DNA from: an uncultured Clostridia bacterium
Lineage (GTDB): Bacteria; Bacillota; Clostridia; Christensenellales; Borkfalkiaceae
Direction: 5' to 3'
DNA: 64,000 bases
NCBI GenBank assembly: GCA_947087265.1
Contig: CAMUBY010000001.1
Location: 186,001-250,000 of the forward strand
Part shown: one piece after another, positions 1-64,000 of the stretch
How positions within the stretch are numbered: position 1 is the first letter of the stretch
How the letters are laid out: each line of letters opens with the position of its first letter
Made by a program: the position numbers and the translations under genes
Notes under the pieces: model-generated
Told to the model about the DNA's origin: nothing
Seen by the model: only the letters and a program-made list of their open reading frames with translations
Databases searched by the model: none

Positions 1-384
1 CCCTGCCCCAAGTGCGGCGCGATGATGACGGTGAAGAACGGCAGATACGGAAAATTCCTTGCCTGCCCCAACTATCCGAAATGCAAATCTACGCTTACGC
101 TGGGTGAAAAGAAAGAGGTTGTGTTAGAGGGTATCTGCCCCGAATGCGGCAAGCCTGCCAAACAGCTCCGTTCCAAGAGGGGAAAAATTTATTACGGTTG
201 CAGCGGCTACCCTGAATGTAAGTTCATGAGCTGGGATATTCCCACGGGCGAAAAATGCCCCGAATGCAAGAGCCCTATCGTGAAAAACGCAAAGGGCGTT
301 TTGAAGTGCTCAAATAAGGAATGCAAGTACACGCCGCCCCAGCCGCCCAAGGAAGAGGCAAAGACGGAAGAGCAACATGATTAA
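1..384 (+). CDS. topA: DNA topoisomerase I, C-terminal zinc-ribbon region (5' end outside the window)
   Basis: The frame is open from base 1, so this is the 3' end of a larger gene. It encodes three successive topoisomerase-I type zinc ribbons, each with paired CxxC motifs: CPKCG with CPNYPKC, CPECG with CSGYPEC, and CPECK with CSNKEC. In type IA topoisomerases these C-terminal ribbons help bind single-stranded DNA during relaxation of negative supercoils; the catalytic part lies upstream of the window. The tail after the last ribbon is short and charged. The stop overlaps the trmFO start by eight bases, and topA-trmFO is a common Firmicutes arrangement. The family call is firm; only the fragment is visible. 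Confidence 0.93.
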   Translation, partial: PCPKCGAMMTVKNGRYGKFLACPNYPKCKSTLTLGEKKEVVLEGICPECGKPAKQLRSKRGKIYYGCSGYPECKFMSWDIPTGEKCPECKSPIVKNAKGVLKCSNKECKYTPPQPPKEEAKTEEQHD

Positions 385-1660
385 AATTATCGGCGCGGGG
401 CTCGCAGGTTCGGAAGCCGCGTACTATCTCGCGCGGAGGGGCGTGGAAGTCGAGCTTACCGACATGAAGCCCGAAAAGCGCACGCCTGCCCACAGCGGTA
501 ACGGCTTCGCGGAACTCGTGTGTTCCAACTCGCTTAAAAGCAGCGACGTTTACGGCAACGCCTGCGGACTTTTGAAAGAGGAACTGCGGATTCTGGGCTC
601 GCTTATGATGGAAGCGGCGGAATATACTAAAGTGCCTGCGGGCGGTGCGCTCGCGGTGGACAGAGAAAAATTTTCCGAATATATCACGCAGAAATTGCAG
701 GCAATGCCGAATATAAATATCGTCTGCCGCGAGGAATGCGAACTTCCCGAAAGCGGCATCGTGGCAACGGGACCGCTCACGGCGGATAAACTGTATTCCG
801 CAATCGAAGAGAAACTCGGCAAAACGCTTCATTTTTACGACGCGACCGCGCCCGTCGTTTCGGCGGACAGTATCGACTACGCAAAAACGTTTTCCATGAG
901 CCGTTACGGCAAGGGCGAGGGCGATTATCTCAACTGCCCGATGAACAAAGAGGAATACGAAACATTCGTAACCGAATTGCTCGGCGCGGAACGCGCACAG
1001 TTGCACGCATTTGAAAAGCGCGAAATTTTCGAGGGCTGTATGCCCGTAGAAGTCATGGCTTCGCGCGGAAAGGATACGTTGCGCTTCGGTATGCTCAAAC
1101 CCGTGGGTTTAGAATTCGAGGGCGTGCGCCCGTATGCAGTATTGCAGCTGCGTAAAGAGAACGCGGCAGGCACGTCGTACGGCTTGGTCGGGTTTCAGAC
1201 GAATTTGAAATTCGCGGAACAAAGGCGCGTGTTTTCGCTGATTCCCGCGTTAAAAAATGCGGAATTCGAGCGCTACGGCGTCATGCACCGCAATACCTAT
1301 CTGCCTTCGCCCGAAGTGCTGAATGAGGATTTTTCGCTGAAAGATAATCCGAATTTGTTTTTCGCAGGACAGATGACGGGGGTGGAAGGATATGTGGAGA
1401 GCGCCATGAGCGGACTGCTTTGCGGTATCCACGCCTACCGCAGAATGCAAGGCAAAGAAACGCTCGTGCCGCAGGATACCTGCGTGTGCGGCGCGCTCTC
1501 ACATTATGTTGCAAGAGAAAACAGGCACTTCGAGCCGATGAACGCAAACTACGGAATTTTGGGTTCGGGCTTTGAACGGGTGCGCGATAAAAAAGAAAAG
1601 AAACGCTTGCTCTCGGAACGGGCGTTACAGGAAATCAATCGCTGGAAGGAGGAATTATAA
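377..1660 (+). CDS. trmFO: Methylenetetrahydrofolate-tRNA-(uracil-5-)-methyltransferase TrmFO
   Basis: This 427-residue flavoprotein is expected to make 5-methyluridine at position 54 of the tRNA T-loop, using methylenetetrahydrofolate as carbon donor and reduced FAD. The N-terminus has the dinucleotide-binding motif GAGLAGSEAA. The conserved LVCSNSLKSS segment carries Cys49, which fits one of the catalytic cysteines of the family, and FAGQMTGVEGYVESAMSG near residue 335 is a TrmFO signature. Length is normal. The ATG lies inside the end of topA, and the stop directly abuts hslV, so topA-trmFO-hslV look co-transcribed. In Firmicutes xerC often lies between trmFO and hslV; it is absent here. 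Confidence 0.96.
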   Translation: MIKIIGAGLAGSEAAYYLARRGVEVELTDMKPEKRTPAHSGNGFAELVCSNSLKSSDVYGNACGLLKEELRILGSLMMEAAEYTKVPAGGALAVDREKFSEYITQKLQAMPNINIVCREECELPESGIVATGPLTADKLYSAIEEKLGKTLHFYDATAPVVSADSIDYAKTFSMSRYGKGEGDYLNCPMNKEEYETFVTELLGAERAQLHAFEKREIFEGCMPVEVMASRGKDTLRFGMLKPVGLEFEGVRPYAVLQLRKENAAGTSYGLVGFQTNLKFAEQRRVFSLIPALKNAEFERYGVMHRNTYLPSPEVLNEDFSLKDNPNLFFAGQMTGVEGYVESAMSGLLCGIHAYRRMQGKETLVPQDTCVCGALSHYVARENRHFEPMNANYGILGSGFERVRDKKEKKRLLSERALQEINRWKEEL

Positions 1661-2194
1661 ATGGAATTTCGCGGAACTACCATCTGCGCCGTGAAGAAAG
1701 ACGGCGTTACGGCAATCGCAGGCGACGGTCAGGTGACCATGGGGGAATCGGTCGTATTCAAGAATACGGCAATCAAAGTACGGCGCATTTACGGCGGCAA
1801 AGTTATTCTCGGGTTTGCAGGCTCGGTAACGGACGCGTTTTCGCTTTCCGAACGCTTCGAGGGAATGCTCAACAAGTTTGCGGGCAACCTCATGCGCTCG
1901 GCGGTGGAACTTGCCGATTTGTGGCGGTCGGATAAGGTCGGCAGAAAACTCGACGCTATGATGATTACGGCGGATAAAGATACGCTGCTCATTCTTTCGG
2001 GCACGGGCGAAGTTATCGAGCCCGACGAGGGAATCTGCGCTATCGGCAGCGGCGGAAATTATGCCTTGGCAGCGGCGCGCGCTCTTGCGCAGAATACCGA
2101 TTACTCCGCCGAAGAAATTGCAAAAAAATCGTTGAAAATAGCAAGTGAAATCTGCGTATATACGAACGACCATATCATTTGCGAGGTAATTTAA
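1661..2194 (+). CDS. hslV: ATP-dependent protease subunit HslV (ClpQ)
   Basis: This is the peptidase ring of the two-component HslVU (ClpQY) protease, a proteasome-like N-terminal nucleophile hydrolase in the cytoplasm. The protein is 177 residues. Removal of a five-residue leader (MEFRG) would expose Thr6 as the catalytic N-terminus, followed by AGDGQVTMG and [10 protein letters not shown], both typical of HslV. A good ribosome binding site (GGAGGAA) lies at the very end of trmFO. The partner hslU follows, but only after a 196-bp hairpin-rich gap, which is unusual because the two genes normally abut. Confidence 0.95.
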
Positions 2195-2390
2195 GTTCAC
2201 GAAATTTCTTTCACAGAAAGAAATTTCGTGAGCGTAAGACTTATATTTTTTTCAAAGTTTTTAGCCGCACGAACATACTGTTTCAAAAGACAGAAAGCGC
2301 AAAGGATTGCGCAAATTGAGTGCGCTGCCGCAAAAGCGTGGTTTTGCTCCGCGCAGTAATTTTTAAGAAACAAACGGGAGAATTATTATT
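2195..2390. repeat. Hairpin-rich intergenic region between hslV and hslU
   Basis: Three inverted repeats follow each other here. The first is a perfect 16-bp stem (2197-2212 with 2216-2231) around a three-base loop. The second is GCGCAA/TTGCGC (2297-2302 with 2307-2312). The third is a two-tier hairpin, TGCGC/GCGCA outside (2321-2325, 2351-2355) and GCAAAA/TTTTGC inside (2330-2335, 2342-2347). The first stem is not followed directly by a T run (the nearest one is about 20 bases on), so it is not a clean intrinsic terminator. No convincing promoter for hslU was found. It may be an mRNA processing or stability element, or a remnant of a palindromic repeat. Confidence 0.6.
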
Positions 2391-3701
2391 ATGAATCTGA
2401 CACCCAAACAAATTGTAGGCGAACTCAATAAACACATCATCGGGCAGGACGATGCGAAAAAGGCGGTTGCAATCGCGCTCCGCAACCGTTACCGCCGCGC
2501 CCAGCTTTCGCCCGAATTGCGCGAAGAAATCACGCCTAAGAACATCATCATGAAAGGTCCTACGGGCGTGGGTAAAACGGAAATTGCGCGCCGTCTTGCC
2601 AAACTCGTCAAGGCGCCGTTCATTAAAGTAGAAGCAACCAAATATACCGAAGTCGGTTACGTCGGCAAGGACGTCGAGGGCATGGTGCGCGATTTGGTGG
2701 AGTGCGCGTTCCGCCTCGTCAAAGACGAAAAGACGGCGGAAGTTTCCGCAAAGGCAACAGCCGTTGCCGAAAAGAAAATGATTAAAATTCTCTCCGAAGC
2801 GAAGAAAGCGGACAAAGGCGAAACGCCGCGCGAAATCTTCGAGGCGAATTTGCTCGAATCGCTCAAAAAAGGATTGTACGATAATCTCGTTGTCGAAGCG
2901 GAAGTTGCCGATGAACCTAAGAACATGGAGTTAATCCCCGGCGGCGCGGCAATCAACCTCGGGTCCATTTTCGGCGAGATGCTCCCTGCGAAGAAGAAAA
3001 AGCGCAAGATTACCGTGAAAGAGGCAATGAAACTCTTTATCGCGGAAGAGGCGGAAAAACTCATCGATGACGACGCAGTGAAAGAAGAAGCGCTTCGCCG
3101 TGCGGAAAACGACGGCATTATCTTCATCGACGAAATCGATAAAATTGCGGCAAAGGGCAACACGCAGGGTGCGGACGTTTCGCGCGAGGGCGTTCAGCGC
3201 GACATTCTGCCTATCGTCGAGGGCAGCACGGTGATGACGAAGTACGGCGCGGTGAAAACCGACTACATTCTGTTCATTGCGGCAGGCGCGTTCCACGTTG
3301 CCAAGGTGGAAGATTTAATTCCCGAATTGCAGGGGCGTTTCCCCGTTTCGGTAGAACTTTCTTCGCTCACAAAGGCAGACTTCGTCAACATTTTAACGAA
3401 CACCGAACATTCGCTTACCCAACAGTACGCGGTTCTGCTCGCGGTCGACAATATCGACTTACGTTTTACGCCCGACGCGATTGACGCTATCGCCGAAATT
3501 TCCGAAGAAATCAATCTCACGAGCGAAGACATCGGCGCAAGAAGACTGCACACGGTTATGGAATATCTGTTAGAGGATATTTCCTTCAACGCAGGCGGCA
3601 CCGACTATCCCGTGATACCCGTAGAGGTCAACCGCGCGTACGTCGAAGAACATTTATCCAAAATCACCAAAGACAGAGATTTGAAAAAATATGTGTTGTA
3701 A
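2391..3701 (+). CDS. hslU: ATP-dependent protease ATPase subunit HslU (ClpY)
   Basis: This AAA+ unfoldase feeds substrates into the HslV chamber. It is 436 residues with Walker A GPTGVGKT at residues 56-63, pore-loop region EVGYVGKDVEG near 85, a divergent intermediate (I) domain at about 110-230, Walker B IIFIDEIDK near 245, and sensor-2 GARRLHTV near 382. The C-terminus DLKKYVL corresponds to the tail that docks into HslV and opens it. The start has a GGGAG ribosome binding site. The pairing with hslV confirms the call. Confidence 0.96.
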   Translation: MNLTPKQIVGELNKHIIGQDDAKKAVAIALRNRYRRAQLSPELREEITPKNIIMKGPTGVGKTEIARRLAKLVKAPFIKVEATKYTEVGYVGKDVEGMVRDLVECAFRLVKDEKTAEVSAKATAVAEKKMIKILSEAKKADKGETPREIFEANLLESLKKGLYDNLVVEAEVADEPKNMELIPGGAAINLGSIFGEMLPAKKKKRKITVKEAMKLFIAEEAEKLIDDDAVKEEALRRAENDGIIFIDEIDKIAAKGNTQGADVSREGVQRDILPIVEGSTVMTKYGAVKTDYILFIAAGAFHVAKVEDLIPELQGRFPVSVELSSLTKADFVNILTNTEHSLTQQYAVLLAVDNIDLRFTPDAIDAIAEISEEINLTSEDIGARRLHTVMEYLLEDISFNAGGTDYPVIPVEVNRAYVEEHLSKITKDRDLKKYVL

Positions 3702-3719
3702 ATTTACGGGAGAAACAAC

Positions 3720-4346
3720 ATGACGAAGGAAGAATTCAATGAATTATACGCAAAAGCCGCCGCAGGCGACGCGGCGGCGCAAAATAATCTCGGCATTTGC
3801 TACAAAAATGGGCAAGGCGTCGCGCAGGACTATGGAAAGGCGGTAGAATGGTATACAAAAGCCGCCGAAGCGGGGGATGAAAGCGCGCAATATAATCTCG
3901 GTGTTTGTTACCGTAAAGGACAAGGAGTTGCGCAGGATGATGAAAAGGCGGTGGAATGGTTTCAAAAAGCCGCCGAACAGGGCGATGCAGACGCACAAAA
4001 TTATCTCGGCAGTTGCTATTATTTAGGACGAGGAGTTGTGCAAGACTATAAAAAGGCGGTAGAATGGTATACAAAAGCCGCCAAGCAGGGAAAAGCGGAA
4101 GCACAGTTTATTATCGGCGTTTGCTACAGGAACGGACGAGGAGGAGTTACGCAAGACTACGCCAAGACAGTAGAGTGGTTTCAAAAAGCCGCCGAGCAGG
4201 GCGACGCGGGAGCGCAGTTTGGTCTCGGTGTTTGCTATAAAAATGGGCAAGGGGTTGCACAAGACGATACAAAGTCGGTAAAGTGGTTTGAAAAATCCGC
4301 GAATCAGGGCGAGGCGGCAGCGCAATATAACCTCGGCGTTTGCTAA
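3720..4346 (+). CDS. Sel1-like (TPR-type) repeat protein, truncated by an in-frame stop
   Basis: The 208 residues are built almost entirely of about 36-residue Sel1-like repeats, seen as repeated YNLGVCYRKGQGVAQDDEKA and EWFQKAAEQGDADAQ units. Six repeats are complete, and the seventh stops after NLGVC. Sel1 repeats are alpha-helical hairpins that serve as protein-binding scaffolds. There is no signal peptide or other domain, so the protein is probably cytosolic; its partner is unknown. The stop at 4344-4346 falls exactly where every other repeat has a tyrosine codon, and the missing repeat continues in frame after it. The fifth repeat carries an extra glycine (GRGGVTQDY). The gene lies between hslU and hisS without an obvious functional link. 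Confidence 0.85.
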   Translation: MTKEEFNELYAKAAAGDAAAQNNLGICYKNGQGVAQDYGKAVEWYTKAAEAGDESAQYNLGVCYRKGQGVAQDDEKAVEWFQKAAEQGDADAQNYLGSCYYLGRGVVQDYKKAVEWYTKAAKQGKAEAQFIIGVCYRNGRGGVTQDYAKTVEWFQKAAEQGDAGAQFGLGVCYKNGQGVAQDDTKSVKWFEKSANQGEAAAQYNLGVC

Positions 4347-4457
4347 TATAACGGGCGAGGGGTTTCGCAAAATAAAACGCTCGCCAGACAGTGGTTTGAA
4401 AAAGCGGCGGCACAGGGATATGAAAAAGCAATACAGATTTTAAGAAATAATTTTTAA
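4347..4457 (+). pseudogene. Orphaned C-terminal end of the Sel1-repeat gene
   Basis: These 36 codons plus stop are in the same frame as the Sel1 gene just upstream, and they encode the rest of its seventh repeat (YNGRGVSQNKTLARQWFEKA, then AAQGYEKAIQILRNNF). There is no start codon or ribosome binding site for it. The simplest reading is a recent single-base change of a Tyr codon (TAT or TAC) to TAA that split the gene. A sequencing error is possible. Confidence 0.75.
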
Positions 4458-4470
4458 GCAGGAAGTAACT

Positions 4471-5730
4471 ATGGTCAACATTCCCAAGGGCACGAAAGAC
4501 GTTTTGCCGAGCGAGGTGTATCTTTGGCACCGCTTAGAAGAAACGGCGCGAAAGACGGCGGAACAGTTTGCCTTCCAAGAAATCCGCACGCCCGTATTCG
4601 AATATACGGAACTCTTTGCGCGCGGCGTCGGCGATACGAGCGACATTGTGAATAAAGAAATGTACACCTTTCTTGATAAAGGGGGACGCTCCGTTACCCT
4701 CCGCCCCGAGGGGACGGCAGGCGTTGCGCGTGCCTTTATCGGAAACGGACTCGCGGGCGGCGCCATGCCGTTCAAGGCGTATTACCTTATTTCGGCGTTC
4801 CGCTACGAACGTCCGCAGGCAGGCAGGCTTCGGGAGTTCCACCAGTTCGGCGCGGAACTCTACGGCGCTTCGGGCGCGTATGCGGACGCGGAGATTATTT
4901 CGCTTGCCGACTCTTTTTTGAAAAATCTCGGCTTAAAAGAAGTGAAACTGCAAATCAATTCTATCGGCTGTAAAACCTGCCGTAAGGAATATCATAAGGC
5001 GTTGAAAGAGTTCTTTGCGCCGCATTTGAATGAAATGTGCGAAGATTGTAAATCGCGTTTCGATAAGAACCCTATGCGGATACTCGACTGCAAAGAAGAA
5101 GGCTGTAAAAAGATTACGGCAAACGCGCCGAGAATTTTAGACTATCTCTGCGAGGACTGCCGTGCGCATTTCGGGGAAGTGCGCGGTTTGCTGGACGCGG
5201 CGCATATCGCATACGAAGTGAACCCCTCTATCGTGCGCGGACTCGATTATTACAGCCGCACGGTGTTTGAGTTTGTATCGGCGGCGGCAGGCGCGCAGGG
5301 CACGGTACTCGGCGGCGGCAGGTATGACGGTTTGCTCGAAACCATGGGAGAAAAGGCGGTGCCTGCGGTGGGCTTTGCGGCAGGCATGGAGCGGCTTCTC
5401 ATGGTCATGGCGGCGGAGAACGCGCCCGTGCCGCAGGACAAAGGGGTTGCCTGTTATCTGGCAGGGCTGGACGGCGCTTCGCGAACACAGGCGTTTTTGC
5501 TTGCGGCGGAACTGCGGAAAGAGGGAATTTCCTGCGAAGTCGATTTGATGGAGCGGTCTTTGAAAGCGCAGTTCAAATATGCCGATAAAATCGGTGCGCG
5601 CTATGTAGCGGTCGTCGGCGAGAGTGAACTGAAAGACAGGGCGGCGGAAGTGAAGGATATGAAAAATTCCGCATCCGAACGTGTTAAATTTGCCGAACTT
5701 GCGGCATACTTAAAAGAAAAGGAGAACTGA
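4471..5730 (+). CDS. hisS: Histidine--tRNA ligase
   Basis: Class II aminoacyl-tRNA synthetase that charges tRNA-His in the cytoplasm. The 419-residue protein starts IPKGTKDVLP, has motif 2 (FRYERPQAGRLREFHQFG) near residue 110, the histidine-specific GLDYYSRTVFEF near 256 and LGGGRYDGL near 280, then the C-terminal anticodon-binding domain from about 330. A cysteine-rich insert (CKTCRK, CEDCKSRF, CKEEGCKK, CEDCRAHF; about residues 168-233) resembles the zinc-ribbon-like insertion found in some Firmicutes HisRS. The ribosome binding site is AGGAAG. trxA begins two bases after the stop region, so the two are probably co-transcribed. Confidence 0.96.
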   Translation: MVNIPKGTKDVLPSEVYLWHRLEETARKTAEQFAFQEIRTPVFEYTELFARGVGDTSDIVNKEMYTFLDKGGRSVTLRPEGTAGVARAFIGNGLAGGAMPFKAYYLISAFRYERPQAGRLREFHQFGAELYGASGAYADAEIISLADSFLKNLGLKEVKLQINSIGCKTCRKEYHKALKEFFAPHLNEMCEDCKSRFDKNPMRILDCKEEGCKKITANAPRILDYLCEDCRAHFGEVRGLLDAAHIAYEVNPSIVRGLDYYSRTVFEFVSAAAGAQGTVLGGGRYDGLLETMGEKAVPAVGFAAGMERLLMVMAAENAPVPQDKGVACYLAGLDGASRTQAFLLAAELRKEGISCEVDLMERSLKAQFKYADKIGARYVAVVGESELKDRAAEVKDMKNSASERVKFAELAAYLKEKEN

Positions 5731-5731
5731 T

Positions 5732-6043
5732 ATGAAAGAAGTAAAAGACGAAGAGTTGTTCGCTTTGATAGCGAGCGGAAAAAAAGTTGTGTGCGATTTC
5801 TGGGCTGACTGGTGCGGTCCCTGCCGTATGCTTGCGCCCGTCATGGAAAAACTTTCGGGGCAGTTCGGGGAGATTGCCGAATTTGTAAAAATCAATATCG
5901 ACGTAAACCCCGAAGCGGCAATGAAGTACAACGTCATGTCCATTCCCACGGTAATTATTTTCGAGAACGGGGAAGTCAAGCACAAAAACGTCGGCTTCAT
6001 GCCCGAAGAAGTCATGCGCGAATATTTCGCTGCAAATCTGTAA
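5732..6043 (+). CDS. trxA: Thioredoxin
   Basis: Single-domain thioredoxin of 103 residues with redox site WCGPC (Cys28, Cys31), the buried Asp in CDFWADWCGP, and the cis-proline in SIPTVI. It reduces disulfides of cytoplasmic enzymes such as ribonucleotide reductase, using thioredoxin reductase. It follows hisS closely with an AAGGAG ribosome binding site and is closed by a strong bidirectional terminator. The length and motifs are canonical; the symbol could also be a trx paralog. Confidence 0.93.
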   Translation: MKEVKDEELFALIASGKKVVCDFWADWCGPCRMLAPVMEKLSGQFGEIAEFVKINIDVNPEAAMKYNVMSIPTVIIFENGEVKHKNVGFMPEEVMREYFAANL

Positions 6044-6052
6044 AAAAGAATT

Positions 6053-6093
6053 AAAACGCCGTCCGCCGATTGAAAATCGGCGGACGGCGTTTT
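6053..6093. terminator. Bidirectional intrinsic terminator between trxA and the lipoprotein gene
   Basis: A perfect 19-bp inverted repeat (6053-6071 with 6075-6093) with a three-base loop. It is flanked by A tracts on the left and T tracts on the right, so it can end transcription of trxA on the plus strand and the lipoprotein on the minus strand. Confidence 0.93.
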
Positions 6094-6104
6094 ATCATCT
6101 ATTC

Positions 6105-6707
6105 TTATTCGGGAAGATTTACGGAAGTTGTACCGTATTTCTCAAATTTATATTCGATTTGCGTGCGCGCAGAACCCGATTGAATAATAGCGACCGCTTC
6201 GCTGAAATGGCTACCGTTGAGTTTGAGTTTTGCACTGTCCAGCGTAGCGTAGCTTCCAAGCAATGCGCTGTAACTCGCAAGCGCCGAATCGGTCATTTTC
6301 AAATAGTCGCCGTCCTTTTCAAAATCGTCGTAAAAAAATTTCTCGAAGAATGCAACGTAACCGACTTCGCCGTTCGCGCGTATTTCATTCATGGTATCGA
6401 AAATTGTTGGCTGCCAACCGTAAGATTTATTTATATAATAATAAACGCCGCTGTCCGTTTCTTTGTAATAATAAGTTCGTATAGAAGATTCTTCCGTAAT
6501 TATATATTTGCAGGCTTTTTTGTCGAACTCGAATTTAGCACGGTATTCTTCCTCGCCTTGCACTTTGAAGTCAAGCGTTACCGTAAAATTATCGAATTTT
6601 TGTTGTGCTTTCAGGAAACGTTCTTCCTCGCTTTCCATTTCTCCGCACCCCACAAGCGCGCAAACGGCAATGATTAACGTAAAAATTCCTGCTATAAATT
6701 TTTTCAT
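6105..6707 (-). CDS. Putative lipoprotein of unknown function
   Basis: The 200-residue product has a lysine start, a hydrophobic stretch and the lipobox LVGC, with Cys21 as the lipidated residue, so it should be anchored to the outer face of the membrane. The mature part is acidic and aromatic (for example YYYKETDSGVYYYINKSYGW) and has no domain I can name; simple substrate-binding or stress lipoproteins look like this. I chose the ATG at 6707 because GGGGAG lies at the right distance; an upstream TTG would overlap that site. It is transcribed from a perfect consensus promoter that shares its -35 region with the divergent XRE regulator, so that regulator is a likely controller. Confidence 0.8.
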   Translation of the reverse strand: MKKFIAGIFTLIIAVCALVGCGEMESEEERFLKAQQKFDNFTVTLDFKVQGEEEYRAKFEFDKKACKYIITEESSIRTYYYKETDSGVYYYINKSYGWQPTIFDTMNEIRANGEVGYVAFFEKFFYDDFEKDGDYLKMTDSALASYSALLGSYATLDSAKLKLNGSHFSEAVAIIQSGSARTQIEYKFEKYGTTSVNLPE

Positions 6708-6739
6708 TAGTTTTCTCCCCAACGGAATATTGCAACTAC

Positions 6740-6768
6740 ATTATAGCCAATATTATGACTATTGTCAA
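6740..6768 (-). promoter_or_regulatory. Consensus promoter of the lipoprotein gene
   Basis: On the minus strand this reads TTGACA, 17 bases, TATAAT, a perfect vegetative promoter. Its -35 box (6763-6768) is shifted by one base from the -35 box of the divergent promoter, so the two polymerases should compete. The repeats ATAGCCA at 6743-6749 and 6773-6779 lie 30 bp apart and are candidate regulator sites. Confidence 0.88.
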
Positions 6769-6790
6769 GAAAATAGCCACAATTTATAAT
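6762..6790 (+). promoter_or_regulatory. Promoter of the XRE gene, predicted to give a leaderless mRNA
   Basis: TTGTCA (6762-6767), 17 bases, TATAAT (6785-6790). The -10 box ends six bases before the ATG at 6797, so transcription should begin at or next to the start codon. Confidence 0.85.
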
Positions 6791-6796
6791 AAAAAT

Positions 6797-7000
6797 ATGA
6801 TAAGTTATGCGCCGTTTTGGAAAACCTTAAAGGAACGCGGAGAATCTACCTATACGCTCATTAACAAATACGGAATCAGCAGCGGCACGATTGACAGAAT
6901 GAGAAAGGGGCAGGGCATCAGCACCGCGAAGGTAGACGATTTCTGCAAAATTCTAAGTTGTAGGGTGGAAGATATAATCGTATTTGAAGAAGAGAGTTAA
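6797..7000 (+). CDS. Small XRE/Cro-type helix-turn-helix regulator
   Basis: The 67-residue protein is a single helix-turn-helix domain. TYTLINKYGISSGTIDRMRK covers the second and third helices, and the CKILSCRVEDII ending is typical of small Cro/C1 regulators. The ATG at 6797 is preferred because the open frame upstream runs through the promoter; no ribosome binding site is visible, consistent with leaderless translation. It is divergent from the lipoprotein gene, shares its promoter region and probably represses itself and the lipoprotein (inference). Confidence 0.8.
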   Translation: MISYAPFWKTLKERGESTYTLINKYGISSGTIDRMRKGQGISTAKVDDFCKILSCRVEDIIVFEEES

Positions 7001-7012
7001 TCTCTTTTTTTC

Positions 7013-7041
7013 TTGCTTTTTTTTCCGTATACTGCTATAAT
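7013..7041 (+). promoter_or_regulatory. Promoter of glyA
   Basis: TTGCTT (7013-7018), 17 bases, TATAAT (7036-7041). The start site would be near 7048, leaving a short leader with the ribosome binding site GAGGAG before the ATG at 7071. Confidence 0.8.
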
Positions 7042-7070
7042 TATGAAAAACACATGAGGAGCAATCAACG

Positions 7071-8321
7071 ATGATTGATTTAAGCGTCATTCAAAAAACC
7101 GACCCCGAACTATACGAATCGATGGTCAAAGAACTTTCCCGCCAGAGAGGCAACTTAGAGTTGATTGCAAGTGAGAATATCGTATCGCCTGCCGTAATGG
7201 CGGCAATGGGCAGTCACTTCACCAATAAGTATGCGGAAGGGTATCCCGGCAAGCGCTATTACGGCGGTTGCGAATTTGTGGATATCGCGGAAGATTTGGC
7301 ACGGAACCGTCTGAAAGAAATCTTCGGTTGCGAATACTGCAACGTACAGCCCCACAGCGGCGCGCAGGCAAACTTTGCCGTTTACTTTTCGGTGTTAAAA
7401 CCGGGCGATACCATTATGGGCATGAACCTTTCCCACGGCGGTCACCTCACGCACGGCTCGCCCGTGAACATTTCGGGAACATATTTCAATATCGTGCCCT
7501 ACGGCGTTTCCGAAACGACCGAAACGATTGACTACGACGAAATGGAAAAAATCGCACTTGAATGCAAGCCGAAACTTATTGTGTCGGGCGCAAGCGCATA
7601 TCCGCGCATTATCGATTTCAAGCGCATTCGGGAAATTTGCGATAAAGTGGGCGCGCTTATGATGGTGGACATTGCGCACATCGCAGGGCTGGTTGCGGCT
7701 GGGTTGCACCCCTCGCCCGTGCCGTATGCCGACTTCGTTACTACCACCACGCACAAGACGCTGCGCGGTCCAAGAGGCGGCGCGATTATGTGCAAAGAAC
7801 AGTACGGCAAGGCAATCGATAAAGCCATTTTCCCCGGTACGCAGGGCGGTCCTTTAATGCACGTGATTGCGGCAAAGGCTGTGGCGTTCAAAGAAGCGCT
7901 CACTCCAGAATTCAAGACCTATCAAACGCAAGTTGTGAAGAACGCGCAGGCAATGGCAAAGCGGTTTACTAAAAACGGCGTGCGCCTCGTTTCGGGCGGT
8001 ACGGACAACCACCTCATGCTCGTCGATTTACGCAAAGAAAATTTGACGGGCAAAGAGCTCGAAGCATTGCTCGATAGAGCGCATATTACCGTGAACAAGA
8101 ATACTATTCCGTTTGAAACGACTTCGCCCTTTATTACGAGCGGCGTCAGAATCGGCACGCCCGCCGTTACTTCGCGCGGCATGAAGGAACAGGAAGCGGA
8201 AAAGATTGCCGATTTGGTAACAAAAATCATCCGCGGCAGAGAGGGAGCGGTCGCAGAAGTTTCCGAAGAGGTTTCTGCGCTCTGCGAAAAATTCCCCATT
8301 TACGCAAACGATATTCTGTAA
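7071..8321 (+). CDS. glyA: Serine hydroxymethyltransferase
   Basis: PLP enzyme of 416 residues that interconverts serine plus tetrahydrofolate with glycine plus 5,10-methylenetetrahydrofolate, the main source of one-carbon units. The PLP-binding lysine is Lys229 in [14 protein letters not shown]; other signatures are [30 protein letters not shown] and [12 protein letters not shown]. The length is standard. It is monocistronic: it has its own promoter upstream and a strong terminator downstream. Its product methylenetetrahydrofolate is the donor for TrmFO at the start of the window. Confidence 0.97.
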
Positions 8322-8325
8322 TAAG

Positions 8326-8357
8326 AAAAGCCCCCGCGCTTGGCGCGGGGGCTTTTT
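8326..8357. terminator. Intrinsic terminator of glyA, likely bidirectional
   Basis: Stem 8326-8339 with 8343-8356 (14 bp, very GC rich), loop TTG, then a T run. The A tract on the left also gives a T run for the minus-strand gene that ends at 8365. Confidence 0.92.
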
Positions 8358-8364
8358 GATTATA

Positions 8365-8736
8365 TCAAATGAAGAAAGGGAATAAGAAAAATGTGGCGAC
8401 GCAAGCGCTTGCAATCCAAACGGACCAGATAATCAACCAAAATGCAAAAACGACAATACTGATGGCGAGCCCTGCAATCGCAAGCCCGTTGAGGGAATAT
8501 TTTTTCTTCAACCCGAGGCCGATTGCGCTTAATACCAGTCCGATAAGCGGCACGATACAAAAATAAACCCCCAGATAGATAGACAGCAGGGAGATTACGA
8601 AACCTGCAATACCGAGTCCGTTGACCGGTTTTTTCTTTTCGGGAACAGGGGCGGGTTGTCTGTTCGTCGGTACGCCGCAATAGGGGCAGATAACCGCCAA
8701 ATCGTTAATTTCTTTTCCGCAAATTCTGCAATACAT
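8365..8736 (-). CDS. Zinc-ribbon membrane protein (DUF4190-like)
   Basis: The 123-residue protein begins with a zinc ribbon (CxxC at Cys3-Cys6 and Cys17-Cys20), then a proline and lysine linker, then about three hydrophobic segments (GIAGFVISLLSIYLG, IVPLIGLVLSAIGLGL, and a long one near the C-terminus). The NGLGIAGFVISLLS pattern is that of the DUF4190 group. It is predicted to be a membrane protein with a cytosolic zinc ribbon; function unknown. The promoter and ribosome binding site (AAAGGAAA) are clear, and the gene stands alone. Confidence 0.8.
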   Translation of the reverse strand: MYCRICGKEINDLAVICPYCGVPTNRQPAPVPEKKKPVNGLGIAGFVISLLSIYLGVYFCIVPLIGLVLSAIGLGLKKKYSLNGLAIAGLAISIVVFAFWLIIWSVWIASACVATFFLFPFFI

Positions 8737-8775
8737 AAATTTCCTTTCACGATAAATATATGTTGTGATATTATC

Positions 8776-8803
8776 ATTATACTTTCAAAAAATATTTTGT
8801 CAA
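8776..8803 (-). promoter_or_regulatory. Promoter of the zinc-ribbon membrane protein gene
   Basis: On the minus strand TTGACA (8798-8803), 16 bases, TATAAT (8776-8781). Both hexamers are perfect; the spacer is one base shorter than elsewhere in the window. Confidence 0.8.
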
Positions 8804-8845
8804 GAGTAGAAAAAACAATGTCCGTCGAAAATAGTAAAAAAATGC

Positions 8846-8874
8846 TTGACAGTATCTGATTACCGTCATATAAT
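8846..8874 (+). promoter_or_regulatory. Promoter of the FMN riboswitch-ribU transcript
   Basis: TTGACA (8846-8851), 17 bases, TATAAT (8869-8874), a perfect consensus. Transcription would start near 8881, just before the riboswitch. Confidence 0.9.
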
Positions 8875-8888
8875 ACAAGTAATCGAAT

Positions 8889-9000
8889 ATTCTTTGGGGC
8901 GGAGTGCAATTCTCCACCGGCAGTAAAGTCTGCGAAGAACTGAGGTTCCCGAACGGGTGAGATTCCCGTACCGACGGTATAGTCCGGATGATAAAAGAAT
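8889..9000 (+). promoter_or_regulatory. FMN riboswitch (RFN element)
   Basis: The conserved RFN core is plain: GGGGCGGAGTGCAATTCTCC, then ACCGGCAGTAAAGTCTGCGA, GGTGAGATTCCCGTACCGAC and GGTATAGTCCGGATG. The closing P1 stem is ATTCTTT (8889-8895) with AAAGAAT (8994-9000). FMN binding should favour the terminator just downstream and reduce ribU expression. Confidence 0.97.
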
Positions 9001-9018
9001 GATAAAAGCGTTTTTGCG

Positions 9019-9049
9019 CGCCCCTAAATTTTAGGGGCGTTGTTTTTTT
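9019..9049 (+). terminator. Riboswitch-controlled intrinsic terminator
   Basis: Nine-base-pair stem 9019-9027 with 9031-9039 (CGCCCCTAA/TTAGGGGCG), then TTGTTTTTTT. It lies between the FMN aptamer and ribU and is the likely off switch. Confidence 0.87.
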
Positions 9050-9089
9050 CAAAGAATATCCGAAAATTTATTTTTTGAGGTGTTCTTAT

Positions 9090-9923
9090 ATGAAAGAAAA
9101 GGAACTTGAAACAGAGCGCAATTCTTTGGAAGAATGCGCGTCCGACGAACCCGTCGGAGCGGCTTCCGCGCAGGAAGCTGAGAACGAACTTGCAGTCACT
9201 GCGGACTTCGCACAATCGGCAACGGCGGAAGCCGCGCCCGAAAAGAAAGAAAACCGTGCAAAAGCCGTGTTGCGCGCACACTTCACCGCGCCGCGCATTG
9301 CATACATGGCGCTGTTTACCGCGCTTGCGTATGTGGTAACGTTTTTGGAATTTCCCATTTTTCCTGCCGCGCCTTTCTTGAAGTTTGACTTTGCAAACGT
9401 GTTCTTCATGTTCGAGGGTTTCATTTTCGGACCTGTCGAAGCAATCGTATCCATCGGCATTAAAGAATTACTGTGTTTTGCCGATTCGCAGACGGGCGGC
9501 GTCGGAGAAATCGCAAACTTTTTGATGTCCATTGCGTATGTGTTTGTGCCTGCCGTCGGCTACCGCTTTCTGAAAGGCAGAAAGTGGGTAACGGTTTTCC
9601 TCGTTGTTGCCTGCATACTGCAAATGGGTATCAGCATTCTCGTCAACCGCTATATCAACTTCCCGTTCTTTATGGGCGCGGGCGCGGCGGCAAACTTCCA
9701 AAAATTATGGTACTATGTGCTTGCGTTCAATGCGATTAAGAGCGTAGGTATCAGCATTGTGGTATTCCTGCTCTACAAGCCGCTTTCGCGCTTTATCAAG
9801 ATGACTGCCGATAAGTTCGATAAGCGCATGGCGAAGGCAAAAGCAAAACGCGTTGCGGCAAAAGAAAAAAAGAATACGGACGTTGACGTTGCGGAAACGG
9901 AAAAACAAATTACGCAACAGTAA
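9090..9923 (+). CDS. ribU: Riboflavin ECF transporter substrate-binding protein RibU
   Basis: This is the S component of an ECF transporter and should import riboflavin together with the shared EcfA/EcfA'/EcfT module encoded elsewhere. The FMN riboswitch upstream supports the substrate. The 277-residue protein has a multi-helix membrane core from about residue 68 (IAYMALFTALAYVVTFLE, LKFDFANVFFMFEGFIFGP). RibU proteins are usually near 190-200 residues; here an acidic Ala/Glu-rich N-terminal extension of about 65 residues and a Lys/Ala-rich C-terminal tail of about 40 are added. The ATG at 9090 follows GAGG with normal spacing. Confidence 0.9.
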   Translation: MKEKELETERNSLEECASDEPVGAASAQEAENELAVTADFAQSATAEAAPEKKENRAKAVLRAHFTAPRIAYMALFTALAYVVTFLEFPIFPAAPFLKFDFANVFFMFEGFIFGPVEAIVSIGIKELLCFADSQTGGVGEIANFLMSIAYVFVPAVGYRFLKGRKWVTVFLVVACILQMGISILVNRYINFPFFMGAGAAANFQKLWYYVLAFNAIKSVGISIVVFLLYKPLSRFIKMTADKFDKRMAKAKAKRVAAKEKKNTDVDVAETEKQITQQ

Positions 9924-9937
9924 ACAGATAAAAAACA

Positions 9938-9966
9938 TTGCAAAAATCAGCCGTATGCGGTATAAT
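9938..9966 (+). promoter_or_regulatory. Promoter of the tsaE operon, predicted leaderless
   Basis: TTGCAA (9938-9943), 17 bases, TATAAT (9961-9966). The ATG of tsaE follows eight bases after the -10 box, and no ribosome binding site is present. Confidence 0.82.
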
Positions 9967-9974
9967 AACCGCGT

Positions 9975-10376
9975 ATGGCTGATTTTATTTCCCGTAGTCC
10001 CGAAGAAACCCTCGCCTGGGCGGAGCAATTTGCAAAATCGTTGCGCCCGAACGATACCGTGTTGCTTCTCGGGGAAATGGGCGCAGGCAAAACGCTTATT
10101 GCAAAGGGCATTGCCAAAGGCTTGGGAATCCGCGAAGAAGTCACAAGCCCGACTTACGCTTATGTGAACGCATACGACGATTATCTGTTTCACTTCGACT
10201 GTTACCGCGTGACGAGTGAGGAACAGGCGTTCCGTTTAGGGCTTGCCGATTATTTCGGGGCGGGCGGAATCTGCCTTGTGGAGTGGAGCGAAAATATCGC
10301 GGGGCTACTCCCCGAAGACGTAAAACGGATAGAAATTATCAAACGCGGCGAAGTTGACAGGGAGATACGGTTTTGA
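9975..10376 (+). CDS. tsaE: tRNA threonylcarbamoyladenosine biosynthesis protein TsaE
   Basis: Small P-loop ATPase (133 residues) that works with TsaB and TsaD to put threonylcarbamoyl on A37 of ANN-decoding tRNAs. Walker A is GEMGAGKT (33-40); TSPTYAYVNAY and FHFDCYRV are family motifs. The gene opens a run of five genes that overlap by four bases each (TTGA or ATGA). The ATG sits directly after the promoter without a ribosome binding site, so the first gene of the operon should be translated from a leaderless message. Confidence 0.95.
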   Translation: MADFISRSPEETLAWAEQFAKSLRPNDTVLLLGEMGAGKTLIAKGIAKGLGIREEVTSPTYAYVNAYDDYLFHFDCYRVTSEEQAFRLGLADYFGAGGICLVEWSENIAGLLPEDVKRIEIIKRGEVDREIRF

Positions 10377-10951
10377 AATTTCTCGCAATCGATACGAGCG
10401 GCGCGCGGCTTTCCGTGGTTGCCGCAAACGGAGAACATATCGTTAAAATCCGCGGCGAACAGAGCGCGAAGACGCATTCCGTCCGTCTGATGGGGGAAGT
10501 TGAACGCGCGTTGAAAGAGGCAAATCTCACGGCGCAGGAATGCGATTTTTTCGCCTGTACCATAGGTCCCGGTTCGTTTACGGGGATAAGAATCGGCATA
10601 GCAACGGTCAAAGGCTTGTGCCTTGCCTGCAACAAAAAAGCGGTGGCAGTCACCTCGCTCGACGCGATTGCATACGCTGAAACGGGAAAAAGAATTGCCT
10701 TTCTCGACGCTTTGCACGGCAACGTTTACGCGTGCGCGTATGGCGAGGAAGGCGAAACCGAACTTCCGCCTTCGTTTCTTTCACAAGAGGAATTTGCCGC
10801 GCTTTCCGAGCAGTATGCCCCTGTTACCGATACGGTGGATACGGCGGAGGGTTTATACCGTGCCGTACTCAAAAACTGCGAAAACCGAATTGACGCAAAG
10901 GAGCTGACCGCGCTGTATCTGCGCAAAAGTTCTGCGGAGGAACAGAGATGA
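10373..10951 (+). CDS. tsaB: tRNA threonylcarbamoyladenosine biosynthesis protein TsaB
   Basis: ASKHA-fold partner of TsaD, needed for t6A37 modification of tRNA. The 192-residue protein has MKFLAIDTSG at the start and the TsaB signature CTIGPGSFTGIRIGIATVKG near residue 63. It begins with TTG, overlapping the tsaE stop (TTGA), with GGGAG upstream. Position between tsaE and rimI is the standard Firmicutes order; tsaD, which often follows, is not in the window. Confidence 0.95.
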   Translation: MKFLAIDTSGARLSVVAANGEHIVKIRGEQSAKTHSVRLMGEVERALKEANLTAQECDFFACTIGPGSFTGIRIGIATVKGLCLACNKKAVAVTSLDAIAYAETGKRIAFLDALHGNVYACAYGEEGETELPPSFLSQEEFAALSEQYAPVTDTVDTAEGLYRAVLKNCENRIDAKELTALYLRKSSAEEQR

Positions 10952-11385
10952 ACGGCAGAGTCTGGACGACGGAAGATTTAGATGCAATCGCTTCTCTCGA
11001 AGCGGAGTGTTTCCCCGTGGAGCCTTGGAGCAGAAGAATGCTTGCCGATTCCTTCCTTTCGGGCAATTTTTACGGAACGCTTTTGGAAGAGGGCGGTACC
11101 GTCGTCGCATACGGCGGTATGAGCGTAGTGCTCGATGAGGCGGAAATCCAACTCGTGGCTACGGCGGAAATGTACCGTCGTTGCGGCAGGGGCGGTAGAA
11201 TTTTAGAAGACTTAATCGAAGAGGCGAAGCGGCGCAAGGTCAAGCGTATTTTTCTGGAAGTGCGCGTTTCCAACGCGGCGGCGCAGATACTCTATCTTAA
11301 ATACGGGTTTGTGGGCATATATAGCCGCACCCGATACTATCCCGACGGCGAGGATGCGCTCGTCATGAAAAAGGAGCTCGATTGA
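10948..11385 (+). CDS. rimI: Ribosomal protein S18-alanine N-acetyltransferase
   Basis: GNAT-family acetyltransferase (145 residues) expected to acetylate the N-terminal alanine of ribosomal protein S18. The acetyl-CoA loop is the RRCGRGGRIL segment near residues 73-82, followed by the typical IFLEVRVSNAAAQILYLKYG, in which Asn and the final Tyr fit the GNAT C-terminal motif. It overlaps tsaB by four bases and follows the usual tsaE-tsaB-rimI order. The exact substrate is inferred from that position. Confidence 0.9.
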   Translation: MNGRVWTTEDLDAIASLEAECFPVEPWSRRMLADSFLSGNFYGTLLEEGGTVVAYGGMSVVLDEAEIQLVATAEMYRRCGRGGRILEDLIEEAKRRKVKRIFLEVRVSNAAAQILYLKYGFVGIYSRTRYYPDGEDALVMKKELD

Positions 11386-12080
11386 AACTTTCCTATCTCC
11401 AAAAGGGAACGGGCAAGGACTTACTTTTATTGCACGGTTACCTTTCTACCAAAGAAAGTTTTTATCCGCAAATCGAATATTTTTCGAAGTTTTACCGCGT
11501 TACCGCGCTCGACTTTTTGGGCTTCGGGGAGAGCGGTGAACTCACCGAGCCGTTTTCCGTTTCCGATTACGCCGACTGGCTTATGCAGGCGCTCGACGAA
11601 CTCGGTATCGTAAAGCCGCTCGTCATCGCCCATTCGTTCGGCGGCAGAGTGGCGGTGAAATGTCTTTCGCGCGGAAACGCGTTTGAACGCGCCGTGCTCA
11701 CGGGCTGCGCGGGCATTGTCCCCAAACGCGGTTTCAAATACAAGGTGCGCGTCAAGACGTACCGTTTCGTCAAAAAATTTGCACCGCGTTATGCCGAAAA
11801 AAAGTTCGGCAGCAGCGAATACAGAAGTCTTTCGCCCGTCATGCGCGAAAGTTATAAAAGAATCGTCAACGAAGATTTGCGGGAGGACGCGAAAAAAATT
11901 TCCGTGCCCGTTCTGTTCATCGTCGGAGAAAAGGATACGGAAACGCCCGTATCGTCCGCGCTCGTCTACAACGCGAGCGTTGTGGGAAGCAAATTGTGCA
12001 TACTGCCAAACTGCGGCCACTTCGCGCATTTAGACGATGCGCTGGCATTCAATCTTGCGGCAGAGGAGTTTTTCAAATGA
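11382..12080 (+). CDS. Alpha/beta-fold hydrolase
   Basis: A 232-residue alpha/beta hydrolase with all three catalytic elements visible: nucleophile Ser in AHSFGGRV (near residue 88), Asp in VGEKDTETP and His in NCGHFAHLD. LLLHGYLSTKESF is the oxyanion-hole strand. The substrate cannot be told from sequence; the family includes esterases, haloperoxidase-like enzymes and MenH-type enzymes. The gene starts at TTG with AAGGAG upstream and overlaps rimI and the Mur ligase gene by four bases each, so it belongs to the operon. Confidence 0.85.
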   Translation: MKLSYLQKGTGKDLLLLHGYLSTKESFYPQIEYFSKFYRVTALDFLGFGESGELTEPFSVSDYADWLMQALDELGIVKPLVIAHSFGGRVAVKCLSRGNAFERAVLTGCAGIVPKRGFKYKVRVKTYRFVKKFAPRYAEKKFGSSEYRSLSPVMRESYKRIVNEDLREDAKKISVPVLFIVGEKDTETPVSSALVYNASVVGSKLCILPNCGHFAHLDDALAFNLAAEEFFK

Positions 12081-13663
12081 TTTTTTCGGAGCCTGTTATT
12101 ATCGGAATCGTGTTCGGAAGTATTCTTTCGGGTTGGCTTCTTTCGCTCGTTTGCTTACGCATGACGGGCATTTTACAGCAGGAGGGATACGCCGCAAAAC
12201 CTTTTCTGAAATGGTGTTACCGTCACAAAAATTTAGAAGCGCGGCGGCTGGTGTTGCTTGCGATTTCGCTTGCGCTGTTGCTCGCGCTCTTTAATCTCTG
12301 TTTCTGTTTTTGGGGCTATAAAATTGCCAACCTCATTTCAACGGTTATCTTCGTCGGCTGGATTGTGTTCTATTTTATTTCCGAACGCAAGCGCGCCCTG
12401 AAAGTGAAAACAAACCCGACAAACCGTTTTATCCGTCTTATCGTTTGCAATTTCCTGTTTTTAACGCTCATTTCCTGCGGACTCGGTTTTGCCTGCACGG
12501 CGGCTTCTTACGCCATCGATTCCAAATGGTACTATCTGTTCCGCTACGTCTATTTCGCGCTCCTGCCGCTTGCGCTTCCGCTCGTGATTGCACTTTCGAA
12601 CTCGGTCATGAAGTTGTATGAAATTCCGCACGGAAAGAAATTTTTACGCAAGGCGAATAAACTGCTCGCCGCAAGTAACTGCAAAATTGTGGGCATTACG
12701 GGGAGTTACGGAAAGACGAGCGTCAAGAATTTTGCAAACACCATTCTTTCGGGCAAGTACCGCGTAATTGCGACGCCCGCTTCGTACAATACGCCGCTCG
12801 GCATTGCGCGCACGGTGAGCGAGCAGGGACTCGATTGCGATATTTTCCTCGCCGAAATGGGTGCGCGGAAAGTGGGCGACATCAAGGAATTGTGCGACAT
12901 GGTAAACCCTGAATACGGCGTGATTACGGGCGTGTGTTGCCAGCACCTCGAATCGTTCGGCTCTCTCAAACACATTCAGGAAGAGAAAGGCGTGCTTGCG
13001 AAGCGTGCCGATAAAGTCGTGCTCGGAAGTACCGTGGAAGCGGAAAAGGAAGGCGCGCTCCGTGAAGGCGTAGATTTCGGCGCGGAAGACATCGTGCTTT
13101 CTACAAGCGGCACTTCGTTCATGCTGCGTTTGAAGGACGAGAAAGTTGCCGTGCATACGGCGCTTCTCGGCAGACACGCGGCGGAAGATATTGCGCTTGC
13201 AAGCGCGCTTGCCTATTTGCTTGGCATGACGCCGCAGGAGATTGCCGCAGGTATCAAAGACATCCAGCCCGTGCCGCACCGCTTGCAGAAAACGGAGGCG
13301 AACGGCGTTACCATTCTGGACGATTCATATAACTCCAACGTGGAGGGCGCGAAAGTCGCGGTGGAAACGCTCAAACTGTTCGGCGGCAAAAAGTACGTCG
13401 TCACGCCGGGGCTTGTAGAATTGGGGCTCATCGAAGAGAAGAAGAACAAGGAACTCGGCGCGCTGTTCGTAGGGCTCGACGGCGTGATACTCGTCGGAGA
13501 AGTGCGCGTGCTGCCGCTGCGCAGCGGCTATCTGGAGGCAGGCGGCGAGGAAGAAAAAGTCAAACTCGTGCCTTCGCTCCATAAAGCGCAGTTGCTGCTT
13601 GCGGAACTCTTAACCGAGGGCGATACCGTACTGTTCCTGAACGATTTGCCCGATAAATATTAA
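12077..13663 (+). CDS. Mur ligase family protein with an N-terminal membrane domain (MurF-like)
   Basis: The C-terminal part is a Mur ligase: P-loop GITGSYGKTS from residue 206, FLAEMGARKVGDI, a central GVCCQHLESFGSLKHIQEEK segment, and HRLQ with DDSYNSNVEGA in the third region. Those motifs fit MurF, which joins D-Ala-D-Ala to the UDP-MurNAc tripeptide. Ordinary MurF is about 450 residues and soluble; here about 200 N-terminal residues hold roughly five hydrophobic segments, for example IGIVFGSILSGWLLSLVCL. The ATG overlaps the hydrolase stop (ATGA). The D-Ala-D-Ala ligase gene follows, which supports a wall role. MurT was considered, but no gatD partner or MurT zinc site is seen. Confidence 0.83.
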   Translation: MIFSEPVIIGIVFGSILSGWLLSLVCLRMTGILQQEGYAAKPFLKWCYRHKNLEARRLVLLAISLALLLALFNLCFCFWGYKIANLISTVIFVGWIVFYFISERKRALKVKTNPTNRFIRLIVCNFLFLTLISCGLGFACTAASYAIDSKWYYLFRYVYFALLPLALPLVIALSNSVMKLYEIPHGKKFLRKANKLLAASNCKIVGITGSYGKTSVKNFANTILSGKYRVIATPASYNTPLGIARTVSEQGLDCDIFLAEMGARKVGDIKELCDMVNPEYGVITGVCCQHLESFGSLKHIQEEKGVLAKRADKVVLGSTVEAEKEGALREGVDFGAEDIVLSTSGTSFMLRLKDEKVAVHTALLGRHAAEDIALASALAYLLGMTPQEIAAGIKDIQPVPHRLQKTEANGVTILDDSYNSNVEGAKVAVETLKLFGGKKYVVTPGLVELGLIEEKKNKELGALFVGLDGVILVGEVRVLPLRSGYLEAGGEEEKVKLVPSLHKAQLLLAELLTEGDTVLFLNDLPDKY

Positions 13664-13681
13664 AAATTTCAATGATTGATT

Positions 13682-13715
13682 CGCACCGAAGAAAACCTTC
13701 GGTGCGTTTTATTTT
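13682..13715 (+). terminator. Intrinsic terminator between the Mur ligase gene and ddl
   Basis: Stem CGCACCGAAG/CTTCGGTGCG (13682-13691 with 13697-13706) and a following TTTTATTTT run. The ddl ribosome binding site begins right after it, so it may attenuate rather than fully separate the two genes. Confidence 0.85.
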
Positions 13716-13726
13716 AAGGAGGAATT

Positions 13727-14824
13727 ATGAAAACGGTTGCCATATTTTTCGGAGGAGACTCCAACGAACACGAAATTTCTATCATCACGGGCTTGCTCGC
13801 CGTCAATCTGCTGAAAAGCCGCTACCGCGTTATGCCCGTCTACCTTACGCGCACGGGGGAATGGTACGCCTCGGAAAAAATGCAAAGCGTAGACGACTTC
13901 AAAGACCTTTCTGGTTTTCCGCGCGTTGCGCTAAACGGGAATGCGCTTGTGCGTTTTCAGAAGCGTAAAAAGAAAGTTGCCGAAATCGACGTCGCGTTAA
14001 ACTGCTGTCACGGCGGTGAGGGGGAGGACGGTACGCTTGCCGCGCTTTTGAATTTGCACGGCGTGCCGTTTGCCTCTCCGTCCGTTGCCGTGTCGAGCGT
14101 GTTCATGAATAAGGAACTCGGCAAAATTGCTGCAAAGGGGCTTGGTATTCCCGTTACGGAAAGTTTCTTCGTGCGCGAAGCGGAGTGGAAGGAAAGCGAA
14201 GAAAAAGTGTGTGAGCGGGCGGAAGCGTTCGGTTATCCCGTCATTATAAAGCCGACGCGGCTGGGTTCGAGTATTGGCATTAAAGTTGCGAAAACGCGGG
14301 AAGAATTCGCAAACGCCCTGCGGCTTGCGTTCCGTTTAGACGAGAGCGCGGTTGTCGAACGCTATCTCGCGGGCAAGCGCGATATCAACTGCGCCGCCTA
14401 CCGCAAAGAGGGTAAGGTGATTGTATCTCCCTGCGAAGAAGTGTTTTCAAACGAGGAAATTCTCTCCTTTTCGGAAAAGTACGAAGGTACGGGCGCGCGC
14501 AGTTCCGCATTCCCCGCTCAGTTACAAGAGGGAATGTCCGAGCAAATTCAAGCGTATACGAAACTCATATACGAACGGTTTGAAGTTTGCGGCGTGGTGC
14601 GCGCTGACTTTCTGATTGAGGGCGACAACGTTTATTTCAACGAACTCAATACCGTTCCCGGCTCGCTTGCCTGCTATCTGTTCGGCGAATCGCTCACGGA
14701 AAACCGCGATTTTTTGGTTTCGCTCGTAGAGGAGGCAAAGCCTGCCGTAGTGAAAGAAAAGGTTGTTACGGGCATTTTAGAGACTCCTGTTTTCAAGGGC
14801 GGAAAGGGAAGCAAGCGGCGGTAA
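13727..14824 (+). CDS. ddl: D-alanine--D-alanine ligase
   Basis: ATP-grasp enzyme of 365 residues that makes the D-Ala-D-Ala dipeptide for peptidoglycan, the substrate of MurF. Signatures are FFGGDSNEHEIS at the start, NCCHGGEGEDGTLAALL near 90, IIKPTRLGSSIGI near 178 and FNELNTVPGS near 304, which covers the magnesium-binding and substrate-binding residues. The ribosome binding site AAGGAGG is strong. Together with the preceding Mur ligase it makes a small wall-precursor module. Confidence 0.95.
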   Translation: MKTVAIFFGGDSNEHEISIITGLLAVNLLKSRYRVMPVYLTRTGEWYASEKMQSVDDFKDLSGFPRVALNGNALVRFQKRKKKVAEIDVALNCCHGGEGEDGTLAALLNLHGVPFASPSVAVSSVFMNKELGKIAAKGLGIPVTESFFVREAEWKESEEKVCERAEAFGYPVIIKPTRLGSSIGIKVAKTREEFANALRLAFRLDESAVVERYLAGKRDINCAAYRKEGKVIVSPCEEVFSNEEILSFSEKYEGTGARSSAFPAQLQEGMSEQIQAYTKLIYERFEVCGVVRADFLIEGDNVYFNELNTVPGSLACYLFGESLTENRDFLVSLVEEAKPAVVKEKVVTGILETPVFKGGKGSKRR

Positions 14825-14864
14825 ACAAAATCGTGCACGGCGCGTCATTTTTGCCGTGAAAACC

Positions 14865-14893
14865 TTGCAAACAGCGCGTATATTTTGTATAAT
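14865..14893 (+). promoter_or_regulatory. Promoter of icd
   Basis: TTGCAA (14865-14870), 17 bases, TATAAT (14888-14893). The start site near 14900 lies on the ribosome binding site AAGGAG itself, so the leader is only about 10 bases. Confidence 0.8.
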
Positions 14894-14910
14894 GTTTCCA
14901 AGGAGTACTT

Positions 14911-16113
14911 ATGGCAAAAATCAAAATGACAACGCCGCTCGTCGAAATGGACGGCGACGAAATGACGCGTATTCTCTGGAAAAAAATCAAAGAGATTCTT
15001 ATCCTTCCTTTCGTCGATTTACATACCGAATACTACGATTTGGGACTTGAAAACCGCGACAGAACAGACGATACCGTTACCGTTGAGAGTGCGCTTGCCG
15101 CAAAGAAATACGGTGTTGCAGTCAAGTGCGCCACGATTACGCCCAACTTACAGCGCATGAGCGAATACAAGCTCAAAAAGATGTGGAAGAGCCCGAACGG
15201 CACCATTCGGCGCATTTTAGACGGCACGGTATTCCGCGCACCCATTCTCTGCAAAGGCATTCAGTCTTACGTTCCGAACTGGAAACAGCCGATTGTGATA
15301 GCCCGCCATGCCTACGGCGACGTGTATTCCGCCGTGGATGCTACGGTCGGTGAGGGTGAAAAAGTTTATCTCGTCACTGAAAAAGAGGGCAGGGAAACGG
15401 GGCGCACGCTCATTCACGATTTTACGATTGGTTCGGGCGTTGTGCAGGGAATGCACAATTTGGACTCGTCTATCCGCTCGTTTGCGCACTCCTGTTTCCG
15501 CTATGCGCTCGACAACGGTATGCCCGTGATTTTTGCAACGAAAGATACGATTTCTAAAGTTTACGACGGTCGGTTCAAGCAGATTTTTGCGGAAGTGTTC
15601 GGGGAATATAAGAACACGTTTGCGGAAAAGAACATCGAATATCTGTATACGCTGATAGACGACGCAGTTGCGCGCGTGATGCGTTCGCAGGGCGGAATGC
15701 TCTGGGTGTGCAAGAATTACGACGGCGACGTGATGAGCGACATGGTGGCAACCGCCTACGGTTCGCTCGGCATGATGACTTCCGTATTGGTCTCCCCTGA
15801 CGGCAAGTACGAATTCGAGGCGGCGCACGGCACGGTGACGCGGCACTATTATAAATACCGCAACGGCGAGGAAACTTCCACCAATTCCGTGGCAACCATT
15901 TTCGCCTGGACGGGCGCACTCAAAAAACGCGGCGAACTCGACGGAAACGCCGAACTCGTCGGCTTTGCGGAAAAGTTGGAACGCGCTACCGTAACGACGG
16001 TTGAGGGAGGGGAGATGACGGGGGATTTGATTCCGCTGTTTTCGCGCAAAGGCATTACGCCGCGTAAGTGCAATACCGATGCATTTTTAGAAGCGGTTGC
16101 AAAAAGATTGTAA
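14911..16113 (+). CDS. icd: NADP-dependent isocitrate dehydrogenase (eukaryotic-type subfamily)
   Basis: Oxidative decarboxylation of isocitrate to 2-oxoglutarate, supplying carbon for glutamate and NADPH. The 400-residue protein follows the homodimeric type II family shared with eukaryotes, not the E. coli-type enzyme: [19 protein letters not shown] at the start, [19 protein letters not shown] near 72-90, [12 protein letters not shown] and [15 protein letters not shown]. No other Krebs cycle gene is nearby, so the role is probably biosynthetic. It has its own promoter and ends at a bidirectional terminator. Confidence 0.95.
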
Positions 16114-16145
16114 AAAAACTCCGCGGGGATACCGCGGAATTTTTA
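16114..16145. terminator. Bidirectional intrinsic terminator between icd and the zinc peptidase gene
   Basis: TCCGCGG/CCGCGGA stem (16120-16126 with 16132-16138), loop GGATA, an A7 run on the left and a T run on the right. It serves two convergent genes. Confidence 0.87.
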
Positions 16146-16152
16146 TATTATT

Positions 16153-16875
16153 TTATTTCTTTCGTATCATTGAAAGAATGATAAACAGGAAACGCAGGAA
16201 GTAGACGAGCGAAATCAGAAGAGAAGCGACGTAGGTGAGGGCGGCGGCAGTAAGTACTTTGCTTGCTTTCGGAATTTCCTCTTTGGTAAGAATGCCGTCC
16301 TCCACGAGCATTTTCTTCGCGCGCCGCGAAGCATTAAATTCCACGGGCAGCGTCACCAGCATAAACAGGGTGGAAAGCCCGTACATACCGATTCCGACGT
16401 AGACAATCCATTCTCCGTACGGCAAGCCCTCCGTGCCCCAAAGCAGAATATCGAGAAGCAAGCCCACAATAATCATGGGGAGCGCAAGCCGCGAACCGAT
16501 ATTGGTAATCGGTACGAGCACGTTTCTGATTTTATAGGGGACATAGCCGGACTTCTTCTGCATCACGTGCCCGATTTCGTGCGCCGCCACCGCAACGCTT
16601 GCAACCGACGCGCTGCCGTAAGTGCTCATGGAAAGGTTTACCTGCTTTTTCACGGGATTGTAGTGGTCGGTCAGTTTTCCGTTCACGCGGTTGATTGAAA
16701 TATCGTTCACGCCCCGTTTCTGCATAAGCCGCACGGCGGTATCGTAACCCGTCATGCGGGAACTGTTCATCACCTTGTCATAAGCGGAATAGGTGGTATT
16801 CACCTTTGCGCTCGCCCAAGCGGAAAACGCGAGAAAGGGCAATAAAATCAACAAAAATAAAAGATAATAATACAT
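16153..16875 (-). CDS. Membrane zinc metallopeptidase (YugP family)
   Basis: The 240-residue protein has the zinc site HEIGH at residues 99-103, an N-terminal hydrophobic segment (YYYLLFLLILLPFLAFSAWA), two further membrane segments near 125-160 and one at the C-terminus. This matches the neutral zinc metallopeptidase family that includes B. subtilis YugP; the physiological substrate is not known. The ATG at 16875 is preferred because GAGGG lies seven bases upstream; longer in-frame starts cover that site. It converges on icd and diverges from obgE, with a possible -10 box TACAAT but no good -35. Confidence 0.88.
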   Translation of the reverse strand: MYYYLLFLLILLPFLAFSAWASAKVNTTYSAYDKVMNSSRMTGYDTAVRLMQKRGVNDISINRVNGKLTDHYNPVKKQVNLSMSTYGSASVASVAVAAHEIGHVMQKKSGYVPYKIRNVLVPITNIGSRLALPMIIVGLLLDILLWGTEGLPYGEWIVYVGIGMYGLSTLFMLVTLPVEFNASRRAKKMLVEDGILTKEEIPKASKVLTAAALTYVASLLISLVYFLRFLFIILSMIRKK

Positions 16876-16937
16876 AAATTCCCTCATTGATATTGTACCA
16901 CAGTTTACGGAGTTTTTAACACATTTTGTAAAACTTC

Positions 16938-16966
16938 TTGTCAAGCGGCGCGGAATTTGTTATACT
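16938..16966 (+). promoter_or_regulatory. Promoter of obgE, predicted leaderless
   Basis: TTGTCA (16938-16943), 17 bases, TATACT (16961-16966), then six bases (GTGCGT) and the ATG at 16973. No ribosome binding site is present, so the predicted transcript begins on the start codon. Confidence 0.85.
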
Positions 16967-16972
16967 GTGCGT

Positions 16973-18250
16973 ATGGATAACAAGGTATTTACCGATAAAG
17001 TTAAAATTACGGTCAAAGCGGGCGACGGCGGCGACGGCATGAATTCCTTTAAGGCATACAAGGGAAAGCCTGCCTGCGGACCGGACGGCGGCGACGGCGG
17101 AAACGGCGGCAGCGTTTATTTTCTCGGCGATAAAGATATGAACGATTTGCTGTCTTTCCGCTTCACCTCTAAATATTTTGCCGAGAACGGCGAACGCGGC
17201 GGTACCAACCAGTGCTCGGGCAAGAGCGGAAAAGATATCGTAATTAAAGTGCCTTGCGGCACGCTTGTACGCGATTTTGAGAGCGGTAAAATTATCTGCG
17301 ACGTGTACGAAGACGGCGAAAAGGTACGCATTCTCGAAGGCGGCAGAGGCGGCAAGGGCAACGTACGTTTTACGACGGCGCGCCGCCATGCGCCCAACTT
17401 CGCGCAGAAGGGCGTAAAGACGCAGCCGCATACGCTCGTACTCGAAATGAAAGTCATTGCGGACGTCGGGCTCGTCGGTTTCCCCAACGTGGGGAAGAGC
17501 ACGCTTCTTTCCAAAATTTCCGCGGCAAAGCCCAAGATTGCAGACTACCACTTCACGACGCTTTCCCCGAATTTAGGTGTGGTGCGCCGCTATGAAAAGT
17601 CCTTCATCGTCGCCGATATTCCGGGGCTCATCGAGGGCGCGGCAGAGGGCGCGGGGCTGGGGCATGACTTCCTGCGCCACATTGAGCGCACGCGCGCTAT
17701 CTGCCACGTGGTGGATATTTCAGGTATGGAGGGGCGCGACCCCTTGGAAGATTTTTCAAAAATCAATTCGGAACTTAAAACGTATTCCGAAAAACTTGCC
17801 GCTCTGCCGCAAATCGTTGCGCTCAATAAGTGCGATTGCTTCGGCGCGGAGGAGAACCTCAAACGCTTCCAAAAGAAATACGGCAAAAAATTCAAATTGT
17901 TCCCGATTGCCGCGTTAAAAGGCGAGGGGCTGAACGAATTGCTTGACCAGTTGACCGCCTTGCTCGAAACGCTACCGCCTGCCGAGCGCATTCCCGCCGA
18001 CGAGGACTTCGAGTTTGCGGAGAGCGACAACACGCAGTTTGAAATTTTCAAAGACGAAACGGGCGCGTACGTCGTGGTGGGGGGATTAGTCGATATGCTG
18101 TGCAGAAACGTCGTTCTCACCAACCCCGATTCGATGGCTTACTTCCAGCGCGTACTCAAACTGCGCGGCGTGTTTAAGGAACTCGAAAAAGCAGGCTGTA
18201 AAGAGGGCGATACGGTTATCGTCGGCGATGTAGAATTCGACTACGTATAA
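16973..18250 (+). CDS. obgE: GTPase ObgE/CgtA
   Basis: Essential GTPase acting in large-subunit assembly and stress control. The 425-residue protein has all three Obg parts: the glycine-rich Obg fold (AGDGGDGMNSF, DGGDGGNGGSVYF) to about 155, the G domain with GFPNVGKST near 168, DIPGLIEGAAEGAGLG and NKCD, and a C-terminal OCT domain (about 350-425). I start it at the ATG at 16973 and not at the GTG two codons earlier, since the GTG directly follows the -10 box. It heads obgE-unknown-yhbY. Confidence 0.96.
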   Translation: MDNKVFTDKVKITVKAGDGGDGMNSFKAYKGKPACGPDGGDGGNGGSVYFLGDKDMNDLLSFRFTSKYFAENGERGGTNQCSGKSGKDIVIKVPCGTLVRDFESGKIICDVYEDGEKVRILEGGRGGKGNVRFTTARRHAPNFAQKGVKTQPHTLVLEMKVIADVGLVGFPNVGKSTLLSKISAAKPKIADYHFTTLSPNLGVVRRYEKSFIVADIPGLIEGAAEGAGLGHDFLRHIERTRAICHVVDISGMEGRDPLEDFSKINSELKTYSEKLAALPQIVALNKCDCFGAEENLKRFQKKYGKKFKLFPIAALKGEGLNELLDQLTALLETLPPAERIPADEDFEFAESDNTQFEIFKDETGAYVVVGGLVDMLCRNVVLTNPDSMAYFQRVLKLRGVFKELEKAGCKEGDTVIVGDVEFDYV

Positions 18251-18284
18251 CGCAAAAACAATAAAGAAAAAAGAGGAAAAACCT

Positions 18285-19811
18285 ATGGAAACACATCTGA
18301 AAGCATTTTTTTACGACTATAAATACTATCTGTTTCCCGACGACTGTCTGACGATTGACGAGCTGAAAACAAAAGAGCGCGTTACGGCAAAGCGGCTCAA
18401 AGAGGAACGGTGCATGGCGCCCGATTTCATTTACGAGAGTATTACGGACGAAACGCTTGAAATCGAGGATGCCGACCGTTTGTTTGAAGTGTACGTCAAT
18501 TTGTATACGGGCGCGGAATACGACGAAATTTTATCAAAGCAGGTGGACCGCGTCTGCCCCGGCTGCGAGCGGTTTATTCCCGACGACGACCCGCGCGATA
18601 AAGGGAATCTTGACGGGCATCACCGCGAAATTTCGCTGAACGGCACTTGTTACGAACGCGAGGGCAAGGACGATTATTGGGATTTGGCTACGAGCGCGGA
18701 CGCATTCTGGTACCGTATCTCCGAGCGTCTCAACGAACTCGCTCTCTGTATCGATAAGAACGACCAGAAGAAACTCAATAAAATCGTGGGCGCAGAGTTA
18801 AAACACTTCTTCCCCGAAACGAACGTTTACGGTACCGTATACGAGGGCAAATACACGCTTTGTTTCCAAACGGAATTCGGCAACCGCGCCTTGTTTGTGC
18901 TTCTGCTCGACTACCTTGCCGCCATTGCAAATTACAAAGAAAATCCCGTAGCAAAGGCGGGTTGGAAAGTGCTCCCCTATCGGCCCGAAAGTACTTTCCG
19001 TTATAAGAAAGAGTTGAAACGCGGCCGCGCGGTCGCTAAATTGAAGCCTTCTTCTGCGCCGTTCTGCTATGACGTGGCGCTCTATCATCCGCGTCCGCAG
19101 AGACTCAGCGATAAAAAGGCGCAGGAACTTATCAACCGTTTTTATGAAACTTTGTCTGCGCATATCGGCGAAGAAAAGGCATATATGGTGTTGAACGGAA
19201 TCGGCTTTACTTCGGAAAAAGAGGGATTGGTTTCCATAGAAGCGGCAGAAGAAACGTTCCGCAAGAAATACGGGGAATTCTTCGGTGAGAATGCAAAACA
19301 GGACAACGGCGATGCCGTGTTTCCTGCGCCCGTTCCCTACGGCACGGACGGCGAACAGGAAAACACGCTTCCTTACCGTGAAAAAATCACCGAGGGAATT
19401 ACGCGCTGCGGCGAATTGACTTTCCTCGATACGGAAATTCTCAAAGAAAAACAGTATTGGACGTCGTTGGTTTCTTTTGCCTACCTTTATGTGCCGCGCC
19501 CCATGGAAGACGCGGAAAAGTCTTTCCAGACGCTCAGTTGGTATTTGCAAAACGGGGAACTCGTACCCGAACCTCTTCGCAATAAAGAAGATACGAGAAT
19601 CGCTGGCGGTGCAATCGGTTTTGCGGCTTGCGGCGAAGAGGGCTTTATTCTCGATTTTATCGCGGCAAGCGAAAATAAATTTTTCCGTATGCTTCGCACG
19701 CTTGCGCCCGTATTGCAGACGATGCGCGCAAAGGTTGTTGTTGTCAATCAGGACGGCGTTTCCGTTTACGATTGCGGTTATGAATTTAACCCTGTGGGGG
19801 ACAAAATATGA
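18285..19811 (+). CDS. Protein of unknown function between obgE and yhbY
   Basis: I do not recognise this 508-residue family. It is soluble by appearance, with no signal peptide or membrane segment. The first quarter is acidic and holds a compact Cys/His cluster, CPGCERFIPDDDP followed by GHH and a further Cys about residues 91-122, that could bind zinc. The C-terminal 130 residues (for example GAIGFAACGEEGFILDF and RTLAPVLQTMRAKVVVVNQD) look like a globular domain. It starts 35 bases after obgE with GAGGAA upstream and overlaps yhbY by four bases, so it is inside a ribosome-assembly operon. A role in ribosome biogenesis is an inference from position only. Confidence 0.75.
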   Translation: METHLKAFFYDYKYYLFPDDCLTIDELKTKERVTAKRLKEERCMAPDFIYESITDETLEIEDADRLFEVYVNLYTGAEYDEILSKQVDRVCPGCERFIPDDDPRDKGNLDGHHREISLNGTCYEREGKDDYWDLATSADAFWYRISERLNELALCIDKNDQKKLNKIVGAELKHFFPETNVYGTVYEGKYTLCFQTEFGNRALFVLLLDYLAAIANYKENPVAKAGWKVLPYRPESTFRYKKELKRGRAVAKLKPSSAPFCYDVALYHPRPQRLSDKKAQELINRFYETLSAHIGEEKAYMVLNGIGFTSEKEGLVSIEAAEETFRKKYGEFFGENAKQDNGDAVFPAPVPYGTDGEQENTLPYREKITEGITRCGELTFLDTEILKEKQYWTSLVSFAYLYVPRPMEDAEKSFQTLSWYLQNGELVPEPLRNKEDTRIAGGAIGFAACGEEGFILDFIAASENKFFRMLRTLAPVLQTMRAKVVVVNQDGVSVYDCGYEFNPVGDKI

Positions 19812-20098
19812 CGAGCAAACAAAGAAGTCGCTTAAAATCAATCGCGGCAACCGAAAAACCGATTGCACAGGTCGGCAAAGATGGTATCGGCGAAAATTTA
19901 ATCAAGAGTTTATCGGAAGCGTTGGAAGCAAGGGAACTGATTAAAGTGAATTTGCTTCCGTCCTCGGGGGAAGACGGCGATAATCTGGCGGCAAATATAG
20001 CAGACTTGCTCCGCGCCGAAGTAGTGGCGGTCATCGGCAGAAAGGCGATTTTCTACCGCCGTTCTTCTAGGAAAGATTTTAAGCATTTGGAGTTTTAA
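19808..20098 (+). CDS. yhbY: Ribosome assembly RNA-binding protein YhbY
   Basis: A 96-residue CRS1-YhbY (CRM) domain protein. It starts with SKQRSRLKSIAATEKPIAQVGKDG, which has the KH-like GxxG-type loop region, and ends in VVAVIGRKAIFYRRSS. Homologs bind pre-ribosomal large-subunit particles. Firmicutes often carry yhbY just after obgE; here one unknown gene is interposed. The ATG overlaps the stop of that gene. Confidence 0.9.
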   Translation: MTSKQRSRLKSIAATEKPIAQVGKDGIGENLIKSLSEALEARELIKVNLLPSSGEDGDNLAANIADLLRAEVVAVIGRKAIFYRRSSRKDFKHLEF

Positions 20099-20108
20099 CG
20101 ATTAAATT

Positions 20109-20139
20109 AAAACCGCGCATAAAAATGCGCGGTTTTTTT
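20109..20139 (+). terminator. Intrinsic terminator of the obgE operon
   Basis: Twelve-base stem 20109-20120 with 20125-20136 (core CCGCGCAT/ATGCGCGG), AAAA loop, then a T run. Confidence 0.92.
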
Positions 20140-20150
20140 ATTTGTTGTTG

Positions 20151-20247
20151 TGAAATGACGGAAGGGGCGAATACATTCCCCCATGTCATTGCGAGGAGCG
20201 AAGCGACGTGGCAATCTTAAAGATTTCTCGCTTTGCTCGAAATGACA
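20151..20247. repeat. Palindromic interspersed repeat with TGTCATT/AATGACA ends
   Basis: The core (20184-20247, 64 bp) begins TGTCATTGCGAGGAGCGAAG and ends GCTCGAAATGACA, with terminal inverted repeats. A third copy of the end motif (AAATGAC, near 20151) lies upstream, and CCCC/GGGG arms between it and the core make a second hairpin. Repeats starting TGTCATTGCGAGGAGCGAAG are widely scattered in many bacterial genomes and behave like small non-autonomous mobile units (known from other genomes; not verified here). It fills the gap between the yhbY terminator and the next gene. Confidence 0.75.
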
Positions 20248-20402
20248 AGAGGGCAACGAGCGCTTAGAATGATAAAACGTTGAACGCGTAATTATGACAT
20301 GTTTTTGATTTTATCAACATCTTAATATGTCAGGACTTTTTATTGAAATTTTAATATAATTTTATTAGAAAAATTCTTAATATGTAAAAAAAGGAGAAGA
20401 TT
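20248..20402. promoter_or_regulatory. Upstream region of the XRE gene with repeated TCTTAATATGT
   Basis: An AT-rich stretch with TTGAT-ttt-ATCAA (about 20305-20317) inside a larger TGACAT/ATGTCA inverted pair (20295-20332), a -10-like TATAAT at 20355-20360 without a good -35, and two copies of TCTTAATATGT (20320-20330 and 20375-20385) on either side of the -10. The repeats are candidate binding sites for the XRE protein that follows. Confidence 0.5.
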
Positions 20403-20612
20403 ATGGAATTTATCTTTGCAAAACGTTTGCGCGAACTTATGAAAAAACAGGGACTGACTCAGTTAAAACTCGCCCAAAAGTTAGGGGTCGGGCAGAAAAC
20501 CATCAGCTCATGGTTATCGGAAAAGACGGAACCGCGCGCTGCGAGCCTATGCCTGCTTGCCGATTGTTTCGGGGTGGAAGTCGATTATTTAATCGGCTTA
20601 AAAGACGATTAA
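20403..20612 (+). CDS. XRE-family transcriptional regulator
   Basis: A 69-residue stand-alone helix-turn-helix protein: LRELMKKQGLTQLKLAQKLG covers the first two helices and VGQKTISSWLSEKTEPRA the recognition helix, ending in the common FGVEVDYLIGL motif. It has a strong ribosome binding site (AAGGAGA). Probable autoregulation through the repeats upstream is an inference. The next gene has its own promoter, so whether the regulator controls it is unknown. Confidence 0.88.
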   Translation: MEFIFAKRLRELMKKQGLTQLKLAQKLGVGQKTISSWLSEKTEPRAASLCLLADCFGVEVDYLIGLKDD

Positions 20613-20640
20613 AAATTCACAAAAATTTTCGGACAAGTTC

Positions 20641-20669
20641 TTGTATTTTTTTGCGGAGTATGATAGAAT
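20641..20669 (+). promoter_or_regulatory. Putative promoter of the IscU-like/GGGtGRT operon
   Basis: TTGTAT (20641-20646), 17 bases, TAGAAT (20664-20669). The match is fair, and the GGAGG ribosome binding site follows at normal distance. Confidence 0.6.
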
Positions 20670-20700
20670 AAAAAATGGAAATTTAATTGGAGGAATTATA

Positions 20701-21402
20701 ATGCAATATTCTCGTGAAGTAGAAGAAATGTGTTGCGTGGCAAAGGGTCCCAAACACGACCCTGCTCCCATTCCCGAAGAGGGCAAATGGGTCTGCGCAA
20801 AACAGATTACCGACATCAGCGGTTTCACGCACGGCGTGGGTTGGTGCGCTCCCCAGCAGGGCGCGTGCAAACTCTCCCTCAACGTTAAGGGCGGCGTCAT
20901 TCAGGAAGCGCTCGTCGAAACCATCGGCTGCTCGGGTATGACGCACTCTGCGGCAATGGCGGCGGAAATTCTGCCCCATAAAACCATTTTGGAAGCGCTC
21001 AATACCGACCTCGTGTGCGACGCAATCAACACCGCAATGCGCGAGTTGTTCCTGCAAATCGTGTACGGCAGAACGCAGTCCGCTTTCTCGGACGACGGTC
21101 TTACCATCGGCGCAGGGCTCGAAGATTTGGGTAAAGGACTCCGTTCGCAGGTCGGCACGATGTACGGCACGGCGAAAAAGGGCGTCAGATATCTTGAAAT
21201 GGCGGAGGGCTACGTCACCCGTCTCGCGCTCGATAAAGACAGTCAGGTCATCGGCTATGAATTCGTCTCTTTGGGCAAAATGACCGACTTCATCAAGAAG
21301 GGATTGGAGCCCAACGAAGCGTGGACGAAGGCAATGGGGCACTACGGCAGATTTGAAAAAGAACAGGGTGCGGTGAAGTACATCGACCCTCGTAAGGAAT
21401 AA
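20701..21402 (+). CDS. IscU/NifU-like iron-sulfur scaffold-related protein
   Basis: The 233-residue protein has a region resembling the C-terminal half of IscU/NifU scaffolds: ETIGCSGMTHSAAMAAEILP and HKTILEAL (about 80-110) match the IscU GC-x-x-AxSS...G-KT-EE pattern. Other cysteines sit at CC near residue 11, VCAK near 31 and GWCAPQQGAC near 45-53, so several thiol ligands are available. The C-terminal 100 residues are not IscU-like and the function is unproven. The ATG at 20701 has a perfect GGAGG site. It is paired with a GGGtGRT gene 11 bases downstream, an association known from database annotation of these families. Confidence 0.75.
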   Translation: MQYSREVEEMCCVAKGPKHDPAPIPEEGKWVCAKQITDISGFTHGVGWCAPQQGACKLSLNVKGGVIQEALVETIGCSGMTHSAAMAAEILPHKTILEALNTDLVCDAINTAMRELFLQIVYGRTQSAFSDDGLTIGAGLEDLGKGLRSQVGTMYGTAKKGVRYLEMAEGYVTRLALDKDSQVIGYEFVSLGKMTDFIKKGLEPNEAWTKAMGHYGRFEKEQGAVKYIDPRKE

Positions 21403-21413
21403 GGAGGCGCGGC

Positions 21414-22415
21414 ATGGCTTTGTTTGAAGGTTATGAAAGAAGAGTAGAAAAAATCAACGGCGTTCTCAAAGAATACGGCATTAAGTCGATTGAAGAATGT
21501 AAAGAAATCTGCCTTTCCAAAGGCGTAGATTGCGATAAAATCGTGCGCGGCACGCAGCCCATCTGCTTTGAAAACGCGGTTTGGGCGTACACCGTAGGCG
21601 CGGCAATCGCCATTAAAAAAGGCTGCAAAAAGGCGGCGGACGCGGCGGCGGCAATCGGCGTGGGCTTGCAGTCCTTCTGCATTCCCGGTTCGGTTGCGGA
21701 AAACAGAAAAGTCGGTTTAGGACACGGAAATCTCGGCAAAATGCTTCTTTCCGAAGAAACGGACTGCTTCTGCTTCCTCGCAGGTCACGAAAGTTTCGCG
21801 GCGGCGGAGGGCGCTATCTCCATTGCAATGAACGCGAACAAGGTAAGAAAACACCCCCTGCGCGTGATTCTCAACGGACTCGGTAAGGATGCGGCGTTCA
21901 TCATTTCGCGTATCAACGGTTTTACCTATTGCGAAACGACGTTCGACCCCTATTCCGAAACGGTGAAGGTCGTCAGCGAAACAGCTTATTCGGACGGCCC
22001 CCGCGCGAAAGTTAAATGCTACGGCGCGGATAACGTTCCCGAAGGCGTTGCAATCATGAAACTCGAAAAAGTGGGCGTTTCCATTACGGGCAACTCCACC
22101 AACCCCACGCGGTTCCAGCACCCCGTTGCAGGTACCTATAAAAAGTGGTGCGTTGAGAACGGCGTGCAGTATTTCTCGGTGGCTTCGGGCGGCGGTACGG
22201 GCAGAACCCTCCACCCCGACAACATGGCGGCAGGTCCTTCTTCCTACGGCATGACGGATACGATGGGCAGAATGCACTCGGACGCACAGTTCGCAGGTTC
22301 TTCCTCCGTTCCCGCGCACGTGGAAATGATGGGCTTAATCGGCATGGGCAACAACCCCATGGTCGGCGCGACCGTTGCGGTTGCCGTTGCCGTGCAGGAA
22401 GGCATGAGCAAATAA
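21414..22415 (+). CDS. GGGtGRT protein (conserved, function unknown)
   Basis: The 333-residue protein carries the family's name motif GGGTGRTLHPDNMA near residue 260, plus glycine-rich SSYGMTDTMGRMHSDAQFAG and a C-terminal GMGNNPMVGATVAVAVAV. The glycine-rich loops and the STNPTRFQHP segment suggest a ligand-binding or catalytic fold, but no reaction is established. It follows the IscU-like gene with AAGGAGG and is ended by a terminator, so the two form a bicistronic unit. Joint involvement in iron-sulfur or thiol chemistry is an inference. Confidence 0.85.
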   Translation: MALFEGYERRVEKINGVLKEYGIKSIEECKEICLSKGVDCDKIVRGTQPICFENAVWAYTVGAAIAIKKGCKKAADAAAAIGVGLQSFCIPGSVAENRKVGLGHGNLGKMLLSEETDCFCFLAGHESFAAAEGAISIAMNANKVRKHPLRVILNGLGKDAAFIISRINGFTYCETTFDPYSETVKVVSETAYSDGPRAKVKCYGADNVPEGVAIMKLEKVGVSITGNSTNPTRFQHPVAGTYKKWCVENGVQYFSVASGGGTGRTLHPDNMAAGPSSYGMTDTMGRMHSDAQFAGSSSVPAHVEMMGLIGMGNNPMVGATVAVAVAVQEGMSK

Positions 22416-22436
22416 TAATTTGAATTTGTTTTGAGG

Positions 22437-22466
22437 GCGGCTTCCGTATTCGGAAGCCGCTTTTTT
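22437..22466 (+). terminator. Intrinsic terminator after the GGGtGRT gene
   Basis: Ten-base stem GCGGCTTCCG/CGGAAGCCGC (22437-22446 with 22451-22460), loop TATT, then TTTTTT. Confidence 0.94.
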
Positions 22467-22494
22467 GTTTGGCGCAAGCGTGATTTGTTTTTCC

Positions 22495-22523
22495 TTGACG
22501 AATGCGCGGAGAACGGATATAAT
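22495..22523 (+). promoter_or_regulatory. Promoter of tcdA, predicted near-leaderless
   Basis: TTGACG (22495-22500), 17 bases, TATAAT (22518-22523). The ATG at 22534 is ten bases after the -10 box, leaving about four untranslated bases and no ribosome binding site. Confidence 0.83.
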
Positions 22524-22533
22524 GTTTTCATTC

Positions 22534-23235
22534 ATGGAAACGCAATTTTCGAGAACTCAATCTCTTATCGGCGAAGAGGCGCTTCAAAAGCTTGCTTCCT
22601 CGCGCGTTGCGGTGTTCGGCTTGGGCGGCGTGGGCGGCTATGCCGTGGAGGCGTTGGCGCGTTCGGGCGTCGGTGCGCTCGATTTAATTGACGGCGACGA
22701 TGTTTCGCTCACTAACCTTAACCGCCAGATTCTTGCCACGCATAATACAATCGGGCTTCCCAAAGCGGAAGTTGCCCGTGCGCGCGTTCTGGAAATCAAT
22801 CCCGATTGCAAGGCGGCGGCGCACCGCATTTTTTATCTGCCCGAAACGGCGCAGCAGCTGAATTTTTCCGATTACGATTATATTATCGATGCAATCGATA
22901 CCGTAACGGGCAAACTTGCGATTATCGAGCGTGCAAACGCTTGCGGCGTTCCCGTCGTCAGTTGCATGGGCGCGGGAAATAAATTGGACGCCGCGGCGTT
23001 CGAGATTGCCGACATTTTTCAAACGTCGGTCTGTCCGCTTGCCAAAGTCATGCGGCGCGAACTGAAAAAGCGCGGAATCGAAGGGCTGAAAGTCGTCTAT
23101 TCCAAAGAAGAACCTATCAAAGCGGGTACTGAAGGGGAGGGCAAAAAGCCTGTTCCTGCCAGTATAGCGTTTGTGCCGTCCGTTGCAGGGTTGCTCCTCG
23201 CAGGGGAAGTCATTAAAGATTTAACAGGATTATAA
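22534..23235 (+). CDS. tcdA: tRNA threonylcarbamoyladenosine dehydratase (ThiF/E1-like)
   Basis: E1-like enzyme of 233 residues with the nucleotide loop VFGLGGVGGYAVEAL near 26-40, the SLTNLNRQ segment with the adenylating Arg, and DYIIDAIDTVTGK. TcdA (CsdL) converts t6A37 of tRNA to its cyclic form using ATP, which links it to tsaB and tsaE earlier in the window. Other ThiF/MoeB enzymes share the fold; the length, the METQFSRTQSLIG start and the lack of thiamin genes favour TcdA. The upstream open frame passes through the promoter, so the ATG at 22534 is used. A tRNA thiolase gene follows immediately. Confidence 0.88.
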   Translation: METQFSRTQSLIGEEALQKLASSRVAVFGLGGVGGYAVEALARSGVGALDLIDGDDVSLTNLNRQILATHNTIGLPKAEVARARVLEINPDCKAAAHRIFYLPETAQQLNFSDYDYIIDAIDTVTGKLAIIERANACGVPVVSCMGAGNKLDAAAFEIADIFQTSVCPLAKVMRRELKKRGIEGLKVVYSKEEPIKAGTEGEGKKPVPASIAFVPSVAGLLLAGEVIKDLTGL

Positions 23236-23236
23236 T

Positions 23237-24073
23237 ATGGAACAGGAAGCGGGCGAACTCCAAAGGAAAGCCGAAGAGAGTTTGCGGAAAAAATTTCATA
23301 AAAAACTGTTTTCGGCGTTCGCAAAGGGAATCGTCGCTTACGATATGATTCATGAGGGCGATAAAATCGCCGTCTGTATTTCGGGCGGCAAAGATTCCGT
23401 GCTCATGGCGAAACTCTTTCAGGAATTACAGCGGCACCGCAAATTTGCGTTTGAACTCGTCTTTCTCATGATGGACCCCGGTTACAGTAAACAGAACCGC
23501 GAACTTATCGAAGAAAACGCGCTCTCTCTCGGTATTCCGATTACCGTTTACGAAACGGATATTTTCGAGAACGTCACGCACATCGAAAAATCGCCTTGCT
23601 ATATCTGCGCGAGGATGCGGCGCGGTCATTTATATCATAAGGCAAAGGAACTCGGCTGTAATAAAATCGCGCTCGGGCACCATTACGACGACGTCATCGA
23701 AACCATTTTAATGGGAATGCTGTACGGCGCGCAAGTGCAAACCATGATGCCCAAACTCAGAAGCACGAATTTCGAGGGTATGGAACTCATCCGTCCCATG
23801 TATTTCGTGCGCGAAAAAGATATCTGCGCCTGGCGCGACTATAACGGACTGCGTTTCATTCAGTGTGCCTGTAAATTTACGGAAAACCTTGCAACCGACC
23901 CGAATGCCGTTTCCAAGCGGAAGAAGGTGAAGGAGTTGATTGCCGCGCTCAAAGCGGAGGACCCCGAAATCGAACAGAATATCTTTAAGAGTGTAGAAAA
24001 CGTGAGCCTTTCCACCGTGATTGCCTATAAGGATAAAGAGGGGAACAGGCATAATTTTACGGACGATTATTGA
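23237..24073 (+). CDS. TtcA-family tRNA thiolation protein (PP-loop ATPase)
   Basis: The 278-residue protein has the PP-loop SGGKDS (49-54), a CxxC pair in PCYICARMRRGHLYHKA near 119-122, LGHHYDDVIET and a later C-x-C (QCACKF). This is the TtcA/TtuA-type layout, in which three cysteines hold an iron-sulfur cluster and the PP-loop activates a tRNA base for thiolation. TtcA makes 2-thiocytidine at position 32; which base is modified in this organism is not certain. The gene starts two bases after tcdA, so both tRNA enzymes share a transcript. Confidence 0.87.
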   Translation: MEQEAGELQRKAEESLRKKFHKKLFSAFAKGIVAYDMIHEGDKIAVCISGGKDSVLMAKLFQELQRHRKFAFELVFLMMDPGYSKQNRELIEENALSLGIPITVYETDIFENVTHIEKSPCYICARMRRGHLYHKAKELGCNKIALGHHYDDVIETILMGMLYGAQVQTMMPKLRSTNFEGMELIRPMYFVREKDICAWRDYNGLRFIQCACKFTENLATDPNAVSKRKKVKELIAALKAEDPEIEQNIFKSVENVSLSTVIAYKDKEGNRHNFTDDY

Positions 24074-24127
24074 TAAAAAAGGTCGAAAAAAATTTCCGAA
24101 AAATTTTTGAAAACCGCGTAAAAATGT

Positions 24128-24156
24128 TTGACAGCGATTGACAAAGATAGTATAAT
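24128..24156 (+). promoter_or_regulatory. Promoter of the S10-spc ribosomal operon
   Basis: TTGACA (24128-24133), 17 bases, TATAAT (24151-24156), a perfect consensus. Transcription should start near 24163. Confidence 0.92.
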
Positions 24157-24420
24157 CAAAAGGCTTGCGCCAGAAGCAGGCATTTTATGCTGTGCAATCG
24201 ACGTATTGGGTTGAGGCGGGAAGTTACTGAAAAATCGAGGCGAGAAAGCCCCTCGGCAGATAATTTCCGCTGACAAATGTAGAGGCGAGACTTCTGCGAC
24301 TAACCGAGGCTTTTGCGAGAAAACACCGCAAAAACGAGTGTTTTTTTGATTGCAAGACCTCGATACGCACGGTTGAGTTGACGCAAAGCAAACAGTTAGT
24401 ATAAGAAGGAGAAAACAAAA
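24157..24420 (+). promoter_or_regulatory. Long structured leader of the rpsJ operon
   Basis: About 258 bases separate the predicted start site from the rpsJ ATG, with no gene inside. A large two-part hairpin is visible: GCGGGAAGTTA (24216-24226) pairs with TAATTTCCGC (24261-24270) with one bulge and one G-U pair, enclosing CGAGGC (24236-24241) with GCCCCTCG (24248-24255). Further down, TTTTGCG and CGCAAAA can pair, and an overlapping AAACAC/GTGTTT stem precedes a T7 run, which would make a weak terminator. This looks like a regulatory leader, but I cannot assign it to a named r-protein leader class. Confidence 0.65.
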
Positions 24421-24720
24421 ATGGCAGTACAAAAAATCAGAATCAAACTTTCGGCTTACGACCACGAACTTGTCGACGAAGCGGCAAAGAGAATCGTAGA
24501 GACGATGCAGAAGGGCGGCGCAAAAATTTCCGGTCCCATTCCGCTTCCCACGGAACGCGAAATCGTTACCATTCTCCGCAGCCCCCATAAATATAAGGAT
24601 AGCCGCGAGCAGTTCGAGCTTCGCACCTACAAGAGAATCATCGATATCTATTCTCCCAACGCGAAGCTGCTCGACAGCATTCACCTGCCCGCAGGCGTAG
24701 ATATCAAAGTAAAACTGTAA
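24421..24720 (+). CDS. rpsJ: 30S ribosomal protein S10
   Basis: First gene of the S10 operon, 99 residues of normal length. S10 sits in the 30S head and also acts with NusB in antitermination. Family motifs are [28 protein letters not shown] and [10 protein letters not shown]. The ribosome binding site is AAGGAG. It follows the long structured leader, which could set expression for the whole operon. Confidence 0.98.
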
Positions 24721-24786
24721 TCCGAGAATACTTTATGAAAAAGGTATTGTGGATATATAATTAAGGAATAAGGAGTGAACTTTACA

Positions 24787-25425
24787 ATGAGTAGTAAAGC
24801 AATCATCGGCCGCAAGGTGGGTATGACCCAGCTCTTCGCGGAAGACGGGAAGGTTATCCCCGTAACGGTTGTGGAAGCAGGACCCTGCCCCGTCGTGCAG
24901 GTAAAAACGGTAGAATCTGACGGATACGTCGCGTTGAAACTCGGTTTCCTTCCCGCAAAGGAAAGAAATCTGAATAAGCCCGAACTCGGTCAGTTCAAGA
25001 AAGCAGGCGTTGCGCCTTGCAAGGTTTTGAAAGAAGTACGCATCGACAGCGTAGAAGGCTACAACGTAGGCGACGCAGTAAAAGCAGACGTGTTCAAAGC
25101 AGGCGATAAAGTGGATGCAAGCGGCGTAACGAAAGGTCACGGTTATACGGGCGTTATCAAGAGATGGAATCAGCACCGCTTGAAAGAAACGCACGGCGTA
25201 GGCCCCGTTCACAGAGAACCCGGTTCTATGGGTGCGAACAGCACGCCTTCCCGCGTGTTCAAGCACAAGCACCTCGCAGGTCAGTACGGTGTCGAGAACG
25301 TAACCATTCAGAATCTGGAAGTTGTCCGCGTAGACGCTCAGAGAAACGCAATTCTGATTAAGGGTGCGATTCCCGGACCCAAAGGCAGCGTTGTCATGCT
25401 GAAAACGAGCGTGAAGAGCAAATAA
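24787..25425 (+). CDS. rplC: 50S ribosomal protein L3
   Basis: L3 binds 23S rRNA near the peptidyl transferase centre and starts large-subunit assembly. The 212-residue protein has IIGRKVGMTQLF at the start and HREPGSMGANSTPSRVFKHK, the long loop that reaches the catalytic centre. I start at the ATG at 24787; a GTG four codons earlier touches the AAGGAG site directly and leaves no room for a spacer. Confidence 0.97.
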   Translation: MSSKAIIGRKVGMTQLFAEDGKVIPVTVVEAGPCPVVQVKTVESDGYVALKLGFLPAKERNLNKPELGQFKKAGVAPCKVLKEVRIDSVEGYNVGDAVKADVFKAGDKVDASGVTKGHGYTGVIKRWNQHRLKETHGVGPVHREPGSMGANSTPSRVFKHKHLAGQYGVENVTIQNLEVVRVDAQRNAILIKGAIPGPKGSVVMLKTSVKSK

Positions 25426-25436
25426 GGAGAAAGACC

Positions 25437-26060
25437 ATGGCAAAGGTGAAAGTTTATAATATGAAAGGCGAAGAGGTTGGCAACATCAACCTTTCCGATA
25501 AAGTGTTCGGCGTGGAATACAACGAACCGCTCATTCATCAGGCAGTCGTAACCTATCTTTGCAACCAAAGACAGGGCACGAAATCAACCCTTACCCGCAC
25601 GGAAGTGCGCGGCGGCGGCGCGAAACCTTGGCGCCAGAAGGGTACGGGCAGAGCGCGTCAGGGTTCCATCCGCGCACCCCAGTGGATTAAGGGCGGCGTC
25701 GTGTTCGCGCCCAAGCCCCGCGACTTCTCCAAGAAGATGAACGCGAGCGCAAAGAGAGGCGCACTTCTTTCCGCGCTTTCCAAGAAAGCGGCGGACGGCG
25801 AACTTCTGATTGTCGACGAACTCAAAGTCAGCGCGCCCAAAACCAAAGAAATGGAAGCGTTCCGCAAGGCGTTGAAACTTGACAAACGCACTGTGGTCGT
25901 CATGGACGAGCCCAACGAGAACGTAATTCTCGCGGCGCGCAATCTCGAAACGCTTTCCACCATTTCCGTAGCGGAAATCAACACCTACGAAATCGTAGCG
26001 AATGCGGTAGTGGTACTCACGAAAGGTTCCGTGAAAAAGTTAGAGGAGGTTTACGCGTAA
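25437..26060 (+). CDS. rplD: 50S ribosomal protein L4
   Basis: L4 (207 residues) lines the exit tunnel; the RGGGAKPWRQKGTGRARQGS loop is the tunnel-facing extension. In enterobacteria L4 represses the S10 operon through its leader; whether it does so here is unknown. Standard position after rplC, AAGGAG upstream, stop touching the rplW start. Confidence 0.97.
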   Translation: MAKVKVYNMKGEEVGNINLSDKVFGVEYNEPLIHQAVVTYLCNQRQGTKSTLTRTEVRGGGAKPWRQKGTGRARQGSIRAPQWIKGGVVFAPKPRDFSKKMNASAKRGALLSALSKKAADGELLIVDELKVSAPKTKEMEAFRKALKLDKRTVVVMDEPNENVILAARNLETLSTISVAEINTYEIVANAVVVLTKGSVKKLEEVYA

Positions 26061-26351
26061 ATGCAACCCCAGGATATTATTTTGAAACCCGTGTTAACCG
26101 AAAAAGGATACGACGGGATTGCGGAAAAACGTTATACGTTTACCGTATTGAAGTCCGCAAACAAGACGCAAATCAAAATTGCGGCAGAGCAGATGTTCGG
26201 CGTAAAAGTGAAGAGCGTAAACACCGTAACCTGCCCCGGCAAACTCAAAAGAATGGGCAGAAACCAGGGCTACACCCCTACGACGAAAAAGGCAATCATC
26301 ACGCTGAAAGAAGACAGCAAACCCATCGAAGCCTTCGACTCGTTGTCGTAA
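26061..26351 (+). CDS. rplW: 50S ribosomal protein L23
   Basis: L23 (96 residues) lies at the tunnel exit and docks trigger factor and SRP. It has ILKPVLTEKGY at the start and VKSVNTVTCPGKLKRMGR in the middle. It directly abuts rplD, and GGAGG lies just inside the end of rplD, which suggests translational coupling. Confidence 0.96.
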   Translation: MQPQDIILKPVLTEKGYDGIAEKRYTFTVLKSANKTQIKIAAEQMFGVKVKSVNTVTCPGKLKRMGRNQGYTPTTKKAIITLKEDSKPIEAFDSLS

Positions 26352-26369
26352 AAAACGGAGGAATGAAAA

Positions 26370-27197
26370 ATGGCAGTCAAGAGATATAAACCTACTTCTC
26401 CTGCACGCCGTCTGATGACGGTGCCCGTTTACGGAGAGATTTCCAAGAATAAGCCCGAGCGTTCGCTCCTCGAAGACCAACGCAAGTCGGGCGGCAGAAA
26501 CAATGCCGGTAGAATTACCGTCCGTCACATCGGCGGCGGCAACAAGCGCAAATACCGCGTTATCGATTTCAAACGCAATAAGGACGACATTCCCGCTACG
26601 GTCAAGAACATTCAGTACGACCCCAACCGCAGCGCGAACATCGCGCTCCTCGTCTATGCGGACGGCGAAAAGAGATACATTCTCGCTCCCGTCGGCTTGA
26701 ACGCAGGCGATAAGGTTATGAGCGGCGTGAACGCAGACATTAAGGTCGGCAACGCGCTTCCGCTCTCCGCGATTCCCGTCGGCACGATGATTCACAACAT
26801 TGAAATGAAGCCCGGCCGCGGCGGTCAGATTGCAAGAAGCGCAGGAATCTCCGCACAGATTATGGCGCGCGAAGGAAACTACGCAACCATTAAAATGCCC
26901 TCGGGCGAAATGCGTCTGATTCCAGTTACCTGCAAAGCGACCATCGGTCAGGTAGGCAACGTTGAACACGAAATTATCCGCATCGGCAAGGCGGGCAAAA
27001 CGCGTCACCTCGGCGTGCGTCCCACCGTCCGCGGCTCGGTTATGAACCCGAACGACCACCCTCACGGCGGTGGTGAAGGTAAATCGCCCGTGGGTCATGC
27101 AGGTCCCGAAACACCTTGGGGTAAACCGGCGCTCGGCTATAAGACGAGAAAGAAGAAGAATCCTACAAGCAGATTCATCTTGAAGAGAATCAATTAA
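26370..27197 (+). CDS. rplB: 50S ribosomal protein L2
   Basis: L2 (275 residues) is among the most conserved large-subunit proteins and is needed for subunit joining and peptidyl transfer. [13 protein letters not shown] at the start, [15 protein letters not shown], and the C-terminal [19 protein letters not shown] loop with the conserved His are all present. Confidence 0.98.
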
Positions 27198-27211
27198 GGA
27201 GGGGATACAAA

Positions 27212-27490
27212 ATGTCGAGAAGCGTTAAAAAAGGACCTTACGTCGAAGCGAAGCTGCTTGCGCGCATCGAAGCGATGAACGAGGTCAACGAAAAGAAGGT
27301 ACTCAAAACTTGGTCGAGAGCATCGACGATTTTCCCTCAGATGGTCGGACACACCATCGCAGTTTACGACGGTCGCAAACACGTTCCCGTATATATTACG
27401 GAGGATATGGTCGGCTGCAAACTCGGTGAGTTCGCTACTACGAGAACGTTTAAAGGTCACACGGCAAAGACGACCTCACCCAAGAGATAA
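27212..27490 (+). CDS. rpsS: 30S ribosomal protein S19
   Basis: S19 (92 residues) sits in the head of the 30S subunit near the A-site finger. It reads [19 protein letters not shown] at the start and [19 protein letters not shown]. Normal length and position between rplB and rplV, with AAGGAGG upstream. Confidence 0.97.
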
Positions 27491-27502
27491 GGAGAAAACA
27501 AG

Positions 27503-27904
27503 ATGGCATCAAATATGAAAAAGAAAGCCGAAAGGGTTGCCGAGAAAAAGGAAAAGCGCCCCTATGCAACGGCGAAATATATCAGAGTTTCTCCCTATAA
27601 GGTCAGAACGGTTTTGGCGTTAATCCGCGGCAAGTCCGTGCGTGAAGCGCAGGCGATTTTAAGCCACTTGACGAACGGTGGCGCCGAGCCCACCTATAAA
27701 GTGCTGATGAGCGCGGTTGCGAACGCAGAGCACAACCAGGGCATGGACAGAGGCGACTTGTACGTTGCGGAATGCTATGCGAACGGCGGTGCAATGTTGA
27801 AAAGAATGCAGCCCGTCAGCAAAGGCAGAGGACACGCGATTTTGAAGAGAACGAGCCATATCACGGTAATTCTTGACGTGAGAAAAGCGGAGGGAGAGAT
27901 ATAA
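27503..27904 (+). CDS. rplV: 50S ribosomal protein L22
   Basis: L22 (133 residues) helps form the tunnel constriction; its beta-hairpin is [20 protein letters not shown], the region where macrolide-resistance changes occur in other bacteria. About 20 Lys/Glu-rich residues precede the usual [14 protein letters not shown] core, a short N-terminal extension. Confidence 0.96.
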
Positions 27905-27905
27905 T

Positions 27906-28565
27906 ATGGGACAGAAAGTAAATCCCCACGGATTGAGAGTCGGCGTAATTAAGAGCTGGGATACCCAATGGTATGCCGATAAAAAAGAATTCGCGGCTTA
28001 TTTGAAAGAAGACCATACCATTCGTACTTTTATCAAAAAGAAGTACTATGCGGCGGCGATTTCCAAAATTCTTATCGAGAGAGCGGCAGGTAAAATTGTC
28101 GTAACCGTTTATACGGGTCGTCCCGGCGTACTCATCGGAAAAGCGGGCTCGGAAATCGAAGTCATCAAAAAGGACCTCGCAAAACTTACGGGCGGCAAAG
28201 CCGTGATTATCAACGTAAACGAAGTGAGAAAGCCCGACGCGGACGCGCAACTCGTTGCGGAAGGCGTTGCGGCACAGCTCGAAAAGCGTATTTCTTTCCG
28301 CCGCGCCATGAAGCAGGCAATCGGTAAAACGATGCGTGCAGGCGTGAAGGGTGTGAAGATGCAGGTGAGCGGACGTTTGGACGGCCGCGAAATCGCAGGC
28401 ACCGAGCACTATCACGAGGGCAGCATTCCCCTTCAAACGCTCCGTGCGGACATCGACTACGGATTCGCGGAAGCACACACGACGTTCGGTATGATTGGCG
28501 TCAAGTGCTGGATATACAAGGGTGAAGTCCTCAAGGGTGCCAAGAAGCCCGAAGGAGGCAGATAA
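27906..28565 (+). CDS. rpsC: 30S ribosomal protein S3
   Basis: S3 (219 residues) lines the mRNA entry channel. It begins [14 protein letters not shown], has the KH domain [20 protein letters not shown], and ends [20 protein letters not shown]. It overlaps rplP by one base (TAATG). Confidence 0.97.
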
Positions 28566-29014
28566 TGTTAATTCCCAAGAGAGTAAAAAGAAGAAAACAA
28601 CACCGCGGCACGCTGAAAGGCTCCGCGCAGAAGGGCAATCAGGTTGCTTACGGCGAATACGGTTTGGTTGCGGAAGAGGCGGCTTGGATTAAATCCAATC
28701 AAATCGAAGCGGCGCGTATCGCAATGACGCGTTTCATCAAGCGCGGCGGCAAAGTCTGGATTGACATCTTCCCCCACAAACCCATTACCCGTCACCCCGC
28801 AGAAGCCCGTATGGGTTCCGGTAAGGGCGGCGTAGAATTCTGGGTAGCGGTTGTAAAACCGGGCAGAGTAATGTTTGAAATGGCGGGCGTTCCCGAAGAA
28901 ACGGCAAGAGAGGCTATGCGCCTTGCTGCCAACAAACTTCCCTGCAAATGCAAATTTATCAAGAAAGAACAGGCGGTTGTCGCCGAAAATACGACAGAAG
29001 GCGGTGAAGGTTAA
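28565..29014 (+). CDS. rplP: 50S ribosomal protein L16
   Basis: L16 (149 residues) binds near the A-site tRNA elbow. Features are [14 protein letters not shown] at the start, [16 protein letters not shown], and [20 protein letters not shown]. Starts one base into the rpsC stop, ends one base into the rpmC start. Confidence 0.97.
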
Positions 29015-29205
29015 TGAAAAACGAATTTCACAGCATGACCGACGTCGAACTCAATCAGAAATTGCAGGACTTAAAGAGCGAACTCTTCAATCTTCGTTTC
29101 CGCCATGCTTCCGGACAATTGGAAAATCCTCTGTCTATCAGAACCTGCAAGCGCGATATTGCGAAAGTAAACACGGAAATCCGCGCCCGTCAGGCAAAGG
29201 CGTAA
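29014..29205 (+). CDS. rpmC: 50S ribosomal protein L29
   Basis: L29 (63 residues) is a small two-helix protein at the tunnel exit. It has [20 protein letters not shown] and [20 protein letters not shown], both typical. It overlaps the rplP stop by one base. Confidence 0.95.
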
Positions 29206-29215
29206 GGAGGAAATC

Positions 29216-29470
29216 ATGGAAAGAAATCTGAGAAAAGAGAGAGTCGGAATCGTTGTTTCCGATAAGATGGATAAAACGGTGGTCGTTGCCGTATCGGATA
29301 AGCGCAAGCACCCCGTATACAAAAAGACGATTACTTACACGAAGAGATTCAAAGCGCACGACGAAACGAACGAGTGCGGCGTAGGCGACACGGTTCGCAT
29401 TGTTGAAACGAGAAAACTCAGCAAGGATAAGAACTGGAGAGTTGCCGAAATCGTCGAGAAGGCGAAGTAA
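29216..29470 (+). CDS. rpsQ: 30S ribosomal protein S17
   Basis: S17 (84 residues) is a primary 16S rRNA binder with an OB fold. [20 protein letters not shown] and the [20 protein letters not shown] loop are diagnostic. AAGGAGG upstream. Confidence 0.96.
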
Positions 29471-29489
29471 TCGGAAGGAGAGATGAGAA

Positions 29490-29858
29490 ATGATACAACC
29501 TCAGACTAGATTGAAAGCGGCGGACAACTCAGGCGCAAAAGAACTGATGTGCATCCGCGTGCTCGGCGGCTCCTTCCGCAGGAGCGGCAATATCGGCGAC
29601 GTAATCGTTGCAAGCGTAAAAACGGCTACCCCCGGCGGCGCAGTGAAAAAGGGCGACGTCGTAAAGGCGGTTATCGTGAGAAGCGCGAAGGGCATTCGCC
29701 GTCCCGACGGTACTTATATCCGTTTCGACGACAACGCGGCAGTGATTATCGACAGCCAGAAGCAACCCAAAGGCACCCGTATTTTTGGACCGATTGCGAG
29801 AGAACTGAGAGAGAAAGATTACATGAGAATTATCTCCCTCGCTCCCGAAGTACTGTGA
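29490..29858 (+). CDS. rplN: 50S ribosomal protein L14
   Basis: L14 (122 residues, canonical length) forms part of the intersubunit bridge. It reads [19 protein letters not shown] at the start and [20 protein letters not shown] near the end. Confidence 0.97.
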
Positions 29859-29870
29859 GGAGGAGCCGAA

Positions 29871-30308
29871 ATGAACGTAAAAGTTAACGATACCGTGCTC
29901 GTCATCACGGGCAAATATAAAGGAAAACAGGGCAAAGTTCTTGCCGCAAATCCCAAGGCGGATACCGTTATCGTGGAGGGCGTTAACATCGTCCACAAGC
30001 ACGAGAAGGCAAGAAAAGCAAATGAAACGAGCAAAATCGTCACCGAAGAATCCCCGATTAACGTGAGCAACGTCGAAGTTGTTTGCGATAAGTGCGGCAA
30101 GGCGACGAGAGTCGGACACTCTTTGTTGGACGGCAAGAAAATCCGTATCTGCAAGAAGTGCGGCGCAAGTCTCGATAAAGCGTTTGTGAAGAAACAGAAG
30201 GCAAAGGCGGCGGAAGAAACCGAGGCTCCCAAGAAGAGAACGAGAAAACGCAGCCAGAAAGCGGAAGCGGCAGAAGTGCCCGCAGAAGCGGAAGAAAATA
30301 AGGAATAA
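29871..30308 (+). CDS. rplX: 50S ribosomal protein L24 with zinc-ribbon cysteines and a charged tail
   Basis: L24 starts large-subunit assembly. The KOW domain (DTVLVITGKYKGKQGKVLAA) is normal, and SPINVSNVEVV follows. Two CxxC pairs (CDKCGKATRVGH and ICKKCGAS) make a zinc-ribbon-like C-terminal region. After it comes an extra low-complexity tail of about 40 residues rich in Lys, Ala and Glu, so the protein is 145 residues against about 105 in most bacteria. Confidence 0.95.
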   Translation: MNVKVNDTVLVITGKYKGKQGKVLAANPKADTVIVEGVNIVHKHEKARKANETSKIVTEESPINVSNVEVVCDKCGKATRVGHSLLDGKKIRICKKCGASLDKAFVKKQKAKAAEETEAPKKRTRKRSQKAEAAEVPAEAEENKE

Positions 30309-30328
30309 GCGGACGGAGGTAGAGAGTT

Positions 30329-30925
30329 ATGGCAGAGAAAAAAACTGCGGCGAAAAAGACCGCAGACAAACCCGTAGCGTCTGATGTGAGCAGAATGAAA
30401 GTCATGTACGATAAGGAAGTCGTTCCCTATCTCATGAAGAAATTCGGCTACAAATCCGTTATGCAGGTTCCTAAAATTGAGAAAATCGTCATCAACACGG
30501 GTCTCGGCGACATTAAGGATAACCAAAAGTCCATGCAGATTACCGAGAACGAGTTGAAAATGATTACTGGTCAGAAGCCCATTTACCGCAAGGCGACCAA
30601 GTCGGTTGCAAACTTCAAGGTAAGAGAGGGCATGAACATCGGTTTGAAAGTAACGCTTCGCGGCAAGAGAATGTACGATTTCTTCGATAAACTCGTATCC
30701 ATTGCGCTTCCGCGCGTGCGCGATTTCCGCGGTGTTCCCGATAAGGCGTTCGACGGCAGAGGCAACTATTCGCTCGGCTTGAAAGAACAACTCATCTTCC
30801 CTGAAATCACTTACGACCAGGTTGAGAAAATCAGAGGCATGGACGTCTGCATCGTCACCACGGCACAGACGGACGAAGAAGCTAGAGAACTTTTGAAGGC
30901 GCTCGGAATGCCTTTCAAGCGTTAA
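30329..30925 (+). CDS. rplE: 50S ribosomal protein L5 with N-terminal extension
   Basis: L5 (198 residues) binds 5S rRNA and contacts P-site tRNA. The core begins near [19 protein letters not shown], then [32 protein letters not shown] and [19 protein letters not shown]. About 24 extra Lys/Ala residues precede the usual start ([14 protein letters not shown]). The AUG is supported by a GGAGG site. Confidence 0.96.
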
Positions 30926-30938
30926 GGAGAAAGAGAAG

Positions 30939-31124
30939 ATGGCAAAAAAGTCAATGATAAATAAACAACAAAAGACGCCTAAGTATTCTACGAGGGCATA
31001 CACCCGTTGCTCGATTTGCGGAAGACCTCACGCAGTGTTGAGAAAGTACGGTATCTGCCGTATCTGCTTCCGTAACCTCGCCTACAAGGGTCAGATTCCC
31101 GGCGTTAAAAAATCGAGTTGGTAA
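30939..31124 (+). CDS. rpsN: 30S ribosomal protein S14, zinc-binding type
   Basis: The short type Z form (61 residues) with four zinc ligands in CSICGRPH and CRICFRNLA. It sits in the 30S head. The C-terminus IPGVKKSSW is typical. AAGGAG upstream. Confidence 0.97.
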
Positions 31125-31135
31125 GGAGGAAAATA

Positions 31136-31528
31136 ATGACAGATCCTATCGCAGATATGCTCACAAGAATCAGAAATGCGCTCATGGTGAAAAAAGAAAC
31201 GGTAGAAATTCCCGCTTCCAACACGAAGAGAGAAATCGCCCGCATTCTTTTAGAAGAGGGTTACGTGAAAGACGTAAAGGAAGTTGAGGACGGCTATAAC
31301 GGCAAACTCGTACTCACCCTCAAATATACGGAACGCAATCAATCGGTTATCAGCGGACTCGAACGGGTGAGCAAACCCGGTCTCCGTTCATACAGCGGTG
31401 CTAAAACGATGCCCAAAGTCCTCGGCGGCTTCGGAATCGCTATCGTTTCCACCAATAAAGGCATCATGACGGATAAGCAGGCAAAAGCCAATAACGTTGG
31501 CGGCGAAGTGCTCTGCTACGTCTATTAA
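31136..31528 (+). CDS. rpsH: 30S ribosomal protein S8
   Basis: S8 (130 residues) binds the central domain of 16S rRNA. It starts [17 protein letters not shown] and ends [18 protein letters not shown] plus [10 protein letters not shown] use the ATG at 31136, which follows AAGGAGG; an upstream GTG overlaps that site and rpsN. Confidence 0.97.
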
Positions 31529-31540
31529 GGGAGGGATATT

Positions 31541-32089
31541 ATGTCAAGAATCGGTAAACAGAGTATCGCAATCCCCGCAGGCGTCACTGTGGAATACGCA
31601 AATTCCGTCGTCACCGTAAAGGGCGGAAAAGGCACGCTTACCCGCGAAATTAAGGGTAATATCGACGTAAAGAACGAAGGCGGCGTGTTGCACGTTGTTG
31701 CGCTCGACGAAGCGCAGGAAACTAACGCGCTTCACGGATTGTACCGGGCGCTCATTGCGGCAATGGTAAAAGGCGTTTCGGAAGGCTTTACCAAGAGCCT
31801 CGAAGTAAAGGGCGTCGGCTGGAAAGCGCAGATGCAGGGCGCTAAACTTGTGCTCAACGTCGGTTTCTCCCATCCCGTGGAGTTTGTTCAACCCGCAGGA
31901 ATCAAAATCGAATGCCCCTCGCCTACGGACATCACCGTTTCGGGAATCGATAAAGTTCTCGTCGGTCAGGTTGCGGCAGACCTTCGCGCCATCCGCGTTC
32001 CCGAACCTTACCACGGATACGGTATTCGTTACAAGGGTGAACACATCGAACATAAGGAAGGTAAAACTTCCGGTAAGGGTAAGAAGTAA
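31541..32089 (+). CDS. rplF: 50S ribosomal protein L6
   Basis: L6 (182 residues) lies near the sarcin-ricin loop. It has SRIGKQSIAIPAGVTVE at the start and PEPYHGYGIRYKGEHI near the end. Ribosome binding site GGGAGG. Confidence 0.97.
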   Translation: MSRIGKQSIAIPAGVTVEYANSVVTVKGGKGTLTREIKGNIDVKNEGGVLHVVALDEAQETNALHGLYRALIAAMVKGVSEGFTKSLEVKGVGWKAQMQGAKLVLNVGFSHPVEFVQPAGIKIECPSPTDITVSGIDKVLVGQVAADLRAIRVPEPYHGYGIRYKGEHIEHKEGKTSGKGKK

Positions 32090-32102
32090 AGGAGCGTGAA
32101 TT

Positions 32103-32471
32103 ATGATAACGAAACAAGATAAAAATTCGCTCAGACAGCGCCGTCACGCACGCGTTCGGAAGCACGTTTCCGGCACGGCGGAGACTCCGCGTTTGAATGT
32201 ATACAGAAGTTTGAATCACATCTACGTTCAGATTATCGACGACGTGAAAGGCGTAACGATTGCTTCCGCTTCTACTATGGAGAAATCCGTAAAAGAACAA
32301 GTTGCAGGCAAGACCAAGACGGAAGCGGCGAAAGTCGTTGGCGTTACGGCAGGCGAGCGCGCAAAGAGTAAGGGCGTTGAAGCGGTGGTATTCGACCGCG
32401 GCGGCTACCTCTACACGGGACGCGTAAAAGCAGTTGCGGACGGCGCACGCGAAGCCGGACTGAAATTCTGA
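32103..32471 (+). CDS. rplR: 50S ribosomal protein L18
   Basis: L18 (122 residues) binds 5S r[23 protein letters not shown] and [20 protein letters not shown] are family signatures. AAAGGAG upstream. Confidence 0.96.
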
Positions 32472-32484
32472 TAGGAGAGAAGAG

Positions 32485-33003
32485 ATGGCTAGAGAAAACA
32501 GACCTCAGAGAAGACAGGAAGAAAACGACGGGCTGATTAAAAAGCTCATCGGTATTAACCGCGTCAGCAAGACGGTGAAGGGCGGTAAAAATATGCGTTT
32601 TGCAGCGCTTGTCGTCGTAGGCGACGGCAACGGCAAAGTCGGTTACGGTCAGGGAAAATCGAAAGAAGTTCCCGAAGCAATCGAAAAAGCAACGCAGGCT
32701 GCGAAAAAGAACATGATTGACGTTCCCATCGTTGATACGACCATTCCTCACGAAGTGCTCGGCAAATTCGGAAAGGGCGCAGTGTTGATGCTCCCCGCCG
32801 AAGCAGGTACCGGCGTTATCGCGGGCGGTCCCGTCCGTGCGGTGATGGAAGCGGCTGGCGTGAAAAATATCAGAACCAAGTCGCACGGCACGCAGAATGC
32901 AGCAAACTGCATTAAGGCTACGATTGCAGGGCTTGCCGAACTCAAAACGGCAGAAGAAATCGCTGCGCTTCGCGGAAAATCCGTCGAAGAAATCGTGGGC
33001 TGA
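32485..33003 (+). CDS. rpsE: 30S ribosomal protein S5
   Basis: S5 (172 residues) contributes to the mRNA entry helicase and decoding accuracy. [40 protein letters not shown] and [19 protein letters not shown] are the expected motifs. Confidence 0.97.
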
Positions 33004-33013
33004 GGAGGACGAA

Positions 33014-33220
33014 ATGGCGAAGAAAGAAAAACAAGTCGGTAAAGTAAAAGTAACGCTTGTAAAGAGCACGATTGGCGAAATCGAATCGGTAAAAGCGACG
33101 GTTGCGGCGCTCGGGCTCAAAAAAATCCGTTCCGAAAAGACGTTTGAGGATAGTCCCTGCTTGCAAGGTCAACTCAAAAAAGTAGCGCACCTCGTCAAAA
33201 TCGAGAACGTTAAGGAGTAA
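33014..33220 (+). CDS. rpmD: 50S ribosomal protein L30
   Basis: L30 (68 residues): KVKVTLVKSTIGEIESVKAT, then AALGLKKIRSEKTFED and MLxKV-like HLVKIENV at the end. The open frame extends upstream into rpsE, but GAGGAGG directly before the ATG at 33014 fixes the start. Confidence 0.95.
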   Translation: MAKKEKQVGKVKVTLVKSTIGEIESVKATVAALGLKKIRSEKTFEDSPCLQGQLKKVAHLVKIENVKE

Positions 33221-33223
33221 GAC

Positions 33224-33673
33224 ATGAGAGTAGATACGTTATCTCCCGCAGAGGGAGCAAGAACTACCGCAAAACGCCTTGGTCGCGGCATCGGTTCGGG
33301 CTTAGGCAAAACGAGCGGTAAAGGTCATAAAGGACAGTGGGCGCGTTCGGGCGGCGGTGTTAGACCCGGTTTCGAAGGCGGTCAGATGCCCCTTGCGCGC
33401 AGAATTCCCAAGCGTGGTTTCCACAATAAATTCGGCAAAGATTACGTTATCGTCAATCTTTCCAATCTTGCAAACCTTCCCGCTGGCACGGTGGTAGACT
33501 ACGGTTTCGTACTCTCCAACGGTCTTGCGAAAGAAGTCAAGAATAACGCTGGACTCAAAGTGCTCGGCAACGGCGAGTTAAAAGTTGCGCTTACCGTGAA
33601 AGCGGCAAAATATTCCGCATCGGCAAAGGAAGCGATTGAAAAAGCGGGCGGAACGGCGGAAGTAATCGAATAA
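33224..33673 (+). CDS. rplO: 50S ribosomal protein L15
   Basis: L15 (149 residues) is a late assembly protein. [40 protein letters not shown] and [20 protein letters not shown] are diagnostic. A small CCTGC/GCAGG hairpin lies between it and secY. Confidence 0.97.
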
Positions 33674-33710
33674 CCGTCCCATTGCCTGCTTTGCAGGAAA
33701 GGAGTCATCT

Positions 33711-35021
33711 ATGATAGAAACGCTGAAAAATGCTTTTCGCAATAAAGACATCAGAAAGAAGATTCTCTTAACGCTTCTGTTTCTCTTTATATTCCGCCTT
33801 GGGTGCTATATTCCCATTCCCGGACTTACGAGAAGCACGTTTGCGGCAGCGGTAGAGGGAAACGACTTTTTCCAACTTATGAGCGGCATTACGGGTAACG
33901 CACTCGCAAACGGTACGCTCTTTGCGCTCGGTATCGGACCGTACATCAACGCGTCCATTATCGTTCAGCTTCTTACCGTCGGTATTCCCGCTTTGGAACG
34001 TCTTTCCAAGCAGGGCGAAGAAGGCAGAAAGAAGATTACAAACATTACGCGCATTGTAACGATTGTCCTTGCGATTATTCAATCCGTAGGCATTATCGTT
34101 CTTTTCGGTAACAGCAAAGACGCAATCAGAACGGATTTGTTCTTCGATTCCGTTGTCTTCGCGGGCATTTACATGACCATCGTTTACACGGCAGGTTCCT
34201 GCCTCGTTATGTGGATTGGCGAACGAATTACCGAATACGGCATCGGAAACGGCATCTCGATGATTATCTTCATCGGTATCCTTTCCACCGCAGGCACGAC
34301 CATTATTGAAAAATTCAAGAATATTTCGGCAGACGTCGGCGGAACGCTTCTCGAACTCGGACTCTTTGTTTTAATTACAATCCTTCTGTTCTTCTGTATC
34401 GTATTCGTCGACTTGGCGGAAAGAAAGATTCCCGTGCAGTATGCAAAACAGGTGCGCGGTACGAAAATGTACGGCGGTCAATCGTCCGTCATTCCCATGA
34501 AGATAACGGGAAGCGGCGTTATGCCCCTTATCTTCGCGTTCGCAATCATTTCTTTCCCCTCCATGATTATCAGCCTTTTCTGGCCCGATAGTTCGGCGGC
34601 AACAGGCGTTCAGATTTGGTTCTCCGGTAATTCTCCCGAATGGTACGGTCAGGTCATTTACACGGTGACCCTCTGTCTGTTGATTTTTGCATTCTCGTTC
34701 TTCTATGCGCAGATTCAGTTCAACCCCGAAGACGTCAGCAAGTCCATTCAGCAGAACGGCGGTTTCATTCAGGGTATCCGTCCCGGCAAACCCACGGCGC
34801 AGTATCTGAGTAAAATCAACAAGCGCATTACGCTGTTTGGCGCAATCTTCTTAACGCTCGTTGCGTTTATTCCTTCGATTGCGTTCAGCTGGGCGAGCTA
34901 CGATTTGGTAGGCGTGTTCTCCACGACGGGTATCCTCATCGTTGTATCGGTTGCGTTGGAATTCGATAAACAGTTGCAATCGCAGATTATGATGAAGAAC
35001 TATAAGGGCTTCTTGAAATAA
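33711..35021 (+). CDS. secY: Preprotein translocase subunit SecY
   Basis: Central channel of the Sec translocon, 436 residues with ten membrane segments by inspection. Visible signatures are LFIFRLGCYIPIPGL, the plug-region GNALANGTLFALGIGPYINA, and the cytosolic RKIPVQYAKQV loop. Standard location in the spc operon after rplO, with AAAGGAG upstream. Confidence 0.97.
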   Translation: MIETLKNAFRNKDIRKKILLTLLFLFIFRLGCYIPIPGLTRSTFAAAVEGNDFFQLMSGITGNALANGTLFALGIGPYINASIIVQLLTVGIPALERLSKQGEEGRKKITNITRIVTIVLAIIQSVGIIVLFGNSKDAIRTDLFFDSVVFAGIYMTIVYTAGSCLVMWIGERITEYGIGNGISMIIFIGILSTAGTTIIEKFKNISADVGGTLLELGLFVLITILLFFCIVFVDLAERKIPVQYAKQVRGTKMYGGQSSVIPMKITGSGVMPLIFAFAIISFPSMIISLFWPDSSAATGVQIWFSGNSPEWYGQVIYTVTLCLLIFAFSFFYAQIQFNPEDVSKSIQQNGGFIQGIRPGKPTAQYLSKINKRITLFGAIFLTLVAFIPSIAFSWASYDLVGVFSTTGILIVVSVALEFDKQLQSQIMMKNYKGFLK

Positions 35022-35031
35022 GGAGAAAATG

Positions 35032-35667
35032 ATGAATCTTATCTTACTCGGTGCGCCCGGTGCAGGCAAGGGCACGCAGGCAACGAAAATTTCCGAACGT
35101 TACGGTCTTGTTCATATTTCCACGGGCGACATTTTCCGCGCGAATATCAAAAACGGCACGAAAATCGGGCTTCTCGCAAAATCGTATATCGATAAAGGCG
35201 AACTCGTACCCGACGAAGTGACGTGCGAAATCGTGCGCGACCGTCTGACCTGGGAGGACTGCAAAAACGGTTACCTGCTCGACGGTTTCCCTCGCAACCT
35301 TTTTCAGGCGGAGGAACTCGGCAAGTTCGCGCAAATCGACGGCGTGGTGAATATCAACATCGATTTCAAACTTCTGATGGACCGCCTCTGCGGCAGACGC
35401 GTCTGCAAGGAATGCGGCGAGAGTTATCACGTTTCCACGCTCGGCGGCAAGACGACTTGCGCGCGTTGCGGCGGCGAACTGTATCAGCGCAAAGACGACA
35501 ACCCCGAAACGGTAGAGAGCCGTTTGAGCGTTTATAACGAACAGACCGCTCCTCTAATCGATTACTATACGAAGAAGGGCATCATCTTAAACTTCACGGG
35601 TTCGGAGGCTCCTGCGGAAGTCCTGTTTGAAGAAATCAAAACGGTGCTCGACAAGAAACTGAAATAA
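35032..35667 (+). CDS. adk: Adenylate kinase, zinc-lid type
   Basis: Converts ATP plus AMP to two ADP. The 211-residue protein has the P-loop GAPGAGKGTQA, the LLDGFPRN region that binds AMP, and a long lid with four cysteines (CKECG and CARCG) that would bind zinc. Two ATG codons are adjacent; the second, at 35032, is better spaced from AGGAG. Position after secY is usual. Confidence 0.97.
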   Translation: MNLILLGAPGAGKGTQATKISERYGLVHISTGDIFRANIKNGTKIGLLAKSYIDKGELVPDEVTCEIVRDRLTWEDCKNGYLLDGFPRNLFQAEELGKFAQIDGVVNINIDFKLLMDRLCGRRVCKECGESYHVSTLGGKTTCARCGGELYQRKDDNPETVESRLSVYNEQTAPLIDYYTKKGIILNFTGSEAPAEVLFEEIKTVLDKKLK

Positions 35668-35668
35668 G

Positions 35669-36412
35669 ATGGTTAAGGTTAAGACGGAGGAAGAAATCGA
35701 CCTCATGCGCGAACCCAACAGGATTGTGCGCGATTGTCTTACATTTGTGGGTGAACGCATCCGTGCCGGCATGACGACGAAGGAAGTGGATACGCTTGTC
35801 TACGATTTTATTAAGGCAAGCGGCGCCGAACCGAGTTGTTTGGGTTACTGCGGATATCCTGCGTCGGCGTGCGTTTCGGTCAACGAAGTGGTGGTTCACG
35901 GCATTCCCGACGAGCGTGTGCTGGAAGAGGGCGACATTGTCAGCGTCGACCTCTGTGCCTATAAAAACGGATTCCACGGCGACGGTGCGAGAACGTTCTG
36001 CATCGGAGAAGTTTCCGAAGAGAAACAGAAACTCGTCCGCGTTACCGAGGAGTGTTTCTGGAAGGGTATCGAGGGCTTGAAAGCGGGCACGCCGCTTTAC
36101 GACATCGGTTACCGCGTTCAACGGCACGCGGAATCCAACGGATTCTCGGTGATTCGCGCCTATACGGGGCACGGCATCGGCAGAGAAATGCACGAAGACC
36201 CTTCCGTGCTCAACTACGGAAGAAAGGGAACGGGACCGCGCCTTGCGAAGAATACCGTCATCTGCGTAGAGCCGATGATTGCCGCGGGAACGTACCGCGT
36301 GAAAGTATTGCGCGACGGCTGGACGGCGGTGACGCTCGATAAAAAGAGCGCGGCGCATTATGAGAACACCCTTGTTGTCCGTGAGGACGGCGTAGAGATA
36401 CTTACCCTGTAA
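35669..36412 (+). CDS. map: Methionine aminopeptidase, type I
   Basis: Removes the initiator methionine from nascent proteins. The 247-residue enzyme has the metal ligands in [16 protein letters not shown], the His in [12 protein letters not shown] and the Glu residues in CVEPMIAAG and near the C-terminus (HYENTLVV). It starts one base after adk and is the normal neighbour of infA. Confidence 0.96.
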
Positions 36413-36431
36413 GGGAGTAAACGGAGGAGAT

Positions 36432-36653
36432 ATGTCTAAAAACGACGTCATCGAAGCAGAGGGTAAAGTCATCGAAGCACTGCCCAATGCAACATTCAAA
36501 GTCCGTCTTTCCAACGGTCACGAAATCACGGCGTATATTTCGGGAAAGTTGAGAATGAATTATATCCGCATTATCGAAGGCGATACGGTGAAACTCGAAA
36601 TGAGCCCCTACGATTTAACGAAGGGCAGAATCACCTGGCGGAGCAAGTCTTAA
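36432..36653 (+). CDS. infA: Translation initiation factor IF-1
   Basis: IF-1 (73 residues) occupies the 30S A site during initiation. [20 protein letters not shown], the [16 protein letters not shown] core and the RITWRSKS end are canonical. CGGAGGAG upstream. Confidence 0.97.
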
Positions 36654-36696
36654 ACATTATCAATACAAATTTAGAATAAAGATTTAGGAGTTTATC

Positions 36697-36813
36697 ATGA
36701 AAGTTCGTCCTTCTGTAAAGCCCATGTGCGATAAGTGCAAGGTGATAAAAAGAAACGGAAAAGTGATGGTAATTTGTTCCAAAGACAAGAGCCATAAACA
36801 AAGACAGGGTTGA
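36697..36813 (+). CDS. rpmJ: 50S ribosomal protein L36
   Basis: A 38-residue gene: [20 protein letters not shown], then [18 protein letters not shown]. The zinc ligands CDKC, a third Cys and a His are intact, so this is the zinc-containing form. TTTAGGAG precedes the start. It closes the spc segment; a strong promoter for rpsM begins eight bases later. Confidence 0.96.
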
Positions 36814-36820
36814 AAATCGT

Positions 36821-36849
36821 TTGACAAAGCGCAATATCTGTGATATAAT
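36821..36849 (+). promoter_or_regulatory. Promoter of the rpsM-rplQ (alpha) operon
   Basis: TTGACA (36821-36826), 17 bases, TATAAT (36844-36849), a perfect consensus, so the alpha operon can be transcribed independently from the genes upstream. Confidence 0.92.
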
Positions 36850-37067
36850 TATCTTTGCTATTTTGAAAATTAAGGCAAAAATGACACAAAAAAGCTGAAT
36901 TTCCGCATAAAAGGGTGCGGGAAGTCGGCTTAATTTGCGCGTTTCAGAAGAATTAAGCAGAAAACAACACGTTTTACGTCAGGAAATATTTTCCACTGTT
37001 TCCGCGGAAAACGGCAGATATAGAAAAAAATAAAAAAATTTACCGAATAACACGGAGGTTAAGGTTC
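36850..37067 (+). promoter_or_regulatory. Structured leader of the rpsM operon
   Basis: About 210 bases with no gene. Hairpin A pairs 36893-36907 with 36916-36930 (14 of 15 positions counting G-U). Hairpin B pairs GCTTAATT (36928-36935) with AATTAAGC (36951-36958). A and B share bases 36928-36930, so their full stems exclude each other. Further on, GGAAA-TAT-TTTCC (36982-36994) and TTTCCGCGGAAA (36999-37010) are palindromic. No T run follows, so control would act on translation or stability. S4 controls this operon in E. coli; a similar role here is only a hypothesis. Confidence 0.65.
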
Positions 37068-37436
37068 ATGGCACGTATTGCCGGTGTGGATTTACCGAGA
37101 GAGAAGAGAATCGAAATCGGTCTCACCTATATTTACGGAATCGGTCTTACCACGTCTAAAAAAATTCTTGCAGCGACGGGCATCAATCCCGATACGCGCG
37201 TGAAGGATTTGGACGAGAACGACGTTTCCAAACTGAGAGAATATATCGACCACCACTACACAGTGGAGGGCGAACTTCGCGGGGCGGTCAGCCTCAACAT
37301 CAAGCGCCTGATGGAAATCGGGTGCTATCGCGGCGTACGCCACAGAAAGGGACTTCCCGTTCGCGGACAGAGCACGAAGCGCAACGCGAGAACGAGAAAA
37401 GGTCCCCGCCGTACGGTGGCGAATAAGAAGAAGTAA
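37068..37436 (+). CDS. rpsM: 30S ribosomal protein S13
   Basis: S13 (122 residues) contacts P-site tRNA and bridges the subunits. [20 protein letters not shown] and [20 protein letters not shown] are diagnostic. The ribosome binding site GGAGG lies at the end of the structured leader. Confidence 0.97.
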
Positions 37437-37448
37437 GGAGAGCGGAAT

Positions 37449-37847
37449 ATGGCAGAGAAGAAAAAAACAACTTCAACGCGCAAGCGCAGAGAACTGAAAA
37501 AGGTCGACAGAGGACAAGTTCATATTCAGTCTACCTTCAATAATACTTTGGTTACGATTACCGACATGGGCGGAAACGCAATCTCCTGGTCGAGCGCAGG
37601 CTCCCTCGGCTTCAAAGGTTCGAGAAAGGGCACGCCGTTCGCGGCACAGATGGCTGCGGAAACGGCTGCAAAGGCTGCGAAAGAACACGGACTCCGTTTC
37701 GTAGAAGTCTATGTAAAAGGCCCCGGTGCAGGCAGAGAGTCCGCAATCCGCGCTCTCGCGAACTGTGATTTGGAGGTTACGCTCATTTCCGACGTTTCCC
37801 CCGTACCTCACAACGGTTGCCGTCCGCCGAAACGCAGAAGAGTTTAA
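37449..37847 (+). CDS. rpsK: 30S ribosomal protein S11
   Basis: S11 (132 residues) sits on the platform near the E site. Motifs: [20 protein letters not shown] and [20 protein letters not shown] at the C-terminus. Confidence 0.97.
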
Positions 37848-37862
37848 TAGGAGATTAAGAAC

Positions 37863-38486
37863 ATGGCAGTATATAGAGACGCAAAATGTAAACTTTGCAG
37901 AAGAGAGGGTGCAAAACTCTTTTTGAAGGGCGAAAAATGCTATATGGAAAAATGCCCTTTCAATAAGCGTCCGCTTCCTCCCGGACAGCACGGCGCAGCA
38001 AGAAAGAAAGTATCCGAATACGGTTTGCAGCTTCGCGAAAAACAGAAGACCAAGCGCATTTACGGCGTACAGGAAGGTCAGTTCCGCAAGTATTACGAAA
38101 TGGCGGATAGAATGAGAGGTATCACGGGCGAAAATATGTTGTCGCTTTTGGAACGCCGTCTCGATAACGTCATTTTCCGTATGGGAATCGGCGCTTCGCG
38201 CACGCAGGCAAGACAGCTTGTAAACCACGCTCATTTCACGGTGAACGGAAGAACGGTGAACATTCCTTCCTATATCGTGAAAGCGGGCGACGTAATTACC
38301 GTTAAAGAAAACAGAAAGAATAACAAGTTCTTTGAGCAAATCAAAACCATGAAAGTTGCGAATATGCCCAAATGGCTTGAATTCGACCCCGAAAAGCTGG
38401 AAGGCAAAGTGTTGGCGCTTCCCACCCGTGAGGATGTTGACAGTCAGATTGCAGAGCACATGATTGTCGAATTGTACTCCAAGTAA
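37863..38486 (+). CDS. rpsD: 30S ribosomal protein S4
   Basis: S4 (207 residues) starts assembly of the 16S 5' domain. The N-terminus has the zinc-type cysteines [20 protein letters not shown] and CPF, and the S4 RNA-binding domain follows ([20 protein letters not shown]). In several bacteria S4 represses its own operon, which makes it the natural candidate effector for the leader upstream of rpsM. Confidence 0.97.
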
Positions 38487-38510
38487 TTTGAAAATCAAGG
38501 AGGTATCTTT

Positions 38511-39464
38511 ATGATCGAAATGGATATGCCCAGAATCGAGGTATCGGAAAACGAAGCCAAAGATTATGCAAAAATCGTGGTGGAACCGCTCGAAAAGGGT
38601 TTCGGTCTTACAATCGGCAACTGTTTAAGAAGAATACTGCTTTCTGCGCTTCCCGGTGCTGCGGTACAGGGAATCAGATTTATGGACGGAAGCGTAAAAC
38701 ACGAGTTTTCCGCAATTCCCGGCGTAAAAGAAGACGTTACCGAAATTATTCTGAACCTCAAACTTCTCGCAATCAAAACGAAAGTGACGGATAAGGATTA
38801 TATGAAGACGCTGCATCTCAGGAAAGAGGGCCCCGCAGTGATTACCGCGGCGGATATTTCGCAGGATGCAGAGGTTGAAATCGTCAATGCCGACCAGTAC
38901 ATCTGCACGATAGACGCCGGCAGAAAGATTGATGCGGAAATTACTATCGGCCGCGGCAGAGGTTACAAAGCCGCTAAAGATAACAAACAGCCCGTCATCG
39001 ATTATATTCCCGTCGATTCCATTTACACGCCCGTTCAGAAAGTAAACTATAACGTAGAACCTGCGCGCGTCGGTCAGACCATCGATTACGATAAACTTAC
39101 ACTTGAAGTTTGGACGGACGGCACTTTCTCAGGCAAGGAAATCGTTTCGCTTGCCGCGAAAATCATGCAGGACCATATCAGTCTGTTCGTAAACCTTTCG
39201 GATACCATTAAAGATATGGACATCCTTGTGAAAACGGACGACGACAAACAACAACAAATTCTCTCCATGAAGATTGAGGACATGGATTTCTCCGTACGTT
39301 CCTACAACTGCTTGAAGAGAGCGAACATTCACACAGTGGAAGACTTGTGCCGCAAAACAGAGGACGAAATGCTGAAAGTGAGAAACCTCGGCAAGAAATC
39401 TCTCGACGAAGTTTTGCAGAAACTCGAAGCGTACGGTCTTGCACTCGAAAAAAAGGAGGATTAA
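38511..39464 (+). CDS. rpoA: DNA-directed RNA polymerase subunit alpha
   Basis: The 317-residue subunit has the dimerising N-terminal domain (EPLEKGFGLTIGNCLRRILL) and the C-terminal domain that contacts UP elements and activators (LKRANIHTVEDLCRK, LGKKSLDEVLQKLEAYGLAL). Standard position between rpsD and rplQ. Confidence 0.98.
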   Translation: MIEMDMPRIEVSENEAKDYAKIVVEPLEKGFGLTIGNCLRRILLSALPGAAVQGIRFMDGSVKHEFSAIPGVKEDVTEIILNLKLLAIKTKVTDKDYMKTLHLRKEGPAVITAADISQDAEVEIVNADQYICTIDAGRKIDAEITIGRGRGYKAAKDNKQPVIDYIPVDSIYTPVQKVNYNVEPARVGQTIDYDKLTLEVWTDGTFSGKEIVSLAAKIMQDHISLFVNLSDTIKDMDILVKTDDDKQQQILSMKIEDMDFSVRSYNCLKRANIHTVEDLCRKTEDEMLKVRNLGKKSLDEVLQKLEAYGLALEKKED

Positions 39465-39467
39465 ACG

Positions 39468-39971
39468 ATGCCTGGTAAATTGGGTAGAACGACAAAACAA
39501 AGAACGGCGATTCTTCGGAATCAGGCTTCCCAACTTCTTTGGTACGGCAGAATCGAAACGACGGCTGCCCGCGCAAAAGAATTAAAATCTTACGTGGAAA
39601 AACTTATCACCAAAGCGGTGAATACGTACGACGACGTAGTGGAAGTGGAAATTGTTGTGAAGGATAAGAAGGGCAAGGACGTAAAGACCACCGCTTATAA
39701 AGACGGTGCAAAGAAACTTGCCGCTCGCCGCGCGATTATGGCGAAAACTTACGATTTGCAGGAAATTAAGGCGTTCAACGAAAAGAAGAGCGAGTACAAA
39801 GCCCGCACGGAAATTCAACACCCCTTAATGGAAAAACTGTTCAACGAAATTGCGCCCAAATACGCACAGCGGAAAGAAGAGCTCGGTCAGGGCGGCGGTT
39901 ATACCAGAATTTATCTTCTCGGTCAGCGCCGCGGCGATGCGGCTGAAACCGCAATTATCGAGTTGGTTTAA
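39468..39971 (+). CDS. rplQ: 50S ribosomal protein L17
   Basis: L17 lies near the tunnel exit. The 167-residue protein starts GKLGRTTKQRTAILRNQASQ and has GGYTRIYLLGQRRGDAAETA near the end. An insert of about 45 residues (KDKKGKDVKTTAYKDGAKK and after) makes it longer than the 117-residue form of E. coli, as in many Clostridia. Last gene of the cluster. Confidence 0.97.
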   Translation: MPGKLGRTTKQRTAILRNQASQLLWYGRIETTAARAKELKSYVEKLITKAVNTYDDVVEVEIVVKDKKGKDVKTTAYKDGAKKLAARRAIMAKTYDLQEIKAFNEKKSEYKARTEIQHPLMEKLFNEIAPKYAQRKEELGQGGGYTRIYLLGQRRGDAAETAIIELV

Positions 39972-39983
39972 TTTTATTGAATG

Positions 39984-40016
39984 AAAAAACACGGCAATGC
40001 AGCCGTGTTTTTTTTG
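39984..40016. terminator. Terminator of the ribosomal cluster, likely bidirectional
   Basis: Stem AAAAAACACGGC (39984-39995) with GCCGTGTTTTTT (40002-40013), loop AATGCA, then more T. The A run on the left would also serve the minus-strand XRE gene. Confidence 0.93.
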
Positions 40017-40045
40017 TGTATTTTATATGGCGCGCGCTATCATAT

Positions 40046-40246
40046 TTATTGTTTTGAAATTCCCAATAAATAATCGGCAGACACATTGAAAAATTTACAA
40101 ATGCGTATAATCATTTCTGTGCTTAAATCTACTTTTTCCAACTCGTAGAAACTAAGACATTTTTGTGTGGTACCCAAACACTCCGCAAGTTGGGCTTGCG
40201 TTAAACCTTTTTCCAAACGCAATTCTTTCAAAATTTTTCCGTACAT
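40046..40246 (-). CDS. XRE-family transcriptional regulator
   Basis: A 66-residue helix-turn-helix protein: LKELRLEKGLTQAQLAECLG, then TTQKCLSFYELEKVDLSTEM with the recognition helix, and FFNVSADYLLGISK at the end. It reads away from a small DUF6809-like gene, and the region between holds three evenly spaced palindromes, so it very likely represses itself and its neighbour. Its code is more AT-rich than the ribosomal genes beside it. Confidence 0.88.
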   Translation of the reverse strand: MYGKILKELRLEKGLTQAQLAECLGTTQKCLSFYELEKVDLSTEMIIRICKFFNVSADYLLGISKQ

Positions 40247-40253
40247 AATAATA

Positions 40254-40331
40254 TTTTACTATATATTTTAGTAAAATACTTGACTTACTAAAAAATTTAG
40301 TATAAAATTTTATTACTAATATTCTTAGTAA
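40254..40331. promoter_or_regulatory. Three operators TACTA-N7-TAGTA and a promoter between divergent genes
   Basis: Three palindromes with the same geometry: TACTA (40257-40261) with TAGTA (40269-40273); TACTA (40286-40290) with TAGTA (40298-40302); TACTA (40314-40318) with TAGTA (40326-40330). Each has a 7-base spacer, and centres are 28-29 bp apart. The plus-strand promoter TTGACT (40280-40285), 17 bases, TAAAAT (40303-40308) has the middle operator exactly in its spacer. This is a textbook repressor layout for the XRE protein. Confidence 0.85.
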
Positions 40332-40347
40332 ACAAAAGAGGTTTATT

Positions 40348-40626
40348 ATGAGCAAAATATTTGAAGATTTTTATTTTCAGAAACTCGGGTTCAAAGACGA
40401 AGCGCCGAAAATCAAAGCAATTACCGAAGCGACGAATGCTTATTTAGAAGAATACCTAAATTTGCAAAAGTTACTGAATGAAGAAGAAAAAGGAATTTTG
40501 GATAAAATTGACGAACTTGTTGGCAGGCGGGCTATCGTCAACGAATATTACAGTTATAAAGAGGGGTTTCGGGTGGGGTTGCTACTCGCGCTCGACGCAA
40601 TGGGCTTTGAAGAAAGCGAAAATTAA
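40348..40626 (+). CDS. Small DUF6809-like protein
   Basis: The 92-residue protein is helical and acidic. LLNEEEKGILDKIDELVGRR followed by YYSYKEGFRVGLLLALDAM resembles the DUF6809 group of small clostridial proteins, often found beside XRE regulators in mobile or plastic regions. No catalytic motif is present and the function is unknown. The start follows GAGG. Its promoter is overlapped by operators of the divergent XRE gene. Confidence 0.72.
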   Translation: MSKIFEDFYFQKLGFKDEAPKIKAITEATNAYLEEYLNLQKLLNEEEKGILDKIDELVGRRAIVNEYYSYKEGFRVGLLLALDAMGFEESEN

Positions 40627-40629
40627 GGG

Positions 40630-40658
40630 TTGACATTTCAGACAATTCGGGCTAAAAT
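40630..40658 (+). promoter_or_regulatory. Promoter of the mrp gene
   Basis: TTGACA (40630-40635), 17 bases, TAAAAT (40653-40658). The start near 40665 leaves a short leader with CGGAG before the ATG at 40684. Confidence 0.83.
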
Positions 40659-40683
40659 AGAAGAAAAAAATTCGGAGATTTTT

Positions 40684-41526
40684 ATGGCAGATTGTTCGCA
40701 CGATTGTTCTACTTGCGGAAGTAATTGCAGTTCAAGAAACAAAAATTCTTTTATCAAGCCTTTGCACAAAAAGGCGAAAGTCAAAAAAGTAATTGCCGTG
40801 GCAAGCGGCAAAGGCGGCGTGGGCAAATCACTTGTTACCGCACTGCTCGCAGTGCGCGCGCAGGCGCGCGGTCTTCGCACGGCGATTCTCGACGCGGACA
40901 TTACGGGCTCGTCCGTTCCCAAAATGTTCGGCGTAACGGCGCGCGCAACTGGCAAAGAAGGGGAAATTCAACCGCTCCGTTCCAAAAGCGGCATACAGCT
41001 TATTTCCATGAATTCGCTGTTGGAGCATGACGACGACCCCGTTATCTGGCGCGGCACTTTGATTGCGGGCGCGGCGGTGCAGTTCTGGACGGACGTCGTT
41101 TGGGACGACGTAGACATTATGTTCATCGATATGCCTCCCGGCACGGGCGACGTACCGCTCAGCGTTTATCAGAGCATTCCCATCAGCGGAAGCGTGATTG
41201 TAACCACGCCGCAGGACCTCGTGGATATGATTGTAAAGAAAGCAGTCAATATGGCGGAGATGATGCATATCCCTGTTTTAGGACTTGCCGAAAATATGAG
41301 TTATTTCGTCTGCCCCGATTGCGGAAAACGGCATATGCTGTTCGGTGCAAGTAAGGCGGAAGCAATGCAGGAAAAGTATCATATTCCTGCCGTTGCACAT
41401 ATTCCTTTGAATCCTAGCGTTGCGGCGCTCGCAGACGCAGGGAAAATCGAGGAGGCGGACACGGACGCCCTCGCGGAACTTTTCATACAGATTGAAAAGG
41501 CAAACAATATCAGATTTGAAAAATAA
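40684..41526 (+). CDS. Mrp/NBP35-family iron-sulfur carrier ATPase
   Basis: P-loop ATPase of 280 residues that should carry and transfer iron-sulfur clusters. The deviant Walker A is SGKGGVGKS near residue 40, DADITGSSVPKMFG and FIDMPPGTGDVPL follow, and the late CxxC (YFVCPDCGK) is the cluster site between two monomers. The N-terminus has four more cysteines in MADCSHDCSTCGSNCSS, a pattern recalling the extra cluster of NBP35 proteins. The ATG at 40684 is chosen from the promoter and CGGAG site; a longer frame begins within the -35 box. Confidence 0.92.
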   Translation: MADCSHDCSTCGSNCSSRNKNSFIKPLHKKAKVKKVIAVASGKGGVGKSLVTALLAVRAQARGLRTAILDADITGSSVPKMFGVTARATGKEGEIQPLRSKSGIQLISMNSLLEHDDDPVIWRGTLIAGAAVQFWTDVVWDDVDIMFIDMPPGTGDVPLSVYQSIPISGSVIVTTPQDLVDMIVKKAVNMAEMMHIPVLGLAENMSYFVCPDCGKRHMLFGASKAEAMQEKYHIPAVAHIPLNPSVAALADAGKIEEADTDALAELFIQIEKANNIRFEK

Positions 41527-41537
41527 GGAGAACGTTT

Positions 41538-42704
41538 ATGCTCGGAAATTTTCAATACTACAATCCCACAAAACTTTACTTCGGAAAGGATGCGTTGGAA
41601 GGATTAGGCATCGAACTTTCCCGCTACGGCAAAAACGTGCTTTTGGTGTACGGCGGCGGTTCGGTTAAGAAAAACGGTATTTACGATAAGGTTGTAAAAA
41701 TTCTCAAACAGCACGGCAAAACCGTTTTCGAGGACGGCGGCGTTATGCCCAACCCGACGGTTGAAAAGGTGCGCGAGGGGTGCGAACGCGCAAGAAACGC
41801 GCACGCCGATTTGATTCTTGCCGTCGGCGGCGGTTCGGTTTGCGATTACGCCAAGGCGGTATCCGTTTCGGAGCATTGCAAGGAAGATTTCTGGCAGAAG
41901 TACTTTATCGATTTCGACGAGCCGACCTGCGAAATCGTGCCCGTCGGCTGCGTACTCACCATGGTCGGCACGGGCAGTGAAATGAACGGCGGTTCGGTGA
42001 TTACCAATCACGGACAGAAACTGAAAATCGGGCACGTGTTCGGCGACAGCGTTTTCCCGAAGTTCTCCGTTCTCAATCCCGAATTTACGTACACCGTGCC
42101 GCGGTATCAGATGATTTCGGGAATTTACGATATTATGTCGCACATTCTCGAACAGTATTTTTCGGGCACGGACGACAACACTTCCGATTATATTATGGAA
42201 GGGCTGTTGCGTTCGCTCATTCACAGCGCGGAGATTGCCGTGAAAAATCCCGAAGATTACGAGGCGAGAAGCAACATCATGTGGATTGCAACCTGGGCGT
42301 TGAATACGCTTGTGGCTAAGGGAAAGACGACCGACTGGATGGTGCATATGCTCGGTCAGGCGGTTGCCGCGCATACCGATGCAACGCACGGCATGACGCT
42401 TGCCGCCGTTTCGTTGCCCTATTACCGCCACATTCTGCCCTACGGCGTGCAGAAATTTGCGCGCTATGCCGTGAACGTCTGGGGCGTTTGCGCGGAAGGA
42501 AAGACGGAGGAACAAACCGCGCTCGAAGGGCTTGCCGCCATGGAAGAATGGATGAAGAAAATCGGGCTTGTCATGAATCTGAAAGAGTTGGGCGCGAACA
42601 AAGAAATGCTCGACGGTATCGTAAAGAGTACGGTTGTTATGACGGGCGGATATAAAGTTTTAAGCGCGCAGGAAATTTACGGGATTTTAGAAAAAAGTTT
42701 ATAA
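41538..42704 (+). CDS. Iron-containing alcohol dehydrogenase (butanol dehydrogenase-like)
   Basis: The 388-residue enzyme belongs to the group III, iron-dependent alcohol dehydrogenases and is closest in pattern to clostridial NADPH butanol dehydrogenases: ENFQYYNPT-like start (NFQYYNPTKLYFG), GGGSVKKNGIYD, VGGGSVCDYAKAV for NAD(P), and metal ligands in YDIMSHILEQYF and a later HGMTLA segment. It reduces aldehydes to alcohols to regenerate NAD(P)+ in fermentation. It lies 11 bases after mrp with AAGGAG, so they may be co-transcribed. Confidence 0.92.
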   Translation: MLGNFQYYNPTKLYFGKDALEGLGIELSRYGKNVLLVYGGGSVKKNGIYDKVVKILKQHGKTVFEDGGVMPNPTVEKVREGCERARNAHADLILAVGGGSVCDYAKAVSVSEHCKEDFWQKYFIDFDEPTCEIVPVGCVLTMVGTGSEMNGGSVITNHGQKLKIGHVFGDSVFPKFSVLNPEFTYTVPRYQMISGIYDIMSHILEQYFSGTDDNTSDYIMEGLLRSLIHSAEIAVKNPEDYEARSNIMWIATWALNTLVAKGKTTDWMVHMLGQAVAAHTDATHGMTLAAVSLPYYRHILPYGVQKFARYAVNVWGVCAEGKTEEQTALEGLAAMEEWMKKIGLVMNLKELGANKEMLDGIVKSTVVMTGGYKVLSAQEIYGILEKSL

Positions 42705-42722
42705 CAGAAATTTATGCAACAA

Positions 42723-42758
42723 AAAAGCGGAGCATTACCGCAGTTCCCATAGGGATTT
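42723..42758 (+). repeat. Left 36-bp inverted repeat
   Basis: Begins AAAAGCGGAGCA and ends TTCCCATAGGGATTT. It matches the reverse complement of 43647-43682 at 30 of 36 positions; the differences cluster in a six-base stretch after GGAGCA. Confidence 0.75.
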
Positions 42759-42778
42759 GACCACGTAAGAATAAGTAT

Positions 42779-42830
42779 AGCGCACTATACCTTGCAAGCA
42801 AGGCAGTGCGCTTATGTTTTACTTTTTAAT
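42779..42830 (+). terminator. Strong hairpin and T-rich tail after the alcohol dehydrogenase gene
   Basis: Outer stem AGCGCACT (42779-42786) with AGTGCGCT (42805-42812), inner stem CCTTGC (42790-42795) with GCAAGG (42798-42803), then TTTTACTTTTT. It lies inside the left end of the cassette and could end transcription from mrp and the dehydrogenase. Confidence 0.7.
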
Positions 42831-42846
42831 TTGTTTGTGGTATAAT
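42818..42846 (+). promoter_or_regulatory. Putative promoter of the cassette gene
   Basis: TTTACT (42818-42823), 17 bases, TATAAT (42841-42846), followed at normal distance by GCGGAG and the ATG at 42883. Confidence 0.7.
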
Positions 42847-42882
42847 ACCTCAAAGATAAACAGTAATTTAGCGGAGTAAATC

Positions 42883-43593
42883 ATGATTGCAAGAATAAGT
42901 ACAAAAAACGGATTTTATAATTCAATTGTATTTGCAATTTATTATAAAGGATGGTCATCAAAAGTTTTAATTTTTAATGAGGATTATACTGCGCTGAAAT
43001 TTGTTAAAATATGGATACCCAAAAGAAATATTTATATTTATAATGCAGACGAAGAGGGGTGGATTTCAAAGGGAAAGATTGAAGGCTATGAATGGGTACT
43101 TAAAAATATAAGTAAAAAATTCTTTCAAACTAAAATAAACGTATCTGCTATTTTTGATAAATGCAAAACTTTGCAGGCAACCGTTAAAGATTATGAATGG
43201 TTTGATATTAAGAACGAATCCGATGTGAAAGGTTTAATGTACGCTTCTGTCGATTTTCACGATTCTTATGTTAAAAAAATTTATAAAGACGGTGCAAAAC
43301 AATACATTCACTTTGACACCACTTGGGGTTGTGAAATATTATTTGAACTTGACGGCAATATAGAAACTAACTTGTTTGAAGATTATGGGCATATTGTAAT
43401 AGACAACGTATTTTTTGATATCATCGATTCCACAGTATTTTTTGAAAATGACTTAATTTATTGGGTTGACGATGATTCAATTAAATCAATTTCTAAAATA
43501 AGGGAATCCCAAGCACACTATTTTTGCGCCAAAAATGTAAAATGGAAATTAATCATTAGCGACCCCAAAATTTGGGGCGAAATGAAATCCTAA
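42883..43593 (+). CDS. AT-rich orphan gene of unknown function
   Basis: The 236-residue product is rich in Ile, Lys, Tyr, Phe and Asn and uses AT-ending codons, unlike every neighbour. No signal peptide, membrane segment or known domain is visible. VDFHDSYVKKIYKDGAKQYI in the middle resembles the FHDS segments seen in several uncharacterised immunity-like proteins, a weak hint only. A CCCCAAA/TTTGGGG palindrome lies in the last codons (43563-43577). The gene has its own promoter and is boxed in by inverted repeats, so recent acquisition is likely. Confidence 0.7.
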   Translation: MIARISTKNGFYNSIVFAIYYKGWSSKVLIFNEDYTALKFVKIWIPKRNIYIYNADEEGWISKGKIEGYEWVLKNISKKFFQTKINVSAIFDKCKTLQATVKDYEWFDIKNESDVKGLMYASVDFHDSYVKKIYKDGAKQYIHFDTTWGCEILFELDGNIETNLFEDYGHIVIDNVFFDIIDSTVFFENDLIYWVDDDSIKSISKIRESQAHYFCAKNVKWKLIISDPKIWGEMKS

Positions 43594-43606
43594 ATTATAA
43601 TTTAAC

Positions 43607-43667
43607 GGGCAATTTAAAAGAGCGAAGACAAATTCTTCGCTCTTTTAAATCTCTATGGGAATTGCCC
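43607..43667. terminator. Long nested hairpin after the orphan gene
   Basis: A perfect 17-bp stem (43612-43628 with 43634-43650), loop CAAAT; GGGCAATT (43607-43614) can also pair with AATTGCCC (43660-43667). The right arm runs into the right inverted repeat. It can act as a transcription terminator on either strand. Confidence 0.75.
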
Positions 43668-43682
43668 TTTTGCTCCGCTTTT
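43647..43682 (-). repeat. Right 36-bp inverted repeat
   Basis: Read on the minus strand it begins AAAAGCGGAGCA and ends TTCCCATAGAGATTT, matching the left repeat at 30 of 36 positions. The minus-strand YegP-domain gene ends 18 bases further right. Confidence 0.75.
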
Positions 43683-43700
43683 CGCTTATCTTATGAAATA

Positions 43701-44834
43701 TTACAATTCTTTATCCGCTTCTTCGATTTCCGCAATTTCCGCAAAGTGCTTGGTCGATTCGATTGCGTTCTCGCAGCGCGTGCGCGTTTTGTAGTCTGCG
43801 CCGAGCGCCATCAGCCGTCCGCTTGCGTTGAGCAGTTTGAAAATGTAATCGCCCGTCTTGGTTTGAATGATGTCGAATTTGCCGTTCTGGATATTTTTCT
43901 TATACGTTTCGATGCCGCTTCTCGCGCTCGACAGGGAGGAGTAAATTCCGCTCGTGAGCATGAGCTCGCCGTTGGATGCGTACAACTTGAACAAATACCG
44001 TTTGTCTTCCGTTTTTTCAATCACCCATTTCCCGCTGTAAGGCGAGGCGGGGTTGGTTTTCTTCGCCGCGGGTTTTGCGGGCTTTTCCGCGTCTTTCTTC
44101 GGAGCGGGCTTTGCGGCAGGTTTCGCGGTTGCTTTTTGAGGTTCCGCTTTCTTTGCCGCCGGTTTCTTGGCGGGTTCCGCCGCAGGTTTTGCCGCACTCT
44201 TTTTCGCGGGTTCGGAAGGTTTTGTTTCTTTCTGAGCCGCCGTTTTGGGAGCGGATTTCTCCGTTTCTTTTTTCGCCGCAGGCTTTTTTGCGGCGGTCTT
44301 GGTCGTCTTTTCTTCCGGTTTCTTTTCCGTCGGCTCGGATTTTTCCGCCGCTTTTACGGGTTCGGTCTTTTTCTTCGGTTTCGCCGCCGCTTTCTTTTTC
44401 GGCGCTTCCGCAGGTTTTTCTTCGGGTTCGTCGTCTTTTATTTCAAAGATAGTGCCCGTAAAATCGGGTTGCGTCGAATTTGTTTGTTCGGTTTCTTCAA
44501 CAACTTCGGGCTCCGTCTCTTCCACAATCGGGGGAATTTCCTGCTGCGGTTCGGGAAGCGAGTATACGGTATTATCCGCAGGCTGTTCTTCGGGTTCCGC
44601 CTCTTGCGCCGTTTCTGCGGGGAACGTTCCGTCTTCTTCGATTTCCCAAAGTTCGTCGTTTTGAGCAACCTGAACGTAAACCTCGGAATTTTTTTGCTTT
44701 TTATGCTTGACCGAAAGTACAATCATCGCAATGACGATTGCAATAATCAGAAGAATCACTACGCCGAGAATAATGGTGAGAACAAGGTTGTCTTTGAGGT
44801 ACGTCAGAAAATTCGATTCCAATAAATTCAGCAT
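43701..44834 (-). CDS. Membrane-anchored protein with low-complexity linker and two YegP (DUF1508) domains
   Basis: The 377-residue protein has one N-terminal membrane helix (LVLTIILGVVILLIIAIVIA), an acidic stretch, then about 150 residues of Lys/Ala/Pro/Glu repeats (KPAAKK units), and two C-terminal YegP repeats: GKWVIEKTEDKRYLFKLYAS with NGELMLTSGIYSS, and GKFDIIQTKTGDYIFKLLNA with SGRLMALGADYKT. YegP domains are small beta folds of unclear function. The linker resembles wall-spanning or nucleic-acid-binding tails; side of the membrane is unknown. The ATG at 44834 follows AGGAG. Confidence 0.83.
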   Translation of the reverse strand: MLNLLESNFLTYLKDNLVLTIILGVVILLIIAIVIAMIVLSVKHKKQKNSEVYVQVAQNDELWEIEEDGTFPAETAQEAEPEEQPADNTVYSLPEPQQEIPPIVEETEPEVVEETEQTNSTQPDFTGTIFEIKDDEPEEKPAEAPKKKAAAKPKKKTEPVKAAEKSEPTEKKPEEKTTKTAAKKPAAKKETEKSAPKTAAQKETKPSEPAKKSAAKPAAEPAKKPAAKKAEPQKATAKPAAKPAPKKDAEKPAKPAAKKTNPASPYSGKWVIEKTEDKRYLFKLYASNGELMLTSGIYSSLSSARSGIETYKKNIQNGKFDIIQTKTGDYIFKLLNASGRLMALGADYKTRTRCENAIESTKHFAEIAEIEEADKEL

Positions 44835-44884
44835 AGATTCTCCTGCGTTGCCGAAAACGGCAAAAATAGAAATTATTTTATACA

Positions 44885-44913
44885 ATTATACCACGCATAG
44901 CGCGCGCTGTCAA
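44885..44913 (-). promoter_or_regulatory. Promoter of the YegP-domain gene
   Basis: On the minus strand TTGACA (44908-44913), 17 bases, TATAAT (44885-44890), a perfect consensus. It stands back to back with the promoter of the flavoprotein gene, with only four bases between the two -35 boxes. Confidence 0.9.
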
Positions 44914-44917
44914 TTCA

Positions 44918-44946
44918 TTGACAAAAATTTTAAGAGGTAGTATGAT
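44918..44946 (+). promoter_or_regulatory. Promoter of the flavoprotein operon, possibly leaderless
   Basis: TTGACA (44918-44923), 17 bases, TATGAT (44941-44946). Seven bases separate the -10 box from the ATG at 44954. Confidence 0.8.
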
Positions 44947-44953
44947 AGAAAAT

Positions 44954-46108
44954 ATGAAAAAAATTGCGATTATCGGCGGCGGTGCGGCAGGAATGATTTG
45001 CGCGGTTCGCTTAAAAAAGTACGGCTTTAATGTTGCGGTCTTGGAACGCGGCGCGCGGTTGGGGCGGAAACTTTCGGCAACCGGCAACGGTCAGGGAAAC
45101 GTTACCAACCTCGACATGGGGGCAAGCCGTTATTTTTCGGACGACACGGAAAAGGTGGCGCGTCTTTTATCCCGTTACGGCGCGGCGGAATTTATCGGCT
45201 TTTTAGAGGGACTCGGCGGTATTTTTCTGCCCGATTCGCGCGGACGCGTTTACCCTGCAAGCAGACAGGCTTCGGCAGTTACCGACCTTTTACGGCGCGA
45301 ACTTGCGCGGCTCAACGTTGACGTGCACTGCAACACATTTGTCGATTCGCTCATTTATGAGAAAAACGGTTTTACGCTTTCGGGCTCGGGCGCACAAATG
45401 CGTGCGGACGCAGTTGTTTTTGCGGCAGGCGGTAAGGCGGCGGAGAACTTCGGCACGGACGGAAGCGCGTTTGCGCTTATAAAGCCGTTCGGACATACCG
45501 TTACCGAACTCCGCCCCGCGCTCGTTGCGCTTCGCTGCGAACAAAACGGCGTGCGCGGTTTGAAGGGTATCCGCGTGGACGGCTTGCTCCGCGTTCTGCG
45601 TTCGGGGAAGGAACTTTACCGTTGCAGGGGCGACGTGCTGTTCACCGATAACGGCGTATCGGGCGACGCGGTATTCCGCGCTTCGTCGTATGCGCGTGAG
45701 GGCGATACCCTGCTCGTCGATTTGCTTCCCGACGTTTCCGAAGAGCGGTTAAAACAGGCGACGGCAAACGCGGACGGCGAGGATTGTCTGCTTTGCATCG
45801 TCAACAACGGACTCGGCCGCGTACTCTGGAAGCGTGCGGGAGGGAATAAAAACAGGGCGGTTGCGCTTGTCAAAGAATTTCCGCTCACCGTGACGGGCAC
45901 GCTCGGATTTGACCGTGCGCAGGTCACGCGCGGCGGCATTCCGCTCAGCGAAACGGACGAAGCGCTCATGAGCAGAAAACGCGCGGGACTGTATTTCGCA
46001 GGCGAGGCGCTGAACGTGGACGGCGAATGCGGCGGTTACAATCTGCAATGGGCGTTTACTTCGGCAAGTCGGGCTGCGGAGGGCATTTATGAAACTTACG
46101 CTGAATAA
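44954..46108 (+). CDS. FAD-dependent oxidoreductase, HI0933 (YhiN) family
   Basis: The 384-residue flavoprotein has the dinucleotide motif IIGGGAAGMICAVRLKKYG and the family segments SATGNGQGNVTNLDM and GLYFAGEALNVDGECGGYNL. The reaction of this family is not established. The start at 44954 (MKKIAIIGGG) matches the usual N-terminus; a second ATG at 44942 has AAGAGG upstream but lies in the -10 box, so it could be used only from another promoter. It overlaps the next flavoprotein gene by 20 bases. Confidence 0.88.
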   Translation: MKKIAIIGGGAAGMICAVRLKKYGFNVAVLERGARLGRKLSATGNGQGNVTNLDMGASRYFSDDTEKVARLLSRYGAAEFIGFLEGLGGIFLPDSRGRVYPASRQASAVTDLLRRELARLNVDVHCNTFVDSLIYEKNGFTLSGSGAQMRADAVVFAAGGKAAENFGTDGSAFALIKPFGHTVTELRPALVALRCEQNGVRGLKGIRVDGLLRVLRSGKELYRCRGDVLFTDNGVSGDAVFRASSYAREGDTLLVDLLPDVSEERLKQATANADGEDCLLCIVNNGLGRVLWKRAGGNKNRAVALVKEFPLTVTGTLGFDRAQVTRGGIPLSETDEALMSRKRAGLYFAGEALNVDGECGGYNLQWAFTSASRAAEGIYETYAE

Positions 46109-47606
46109 CCTTTTACTGCGCCCCTATCAGAAAGAGAGCGCGCTCGTAAAATTGTGCGAAAAAAAACTGCACGCACCGTGCAGGTATTTCAAAATTCTCA
46201 AAAAATCGCTGGACGCGCGCGATAAGTCTGACATTCGCTGGGTGTATACGGTGGAGTGTTCCGACCGCGCCGTGCAAGTACCTTTGCCTGTTTACGAACA
46301 GATAACAAAACCTGCGCCCAAAGTCGTTATCGCAGGGGCGGGTCCTGCCGGCTTGTTCTGCGCTCTGCGGCTGATTGCGCACGGTATCAAGCCCGTGATT
46401 GTGGAACGCGGCAAGTGCGTGGAGGAGCGCGAGAAAGACGTCGCCGCGTTTACGGCAGGCGGCAGGTTGAATGTTGAAAGCAATATTCAATTCGGCGAGG
46501 GCGGCGCAGGCACGTTCTCGGACGGCAAACTCAATACGCAGACGAACAGCCCTTTGAACCGCGAAGTGCTCGCAACGTTTATCCGCTTCGGCGCGCCTGA
46601 AGAAATCGGGTATCTCGGCAAGCCGCATATCGGAAGCGACAACCTCAAATCAATCGTTGCGAATATGCGCAGGTATATCATCGGACACGGCGGCGAGGTG
46701 CGCTTTTCGGCAAAGCTAGACGGAATCGAAACAAAAAACGGCAAACTCTGCGCCGTAAAAATCAACGGCATCAGGGAGGAGGCGGACGAACTCGTGCTTG
46801 CCGTGGGACACAGCGCACGCGATACGTTTGAAATGCTGCTCGGCGCGGGTCTGCCCATTGAACAAAAAGAATTTGCTGTGGGGGTGAGAATCGAGCATTT
46901 GCAAACCGCAATCGGCAAAGCGCAGTACGGCTCGGGTTATGCGGCGCTTCCGCCTGCGGACTATAAACTTGTATCCCATGCGAGCGAGCGCGCCGTGTTT
47001 TCGTTTTGTATGTGTCCGGGCGGCGTCATCGTGCCCTCCGCAAGCGAAGAGGGCGGCGTGGTCGTGAACGGAATGAGCAATTTTCTGCGCGACGGCAGGA
47101 ACGCTAATTCCGCGCTTGTCGTGCAGGTCAAGCGCGAAGATTTTGAAAGCGCGCACCCTTTGGCAGGCGTGTTCTATCAACGCAAATTAGAGCAGGCGGC
47201 GTTCCGTGCGGCAGGGAAAAATTATTCCGCGCCCGTTCAGCTCGTGGGCGATTTTTTGACGGACAAAGAGAGTTATTATTTCGGAGAAGTGAAACCGACT
47301 TATGCGCCGAATACTGCGTTCGTGCCCATGCGCGCCGTCTTGCCCGAGGCAATCGTTTCCGCACTCAAAGCCGCTGTTCCCGATATGAACGGCAAACTCG
47401 CGGGGTTCGGCGCATACGAGGCGGTGCTAACGGGGGTGGAGTCGCGCACGTCTTCGCCGATTCGCATTTTACGCGGCGAGAATATGCAGACGGGCATCGA
47501 GGGGATTTACCCTTGCGGCGAGGGCTGCGGCTACGCCGGAGGCATTACGAGCGCGGCGGCGGACGGCTTGAAAACCGCTATGTCGATTGTCGGAAAATAT
47601 CTGTGA
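46089..47606 (+). CDS. FAD-dependent dehydrogenase (conserved NAD(FAD)-utilising family)
   Basis: The 505-residue protein has about 75 N-terminal residues that form a small RNA-binding-like domain, then the FAD motif VVIAGAGPAGLFCALRLI, ERGKCVEEREKDV, GEGGAGTFSDGKLNT and a C-terminal GEGCGYAGGITSAAADG. It is widespread in Clostridia, but the substrate is unknown. The start lies inside the preceding flavoprotein gene, showing tight coupling of the two. Confidence 0.88.
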   Translation: MKLTLNNLLLRPYQKESALVKLCEKKLHAPCRYFKILKKSLDARDKSDIRWVYTVECSDRAVQVPLPVYEQITKPAPKVVIAGAGPAGLFCALRLIAHGIKPVIVERGKCVEEREKDVAAFTAGGRLNVESNIQFGEGGAGTFSDGKLNTQTNSPLNREVLATFIRFGAPEEIGYLGKPHIGSDNLKSIVANMRRYIIGHGGEVRFSAKLDGIETKNGKLCAVKINGIREEADELVLAVGHSARDTFEMLLGAGLPIEQKEFAVGVRIEHLQTAIGKAQYGSGYAALPPADYKLVSHASERAVFSFCMCPGGVIVPSASEEGGVVVNGMSNFLRDGRNANSALVVQVKREDFESAHPLAGVFYQRKLEQAAFRAAGKNYSAPVQLVGDFLTDKESYYFGEVKPTYAPNTAFVPMRAVLPEAIVSALKAAVPDMNGKLAGFGAYEAVLTGVESRTSSPIRILRGENMQTGIEGIYPCGEGCGYAGGITSAAADGLKTAMSIVGKYL

Positions 47607-47710
47607 TTTTGTTTTGTTTTAATCGGATTTTCACATAACGAACACCTTGCGGTAGTATGATACAGACAATCAAAGGATTTGTTCATTCACAATTTTTTCA
47701 TATTCTCTTA

Positions 47711-47752
47711 AAAACGGACTGCCGCGCATTCATTTGCGCGGCAGTCCGTTTT
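47711..47752. terminator. Bidirectional terminator between the flavoprotein operon and tmcAL
   Basis: Eighteen-base-pair stem (47711-47728 with 47735-47752), core CGGACTGCCGCGCA, A run on the left and T run on the right, between convergent genes. Confidence 0.93.
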
Positions 47753-47768
47753 TTGTTATCTATACAGT

Positions 47769-48953
47769 TTATATAAACAGCGTATCGAATTCGTTGGTGT
47801 AAGCGCCGGAAAGCGCATTATATAAATCGTTCGCGTAAACGTCCCTTTCAAAGCAGTCGAGCGCGTCTTTTTTGAGTAAATTAAAATCGCTCTTTCTGAT
47901 AATGGAAGGATATTTCCCTTGTGCGAGTTCTCCGAAGAGCGCTTCGGCGTCCGTCTTTTTTACGGCAAGCACGTTGTAGTAGAGGGAAGATTCTGCATAC
48001 GAACGCACGTCTTTGAGTCTTACGCCGAGGAAGTTCTGCATAAGAATGCGTTTGAGCCGCGAAAGCGTGTAGCGTTTGGAAACGATTTTTTGCAGCACGG
48101 AATGGTACTCGGGATTGTACCGCGCCATACTTTTCAAACGGTTTTCAAGGCCTTCCGAACAGTCGGGGCAGGCGGCAACCTCGTCGGCGGGAGTGGAGGA
48201 AAGCGCACACATCGCGGCGGTTTCAAAGGGCAACTCCTTTGCGTTCTGCAAATCTTCGAGTACCTGTTCGGGCACGTTGCGTTTGAGTGCTTTTCTCGCT
48301 TTCCGCGAATCTTCTTTCAGGCAGGCGCGGAGCGCGGTTGCCGAAGAAAAGTTTTTGAACAGCGAAGTATCCGCATATCCGCCTCCGACGCGCGGAATCG
48401 GCATGGGTTCGATTTGGAACTTTTCCGCCAGAATTGCGCGGCAGTACTCCGTACCGAGCACGTTATTGGGCGCGGAAAGCAGGCTTTCGTCAATTTCGTC
48501 GTGAAATGCGAGCACCGCCGCATTGCGCGCGCGGATATAGCTCGTGCCGCCCTTCATGTTCTCTTTAAGTGCGGCTTTGAATTCCTTGCTCTCGTTCAGG
48601 GTTGCGTTTGCGGCAAGCAGGAAACTATCCTTATCGCCGTTTTCACAGCCGAACGCGAGCGTGGTAACGGACGGAATTGAGCCTAAAATATGCACCGCAC
48701 CGCGGGCAAACAGTTCGGCGGAAGAAACCGCGAACGCTGCGGGAAGTTCCAGAACGACGTCCGCGCCGCATTCCACGGCATGGCGCGCGCGTGTGTATTT
48801 TCCGAGCACCGCCGCTTCTCCGCGCTGTGTAAAGTTGCCGCTCATCAGACACAGTATTTTATCGCAGCCGCTTTTGGCTCTGATTTCGCTGAGCTGGTAA
48901 CGGTGTCCGTTATGGAAGGGATTGTATTCGCAAATAACCGCACAAATTTTCAC
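47769..48953 (-). CDS. tmcAL: tRNA(Met) cytidine acetate ligase TmcAL
   Basis: TmcAL activates acetate with ATP and acetylates C34 of elongator tRNA-Met to ac4C. The 394-residue protein has the nucleotidyltransferase start ICEYNPFHNGHRYQL, SGNFTQRGEAAVLGKYTRAR and a C-terminal Arg-rich KRYTLSRLKRILMQNFLG. Translation starts at GTG with AGAGG upstream. It uses acetate directly, and the acetate-forming pta-ackA pair is divergent to it. Confidence 0.93.
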   Translation of the reverse strand: MKICAVICEYNPFHNGHRYQLSEIRAKSGCDKILCLMSGNFTQRGEAAVLGKYTRARHAVECGADVVLELPAAFAVSSAELFARGAVHILGSIPSVTTLAFGCENGDKDSFLLAANATLNESKEFKAALKENMKGGTSYIRARNAAVLAFHDEIDESLLSAPNNVLGTEYCRAILAEKFQIEPMPIPRVGGGYADTSLFKNFSSATALRACLKEDSRKARKALKRNVPEQVLEDLQNAKELPFETAAMCALSSTPADEVAACPDCSEGLENRLKSMARYNPEYHSVLQKIVSKRYTLSRLKRILMQNFLGVRLKDVRSYAESSLYYNVLAVKKTDAEALFGELAQGKYPSIIRKSDFNLLKKDALDCFERDVYANDLYNALSGAYTNEFDTLFI

Positions 48954-48970
48954 TTTTTTTCCTCTTGTTC

Positions 48971-48999
48971 TTTACAATTTAATCGGAAGGGTGTATAAT
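48971..48999 (+). promoter_or_regulatory. Promoter of pta-ackA
   Basis: TTTACA (48971-48976), 17 bases, TATAAT (48994-48999). The leader of about 68 bases contains a hairpin, TTTCCTCT paired with AGAGGAAA (about 49013-49048), before GGAG and the ATG. Confidence 0.82.
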
Positions 49000-49073
49000 A
49001 TTTCGGTAAATATTTCCTCTAAAATTATTATACACAAAACAGAGGAAAAAATAAAGGTTTTTGGAGAAATTAT

Positions 49074-50123
49074 ATGGCAGGGATTATCAGTAAAGTGAAA
49101 AAACTCGGGAGAAAACTCGTAGAGAGCGGAACGGTCGTCAGCGAAATCAAGGAACGTGCAAAAGCCAAACAGCGCACCATCGTGCTTTGCGAGGGCGAGG
49201 ACAGACGCGTTGTGGAGGCGGCGGAGGAATGCGCGCAGGAAGGACTTGCAAAAATTATTCTGCTCGGCAATCCCGCGCAAATTCATGCCTCCAACCCCGA
49301 TACCGATTTGACGGGCGTTGAAATTATCGACCCCGCGACTTCCCCCAAACTTGAAAGCTATGCGGCGCTGTTGTACGAGCTGAGAAAGGCGAAGGGCATG
49401 ACGGAGGAACAGGCGAAAGAGCAGGCGAAGGACGCAACCTTTTTCGGCGCGCTCATGCTCAAAGCGGGCGACGCGGACGGACTTGTTTCGGGCGCGTGCC
49501 ATTCCACGGCGAACACGTTGCGCCCCGGACTTCAAATCGTAAAGACCGCTCCCGGCGCGAGCGCGGTTTCCAGCTTCAACCTTATGGTTGCGCCGATTAC
49601 GGGCAATCAGTATGTGGAAGACGGGTTGCTCGTTTTTGCAGACTGCGGACTCAACCCCACCTATACGGCGGAAGGGCTTGCCGACTGCGCCATTGCAACC
49701 GCGAAGAGCGCGAAGGAGATTGCGGGAATCGAGCCGAGAGTTGCGATGCTTTCCTTCTCCTCCAAGGGCAGTGCAAAGCACGACTATGTGTCGCTTGTAC
49801 AGGATGCAACGCGCATTGCAAAAGAGAAAGCACCCGACCTTGCAATCGACGGTGAATTGCAGTTCGACGCGGCGCTCGTGCCCGAAGTCGCAAAAATGAA
49901 AGCACCCGACTCCAAAGTCGCAGGCAAGGCGAACGTGCTCATCTTTCCCGATTTGCAATCGGGCAACATCGGCTATAAAATCGCGGAACGGCTCGGCGGC
50001 TTCCAGGCAATCGGACCTATCTGCCAGGGCTTTGCGAAACCGCTCAACGATTTGTCGCGCGGCTGTAAGGCGGCGGACATCGTCTGCGCGGTTGCAATCA
50101 CCGCACTTCAAGTGCAGGACTGA
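49074..50123 (+). CDS. pta: Phosphate acetyltransferase
   Basis: Converts acetyl-CoA plus phosphate to acetyl phosphate, the first step of acetate formation. The 349-residue protein has IVLCEGEDRRVVEAA near 40, ADGLVSGACHSTANTLRPGL near 137-157 and DLQSGNIGYKIAERLGG near 295. About 25 helical residues (VKKLGRKLVESGTVVSEIKE) precede the catalytic domain, a slight extension. Followed by ackA in the usual order. Confidence 0.96.
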   Translation: MAGIISKVKKLGRKLVESGTVVSEIKERAKAKQRTIVLCEGEDRRVVEAAEECAQEGLAKIILLGNPAQIHASNPDTDLTGVEIIDPATSPKLESYAALLYELRKAKGMTEEQAKEQAKDATFFGALMLKAGDADGLVSGACHSTANTLRPGLQIVKTAPGASAVSSFNLMVAPITGNQYVEDGLLVFADCGLNPTYTAEGLADCAIATAKSAKEIAGIEPRVAMLSFSSKGSAKHDYVSLVQDATRIAKEKAPDLAIDGELQFDAALVPEVAKMKAPDSKVAGKANVLIFPDLQSGNIGYKIAERLGGFQAIGPICQGFAKPLNDLSRGCKAADIVCAVAITALQVQD

Positions 50124-50159
50124 GTCTAAAAAATTCCGCAGGAATCACAGGAGATTATT

Positions 50160-51359
50160 ATGAAAATACTCGTCATCAATGCGGGGAGTTCCTCGCTCAA
50201 ATATCAACTTATCAATATGGAGACGGAATCGGTCATTGCCAAAGGCACTTGCGAGCGTATCGGCATTGCGGGCGGGAAACTCACGCATAAGGCAAACGGC
50301 AAAGAGTTCGTGGTAGAAAAGGAACTTCCCAACCACACCGAGGCAATTTCGCTGGTGCTCAAAGAACTTGTCGATAAAGAGGCGGGCGTCATTTCATCCA
50401 TGGACGAAATCGACGCGGTGGGTCACCGCGTGGTCGCTTCGGGCGAGGCGTTCACAAAAACCACGCTTGTCACCGACGAGGCGATGCGTCTTATGGACGA
50501 AATCAAAGAACTTGCGCCTCTGCACAATCCTGCGGCGATTTTAGGCGTGAACGCCTGCCGCGCGGTCATGCCCGATAAGAAAATGGCGCTCGTGTTCGAT
50601 ACGTCCTTTCACCAGACCATGCCCGACTACGCGAAGTTGTACGCGGTGGACTACGAGGACTATCAGAAATACAAAGTGCGCAGATACGGCGCGCACGGCA
50701 CGTCGCACAAGTTCGTAGCGGGCGCGGCGGCGGAGTACCTTAAAAAGAAACCCGAAGACCTCAAAATTATCACCTGCCATCTGGGCAACGGTTCTTCCAT
50801 TTCTGCGGTGGACGGCGGCAAATGCATCGATACTTCCATGGGTTTTACGCCGCTTGCAGGCGTGCCGATGGGCACGCGCAGCGGCGATATCGACGTTGCG
50901 GCAATTGAATTTTTGTGCCGCAAAAAGGGCATGAGCATGGAAGAAGGGCTTACCTATCTCAATAAAAAGAGCGGTATGCTCGGCATTTCGGGCGTGTCAT
51001 CGGACTTCCGCGATTTGTGCAAGGCGGCGGACGAGGGCAACTACCGTGCAAATCTTGCGCTCAAAATGTTTGCGTATGCCTGCAAGAAATATGTGGGCGC
51101 ATACATGGTTGCGCTCGGCGGACTCGACGTCATCGTCTTTACGGCAGGCGTGGGCGAAAACACGCCCACCGTGCGTGCGGACGTGGTGAGCGGACTCGAA
51201 GGGTTCGGCATTAAGCTCGACGCGGAGAAAAACAACTTCAAGAACGACGGCTCGGTGCGCGAGATTTCGGCAAAAGATTCCAAAGTAAAAATTCTGGTGA
51301 TTCCCACCAACGAAGAACTCGTCATTGCGCGCGAAACCGCCGCGCTTGTAGAAGGTTAA
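50160..51359 (+). CDS. ackA: Acetate kinase
   Basis: Makes ATP and acetate from acetyl phosphate and ADP, the energy-yielding step of acetate fermentation. The 399-residue protein has NAGSSSLKYQLI at the start, FDTSFHQTMPDYAKLYAV with the active-site His, HLGNGSSISAV for phosphate binding and FTAGVGENTPTVR. Ribosome binding site AGGAG; a strong terminator follows. Confidence 0.97.
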   Translation: MKILVINAGSSSLKYQLINMETESVIAKGTCERIGIAGGKLTHKANGKEFVVEKELPNHTEAISLVLKELVDKEAGVISSMDEIDAVGHRVVASGEAFTKTTLVTDEAMRLMDEIKELAPLHNPAAILGVNACRAVMPDKKMALVFDTSFHQTMPDYAKLYAVDYEDYQKYKVRRYGAHGTSHKFVAGAAAEYLKKKPEDLKIITCHLGNGSSISAVDGGKCIDTSMGFTPLAGVPMGTRSGDIDVAAIEFLCRKKGMSMEEGLTYLNKKSGMLGISGVSSDFRDLCKAADEGNYRANLALKMFAYACKKYVGAYMVALGGLDVIVFTAGVGENTPTVRADVVSGLEGFGIKLDAEKNNFKNDGSVREISAKDSKVKILVIPTNEELVIARETAALVEG

Positions 51360-51366
51360 AGAAAAG

Positions 51367-51401
51367 CCGCTTTGCGCAATTCGCGCAAAGCGGTATTTTT
51401 C
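51367..51401 (+). terminator. Intrinsic terminator of pta-ackA
   Basis: Eleven-base stem CCGCTTTGCGC (51367-51377) with GCGCAAAGCGG (51383-51393), loop AATTC, then a T-rich tail. Confidence 0.92.
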
Positions 51402-51435
51402 TTTGAAAAATCTTTTTGTTGAGCATGAAAAAAGA

Positions 51436-51464
51436 TTGACAAACGTGCGGAAATATTTTATACT
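51436..51464 (+). promoter_or_regulatory. Promoter of yceD-rpmF, predicted near-leaderless
   Basis: TTGACA (51436-51441), 17 bases, TATACT (51459-51464). The ATG at 51476 is eleven bases after the -10 box, so the leader is about five bases, though it includes AAGG. Confidence 0.82.
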
Positions 51465-51475
51465 TTTTTAAGGTA

Positions 51476-51883
51476 ATGATTCCCAGAATAGACGTTCGCA
51501 GTTTAGCGGCGAAAAAAATGGATACGGGGGAACTCACCTTTGAGTTTGAGGCGGTCGATTTACTCGACATTCCGTTTACGGAATTTTCCGCTCCCGTACA
51601 AGTAACCGCCGAATACGAAATATTCGGGGATAACAAGGTAGAGGTGCAACTGCGCTTCACGTTTACCTTAAAGGGTGCCTGTTCGCGTTGTTTGAGCGCC
51701 GCAGAGCAGACTTTTACGGAAAACGCTGCGGGCGTGTTTGAACCGGGCACGGGCGACGGCGAAAGTTACGGTTATACGAACTTTATCGACCTGACCGAAT
51801 TTGTGCGCGATTCGCTTGCATTTGCGCTGCCTGCCAAACTCCTGTGTGCGGAGTGCCAACGCTCCGAGGCGGAGAACGAATAA
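51476..51883 (+). CDS. YceD family protein (DUF177)
   Basis: A 135-residue acidic protein of the DUF177 family, which sits before rpmF in most bacteria and is linked to 23S rRNA maturation in plants and bacteria. It has the CxxC pair in GACSRCLSAAEQTF near residue 67 and a second pair LLCAECQRSEAENE at the C-terminus, which may bind zinc. The ATG follows the -10 box very closely. Confidence 0.88.
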   Translation: MIPRIDVRSLAAKKMDTGELTFEFEAVDLLDIPFTEFSAPVQVTAEYEIFGDNKVEVQLRFTFTLKGACSRCLSAAEQTFTENAAGVFEPGTGDGESYGYTNFIDLTEFVRDSLAFALPAKLLCAECQRSEAENE

Positions 51884-51907
51884 TCGATAAAAAAGAGGTG
51901 TGAAACA

Positions 51908-52096
51908 ATGGCTGTACCTAAGGGAAAACAATCGAAGAGAAGAACGAACCAGCGGTTCGCAAACTACAAAGCCACGGCGCCTACGCTGGTGGAATGTCCC
52001 CATTGCCACGAAATGAAGGAGTCGCACAGAGTTTGCGGCAACTGCGGTTTCTATGACGGCAAAGAAGTAGTCGCACAGAAAGAAGAAAAGAACTAA
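51908..52096 (+). CDS. rpmF: 50S ribosomal protein L32
   Basis: L32 (62 residues): AVPKGKQSKRRTNQRFANYK at the start and the zinc site CPHCHEMKESHRVCGNC, so this is the zinc-containing form. It follows yceD with AGAGGTG upstream and ends at a terminator. Confidence 0.97.
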   Translation: MAVPKGKQSKRRTNQRFANYKATAPTLVECPHCHEMKESHRVCGNCGFYDGKEVVAQKEEKN

Positions 52097-52111
52097 TCAA
52101 ACCCGACTTTG

Positions 52112-52143
52112 AAAAGCGGACGAATTTTTCGTCCGCTTTTTTT
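52112..52143 (+). terminator. Intrinsic terminator after rpmF
   Basis: Stem AAAAGCGGACGAA (52112-52124) with TTCGTCCGCTTTT (52128-52140), then further T. Confidence 0.93.
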
Positions 52144-52155
52144 CATGCAAAAAAC

Positions 52156-52184
52156 TTGACAAACGGAAAAAAACGTTTTATAAT
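52156..52184 (+). promoter_or_regulatory. Promoter of csoR-copA
   Basis: TTGACA (52156-52161), 17 bases, TATAAT (52179-52184), a perfect consensus; the start site near 52191 lies inside the operator that follows. Confidence 0.92.
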
Positions 52185-52186
52185 CA

Positions 52187-52207
52187 ATATACCCCATGGG
52201 GGTATAT
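52187..52207. promoter_or_regulatory. CsoR operator
   Basis: Perfect palindrome ATATACCCC-ATG-GGGGTATAT, the TACCCC/GGGGTA form recognised by CsoR-type repressors. It overlaps the transcription start, so bound CsoR would block initiation until Cu(I) releases it. Confidence 0.92.
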
Positions 52208-52229
52208 TTTACAAGAAAGGGTTATAATA

Positions 52230-52523
52230 ATGGCGGATTGTTGCAATCATAAAAAGAAGGTGCGCTCCGAGGAGGAAAAGAGGGCGATTATTTCGCGTCT
52301 CAACCGCATTGCGGGGCAAGTGAACGGGATTCGTAAAATGGTGGAAGAGGACAGATACTGCGACGACGTTCTCACCCAGCTTGCTTCGGTGGAGAAAGCG
52401 GTGAAATCGCTTGCAAGTTTAGTGTTAGACGCGCATTTGCACACTTGTTTAGTAGAGCATATTCAGGCAGGGGACACGGAGATAATCGACGAAGTGGCGG
52501 AAATGTTCAAGAGGTTTCTATGA
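52230..52523 (+). CDS. csoR: Copper-sensing repressor CsoR
   Basis: The 97-residue protein is all-helical CsoR/FrmR type. Its Cu(I) ligands follow the canonical Cys-His-Cys spacing: Cys44 (RYCDDVL), His69 and Cys73 (DAHLHTC). An N-terminal CC-H adds thiols. It should repress its own gene and copA through the palindrome over the transcription start. Its stop overlaps the copA start (ATGA). Confidence 0.94.
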   Translation: MADCCNHKKKVRSEEEKRAIISRLNRIAGQVNGIRKMVEEDRYCDDVLTQLASVEKAVKSLASLVLDAHLHTCLVEHIQAGDTEIIDEVAEMFKRFL

Positions 52524-54952
52524 AGCAAAAGTTTTCAATCAGCGGTATGACTTGCGCGGCGTGTTCTTCGGGAATCGAGCGCACGGTAAAAAAATTAAAG
52601 GGCGTGGAAAGCTGCGCCGTTTCGCTCATGGGCGAGAGCATGGAGATTAACTATGACGAAACCGTATTGCACGAAGAGCAGATAAAGTCGGCGGTGACTT
52701 CGCTCGGCTACGGAATTTACGGGTACGGAGCAACTCCTCAAAAGAAGAAAAGGCTTACCTTAGCGGTGCGGTTTTTCGTTTCGCTTGCGCTTCTGATTCC
52801 CGAAATGTATCTTGCTATGGGGCACATGATTTCCGATTCTATTGTGCCGCACGGCTGGTGGAATCACGCTTTTCAGATTGCGATTACGCTCGTCATTCTC
52901 GTCATCAACTATCAGTTTTTCGTGAGCGGCGTGCGGGCGGCGGTCAAACTCGTGCCTAATATGGATACGCTCATCACGCTCGGCGCGGGCGTTTCGTTTA
53001 TTTACAGTATTGTGATTGCGTGTTTGGAGCCCATGTCGCACAGTCTGTTTTTTGAATCGGCGGCGATGATTGTCACGCTCGTCTGTTTAGGGAAGTGGCT
53101 GGAAGAACGCAGTAAAAAGCGCACGGGCAGAGAGGTGGAAAAACTGCTTTCCCTCGCGCCCGATACGGTTACGGTGGAGCGCGGCGGCGAAACGCTGAAA
53201 GTGCCGCTTTCGGAAGTGAGGGAAGGGGAAACCGTTATCGTCCGTCAAGGCGAAGCGATTGCAGTGGACGGCGACGTTCTCGAAGGGCACGCCTTTGTAG
53301 ACCAGGCGGCGGTCACGGGCGAGAGTTTGCCCGTGGAATGCGCGGTCGGCAGCCGCGCGGTGAGCGCGTCGCTTGTCAAGAGCGGCTATCTTAAAATCAA
53401 AGCGGAAAGAGTGGGCGAAGATACCATGCTGGCAGGCATTATCCGCATGGTGCGCGAAGCGGGCGCAAGCAAGGCGCCCATTCAGAAGCTTGCCGATAAA
53501 ATCGCGGCGGTGTTCGTGCCCGTGGTATTAGGGATTGCACTTATCACCTTTCTCGTGTGGATTCTTACTTCGCATGATACGGCGGCGGCATTCAACTATG
53601 CGGTGAGCGTTATCGTCATTTCCTGCCCCTGCGCGTTGGGGCTTGCCACCCCCGTCGCGGTGATGGCGGCAACGGGGCGCGGCGCTTCGCTCGGCATTCT
53701 GTTCAAAAGCGCGGAGGCGTTGCAACGCACGGCGTCGGTTTCCACGGCGCTTCTCGATAAAACGGCAACCATTACCGAGGGGAAGCCGCAGGTGGTGCAC
53801 TTTGAAAGTTTCGGCGCGGAAAAGGACGTGAAAGAAATTGCGTTTGCGTTGGAGAGTAAACTCAATCACCCCCTCGCTGACTGTATTACCGCGTTCTGCG
53901 GCGGCGGCACAAGGGAAGCGCAAAACGTGGAGTACGTCGTCCGTCAGGGCGCGAAGGGGGAAATAGACGGCAAAGTTTATTATCTCGGCAACGAGAACCT
54001 GTTGCAGGCAAAGGGCATTCGCTTCGAAGGACAACGCGAATTGTTTGAACGGCTGACTTCCGAGGGTAAGACAGTACTGTTTTTGACGGACGAAAAAAAC
54101 GTGCTTGCGCTGTTCGCGCTTGCCGATACCTTGAAAGAGGGCAGTAATGAGGCGGTGGGCGAACTCATCGGCATGGGCGTTATGCCGTATATGCTCACAG
54201 GCGACAACAAAGCGGTAGCACGGCAGATTGCCGCGCAGGCGGGCTTCCCTTACGAAACGAACGTCTATGCGGAAATGCTGCCCGAAGACAAACTCAACGT
54301 GGTGAAAGAACAGAAAGAAATGTTCGGCACTGGAAAGCGCACGAAAGGCGGCGTTGCGATGATTGGTGACGGCATTAACGATTCGCCTGCGCTCAAAGAG
54401 GCGGACGTAGGGATTGCCATGGGGAACGGCACGGACGTAGCCATCGAGAGCGCGGACGTCGTGCTTGTCAGCGGTGATTTGCGCGCCCTGCCGCGCGCGT
54501 TCCGTTTATCGCGCAAGACTATGCGCGTTATCAAACAAAATCTGTTCTGGGCGTTCTTTTATAACTGCGTGGGCATTCCGTTGGCGGCGGGTGCGTTTGC
54601 CTGGGCAGGCGTTTCGCTTAACCCCATGATTGCGGCGGCGTGTATGTGTCTTTCCTCGCTGTTTGTCGTCGGAAATGCGTTGCGGCTCACAATTTTCGGA
54701 AAAAGTAAAAAACAAAAAACCATAAAATCGGAGGAGAATAAAATGAACAAAACGATAACGGTAGAGGGTATGATGTGCGCGCACTGCGTCAAGCACGTGA
54801 CGGACGCGTTAAGTGCGGTGGACGGCGTGACGGCAGCGGACGTGAATCTGAAAAAGAAGCGTGCGGTTGTTTCGCTTAACAAAGAAGTTCCGAATGACGC
54901 GCTTGTCGCCGCCGTGAAAGAAGCAGGCTACGAAGTAACCAAAGTCGAGTAA
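52520..54952 (+). CDS. copA: Copper-exporting P1B-type ATPase with fused C-terminal metallochaperone domain
   Basis: The 810-residue pump has an N-terminal HMA domain (GMTCAACSSG, Cys12 and Cys15), membrane helices, the TGES loop near 264, the CPC metal site in SCPCALGLATP near 368, the nucleotide domain with NHPLAD near 451, TGDN near 560 and GDGINDSPALKEADVG near 615. The phosphorylation motif is DKTATIT with Asp413, where nearly all P-type ATPases have DKTGT; Ala416 replaces Gly. A second HMA domain (GMMCAHC) forms the last 69 residues, joined by a Lys-rich linker. The ATG at 52520 is fixed by overlap with csoR; a longer frame runs into csoR. Confidence 0.93.
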   Translation: MKQKFSISGMTCAACSSGIERTVKKLKGVESCAVSLMGESMEINYDETVLHEEQIKSAVTSLGYGIYGYGATPQKKKRLTLAVRFFVSLALLIPEMYLAMGHMISDSIVPHGWWNHAFQIAITLVILVINYQFFVSGVRAAVKLVPNMDTLITLGAGVSFIYSIVIACLEPMSHSLFFESAAMIVTLVCLGKWLEERSKKRTGREVEKLLSLAPDTVTVERGGETLKVPLSEVREGETVIVRQGEAIAVDGDVLEGHAFVDQAAVTGESLPVECAVGSRAVSASLVKSGYLKIKAERVGEDTMLAGIIRMVREAGASKAPIQKLADKIAAVFVPVVLGIALITFLVWILTSHDTAAAFNYAVSVIVISCPCALGLATPVAVMAATGRGASLGILFKSAEALQRTASVSTALLDKTATITEGKPQVVHFESFGAEKDVKEIAFALESKLNHPLADCITAFCGGGTREAQNVEYVVRQGAKGEIDGKVYYLGNENLLQAKGIRFEGQRELFERLTSEGKTVLFLTDEKNVLALFALADTLKEGSNEAVGELIGMGVMPYMLTGDNKAVARQIAAQAGFPYETNVYAEMLPEDKLNVVKEQKEMFGTGKRTKGGVAMIGDGINDSPALKEADVGIAMGNGTDVAIESADVVLVSGDLRALPRAFRLSRKTMRVIKQNLFWAFFYNCVGIPLAAGAFAWAGVSLNPMIAAACMCLSSLFVVGNALRLTIFGKSKKQKTIKSEENKMNKTITVEGMMCAHCVKHVTDALSAVDGVTAADVNLKKKRAVVSLNKEVPNDALVAAVKEAGYEVTKVE
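54730..54952 (+). CDS. Possible separate CopZ-like chaperone from internal initiation in copA
   Basis: Within copA and in the same frame, GGAGGAG (54730-54736) precedes an ATG at 54743 by about six bases. Starting there gives a 69-residue protein, MNKTITVEGMMCAHCVKH onward, the exact size and form of free CopZ chaperones with the Cu(I) site CAHC. So the message may yield both the fused pump and a free chaperone. Internal initiation is inferred from sequence; the coding interval proper is 54743-54952. Confidence 0.55.
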
Positions 54953-54960
54953 TTTTTATG

Positions 54961-54984
54961 CGCCGCCCGCGAACGCGGGCGGCG
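54961..54984 (+). terminator. Hairpin after copA
   Basis: Eleven-base GC stem CGCCGCCCGCG (54961-54971) with CGCGGGCGGCG (54974-54984). Only a weak T-rich tail follows (CGTATTTCTATT), so termination may be partial. Confidence 0.7.
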
Positions 54985-55087
54985 CGTATTTCTATTCGGA
55001 CGAAATAAAACAAATTCCGACAATGTTATGTCGCGTGTGCAACTGCGCAAGCGTTATACTTTCATAAAAACCTGTCAGGAGGATTTT

Positions 55088-55426
55088 ATGACGGAAACAC
55101 TGCTACTCGATAAACGCACGCAAGGAATGGTGGAAGGCTACGTTCCGAAGGGAGAACTGCTCGGTTCGCTCGTGCGGTTTTTCTCGATTTTTTCAGACCA
55201 TACGCGCCTTAGAATTCTCGCCGCGCTCGCCATTTCGGAAATGTGCGTGACGGATATTTCGCGCGTACTCGATTTGAACCAGACCACCGTATCGCACCAA
55301 CTGCGCTTTCTCAAAGACGCGGGCATTGTGCGTACCGAACGGCACGGCAAAATTATTTTCTACTCGCTTTATAACGAGGTCGTTAACGACGTGCTTTTGA
55401 AAGGCGTGGAATTTTTGGGGTATTGA
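55088..55426 (+). CDS. ArsR-family winged-helix regulator
   Basis: The 112-residue protein is an ArsR-type repressor: FFSIFSDHTRLRILAALAIS, then VTDISRVLDLNQTTVSHQLR with the recognition helix, and the wing RTERHGKIIFYSL. The usual metal motif ELCVC is EMCVT here, with one cysteine, so the classical arsenic/cadmium site is incomplete and the signal is uncertain. I start at the ATG at 55088, which follows AGGAGG. No target gene is adjacent in the same direction except copA upstream and uvrC downstream. Confidence 0.85.
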   Translation: MTETLLLDKRTQGMVEGYVPKGELLGSLVRFFSIFSDHTRLRILAALAISEMCVTDISRVLDLNQTTVSHQLRFLKDAGIVRTERHGKIIFYSLYNEVVNDVLLKGVEFLGY

Positions 55427-55473
55427 CGGGTTTCGGCAATTTTTCGGGACTTTCGGAAATGTAAACGTTTCCC

Positions 55474-55502
55474 TTGAAAATTCGGTGCAATTCGTGTATA
55501 AT
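55474..55502 (+). promoter_or_regulatory. Promoter of uvrC, predicted leaderless
   Basis: TTGAAA (55474-55479), 17 bases, TATAAT (55497-55502), then AAAGAT and the ATG at 55509. No ribosome binding site lies between. Confidence 0.87.
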
Positions 55503-55508
55503 AAAGAT

Positions 55509-57320
55509 ATGGGAAACAGCGTTCTTGCCGAAAAATTGAAATTATTGCCCGATAACCCCGGCGTGTATATCATGCTCGACAGCGAAGGTACGGTCATCTA
55601 TGTGGGCAAGGCGCGCGTACTCAAAAACCGCGTGCGCCAGTATTTTCAGCATTCCCAAAAACCGAGCAAAGTGCAGGCAATGGTCGATTGCATTGCCGAC
55701 TTTTATTATGTGGTAACGCCCACCGAAGTGGACGCGCTGGCGCTTGAAAATACCTATATCAAAAAGTATAAACCCAAGTACAATATTCTCTTAAAAGACG
55801 ATAAAACATATCCGTACATCAAAGTACACACGCGCGAGGAGTTTCCGCGCATCTCGATTACACGCCGATTAAAAAAGGACGGCAGATATTTCGGTCCGTT
55901 CATGGGCGGCATCAACTGCAAGGAAATTGTGGATATTGCGGCAAAGGTCTACCATATCCGCGCGTGCAACGTCTCTATCGGCGGCAAGCCCAAAAAACCG
56001 TGCCTGAATTATCATCTCGGCAGATGTCCTGCGCCGTGCGCGGGGTTGAGCACAAAGGAGGAATACGCCCGTAACGTGGAGCGCGTCCTCTCCTTTCTTT
56101 CGGGGAACTACGAGGAGGCGGAGCGCATTCTCAAAGAGAAGATGCAGCGCTTTGCCGACGAAGAGCAGTTTGAACTTGCGCTCGATTACCGCAGTAAAAT
56201 CGAGATGCTCGCAAAACTCAAACTGCGCCGCATTACTTCCATGCCCAAAGACGTGGACGCCGACGTATGGGCGATTGCCACGAACGGACTGTATACCGCA
56301 ATCAGCCTGCTCGTTACGCGCGGCGGAATCATGAACGGCAGTCGGAATTTTTCGCTCGAAGCGGGCGCGGGCGAAAAGGGCGAAGGCTTTTTGAGTTTCC
56401 TCACGCAGTTCTACCAGAGCCATGAAATTCCGCACGAAATTATTTTGGACGGCGAAATCGACGACGAACTTTTCCGCGTGTATGCTTTCCGCAAGACGGG
56501 GCGCAGTCTTACGCTCACCCGTCCGAAAATGGGAGTCAAACGCGAACTCCTCGATATGGCAACGGGCAACGCAACGGAATATCTCGAAAAATCCGTTTCG
56601 GCAATTCAGCATAAAAACGACATGACTTCGGGCGCGTGCGAGCGATTACAAAGATTGCTCGGTTTGGAGCGTTATCCCAAGCGCATGGAGTGCTACGATA
56701 TTTCCAACATTTCGGGCGTCGATAAAGTCGGCTCCATGGTGGTGTTTACGGACGGCGAAGCGGATAAGTCGCAGTACCGCCGTTTCCGTATTAAGACGGT
56801 AGAGGGCGCGAATGACTTTGCGTCGTTGCAGGAGGTACTGCTCCGCCGTCTCAAAAAACTCGGCACGGAGGAAGAAGAGCGGTTTGCAAAACCGCAACTG
56901 ATTGTTATCGACGGCGGCAAGGGACAGCTTTCTTCCGTAAAGCAGACGTTCGACGAACTCGGAATCGAAGGGATAGACCTCATTTCGCTTGCCAAACGGG
57001 AAGAGGAAGTTTATACGCTTCACAGCGACGAGCCCGTTAAAATCGACCGCCGCGATTTCGCGCTGAAAATGTTACAGCGTATCCGCGACGAGGCGCACCG
57101 CTTTGCCATTACCTATTTCCGTAACCTGCACAGCAAGCGCAATCTTGCGTCCGTGCTCGAAGAAATCGACGGAATCGGGGCAAAGAAACGCGCCGCGCTT
57201 CTGGAACGGTTCGGCACCATCGACAGAGTCATGCGTGCGGGCGTGGAAGAACTCATGCAAGCGGACGGAATCGGTAAAGACCTCGCCGAAAAAATAAAAG
57301 AACATTTTGAGAAACTGTAA
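55509..57320 (+). CDS. uvrC: Excinuclease ABC subunit C
   Basis: UvrC makes both cuts in nucleotide excision repair with UvrA and UvrB. The 603-residue protein has the GIY-YIG nuclease at the start (PGVYIMLDSEGTVIYVGKAR), a UVR motif (DEEQFELALDYRSKIEMLAK) near 220, the RNase H-like nuclease (ECYDISNISGVDKVGSMVVF) near 395 and two helix-hairpin-helix motifs at the end. A frame extending eight codons upstream passes through the promoter, so the ATG at 55509 is used. Confidence 0.96.
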   Translation: MGNSVLAEKLKLLPDNPGVYIMLDSEGTVIYVGKARVLKNRVRQYFQHSQKPSKVQAMVDCIADFYYVVTPTEVDALALENTYIKKYKPKYNILLKDDKTYPYIKVHTREEFPRISITRRLKKDGRYFGPFMGGINCKEIVDIAAKVYHIRACNVSIGGKPKKPCLNYHLGRCPAPCAGLSTKEEYARNVERVLSFLSGNYEEAERILKEKMQRFADEEQFELALDYRSKIEMLAKLKLRRITSMPKDVDADVWAIATNGLYTAISLLVTRGGIMNGSRNFSLEAGAGEKGEGFLSFLTQFYQSHEIPHEIILDGEIDDELFRVYAFRKTGRSLTLTRPKMGVKRELLDMATGNATEYLEKSVSAIQHKNDMTSGACERLQRLLGLERYPKRMECYDISNISGVDKVGSMVVFTDGEADKSQYRRFRIKTVEGANDFASLQEVLLRRLKKLGTEEEERFAKPQLIVIDGGKGQLSSVKQTFDELGIEGIDLISLAKREEEVYTLHSDEPVKIDRRDFALKMLQRIRDEAHRFAITYFRNLHSKRNLASVLEEIDGIGAKKRAALLERFGTIDRVMRAGVEELMQADGIGKDLAEKIKEHFEKL

Positions 57321-57332
57321 GAGAAACGGACG

Positions 57333-59465
57333 ATGAACACGGAAATTCTTGCCCCCGCAGGGGGCTTAGGCGCGGCGCGCGCCGCATTATTTGCAGGCGC
57401 GGACGCTATCTATTTGGGACTCAACGATTTTTCGGCGCGCGAGGCGGCGGAGAATTTTACCTTGCAGGAATTGCGCGAAATTGTTATAACGGCGCATCTT
57501 CTGGGTGCAAAAGTTTACGTCTGTCTGAACACGCTCATCAAACCGAGCGAAACGCAGACTTTTTTTTCGCGTGCCGCAGAAGTGTGGAACGCAGGCGCGG
57601 ACGCGATTTTGTTGCAGGATATTTTCCTCGGCAAAACGCTCAAAGAAGCGTATCCCGAAATGACGCTCCACCTCTCCACGCAGGCGGGATGCAACAACGT
57701 TTATGCGGCAAAACTTGCCAAAGACTACGGTTTTTCCCGCGTCGTTCTCTCGCGCGAAACGCCGATTTCGGAAATCCGTAAAATTCCAAAACTTATCGAA
57801 ACGGAAGTATTCGTACAGGGTGCGCTCTGCTCGGCGTTTTCCGGGCAGTGCTATTTTTCCTCGTTCGCTGGCGGAAACAGCGGCAACCGCGGCAGGTGCA
57901 AACAGCCGTGCAGAAAACTGTATCGGATTGACAGAAAGGGCTTTGAAGACTACGCCTATGCGCTCTCCGTTTCCGATTTGTGCATGGGCGAAACGATTTC
58001 CGAACTAATCGAAGCAGGCGTCACCTCTCTCAAAATCGAGGGCAGAATGCGCCGTGAAGAATATGTTGCTGCGGCAGTGCGCTATTACCGCGCTGTCCTC
58101 GGCAAAGCGGAAACGGAGCAGGCGTATGCGCGTTTGAAGCGTTCCTACAACCGCGGCGATTATACGAAGGGACTTGCGTTCGGGCAGAAAGACGGTTTTC
58201 TATCCCGCAAGGTGCAGGGGCATATCGGCGAGCGCGTCGGCGAAATCTCCCTCAAAGGCGGGAAATATTTCTGCGTTTCTCCATTTTCGGCGCAACGCGG
58301 CGACGGATTCAAAATTTTAAGGGCGGGCAGAGAAGTCGGCGGCGCAACTTTTTCGGCGAGCGGCACGGGCGGTTTTTATTTGCAATCGAACGCAAACCTC
58401 AAACCGCGCGACGAAGTGCGCGTGACTACGGATACCTCTTTGGGTGCGCTTCTTTCCGAAAGAGAGAAACGGAGCATTGAAATCGAAGTAACGCTTCGCG
58501 CAGGGAAATTACCGCGCGTGCGTTGCGGAGAATTTTTATTTACAGGCGAAACGGAAACAGAGGCGGCGCAGACCGCGCCTTTGACGGAGTCGGATATCCG
58601 TGCCTGTTTTGAAAAGACGGACACATTGCCTTTGCAACCCGTTGTTCGGGTGAACACCGAACGCGCGTTTTGTTCCAAATCCGTACTCAACGCTTTTCGC
58701 CGTGCGTTCTACGAAAAATTAGCGGAATATCTTGCGCCGTCGCGCAAGCCGCTTGCCCGAAAAGAATTTTCGCAGACGTTGCAGGCAGGAAAACATACAT
58801 TACGCGCGGTCATTGTCAGCGACGGCGCAAAACCGCAAGCAGACGCGGAGATTGTCGTTTATAAACCGCAGGACTACGCGCATATCATGCCGCCCGCGTT
58901 CGGGAAAGAAAAATTTTTATATCTGCCGCCCCTCTTTACAAGCGAGGACGAAAAACTCGTTTCCGCCGCGCTCGGTAAATTCGACGGAATTTACGTTGAG
59001 GGAAGTTACGGAATCGCGCTTGCGGAAAAATATCAAAAAACGCTTTTTGCGGGCGCGGGGTGCAATCTCACCAACGAATATGCGGTAAACGGCATGAAGG
59101 CGGCAGGGGCGAAATACTTTGTGCTCTCGCACGAACTTTCCTTGCGCGAGCAGGCGCTGCTTGCGGCGGAGGGCGCGTTTACGCTCACGGGCGGCGGTGT
59201 GAAAGTGATGGAACTTTGTTATTGCCCGTTTGAGCGCACTTGTAAAAATTGCGATAAGCGCACGTTCTATTCGCTGACCGACGGGGACGGCAGAATATTT
59301 CCGCTCCGCAGGTATCGGGCGGCGGAGGGCTGCCGTTTCGAGGTGTATAACTGCGCGCCGCTTGTCTGCGAAGGGGCTGCGTCCGAACTCGTCGATTGCA
59401 CGGCGGAGCATATGCTCAAAGGAGTGAGCGCAACGCGCGGTCACGCAAACAGGAGTATGTTATGA
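57333..59465 (+). CDS. U32 family peptidase/RlhA-like protein
   Basis: The 710-residue protein belongs to the U32 group, which includes YrrO, UbiU and the 23S rRNA C2501 hydroxylation factor RlhA; many are iron-sulfur proteins in RNA or cofactor hydroxylation rather than true peptidases. Visible are EILAPAGGLGAARAALFAGA, the U32 signature EVFVQGALCSAFSGQCYFSS with GNRGRCKQPC (four cysteines), SLKIEGRMRREEYVAAAVRY, and a C-terminal CYCPFERTCKNCD cluster. The length fits long forms with a DUF3656-like part. It overlaps mutS2 by four bases. Confidence 0.88.
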   Translation: MNTEILAPAGGLGAARAALFAGADAIYLGLNDFSAREAAENFTLQELREIVITAHLLGAKVYVCLNTLIKPSETQTFFSRAAEVWNAGADAILLQDIFLGKTLKEAYPEMTLHLSTQAGCNNVYAAKLAKDYGFSRVVLSRETPISEIRKIPKLIETEVFVQGALCSAFSGQCYFSSFAGGNSGNRGRCKQPCRKLYRIDRKGFEDYAYALSVSDLCMGETISELIEAGVTSLKIEGRMRREEYVAAAVRYYRAVLGKAETEQAYARLKRSYNRGDYTKGLAFGQKDGFLSRKVQGHIGERVGEISLKGGKYFCVSPFSAQRGDGFKILRAGREVGGATFSASGTGGFYLQSNANLKPRDEVRVTTDTSLGALLSEREKRSIEIEVTLRAGKLPRVRCGEFLFTGETETEAAQTAPLTESDIRACFEKTDTLPLQPVVRVNTERAFCSKSVLNAFRRAFYEKLAEYLAPSRKPLARKEFSQTLQAGKHTLRAVIVSDGAKPQADAEIVVYKPQDYAHIMPPAFGKEKFLYLPPLFTSEDEKLVSAALGKFDGIYVEGSYGIALAEKYQKTLFAGAGCNLTNEYAVNGMKAAGAKYFVLSHELSLREQALLAAEGAFTLTGGGVKVMELCYCPFERTCKNCDKRTFYSLTDGDGRIFPLRRYRAAEGCRFEVYNCAPLVCEGAASELVDCTAEHMLKGVSATRGHANRSML

Positions 59466-61810
59466 AAAACAGTATCAGCCGCTTGGAACTCGATAAAATT
59501 TTAACCGCGGTTTCCTCGTATGCCGTATTAGAGGCAGGCAAAGCGCGCGTGCTCGCAACCGAGCCGACCGACTCGCTCACGGAAGCGAAACGGCGTCTGG
59601 ATACCACGGAGGAGGCTACGCAGCTGTTGTTCGATTCGGGCGTTGGGAGGATAGAGGAGTTTCCGCCGCTCGGCGATACCGCGGAACGCGCCCAAAAGGG
59701 AGCAACGCTTTCGGGCGCCGAGCTTATCAACTGCGCGCGCCTTTTGCGTTCGGCGCGCATTCTCTATACGTCCGTGAATGCGGTTTCGGACGAAGGGTTT
59801 GAAAACTTCCGCGCGCTGACAAGCCGTCTGATGTTCGACGAACGGCTGGAAATGGAAATTACCGATAAAATCATCAGCGATACGGAAATTGCCGACCGTG
59901 CGAGCGAAAAACTCTTTACCCTGCGCCGCGAAATCAGGGCGCTCGGCGAGAAAATCCGCGCGCGTCTTACGTCATATCTTACGGGCGGCGAAAAGAAATT
60001 TTTACAGGACGGCATTGTCACCGTGCGCGGCGACCGTTTCGTGATTCCCGTCAAAGCGGAATACAAGCGCAGCGTCAAGGGCTTTGTGCACGACCGCTCG
60101 GCGAGCGGTGCAACGGTGTTCATCGAGCCCGAAGAAGTGCTCGAAATGAACAACGAACTCATTTCGCTCACGCTCGACGAAAAAGAAGAAATCGAACGGA
60201 TACTTGCCGAACTATCGCACGCGGTCGGCGCGATGCGGGAATCTCTCGAACGCGACGCGGAACTGCTTGCCGAAGCGGACAGTTACTTTGCGCGTGCGGA
60301 ATACGGCTACAAACTCCGTGCCGTCAAACCAGAACTCAACGGAAAGGGAATTGTGGAAATTATCAAGGGGCGGCATCCGCTGTTGGACGCAAAAACCGCC
60401 GTTCCCGTCTCCGTGAACGTGGGTGGAGAGTACCGCTTTCTTGTCATCAGCGGCGCGAATACGGGCGGCAAAACGGTTACCTTGAAAATGTGCGGCTTGT
60501 TTTCGCTCATGGGCGCGTGCGGTCTCTTTGTTCCTGCCGCCGTGGGCACAAGGCTTGCGGTGTTCCGCGAAGTCTTCTGCGACGTGGGCGACAGCCAGTC
60601 TATCGAAGAAAACCTTTCTACATTTTCTTCTCATATCGTCAATCTACGCGATATTCTTTTGCAGGCGGGCGAGCGCGATTTCGTACTCATCGACGAGCCG
60701 GGCGGCGGAACCGACCCCGAAGAGGGGCAGGCGCTTGCACGGGCGATTGTGTCCTCGCTCATCAGGCATAAATGCAGGGGGATTATTACTACGCACTATT
60801 CTTCTCTGAAAGAGTTTGCGTACCAAACGGAGGGGGTAGAGAACGGCTGCATGGAATTCGATTCCGAAGACTTCCGCCCACTGTACCGTTTGAAAATCGG
60901 CGCGCCCGGTTCTTCCAACGCGCTTGCTGTGAGCAGTCGGCTGGGACTTGCGGAAGAAGTCGTCGAAGAAGCGAGGGGGTATCTTTCGGAGGGCGCCAGG
61001 CGCTACGAGCGCACATTGCGCGCTGCGGAGGAGAGTCGTATTCAAACGGAAAAATTGACGCAGGAAGCAAGTGCGCTCGTAGCGGAATGGCAGGAAAAAC
61101 TGAACGTGCTTTCCAAAGAGGAAGAAAAATTCAGGCGCGAGCGCGAAAAGTTTTTAACGGGTTCCAAGGCGGAGGCAAGGCGCATCGTCAGCGAACGCAC
61201 GGCGCGTGCCGAAGAACTGCTTGCAGAAATCGAAGCGATTTTTGAAAAAGAGAGTCTGAGCGAGGCGGATTTAATCCGCGCCCGAACGCTTAAAAATAAA
61301 ATTTCCGCCGCACCCGTAGAGGAGGAAGAACACGTACGCGCCCTTCCCGTTAATCCGCAAACGCTCAAAGAGGGGGATACCGTGCTCGTGGGCAGTATGG
61401 GCGCGGAGGGGAAAGTCGTTGCAATCCGCGCAGGCAAAAAACAGGCGGAAGTGCAAATCGGCGCGCTGCGCGTGCGTGCGGAATGGAACGATTTGTACGT
61501 TTCGGGCAGGCGCGGCGCGGCGGCAAAACAGGTGACGGTTGTGCGGAATTTGGCGGAGAACGCCGCCGCGCCGCGCGAATGTAACGTCATTGGAAAAACG
61601 GTTTTGGAGGCGATTCCCGAAATCGAGCAGTTTCTCGATAAAGCTCTGCTTTCGAACATGAGCGAAGTTCGAATCGTGCACGGCATGGGTACGGGCAAAC
61701 TCCGCGCCGCCGTTCACCGTTTTTTGCAGGGGCATAAACGCGTGGAAAGTTTCCGCCTCGGCAAGTACGGCGAGGGGGAGAGCGGCGTCACCGTGGTAAC
61801 GCTCAAATAA
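59462..61810 (+). CDS. mutS2: Endonuclease MutS2
   Basis: MutS2 (782 residues) has the MutS ATPase core (ISGANTGGKTVTLKMCGLFS near 332, DEPGGGTDPEEGQALARAI) and a coiled-coil clamp, then a KOW-like domain and a C-terminal Smr domain ending RIVHGMGTGKLRAAVHRFLQ. In Bacillus MutS2 it rescues collided ribosomes or limits recombination. The LDLRG motif that usually opens the Smr domain reads CNVIG here. The ATG at 59462 overlaps the stop of the U32 gene. Confidence 0.94.
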   Translation: MKNSISRLELDKILTAVSSYAVLEAGKARVLATEPTDSLTEAKRRLDTTEEATQLLFDSGVGRIEEFPPLGDTAERAQKGATLSGAELINCARLLRSARILYTSVNAVSDEGFENFRALTSRLMFDERLEMEITDKIISDTEIADRASEKLFTLRREIRALGEKIRARLTSYLTGGEKKFLQDGIVTVRGDRFVIPVKAEYKRSVKGFVHDRSASGATVFIEPEEVLEMNNELISLTLDEKEEIERILAELSHAVGAMRESLERDAELLAEADSYFARAEYGYKLRAVKPELNGKGIVEIIKGRHPLLDAKTAVPVSVNVGGEYRFLVISGANTGGKTVTLKMCGLFSLMGACGLFVPAAVGTRLAVFREVFCDVGDSQSIEENLSTFSSHIVNLRDILLQAGERDFVLIDEPGGGTDPEEGQALARAIVSSLIRHKCRGIITTHYSSLKEFAYQTEGVENGCMEFDSEDFRPLYRLKIGAPGSSNALAVSSRLGLAEEVVEEARGYLSEGARRYERTLRAAEESRIQTEKLTQEASALVAEWQEKLNVLSKEEEKFRREREKFLTGSKAEARRIVSERTARAEELLAEIEAIFEKESLSEADLIRARTLKNKISAAPVEEEEHVRALPVNPQTLKEGDTVLVGSMGAEGKVVAIRAGKKQAEVQIGALRVRAEWNDLYVSGRRGAAAKQVTVVRNLAENAAAPRECNVIGKTVLEAIPEIEQFLDKALLSNMSEVRIVHGMGTGKLRAAVHRFLQGHKRVESFRLGKYGEGESGVTVVTLK

Positions 61811-61911
61811 TATTTTTGCCGCGCGGCAAGGGCTTTCGGCGTGCGTAGTCATATTCAATCGGAAAAATCAATAGAATGTTGTTGATAAAACTTTTCGTTT
61901 GAGGTAAACTG

Positions 61912-62616
61912 TTGAAGAGACTATCATCGCGTGCTACCGCCGCCGTCGTCAATGTAATGCTTGCCGCCGTTTTAATCGTCGTGGGAACGGTTTGTTTTTT
62001 TCCGCAATCGCAGAGCGTTTCGAGTGTGGAACAGAAGGCAGTTTATCAGGGTAATTCCGCGGACGGCGTTTCGCTCATGATTAACGTGTATTGGGGCACG
62101 GAAGAGGTGTACGGAATATTGGACGTGCTCGAAACATACGGCGCAACCGCCACCTTTTTCATCGGCGGAAGTTGGGCGGACGACAACGTTGCGGCACTCA
62201 AAGCCATTCGGGATAAGGGGCATGAAATCGGTTCGCACGGCTATTTTCACCGCGACCATTCCAAACTCAACCGCGAGGAAAATATCGAAGAAATCCGCCG
62301 CAGCGTGGAATTTATCTCCCTTGCGGCAGACGTCACCGTCACGCTGTTTGCGCCGCCCTCGGGCGCGTATAACGATACGGTCGTTGAAGCCGCCGAATCC
62401 ATGGGCTTAAAAACAATTCTTTGGAGCAGGGATACAATCGACTGGCGCGACAAAAACGAATCGGACTGTTTTACGCGCGCCACGAAGGACGTCAAAGGCG
62501 GCGATTTGATTCTCATGCACCCCATGGAACATACGCTTGCCGCGCTTCCGAAAATTCTCGACTATTATAAGGAACACGGATTGAAAACGGTGACCGTGAG
62601 TGAAAATATCGGCTGA
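61912..62616 (+). CDS. NodB-type polysaccharide deacetylase homolog
   Basis: The 234-residue protein has an N-terminal membrane/signal helix (AAVVNVMLAAVLIVVGTVCF) and a NodB fold. The metal-binding motif IGSHGYFHRDHSKL is intact, with the FAPPSGAYNDT loop and the final ILMHPMEHTL. Motif 1, usually TFDDG with the catalytic base, reads NVYWGTEE, so the base Asp and first metal ligand are missing. A known side branch of the family has this form; it may be inactive or act differently. It starts at TTG with GAGG upstream. Confidence 0.85.
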   Translation: MKRLSSRATAAVVNVMLAAVLIVVGTVCFFPQSQSVSSVEQKAVYQGNSADGVSLMINVYWGTEEVYGILDVLETYGATATFFIGGSWADDNVAALKAIRDKGHEIGSHGYFHRDHSKLNREENIEEIRRSVEFISLAADVTVTLFAPPSGAYNDTVVEAAESMGLKTILWSRDTIDWRDKNESDCFTRATKDVKGGDLILMHPMEHTLAALPKILDYYKEHGLKTVTVSENIG

Positions 62617-62640
62617 ATTTACATATAGGAGAAAAAGGAT

Positions 62641-63879
62641 ATGGTACAATCGAAAACGCTGAAAAACGGCGTCAGAATTATTATCAAGCAAATGGAGGGC
62701 TTGCTCTCGGTTACGATGGGCGTCTTAGTCGGTGCAGGCGCGGCGTACGAAACGGACAAAGAGGACGGCATTTCGCACTTCCTCGAACATATGCAGTTCA
62801 AAGGCACGCCGACGCGTACTTCGTTTGAAATTTCCGATGCGTTCGACGCGCTCGGCGCGCAGGTCAACGCGTTTACGGGCAAGGACATGACCTGCTACTA
62901 CGCAAAGGCTACGAGCGACCACGCGGCGGAAGCGTTCGCACTGCTTGCGGATTTGTTTCTGAACAGTAATTTCCCTGCGGAAGAAATGGAACGCGAAAAG
63001 GGCGTCGTACTCGAAGAAATCAACATGGACGAAGATACGCCCGAAGATTTGTGTCTGGATTTGCTCTCGCGCACCGCGTTCGGCAACCGCGGTTACGGCA
63101 GAAATATTTTAGGTCCTGCCGCCAACGTAAAAGCGTTTACGCGCGAAGACTTGATTGCCTACCGCGGCGAATGCTACCGTCCCGAAAATACCGTCATCTC
63201 TTTTGCCGGTAATATTTCCGTAGAAGAAGCTCTTTCGCTGTGCGAACAGTACTTCGGCAATATAGAAAGCGCGCCTTTTACCAAACGCGAAAAGGCGGTC
63301 GTCTGGACGAAAGGACAGGCTTTTAAGAAAAAACCTATCGAGCAGGCGCACCTTGCGCTCGGTTTTCCCACCGTCTGCCGCGGCAGTGAGCTTTGCTCCG
63401 CCGTGCAGGTCATGAACACCATCTTGGGCGGCGGCATGAGTTCGCGCCTCTTCCAGCGCGTGCGCGAAGAATTAGGACTTGCCTATTCGGTGTACTCCTA
63501 TCCTTCGCACTATGAGGAAACGGGAATGTTCACGGTGTACGCAGGCGTCAATCCCCAAAAAGCGACGGCGGCGAAGGACGCGATACTCTCCGTGATTGAA
63601 GAGTTTCAGAAATCGGGCGTTAAGAAAGAAGAATTTTTGCGCGGCAGGGAACAGGCAAAATCGGGGAGTATTTTCTCGCAGGAAAACACTTCCTCGCAAA
63701 TGCTCATCTACGGCAAACAGATGCTCTATAAAAACGAAGTGTACGATTTTGAAAAACGAATGGCGGAAATTTCCGCGCTCACCGTGGAGAATATTTCCGA
63801 AGCGATTTCAGAAAGTCTGGATATTTCGCGCGCCGTTCTCGTTTCGGTCGGAAATCTGAAAGAGGAAATCAAACTGTAA
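62641..63879 (+). CDS. M16 family zinc metallopeptidase
   Basis: The 412-residue peptidase has the inverted zinc motif HFLEH (in ISHFLEHMQFKGT, near 48-52) and the distant ligand Glu in VVLEEINMDEDTPED. The second domain, with GGGMSSRLFQRVREELGLAY, completes the clamp. It resembles the B. subtilis YmxG/MlpA processing-type proteases, cytosolic or membrane-peripheral. AGGAG upstream; the stop overlaps the next start by one base. Confidence 0.93.
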   Translation: MVQSKTLKNGVRIIIKQMEGLLSVTMGVLVGAGAAYETDKEDGISHFLEHMQFKGTPTRTSFEISDAFDALGAQVNAFTGKDMTCYYAKATSDHAAEAFALLADLFLNSNFPAEEMEREKGVVLEEINMDEDTPEDLCLDLLSRTAFGNRGYGRNILGPAANVKAFTREDLIAYRGECYRPENTVISFAGNISVEEALSLCEQYFGNIESAPFTKREKAVVWTKGQAFKKKPIEQAHLALGFPTVCRGSELCSAVQVMNTILGGGMSSRLFQRVREELGLAYSVYSYPSHYEETGMFTVYAGVNPQKATAAKDAILSVIEEFQKSGVKKEEFLRGREQAKSGSIFSQENTSSQMLIYGKQMLYKNEVYDFEKRMAEISALTVENISEAISESLDISRAVLVSVGNLKEEIKL

Positions 63880-64000
63880 TGGAACAAGGCTTTGCGCCCG
63901 TGTACGGGAAAGACAGCCGCGTGCTCATTCTGGGGAGTTTCCCTTCCGTCAAGAGCCGCGCGGTCGGGTTTTATTACGGCAATCCGCAAAACCGTTTCTG
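63879..64000 (+). CDS. DNA-deoxyinosine glycosylase (5' end only)
   Basis: Forty codons are visible before the window ends: MEQGFAPVYGKDSRVLILGS then FPSVKSRAVGFYYGNPQNRF. This is the start of the uracil-DNA-glycosylase superfamily group annotated as DNA-deoxyinosine glycosylase, where ILGSFPSVKSR and YYGNPQNRFW are conserved. It would remove hypoxanthine from DNA. The start overlaps the M16 stop (TAATG). Confidence 0.88.
   Translation, partial: MEQGFAPVYGKDSRVLILGSFPSVKSRAVGFYYGNPQNRF

Follow-up and report, generated by a model that had tools for sequence, protein, structure and literature searches.

Between the 3' ends of two convergent genes of the window (the whole stretch of 64,000 nucleotides of DNA that was analysed) lies a short AT-rich cassette, with a G+C content of 31% versus 50.5% for the window. 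A preliminary description of this DNA proposed that the cassette is a non-autonomous mobile unit carrying a cargo gene, perhaps with an immunity or defence function. The question that the locus raises is what this cassette is, where exactly it ends, and by what route it could move. Here, we have addressed the question by comparing the locus with related genomes, most of which are metagenome assemblies. The whole case for mobility is comparative, and the G+C content, the promoter and the hairpins, taken by themselves, would be compatible with an ordinary gene gained by horizontal transfer as well. The comparison indicates that the window unit is very probably derived from Tn4451-like integrative mobilizable elements (IMEs), as a non-autonomous form that carries cargo.

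Structure of the cassette and its boundaries

The 36-bp inverted ends that had been reported are present, at 42723-42758 and 43647-43682: the two sites are complementary at 30 of 36 nt (83%), with a spacing of 888 nt. The end pattern occurs at just these two sites in the window, where none is expected (100 shuffles), and at these two sites alone across the 1.43-Mb assembly, with no occurrence of the reversed control pattern. The flanking genes, coding for an Fe-alcohol dehydrogenase (ending at 42704) and a DUF1508 protein (ending at 43701), are convergent as had been stated, and each of them ends 18 bp from the 36-bp repeat; in the latter gene (43701-44885), a long Lys/Ala/Pro-rich linker separates the N-terminal part from the DUF1508 domains.

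The interior also agrees with the preliminary description, which had announced a single gene of foreign composition with its own promoter and no transposase: ORF and domain searches of the unit have returned one gene (42883-43593), with no recombinase domain and no transposase, and a sigma-70-type promoter is seen in the sequence (TTTACT at 42818-42823, a spacer of 17 bp, TATAAT at 42841-42846). The hairpins located inward of both ends, at 42779-42812 and 43612-43650, are supported by folding against shuffled sequences; the left hairpin, which probably serves as a terminator, insulating the element against the gene upstream, is beaten by 1 of 200 shuffles on the minus strand and by 9 of 200 on the plus strand.

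The extent of the element has been revised. The paired 36-bp ends are real, but their outermost 12 bp, AAAAGCGGAGCA on the left and TGCTCCGCTTTT on the right, form the arms of a host intrinsic terminator, and each 36-bp repeat is in part an element end (an att half-site) and in part host terminator. Because these outer 12 bp form the stem of the host terminator, the element proper is 42735-43670, not 42723-43682, situated within the loop of this terminator and having a TT at each border. The window unit is a mobile unit of 934 bp, inserted in the loop of a host terminator, that brings one gene together with a promoter and a terminator of its own; its features, along with the evidence for each, are the following (HP denotes the hairpin-and-promoter type of copy, introduced below):

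42723-42734, no strand: left arm of the host intrinsic terminator, AAAAGCGGAGCA, outside the element; 12 of 12 positions complementary to 43671-43682, and an intact terminator at the same locus in genome G019.
42735-42736, no strand: left core dinucleotide TT; TT at both ends, with the exact 2-bp core seen for another copy when the filled L274/L275 are set against the empty L276.
42737-42758, plus strand: left end, one half of the recombinase attachment site, consensus TTACCGTAgTTCCCATAGGGAATTT (from 29 copies); found across the order, with no match to the reversed control.
42779-42812, plus strand: left hairpin AGCGCACTATACCTTGCAAGCAAGGCAGTGCGCT; folding, and kept in relatives with compensating changes.
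42818-42846, plus strand: promoter TTTACT-N17-TATAAT; sequence, and kept in the head of other HP-type copies.
42855-42876, plus strand: 5' cargo junction and ribosome-binding leader GATAAACAGTAATTTAGCGGAG (P5); motif core in 23 of 27 elements shorter than 3 kb, with cargo identity beginning here.
42883-43593, plus strand: cargo gene, 236 aa, of no known family; no Pfam, NCBIfam or PADLOC match, and a 72% identical homologue in G091.
43591-43604, plus strand: 3' cargo junction TAAATTATAATTTA (P3-like), overlapping the stop codon; a diverged copy of TAAATTTCAATTTA with 4 mismatches in 18 nt.
43612-43650, plus strand: right hairpin, the cargo terminator (ATTTAAAAGAGCGAAGA ... TCTTCGCTCTTTTAAAT); z about -6.
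43648-43668, minus strand: right end, the other half of the attachment site, AATCTCTATGGGAATTGCCCT, consensus aATTCcCTATGGGAAgTGcgC; inverted pair and delimited copies.
43669-43670, no strand: right core dinucleotide TT; supported by the exact empty site of a different copy.
43671-43682, no strand: right arm of the host terminator, TGCTCCGCTTTT, outside the element; inverted pair and empty locus of the sister genome.

Empty sites and the target of insertion

The comparison with empty sites, which had been recommended as a check, has yielded two of them. The two flanking genes are also neighbours in the sister genome G019 (78% and 65% identity), where an intact intrinsic terminator, AAAAAAAGCGGAGCAAATTGCTCCGCTTTTTGCG, parts them; this empty site differs by a few loop bases because the species have diverged. 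For a second copy, the empty site is exact: the locus is filled in genomes G328 and G495 (L274/L275), where it reads AAACTCTCGGCA-TT-ACCG...GTATGCT-TT-TGTCGGGAG, and empty in the close relative G347 (L276, with a flank gene 96% identical), where it reads AAACTCTCGGCA-TT-TGTCGGGAG. This is a conservative insertion with a 2-bp core, as made by serine recombinases; the TT arrangement at the window unit is the same.

The flanks of 29 copies, joined in silico, fold at -17.3 kcal/mol on average, compared with -9.2 when the flanks are mispaired; the observed mean is not reached in any of 10,000 permutations. A T-run of at least four bases is located in the right flank of 28 copies and an A-run in the left flank of 26, and 16 copies lie between convergent ORFs according to crude ORF calls; the flanks of two copies (L209 and L197) have no clear pairing. 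Since the joined flanks fold as terminators, the family inserts into terminator loops, with the palindromic target being consistent with a symmetric attB.

The wider family

The search of related genomes for the end sequence, another of the recommended checks, has found the left end in 37 of 396 genomes of the order, spread over 17 genera, and the reversed control pattern in none; the pairs of ends enclose mostly different cargo. In a scan with one genome per species, 25 contigs match the exact end pattern, nearly all of them from Clostridia/Firmicutes metagenome bins, together with the isolate Pumilibacter muris. These counts are lower bounds, with contigs often breaking at the elements and copies with diverged ends being missed. 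Outside these genomes, IMG/VR has no match to the element end or head, phage records have no match to the head and plasmids have one trivial match; Rfam has no credible match for the window unit.

The 29 copies that are delimited at both ends measure from 547 bp to 15.4 kb (median 1,008 bp), with 27 of them being at most 2.5 kb long, and they fall into two end types that have the outermost sequence in common: the HP type (13 copies, including the window unit) and the T2 type (16 copies). A tail of the same type as the right hairpin of the window unit follows the cargo in most HP-type copies. The left end of the window copy is well conserved, and its right end carries a few substitutions. The cargo mostly differs from copy to copy: GNAT acetyltransferases (five by Pfam), pyridoxamine-oxidase-like (PNPOx), CAAX protease, YdeI/OmdA, Sel1 repeat, DUF3788 and HTH proteins, a metallo-beta-lactamase fold, a chromate transporter, an alpha/beta hydrolase and several unknowns.

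Several individual copies and related loci have also been observed. A 7.1-kb copy (L144, G154:C1, about 213.4-220.6 kb) holds an apparently complete phosphate-uptake operon and its two-component regulator, identified by eye, next to a truncated recombinase, which suggests that whole operons can ride in such carriers. Locus L211 (G219:C6) has a left end followed by large methyltransferase-like and helicase-like genes, possibly a restriction-modification system, with no right end found. The gene carried by a copy with a T2-type right end, L030:224-1417 (G015:C17), the left end of which is lost at the contig edge, encodes a 318-aa tyrosine recombinase. A third carrier type, represented by L271:5200-6000 (G154:C7) and L314 (G328:C23), has ends like AAATCCCTATAACAGATACCC and a TT core; a similar end adjoins a serine recombinase of a different clade.

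The recombinase of the larger copies and the proposed movement

A transposase with the same ends had been suggested as a further thing to look for. The larger copies do encode an enzyme within these ends, although it is a serine recombinase and not a transposase of the DDE kind: several T2-type copies (including those in G262, G446 and G276) contain, 95-148 bp inside the common end, the gene of a large serine recombinase of 555-562 aa with Resolvase, Recombinase, zinc-ribbon and DUF4368 domains, the best PDB match of which is TnpX of Tn4451 (E = 7e-33). One of these copies (G262 C10) is complete at both ends, with a length of 15.4 kb and the terminator arms AAAAGAATCGGG / CCCGATTCTTTT; in some larger copies, a MobV-type relaxase candidate, recognised by eye, is located 3' of the recombinase, as in Tn4451. 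Recombinases that are about 57% identical end in a related but different sequence, TAATCCCTATG..., resembling the ends of the third carrier type (G154). With two empty sites, 28 other delimited copies and these recombinase-bearing copies, the proposal of a non-autonomous mobile unit with cargo is borne out.

The window genome itself (a 98%-complete assembly) contains distant serine recombinases only, of at most 30% identity, and no close homologue; movement of the window copy would therefore depend on an enzyme provided in trans, and the copy may by now be stranded. A large serine recombinase from other elements probably moves the window family, and the two element ends, when joined, form a palindrome, as expected of attP.

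The recurring ends, the position of the insertions in terminator loops, a core of 2 bp, the empty sites, the variety of the cargo and the recombinase genes beside the same end are all observed in the sequences compared; what we infer is a movement of the small cassettes by this recombinase through a circular intermediate. In the circle, the two element ends would meet as the halves of one attachment site, which we reconstruct as ...TTCCCTATGGGAAGTGCGCT-TT-ACCGTAGTTCCCATAGGGAA..., with the junction of the circle predicted as ...GGGAAGTGCGCT-TT-ACCGTAGTTCCC... A larger element bounded by the same ends would provide, in trans, a large serine recombinase of the DUF4368 type, and this enzyme would join the TT core of the circle to a TT in a host intrinsic terminator, at its tip or close to it; the palindrome of this terminator resembles a symmetric attB. 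With the terminator tip as the target, the insertion would fall between genes, so that no reading frame would be disrupted. The host terminator would be split, but the element would come with a promoter of its own and a hairpin on either side, so that the expression of the cargo and, by presumed restoration, the termination of the host genes would probably both be preserved.

The cargo gene of the window unit

The immunity or defence role that had been suggested for the cargo has found no support: the 236-aa protein has no Pfam, NCBIfam or PADLOC match and no significant PHROG or PDB match, and no viral relatives have been found. Homologues occur in 7 of 100 relatives; the closest, in G091, a member of a different family, is 72% identical and adjoins a worn but recognisable version of the head of the window unit, without clear ends. 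The comparison of the two genes (dN 0.15, dS about 1.1) shows that the protein is maintained by purifying selection. The single-sequence AlphaFold model, with a mean pLDDT of 36.5, is too poor to be used.

Proposed exchange of cargo between carriers

Two motifs recur at the borders of the cargo in the 27 elements shorter than 3 kb: the core of GATAAACAGTAATTTAGCGGAG (P5) is located 5' of the cargo in 23 of them, and TAAATTTCAATTTA (P3) is located 3' of the cargo in 18. Of 24 genomes examined, 15 contain exact copies of the P3 motif (at most 11 in one genome), and the reversed control pattern has no such copies; multi-gene elements (L214, L264, L256, L257 and L266) have the motif between their genes, in some cases as a P5/P3 hybrid. 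An identical cargo protein, encoded by near-identical DNA, is found in an HP carrier in G286 and in a T2 carrier in G255, i.e. in two genera, with the identity starting at the P5 leader motif; the same gene is also present in G227 and, with the third carrier type, in G154. Other cargo genes recur in a similar way, with breaks at the P5/P3 motifs. This pattern suggests a second, integron-like layer, where single genes would be swapped in and out of the P5-P3 slot by a putative site-specific enzyme.

Among the tyrosine recombinases of 14 genomes, none passes the TIGR02249 cut-off for an IntI-type integrase, the best scores on this model being up to about 70 bits versus the 265 required. The scores of about 70 bits, above those of the other recombinases, belong to related XerC-like recombinases (L339, L340 and L341, three in G328; L342 in G019; L343 in G255), and a fragment of a XerC-like recombinase lies beside a P5 motif in L344 (G273). 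As candidates for the exchange enzyme, the XerC-like recombinases of G019, G255 and G328 and the tyrosine recombinase of the G015 copy have been set aside, having no consistent association with P5/P3 sites. We give an even chance to the broader proposal of a two-layer transfer in gut Clostridia, with terminator-targeting serine-recombination carriers of at least three types and single-gene exchange at a TAAA-N4-AATTTA site by a recombinase independent of IntI/attC, i.e. an integron analogue.

Alternative explanations

The preliminary description had itself named the finding that would count against a mobile unit: the 36-bp sequence being a dispersed 3'-end repeat, found singly, with its pairing round a gene being coincidental. 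The repeat could, on this reading, also be a terminator family: the left hairpin does resemble ordinary bidirectional terminators, terminators are common between convergent genes, and an ordinary bidirectional terminator without element ends (L345:2372, G000:C4) has nearly the same loop; the hairpin motif, which also matches such terminators, has accordingly been dropped as a sole marker of the family. The end sequence, on the other hand, is present in the window genome as this pair alone, and pairs elsewhere bound units of mostly different cargo; paired ends in 29 copies, together with two empty sites that lack the whole unit, refute the dispersed repeat, which we regard as next to inconceivable. 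That the unit is a classical integron gene cassette, or the relic of an integron array, is extremely improbable: the single small cargo genes (GNATs, PNPOx, YdeI-like), the small arrays and the motif-based exchange look integron-like, but neither the outer ends nor the targeting of terminators agrees with attC, the inner P3 site has no GTTRRRY/RYYYAAC boxes, the integrase scan described above has returned no IntI, and elements of the window family carry promoters. The terminal inverted repeats round a passenger gene, with no enzyme gene in the unit, would also suit a mobile insertion cassette or MITE-like IS derivative moved by a DDE transposase; we consider this very unlikely, given a flanking duplication of only the 2-bp TT core, a serine recombinase within the ends of the larger copies, joined ends that form an attP-like palindrome, and no DDE transposase noticed when the ORFs of the copies were read (rather than systematically scanned).

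A once mobile and now fixed genomic island, with its cargo kept by the host, has the same origin as the Tn4451-like derivative and differs from it on present activity only. The lack of a cognate recombinase in the 98%-complete assembly, the single copy, the purifying selection on the cargo and the homologue in G091 that sits without clear ends all speak for fixation, while the well-conserved left end, and a recombinase that could arrive with an incoming element, speak against it; we hold fixation to be a serious possibility, at somewhat less than an even chance.

Relation to known systems

The Tn4451-like derivative that we favour is best understood next to the serine-recombinase IMEs such as Tn4451 and Tn4453, which encode TnpX and a MobV relaxase, have a 2-bp core and use many integration sites (PMC5704250). 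The larger copies, with their TnpX-like recombinase, MobV-type relaxase candidates seen by eye and 2-bp core, are similar to these; the core common to junctions and empty site is exact for L274/L275 versus L276. The window unit differs in being shorter than 1 kb, with no recombinase or relaxase (the large serine recombinase is encoded by G262, G446 and G276 copies), and its target is specifically the loop of an intrinsic terminator. Cis-mobilizable elements (CIMEs), described as decayed remnants, keep attL and attR without integration and transfer genes (PMC5704250). The window unit likewise has both att ends and no such genes, and its ends are common to the complete, putatively functional copy of G262 C10; its family, in contrast, is large, and its members combine a standard set of promoter, slot and terminator with cargo that can be interchanged.

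Multi-targeting large serine recombinases commonly carry DUF4368, and in one example the core is TT and the target flanks are rich in T and A (Durrant et al. 2022, PMC10083194). The DUF4368 domain, TT core and T/A-rich flanks are shared by our family; the word "terminator" is absent from that paper, whereas the T/A flanks are here the A- and T-tracts of terminators, and small cassettes share the ends. Terminator loops would explain the T/A-rich edges of the sites of multi-targeting recombinases, examined here for the window family alone: terminators are proposed as natural symmetric attB-like sites, a preference that bears on the use of such recombinases in genome engineering. IME_Rho_tet, a serine-recombinase IME of gut Bacillota, has terminal inverted repeats and a boundary 81-90 bp past the recombinase stop, carries tet genes and often inserts in MAFF2 ORFs (PMC12904643); our family resembles it in the recombinase, the terminal inverted repeats and the boundary near the recombinase stop, but no family of minimal one-gene cassettes is described there.

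The family in gut Clostridia is apparently unreported: in the open-access PMC literature, with most subscription papers and preprints lying outside the search, we have found no report of such cassettes or of serine recombinases that target terminator loops. One-gene units that use terminators as safe harbours would explain the spread of small accessory genes among poorly studied gut Clostridia without visible transposases.

Mobile insertion cassettes consist of an enzyme-free passenger gene between terminal inverted repeats, which are IS ends served by DDE transposases. The window unit has the same layout, while its family uses serine-recombinase att half-sites, and the TT core is found with no longer duplication. 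Integron gene cassettes are one-gene units that form small arrays and are exchanged downstream of a promoter. In these respects, and in the types of cargo, the window family is similar, with the same cassette occurring in different contexts, with exact junctions and in arrays; it differs in that no IntI scores above the cut-off, the slot rides on a serine-recombinase element, and the attC boxes GTTRRRY / RYYYAAC are absent from the P3 consensus GATAAATTTCAATTTATC, as judged from the sequences rather than with an attC model. If confirmed, the P5/P3 exchange of cargo would amount to a system that resembles integrons but lies outside the integron family as known. In its workings, the window unit has something of both the mobile insertion cassette and the integron cassette, although it lacks defining features of each; the definition that suits it best is that of a cis-mobilizable derivative of a Tn4451-like mobilizable element.
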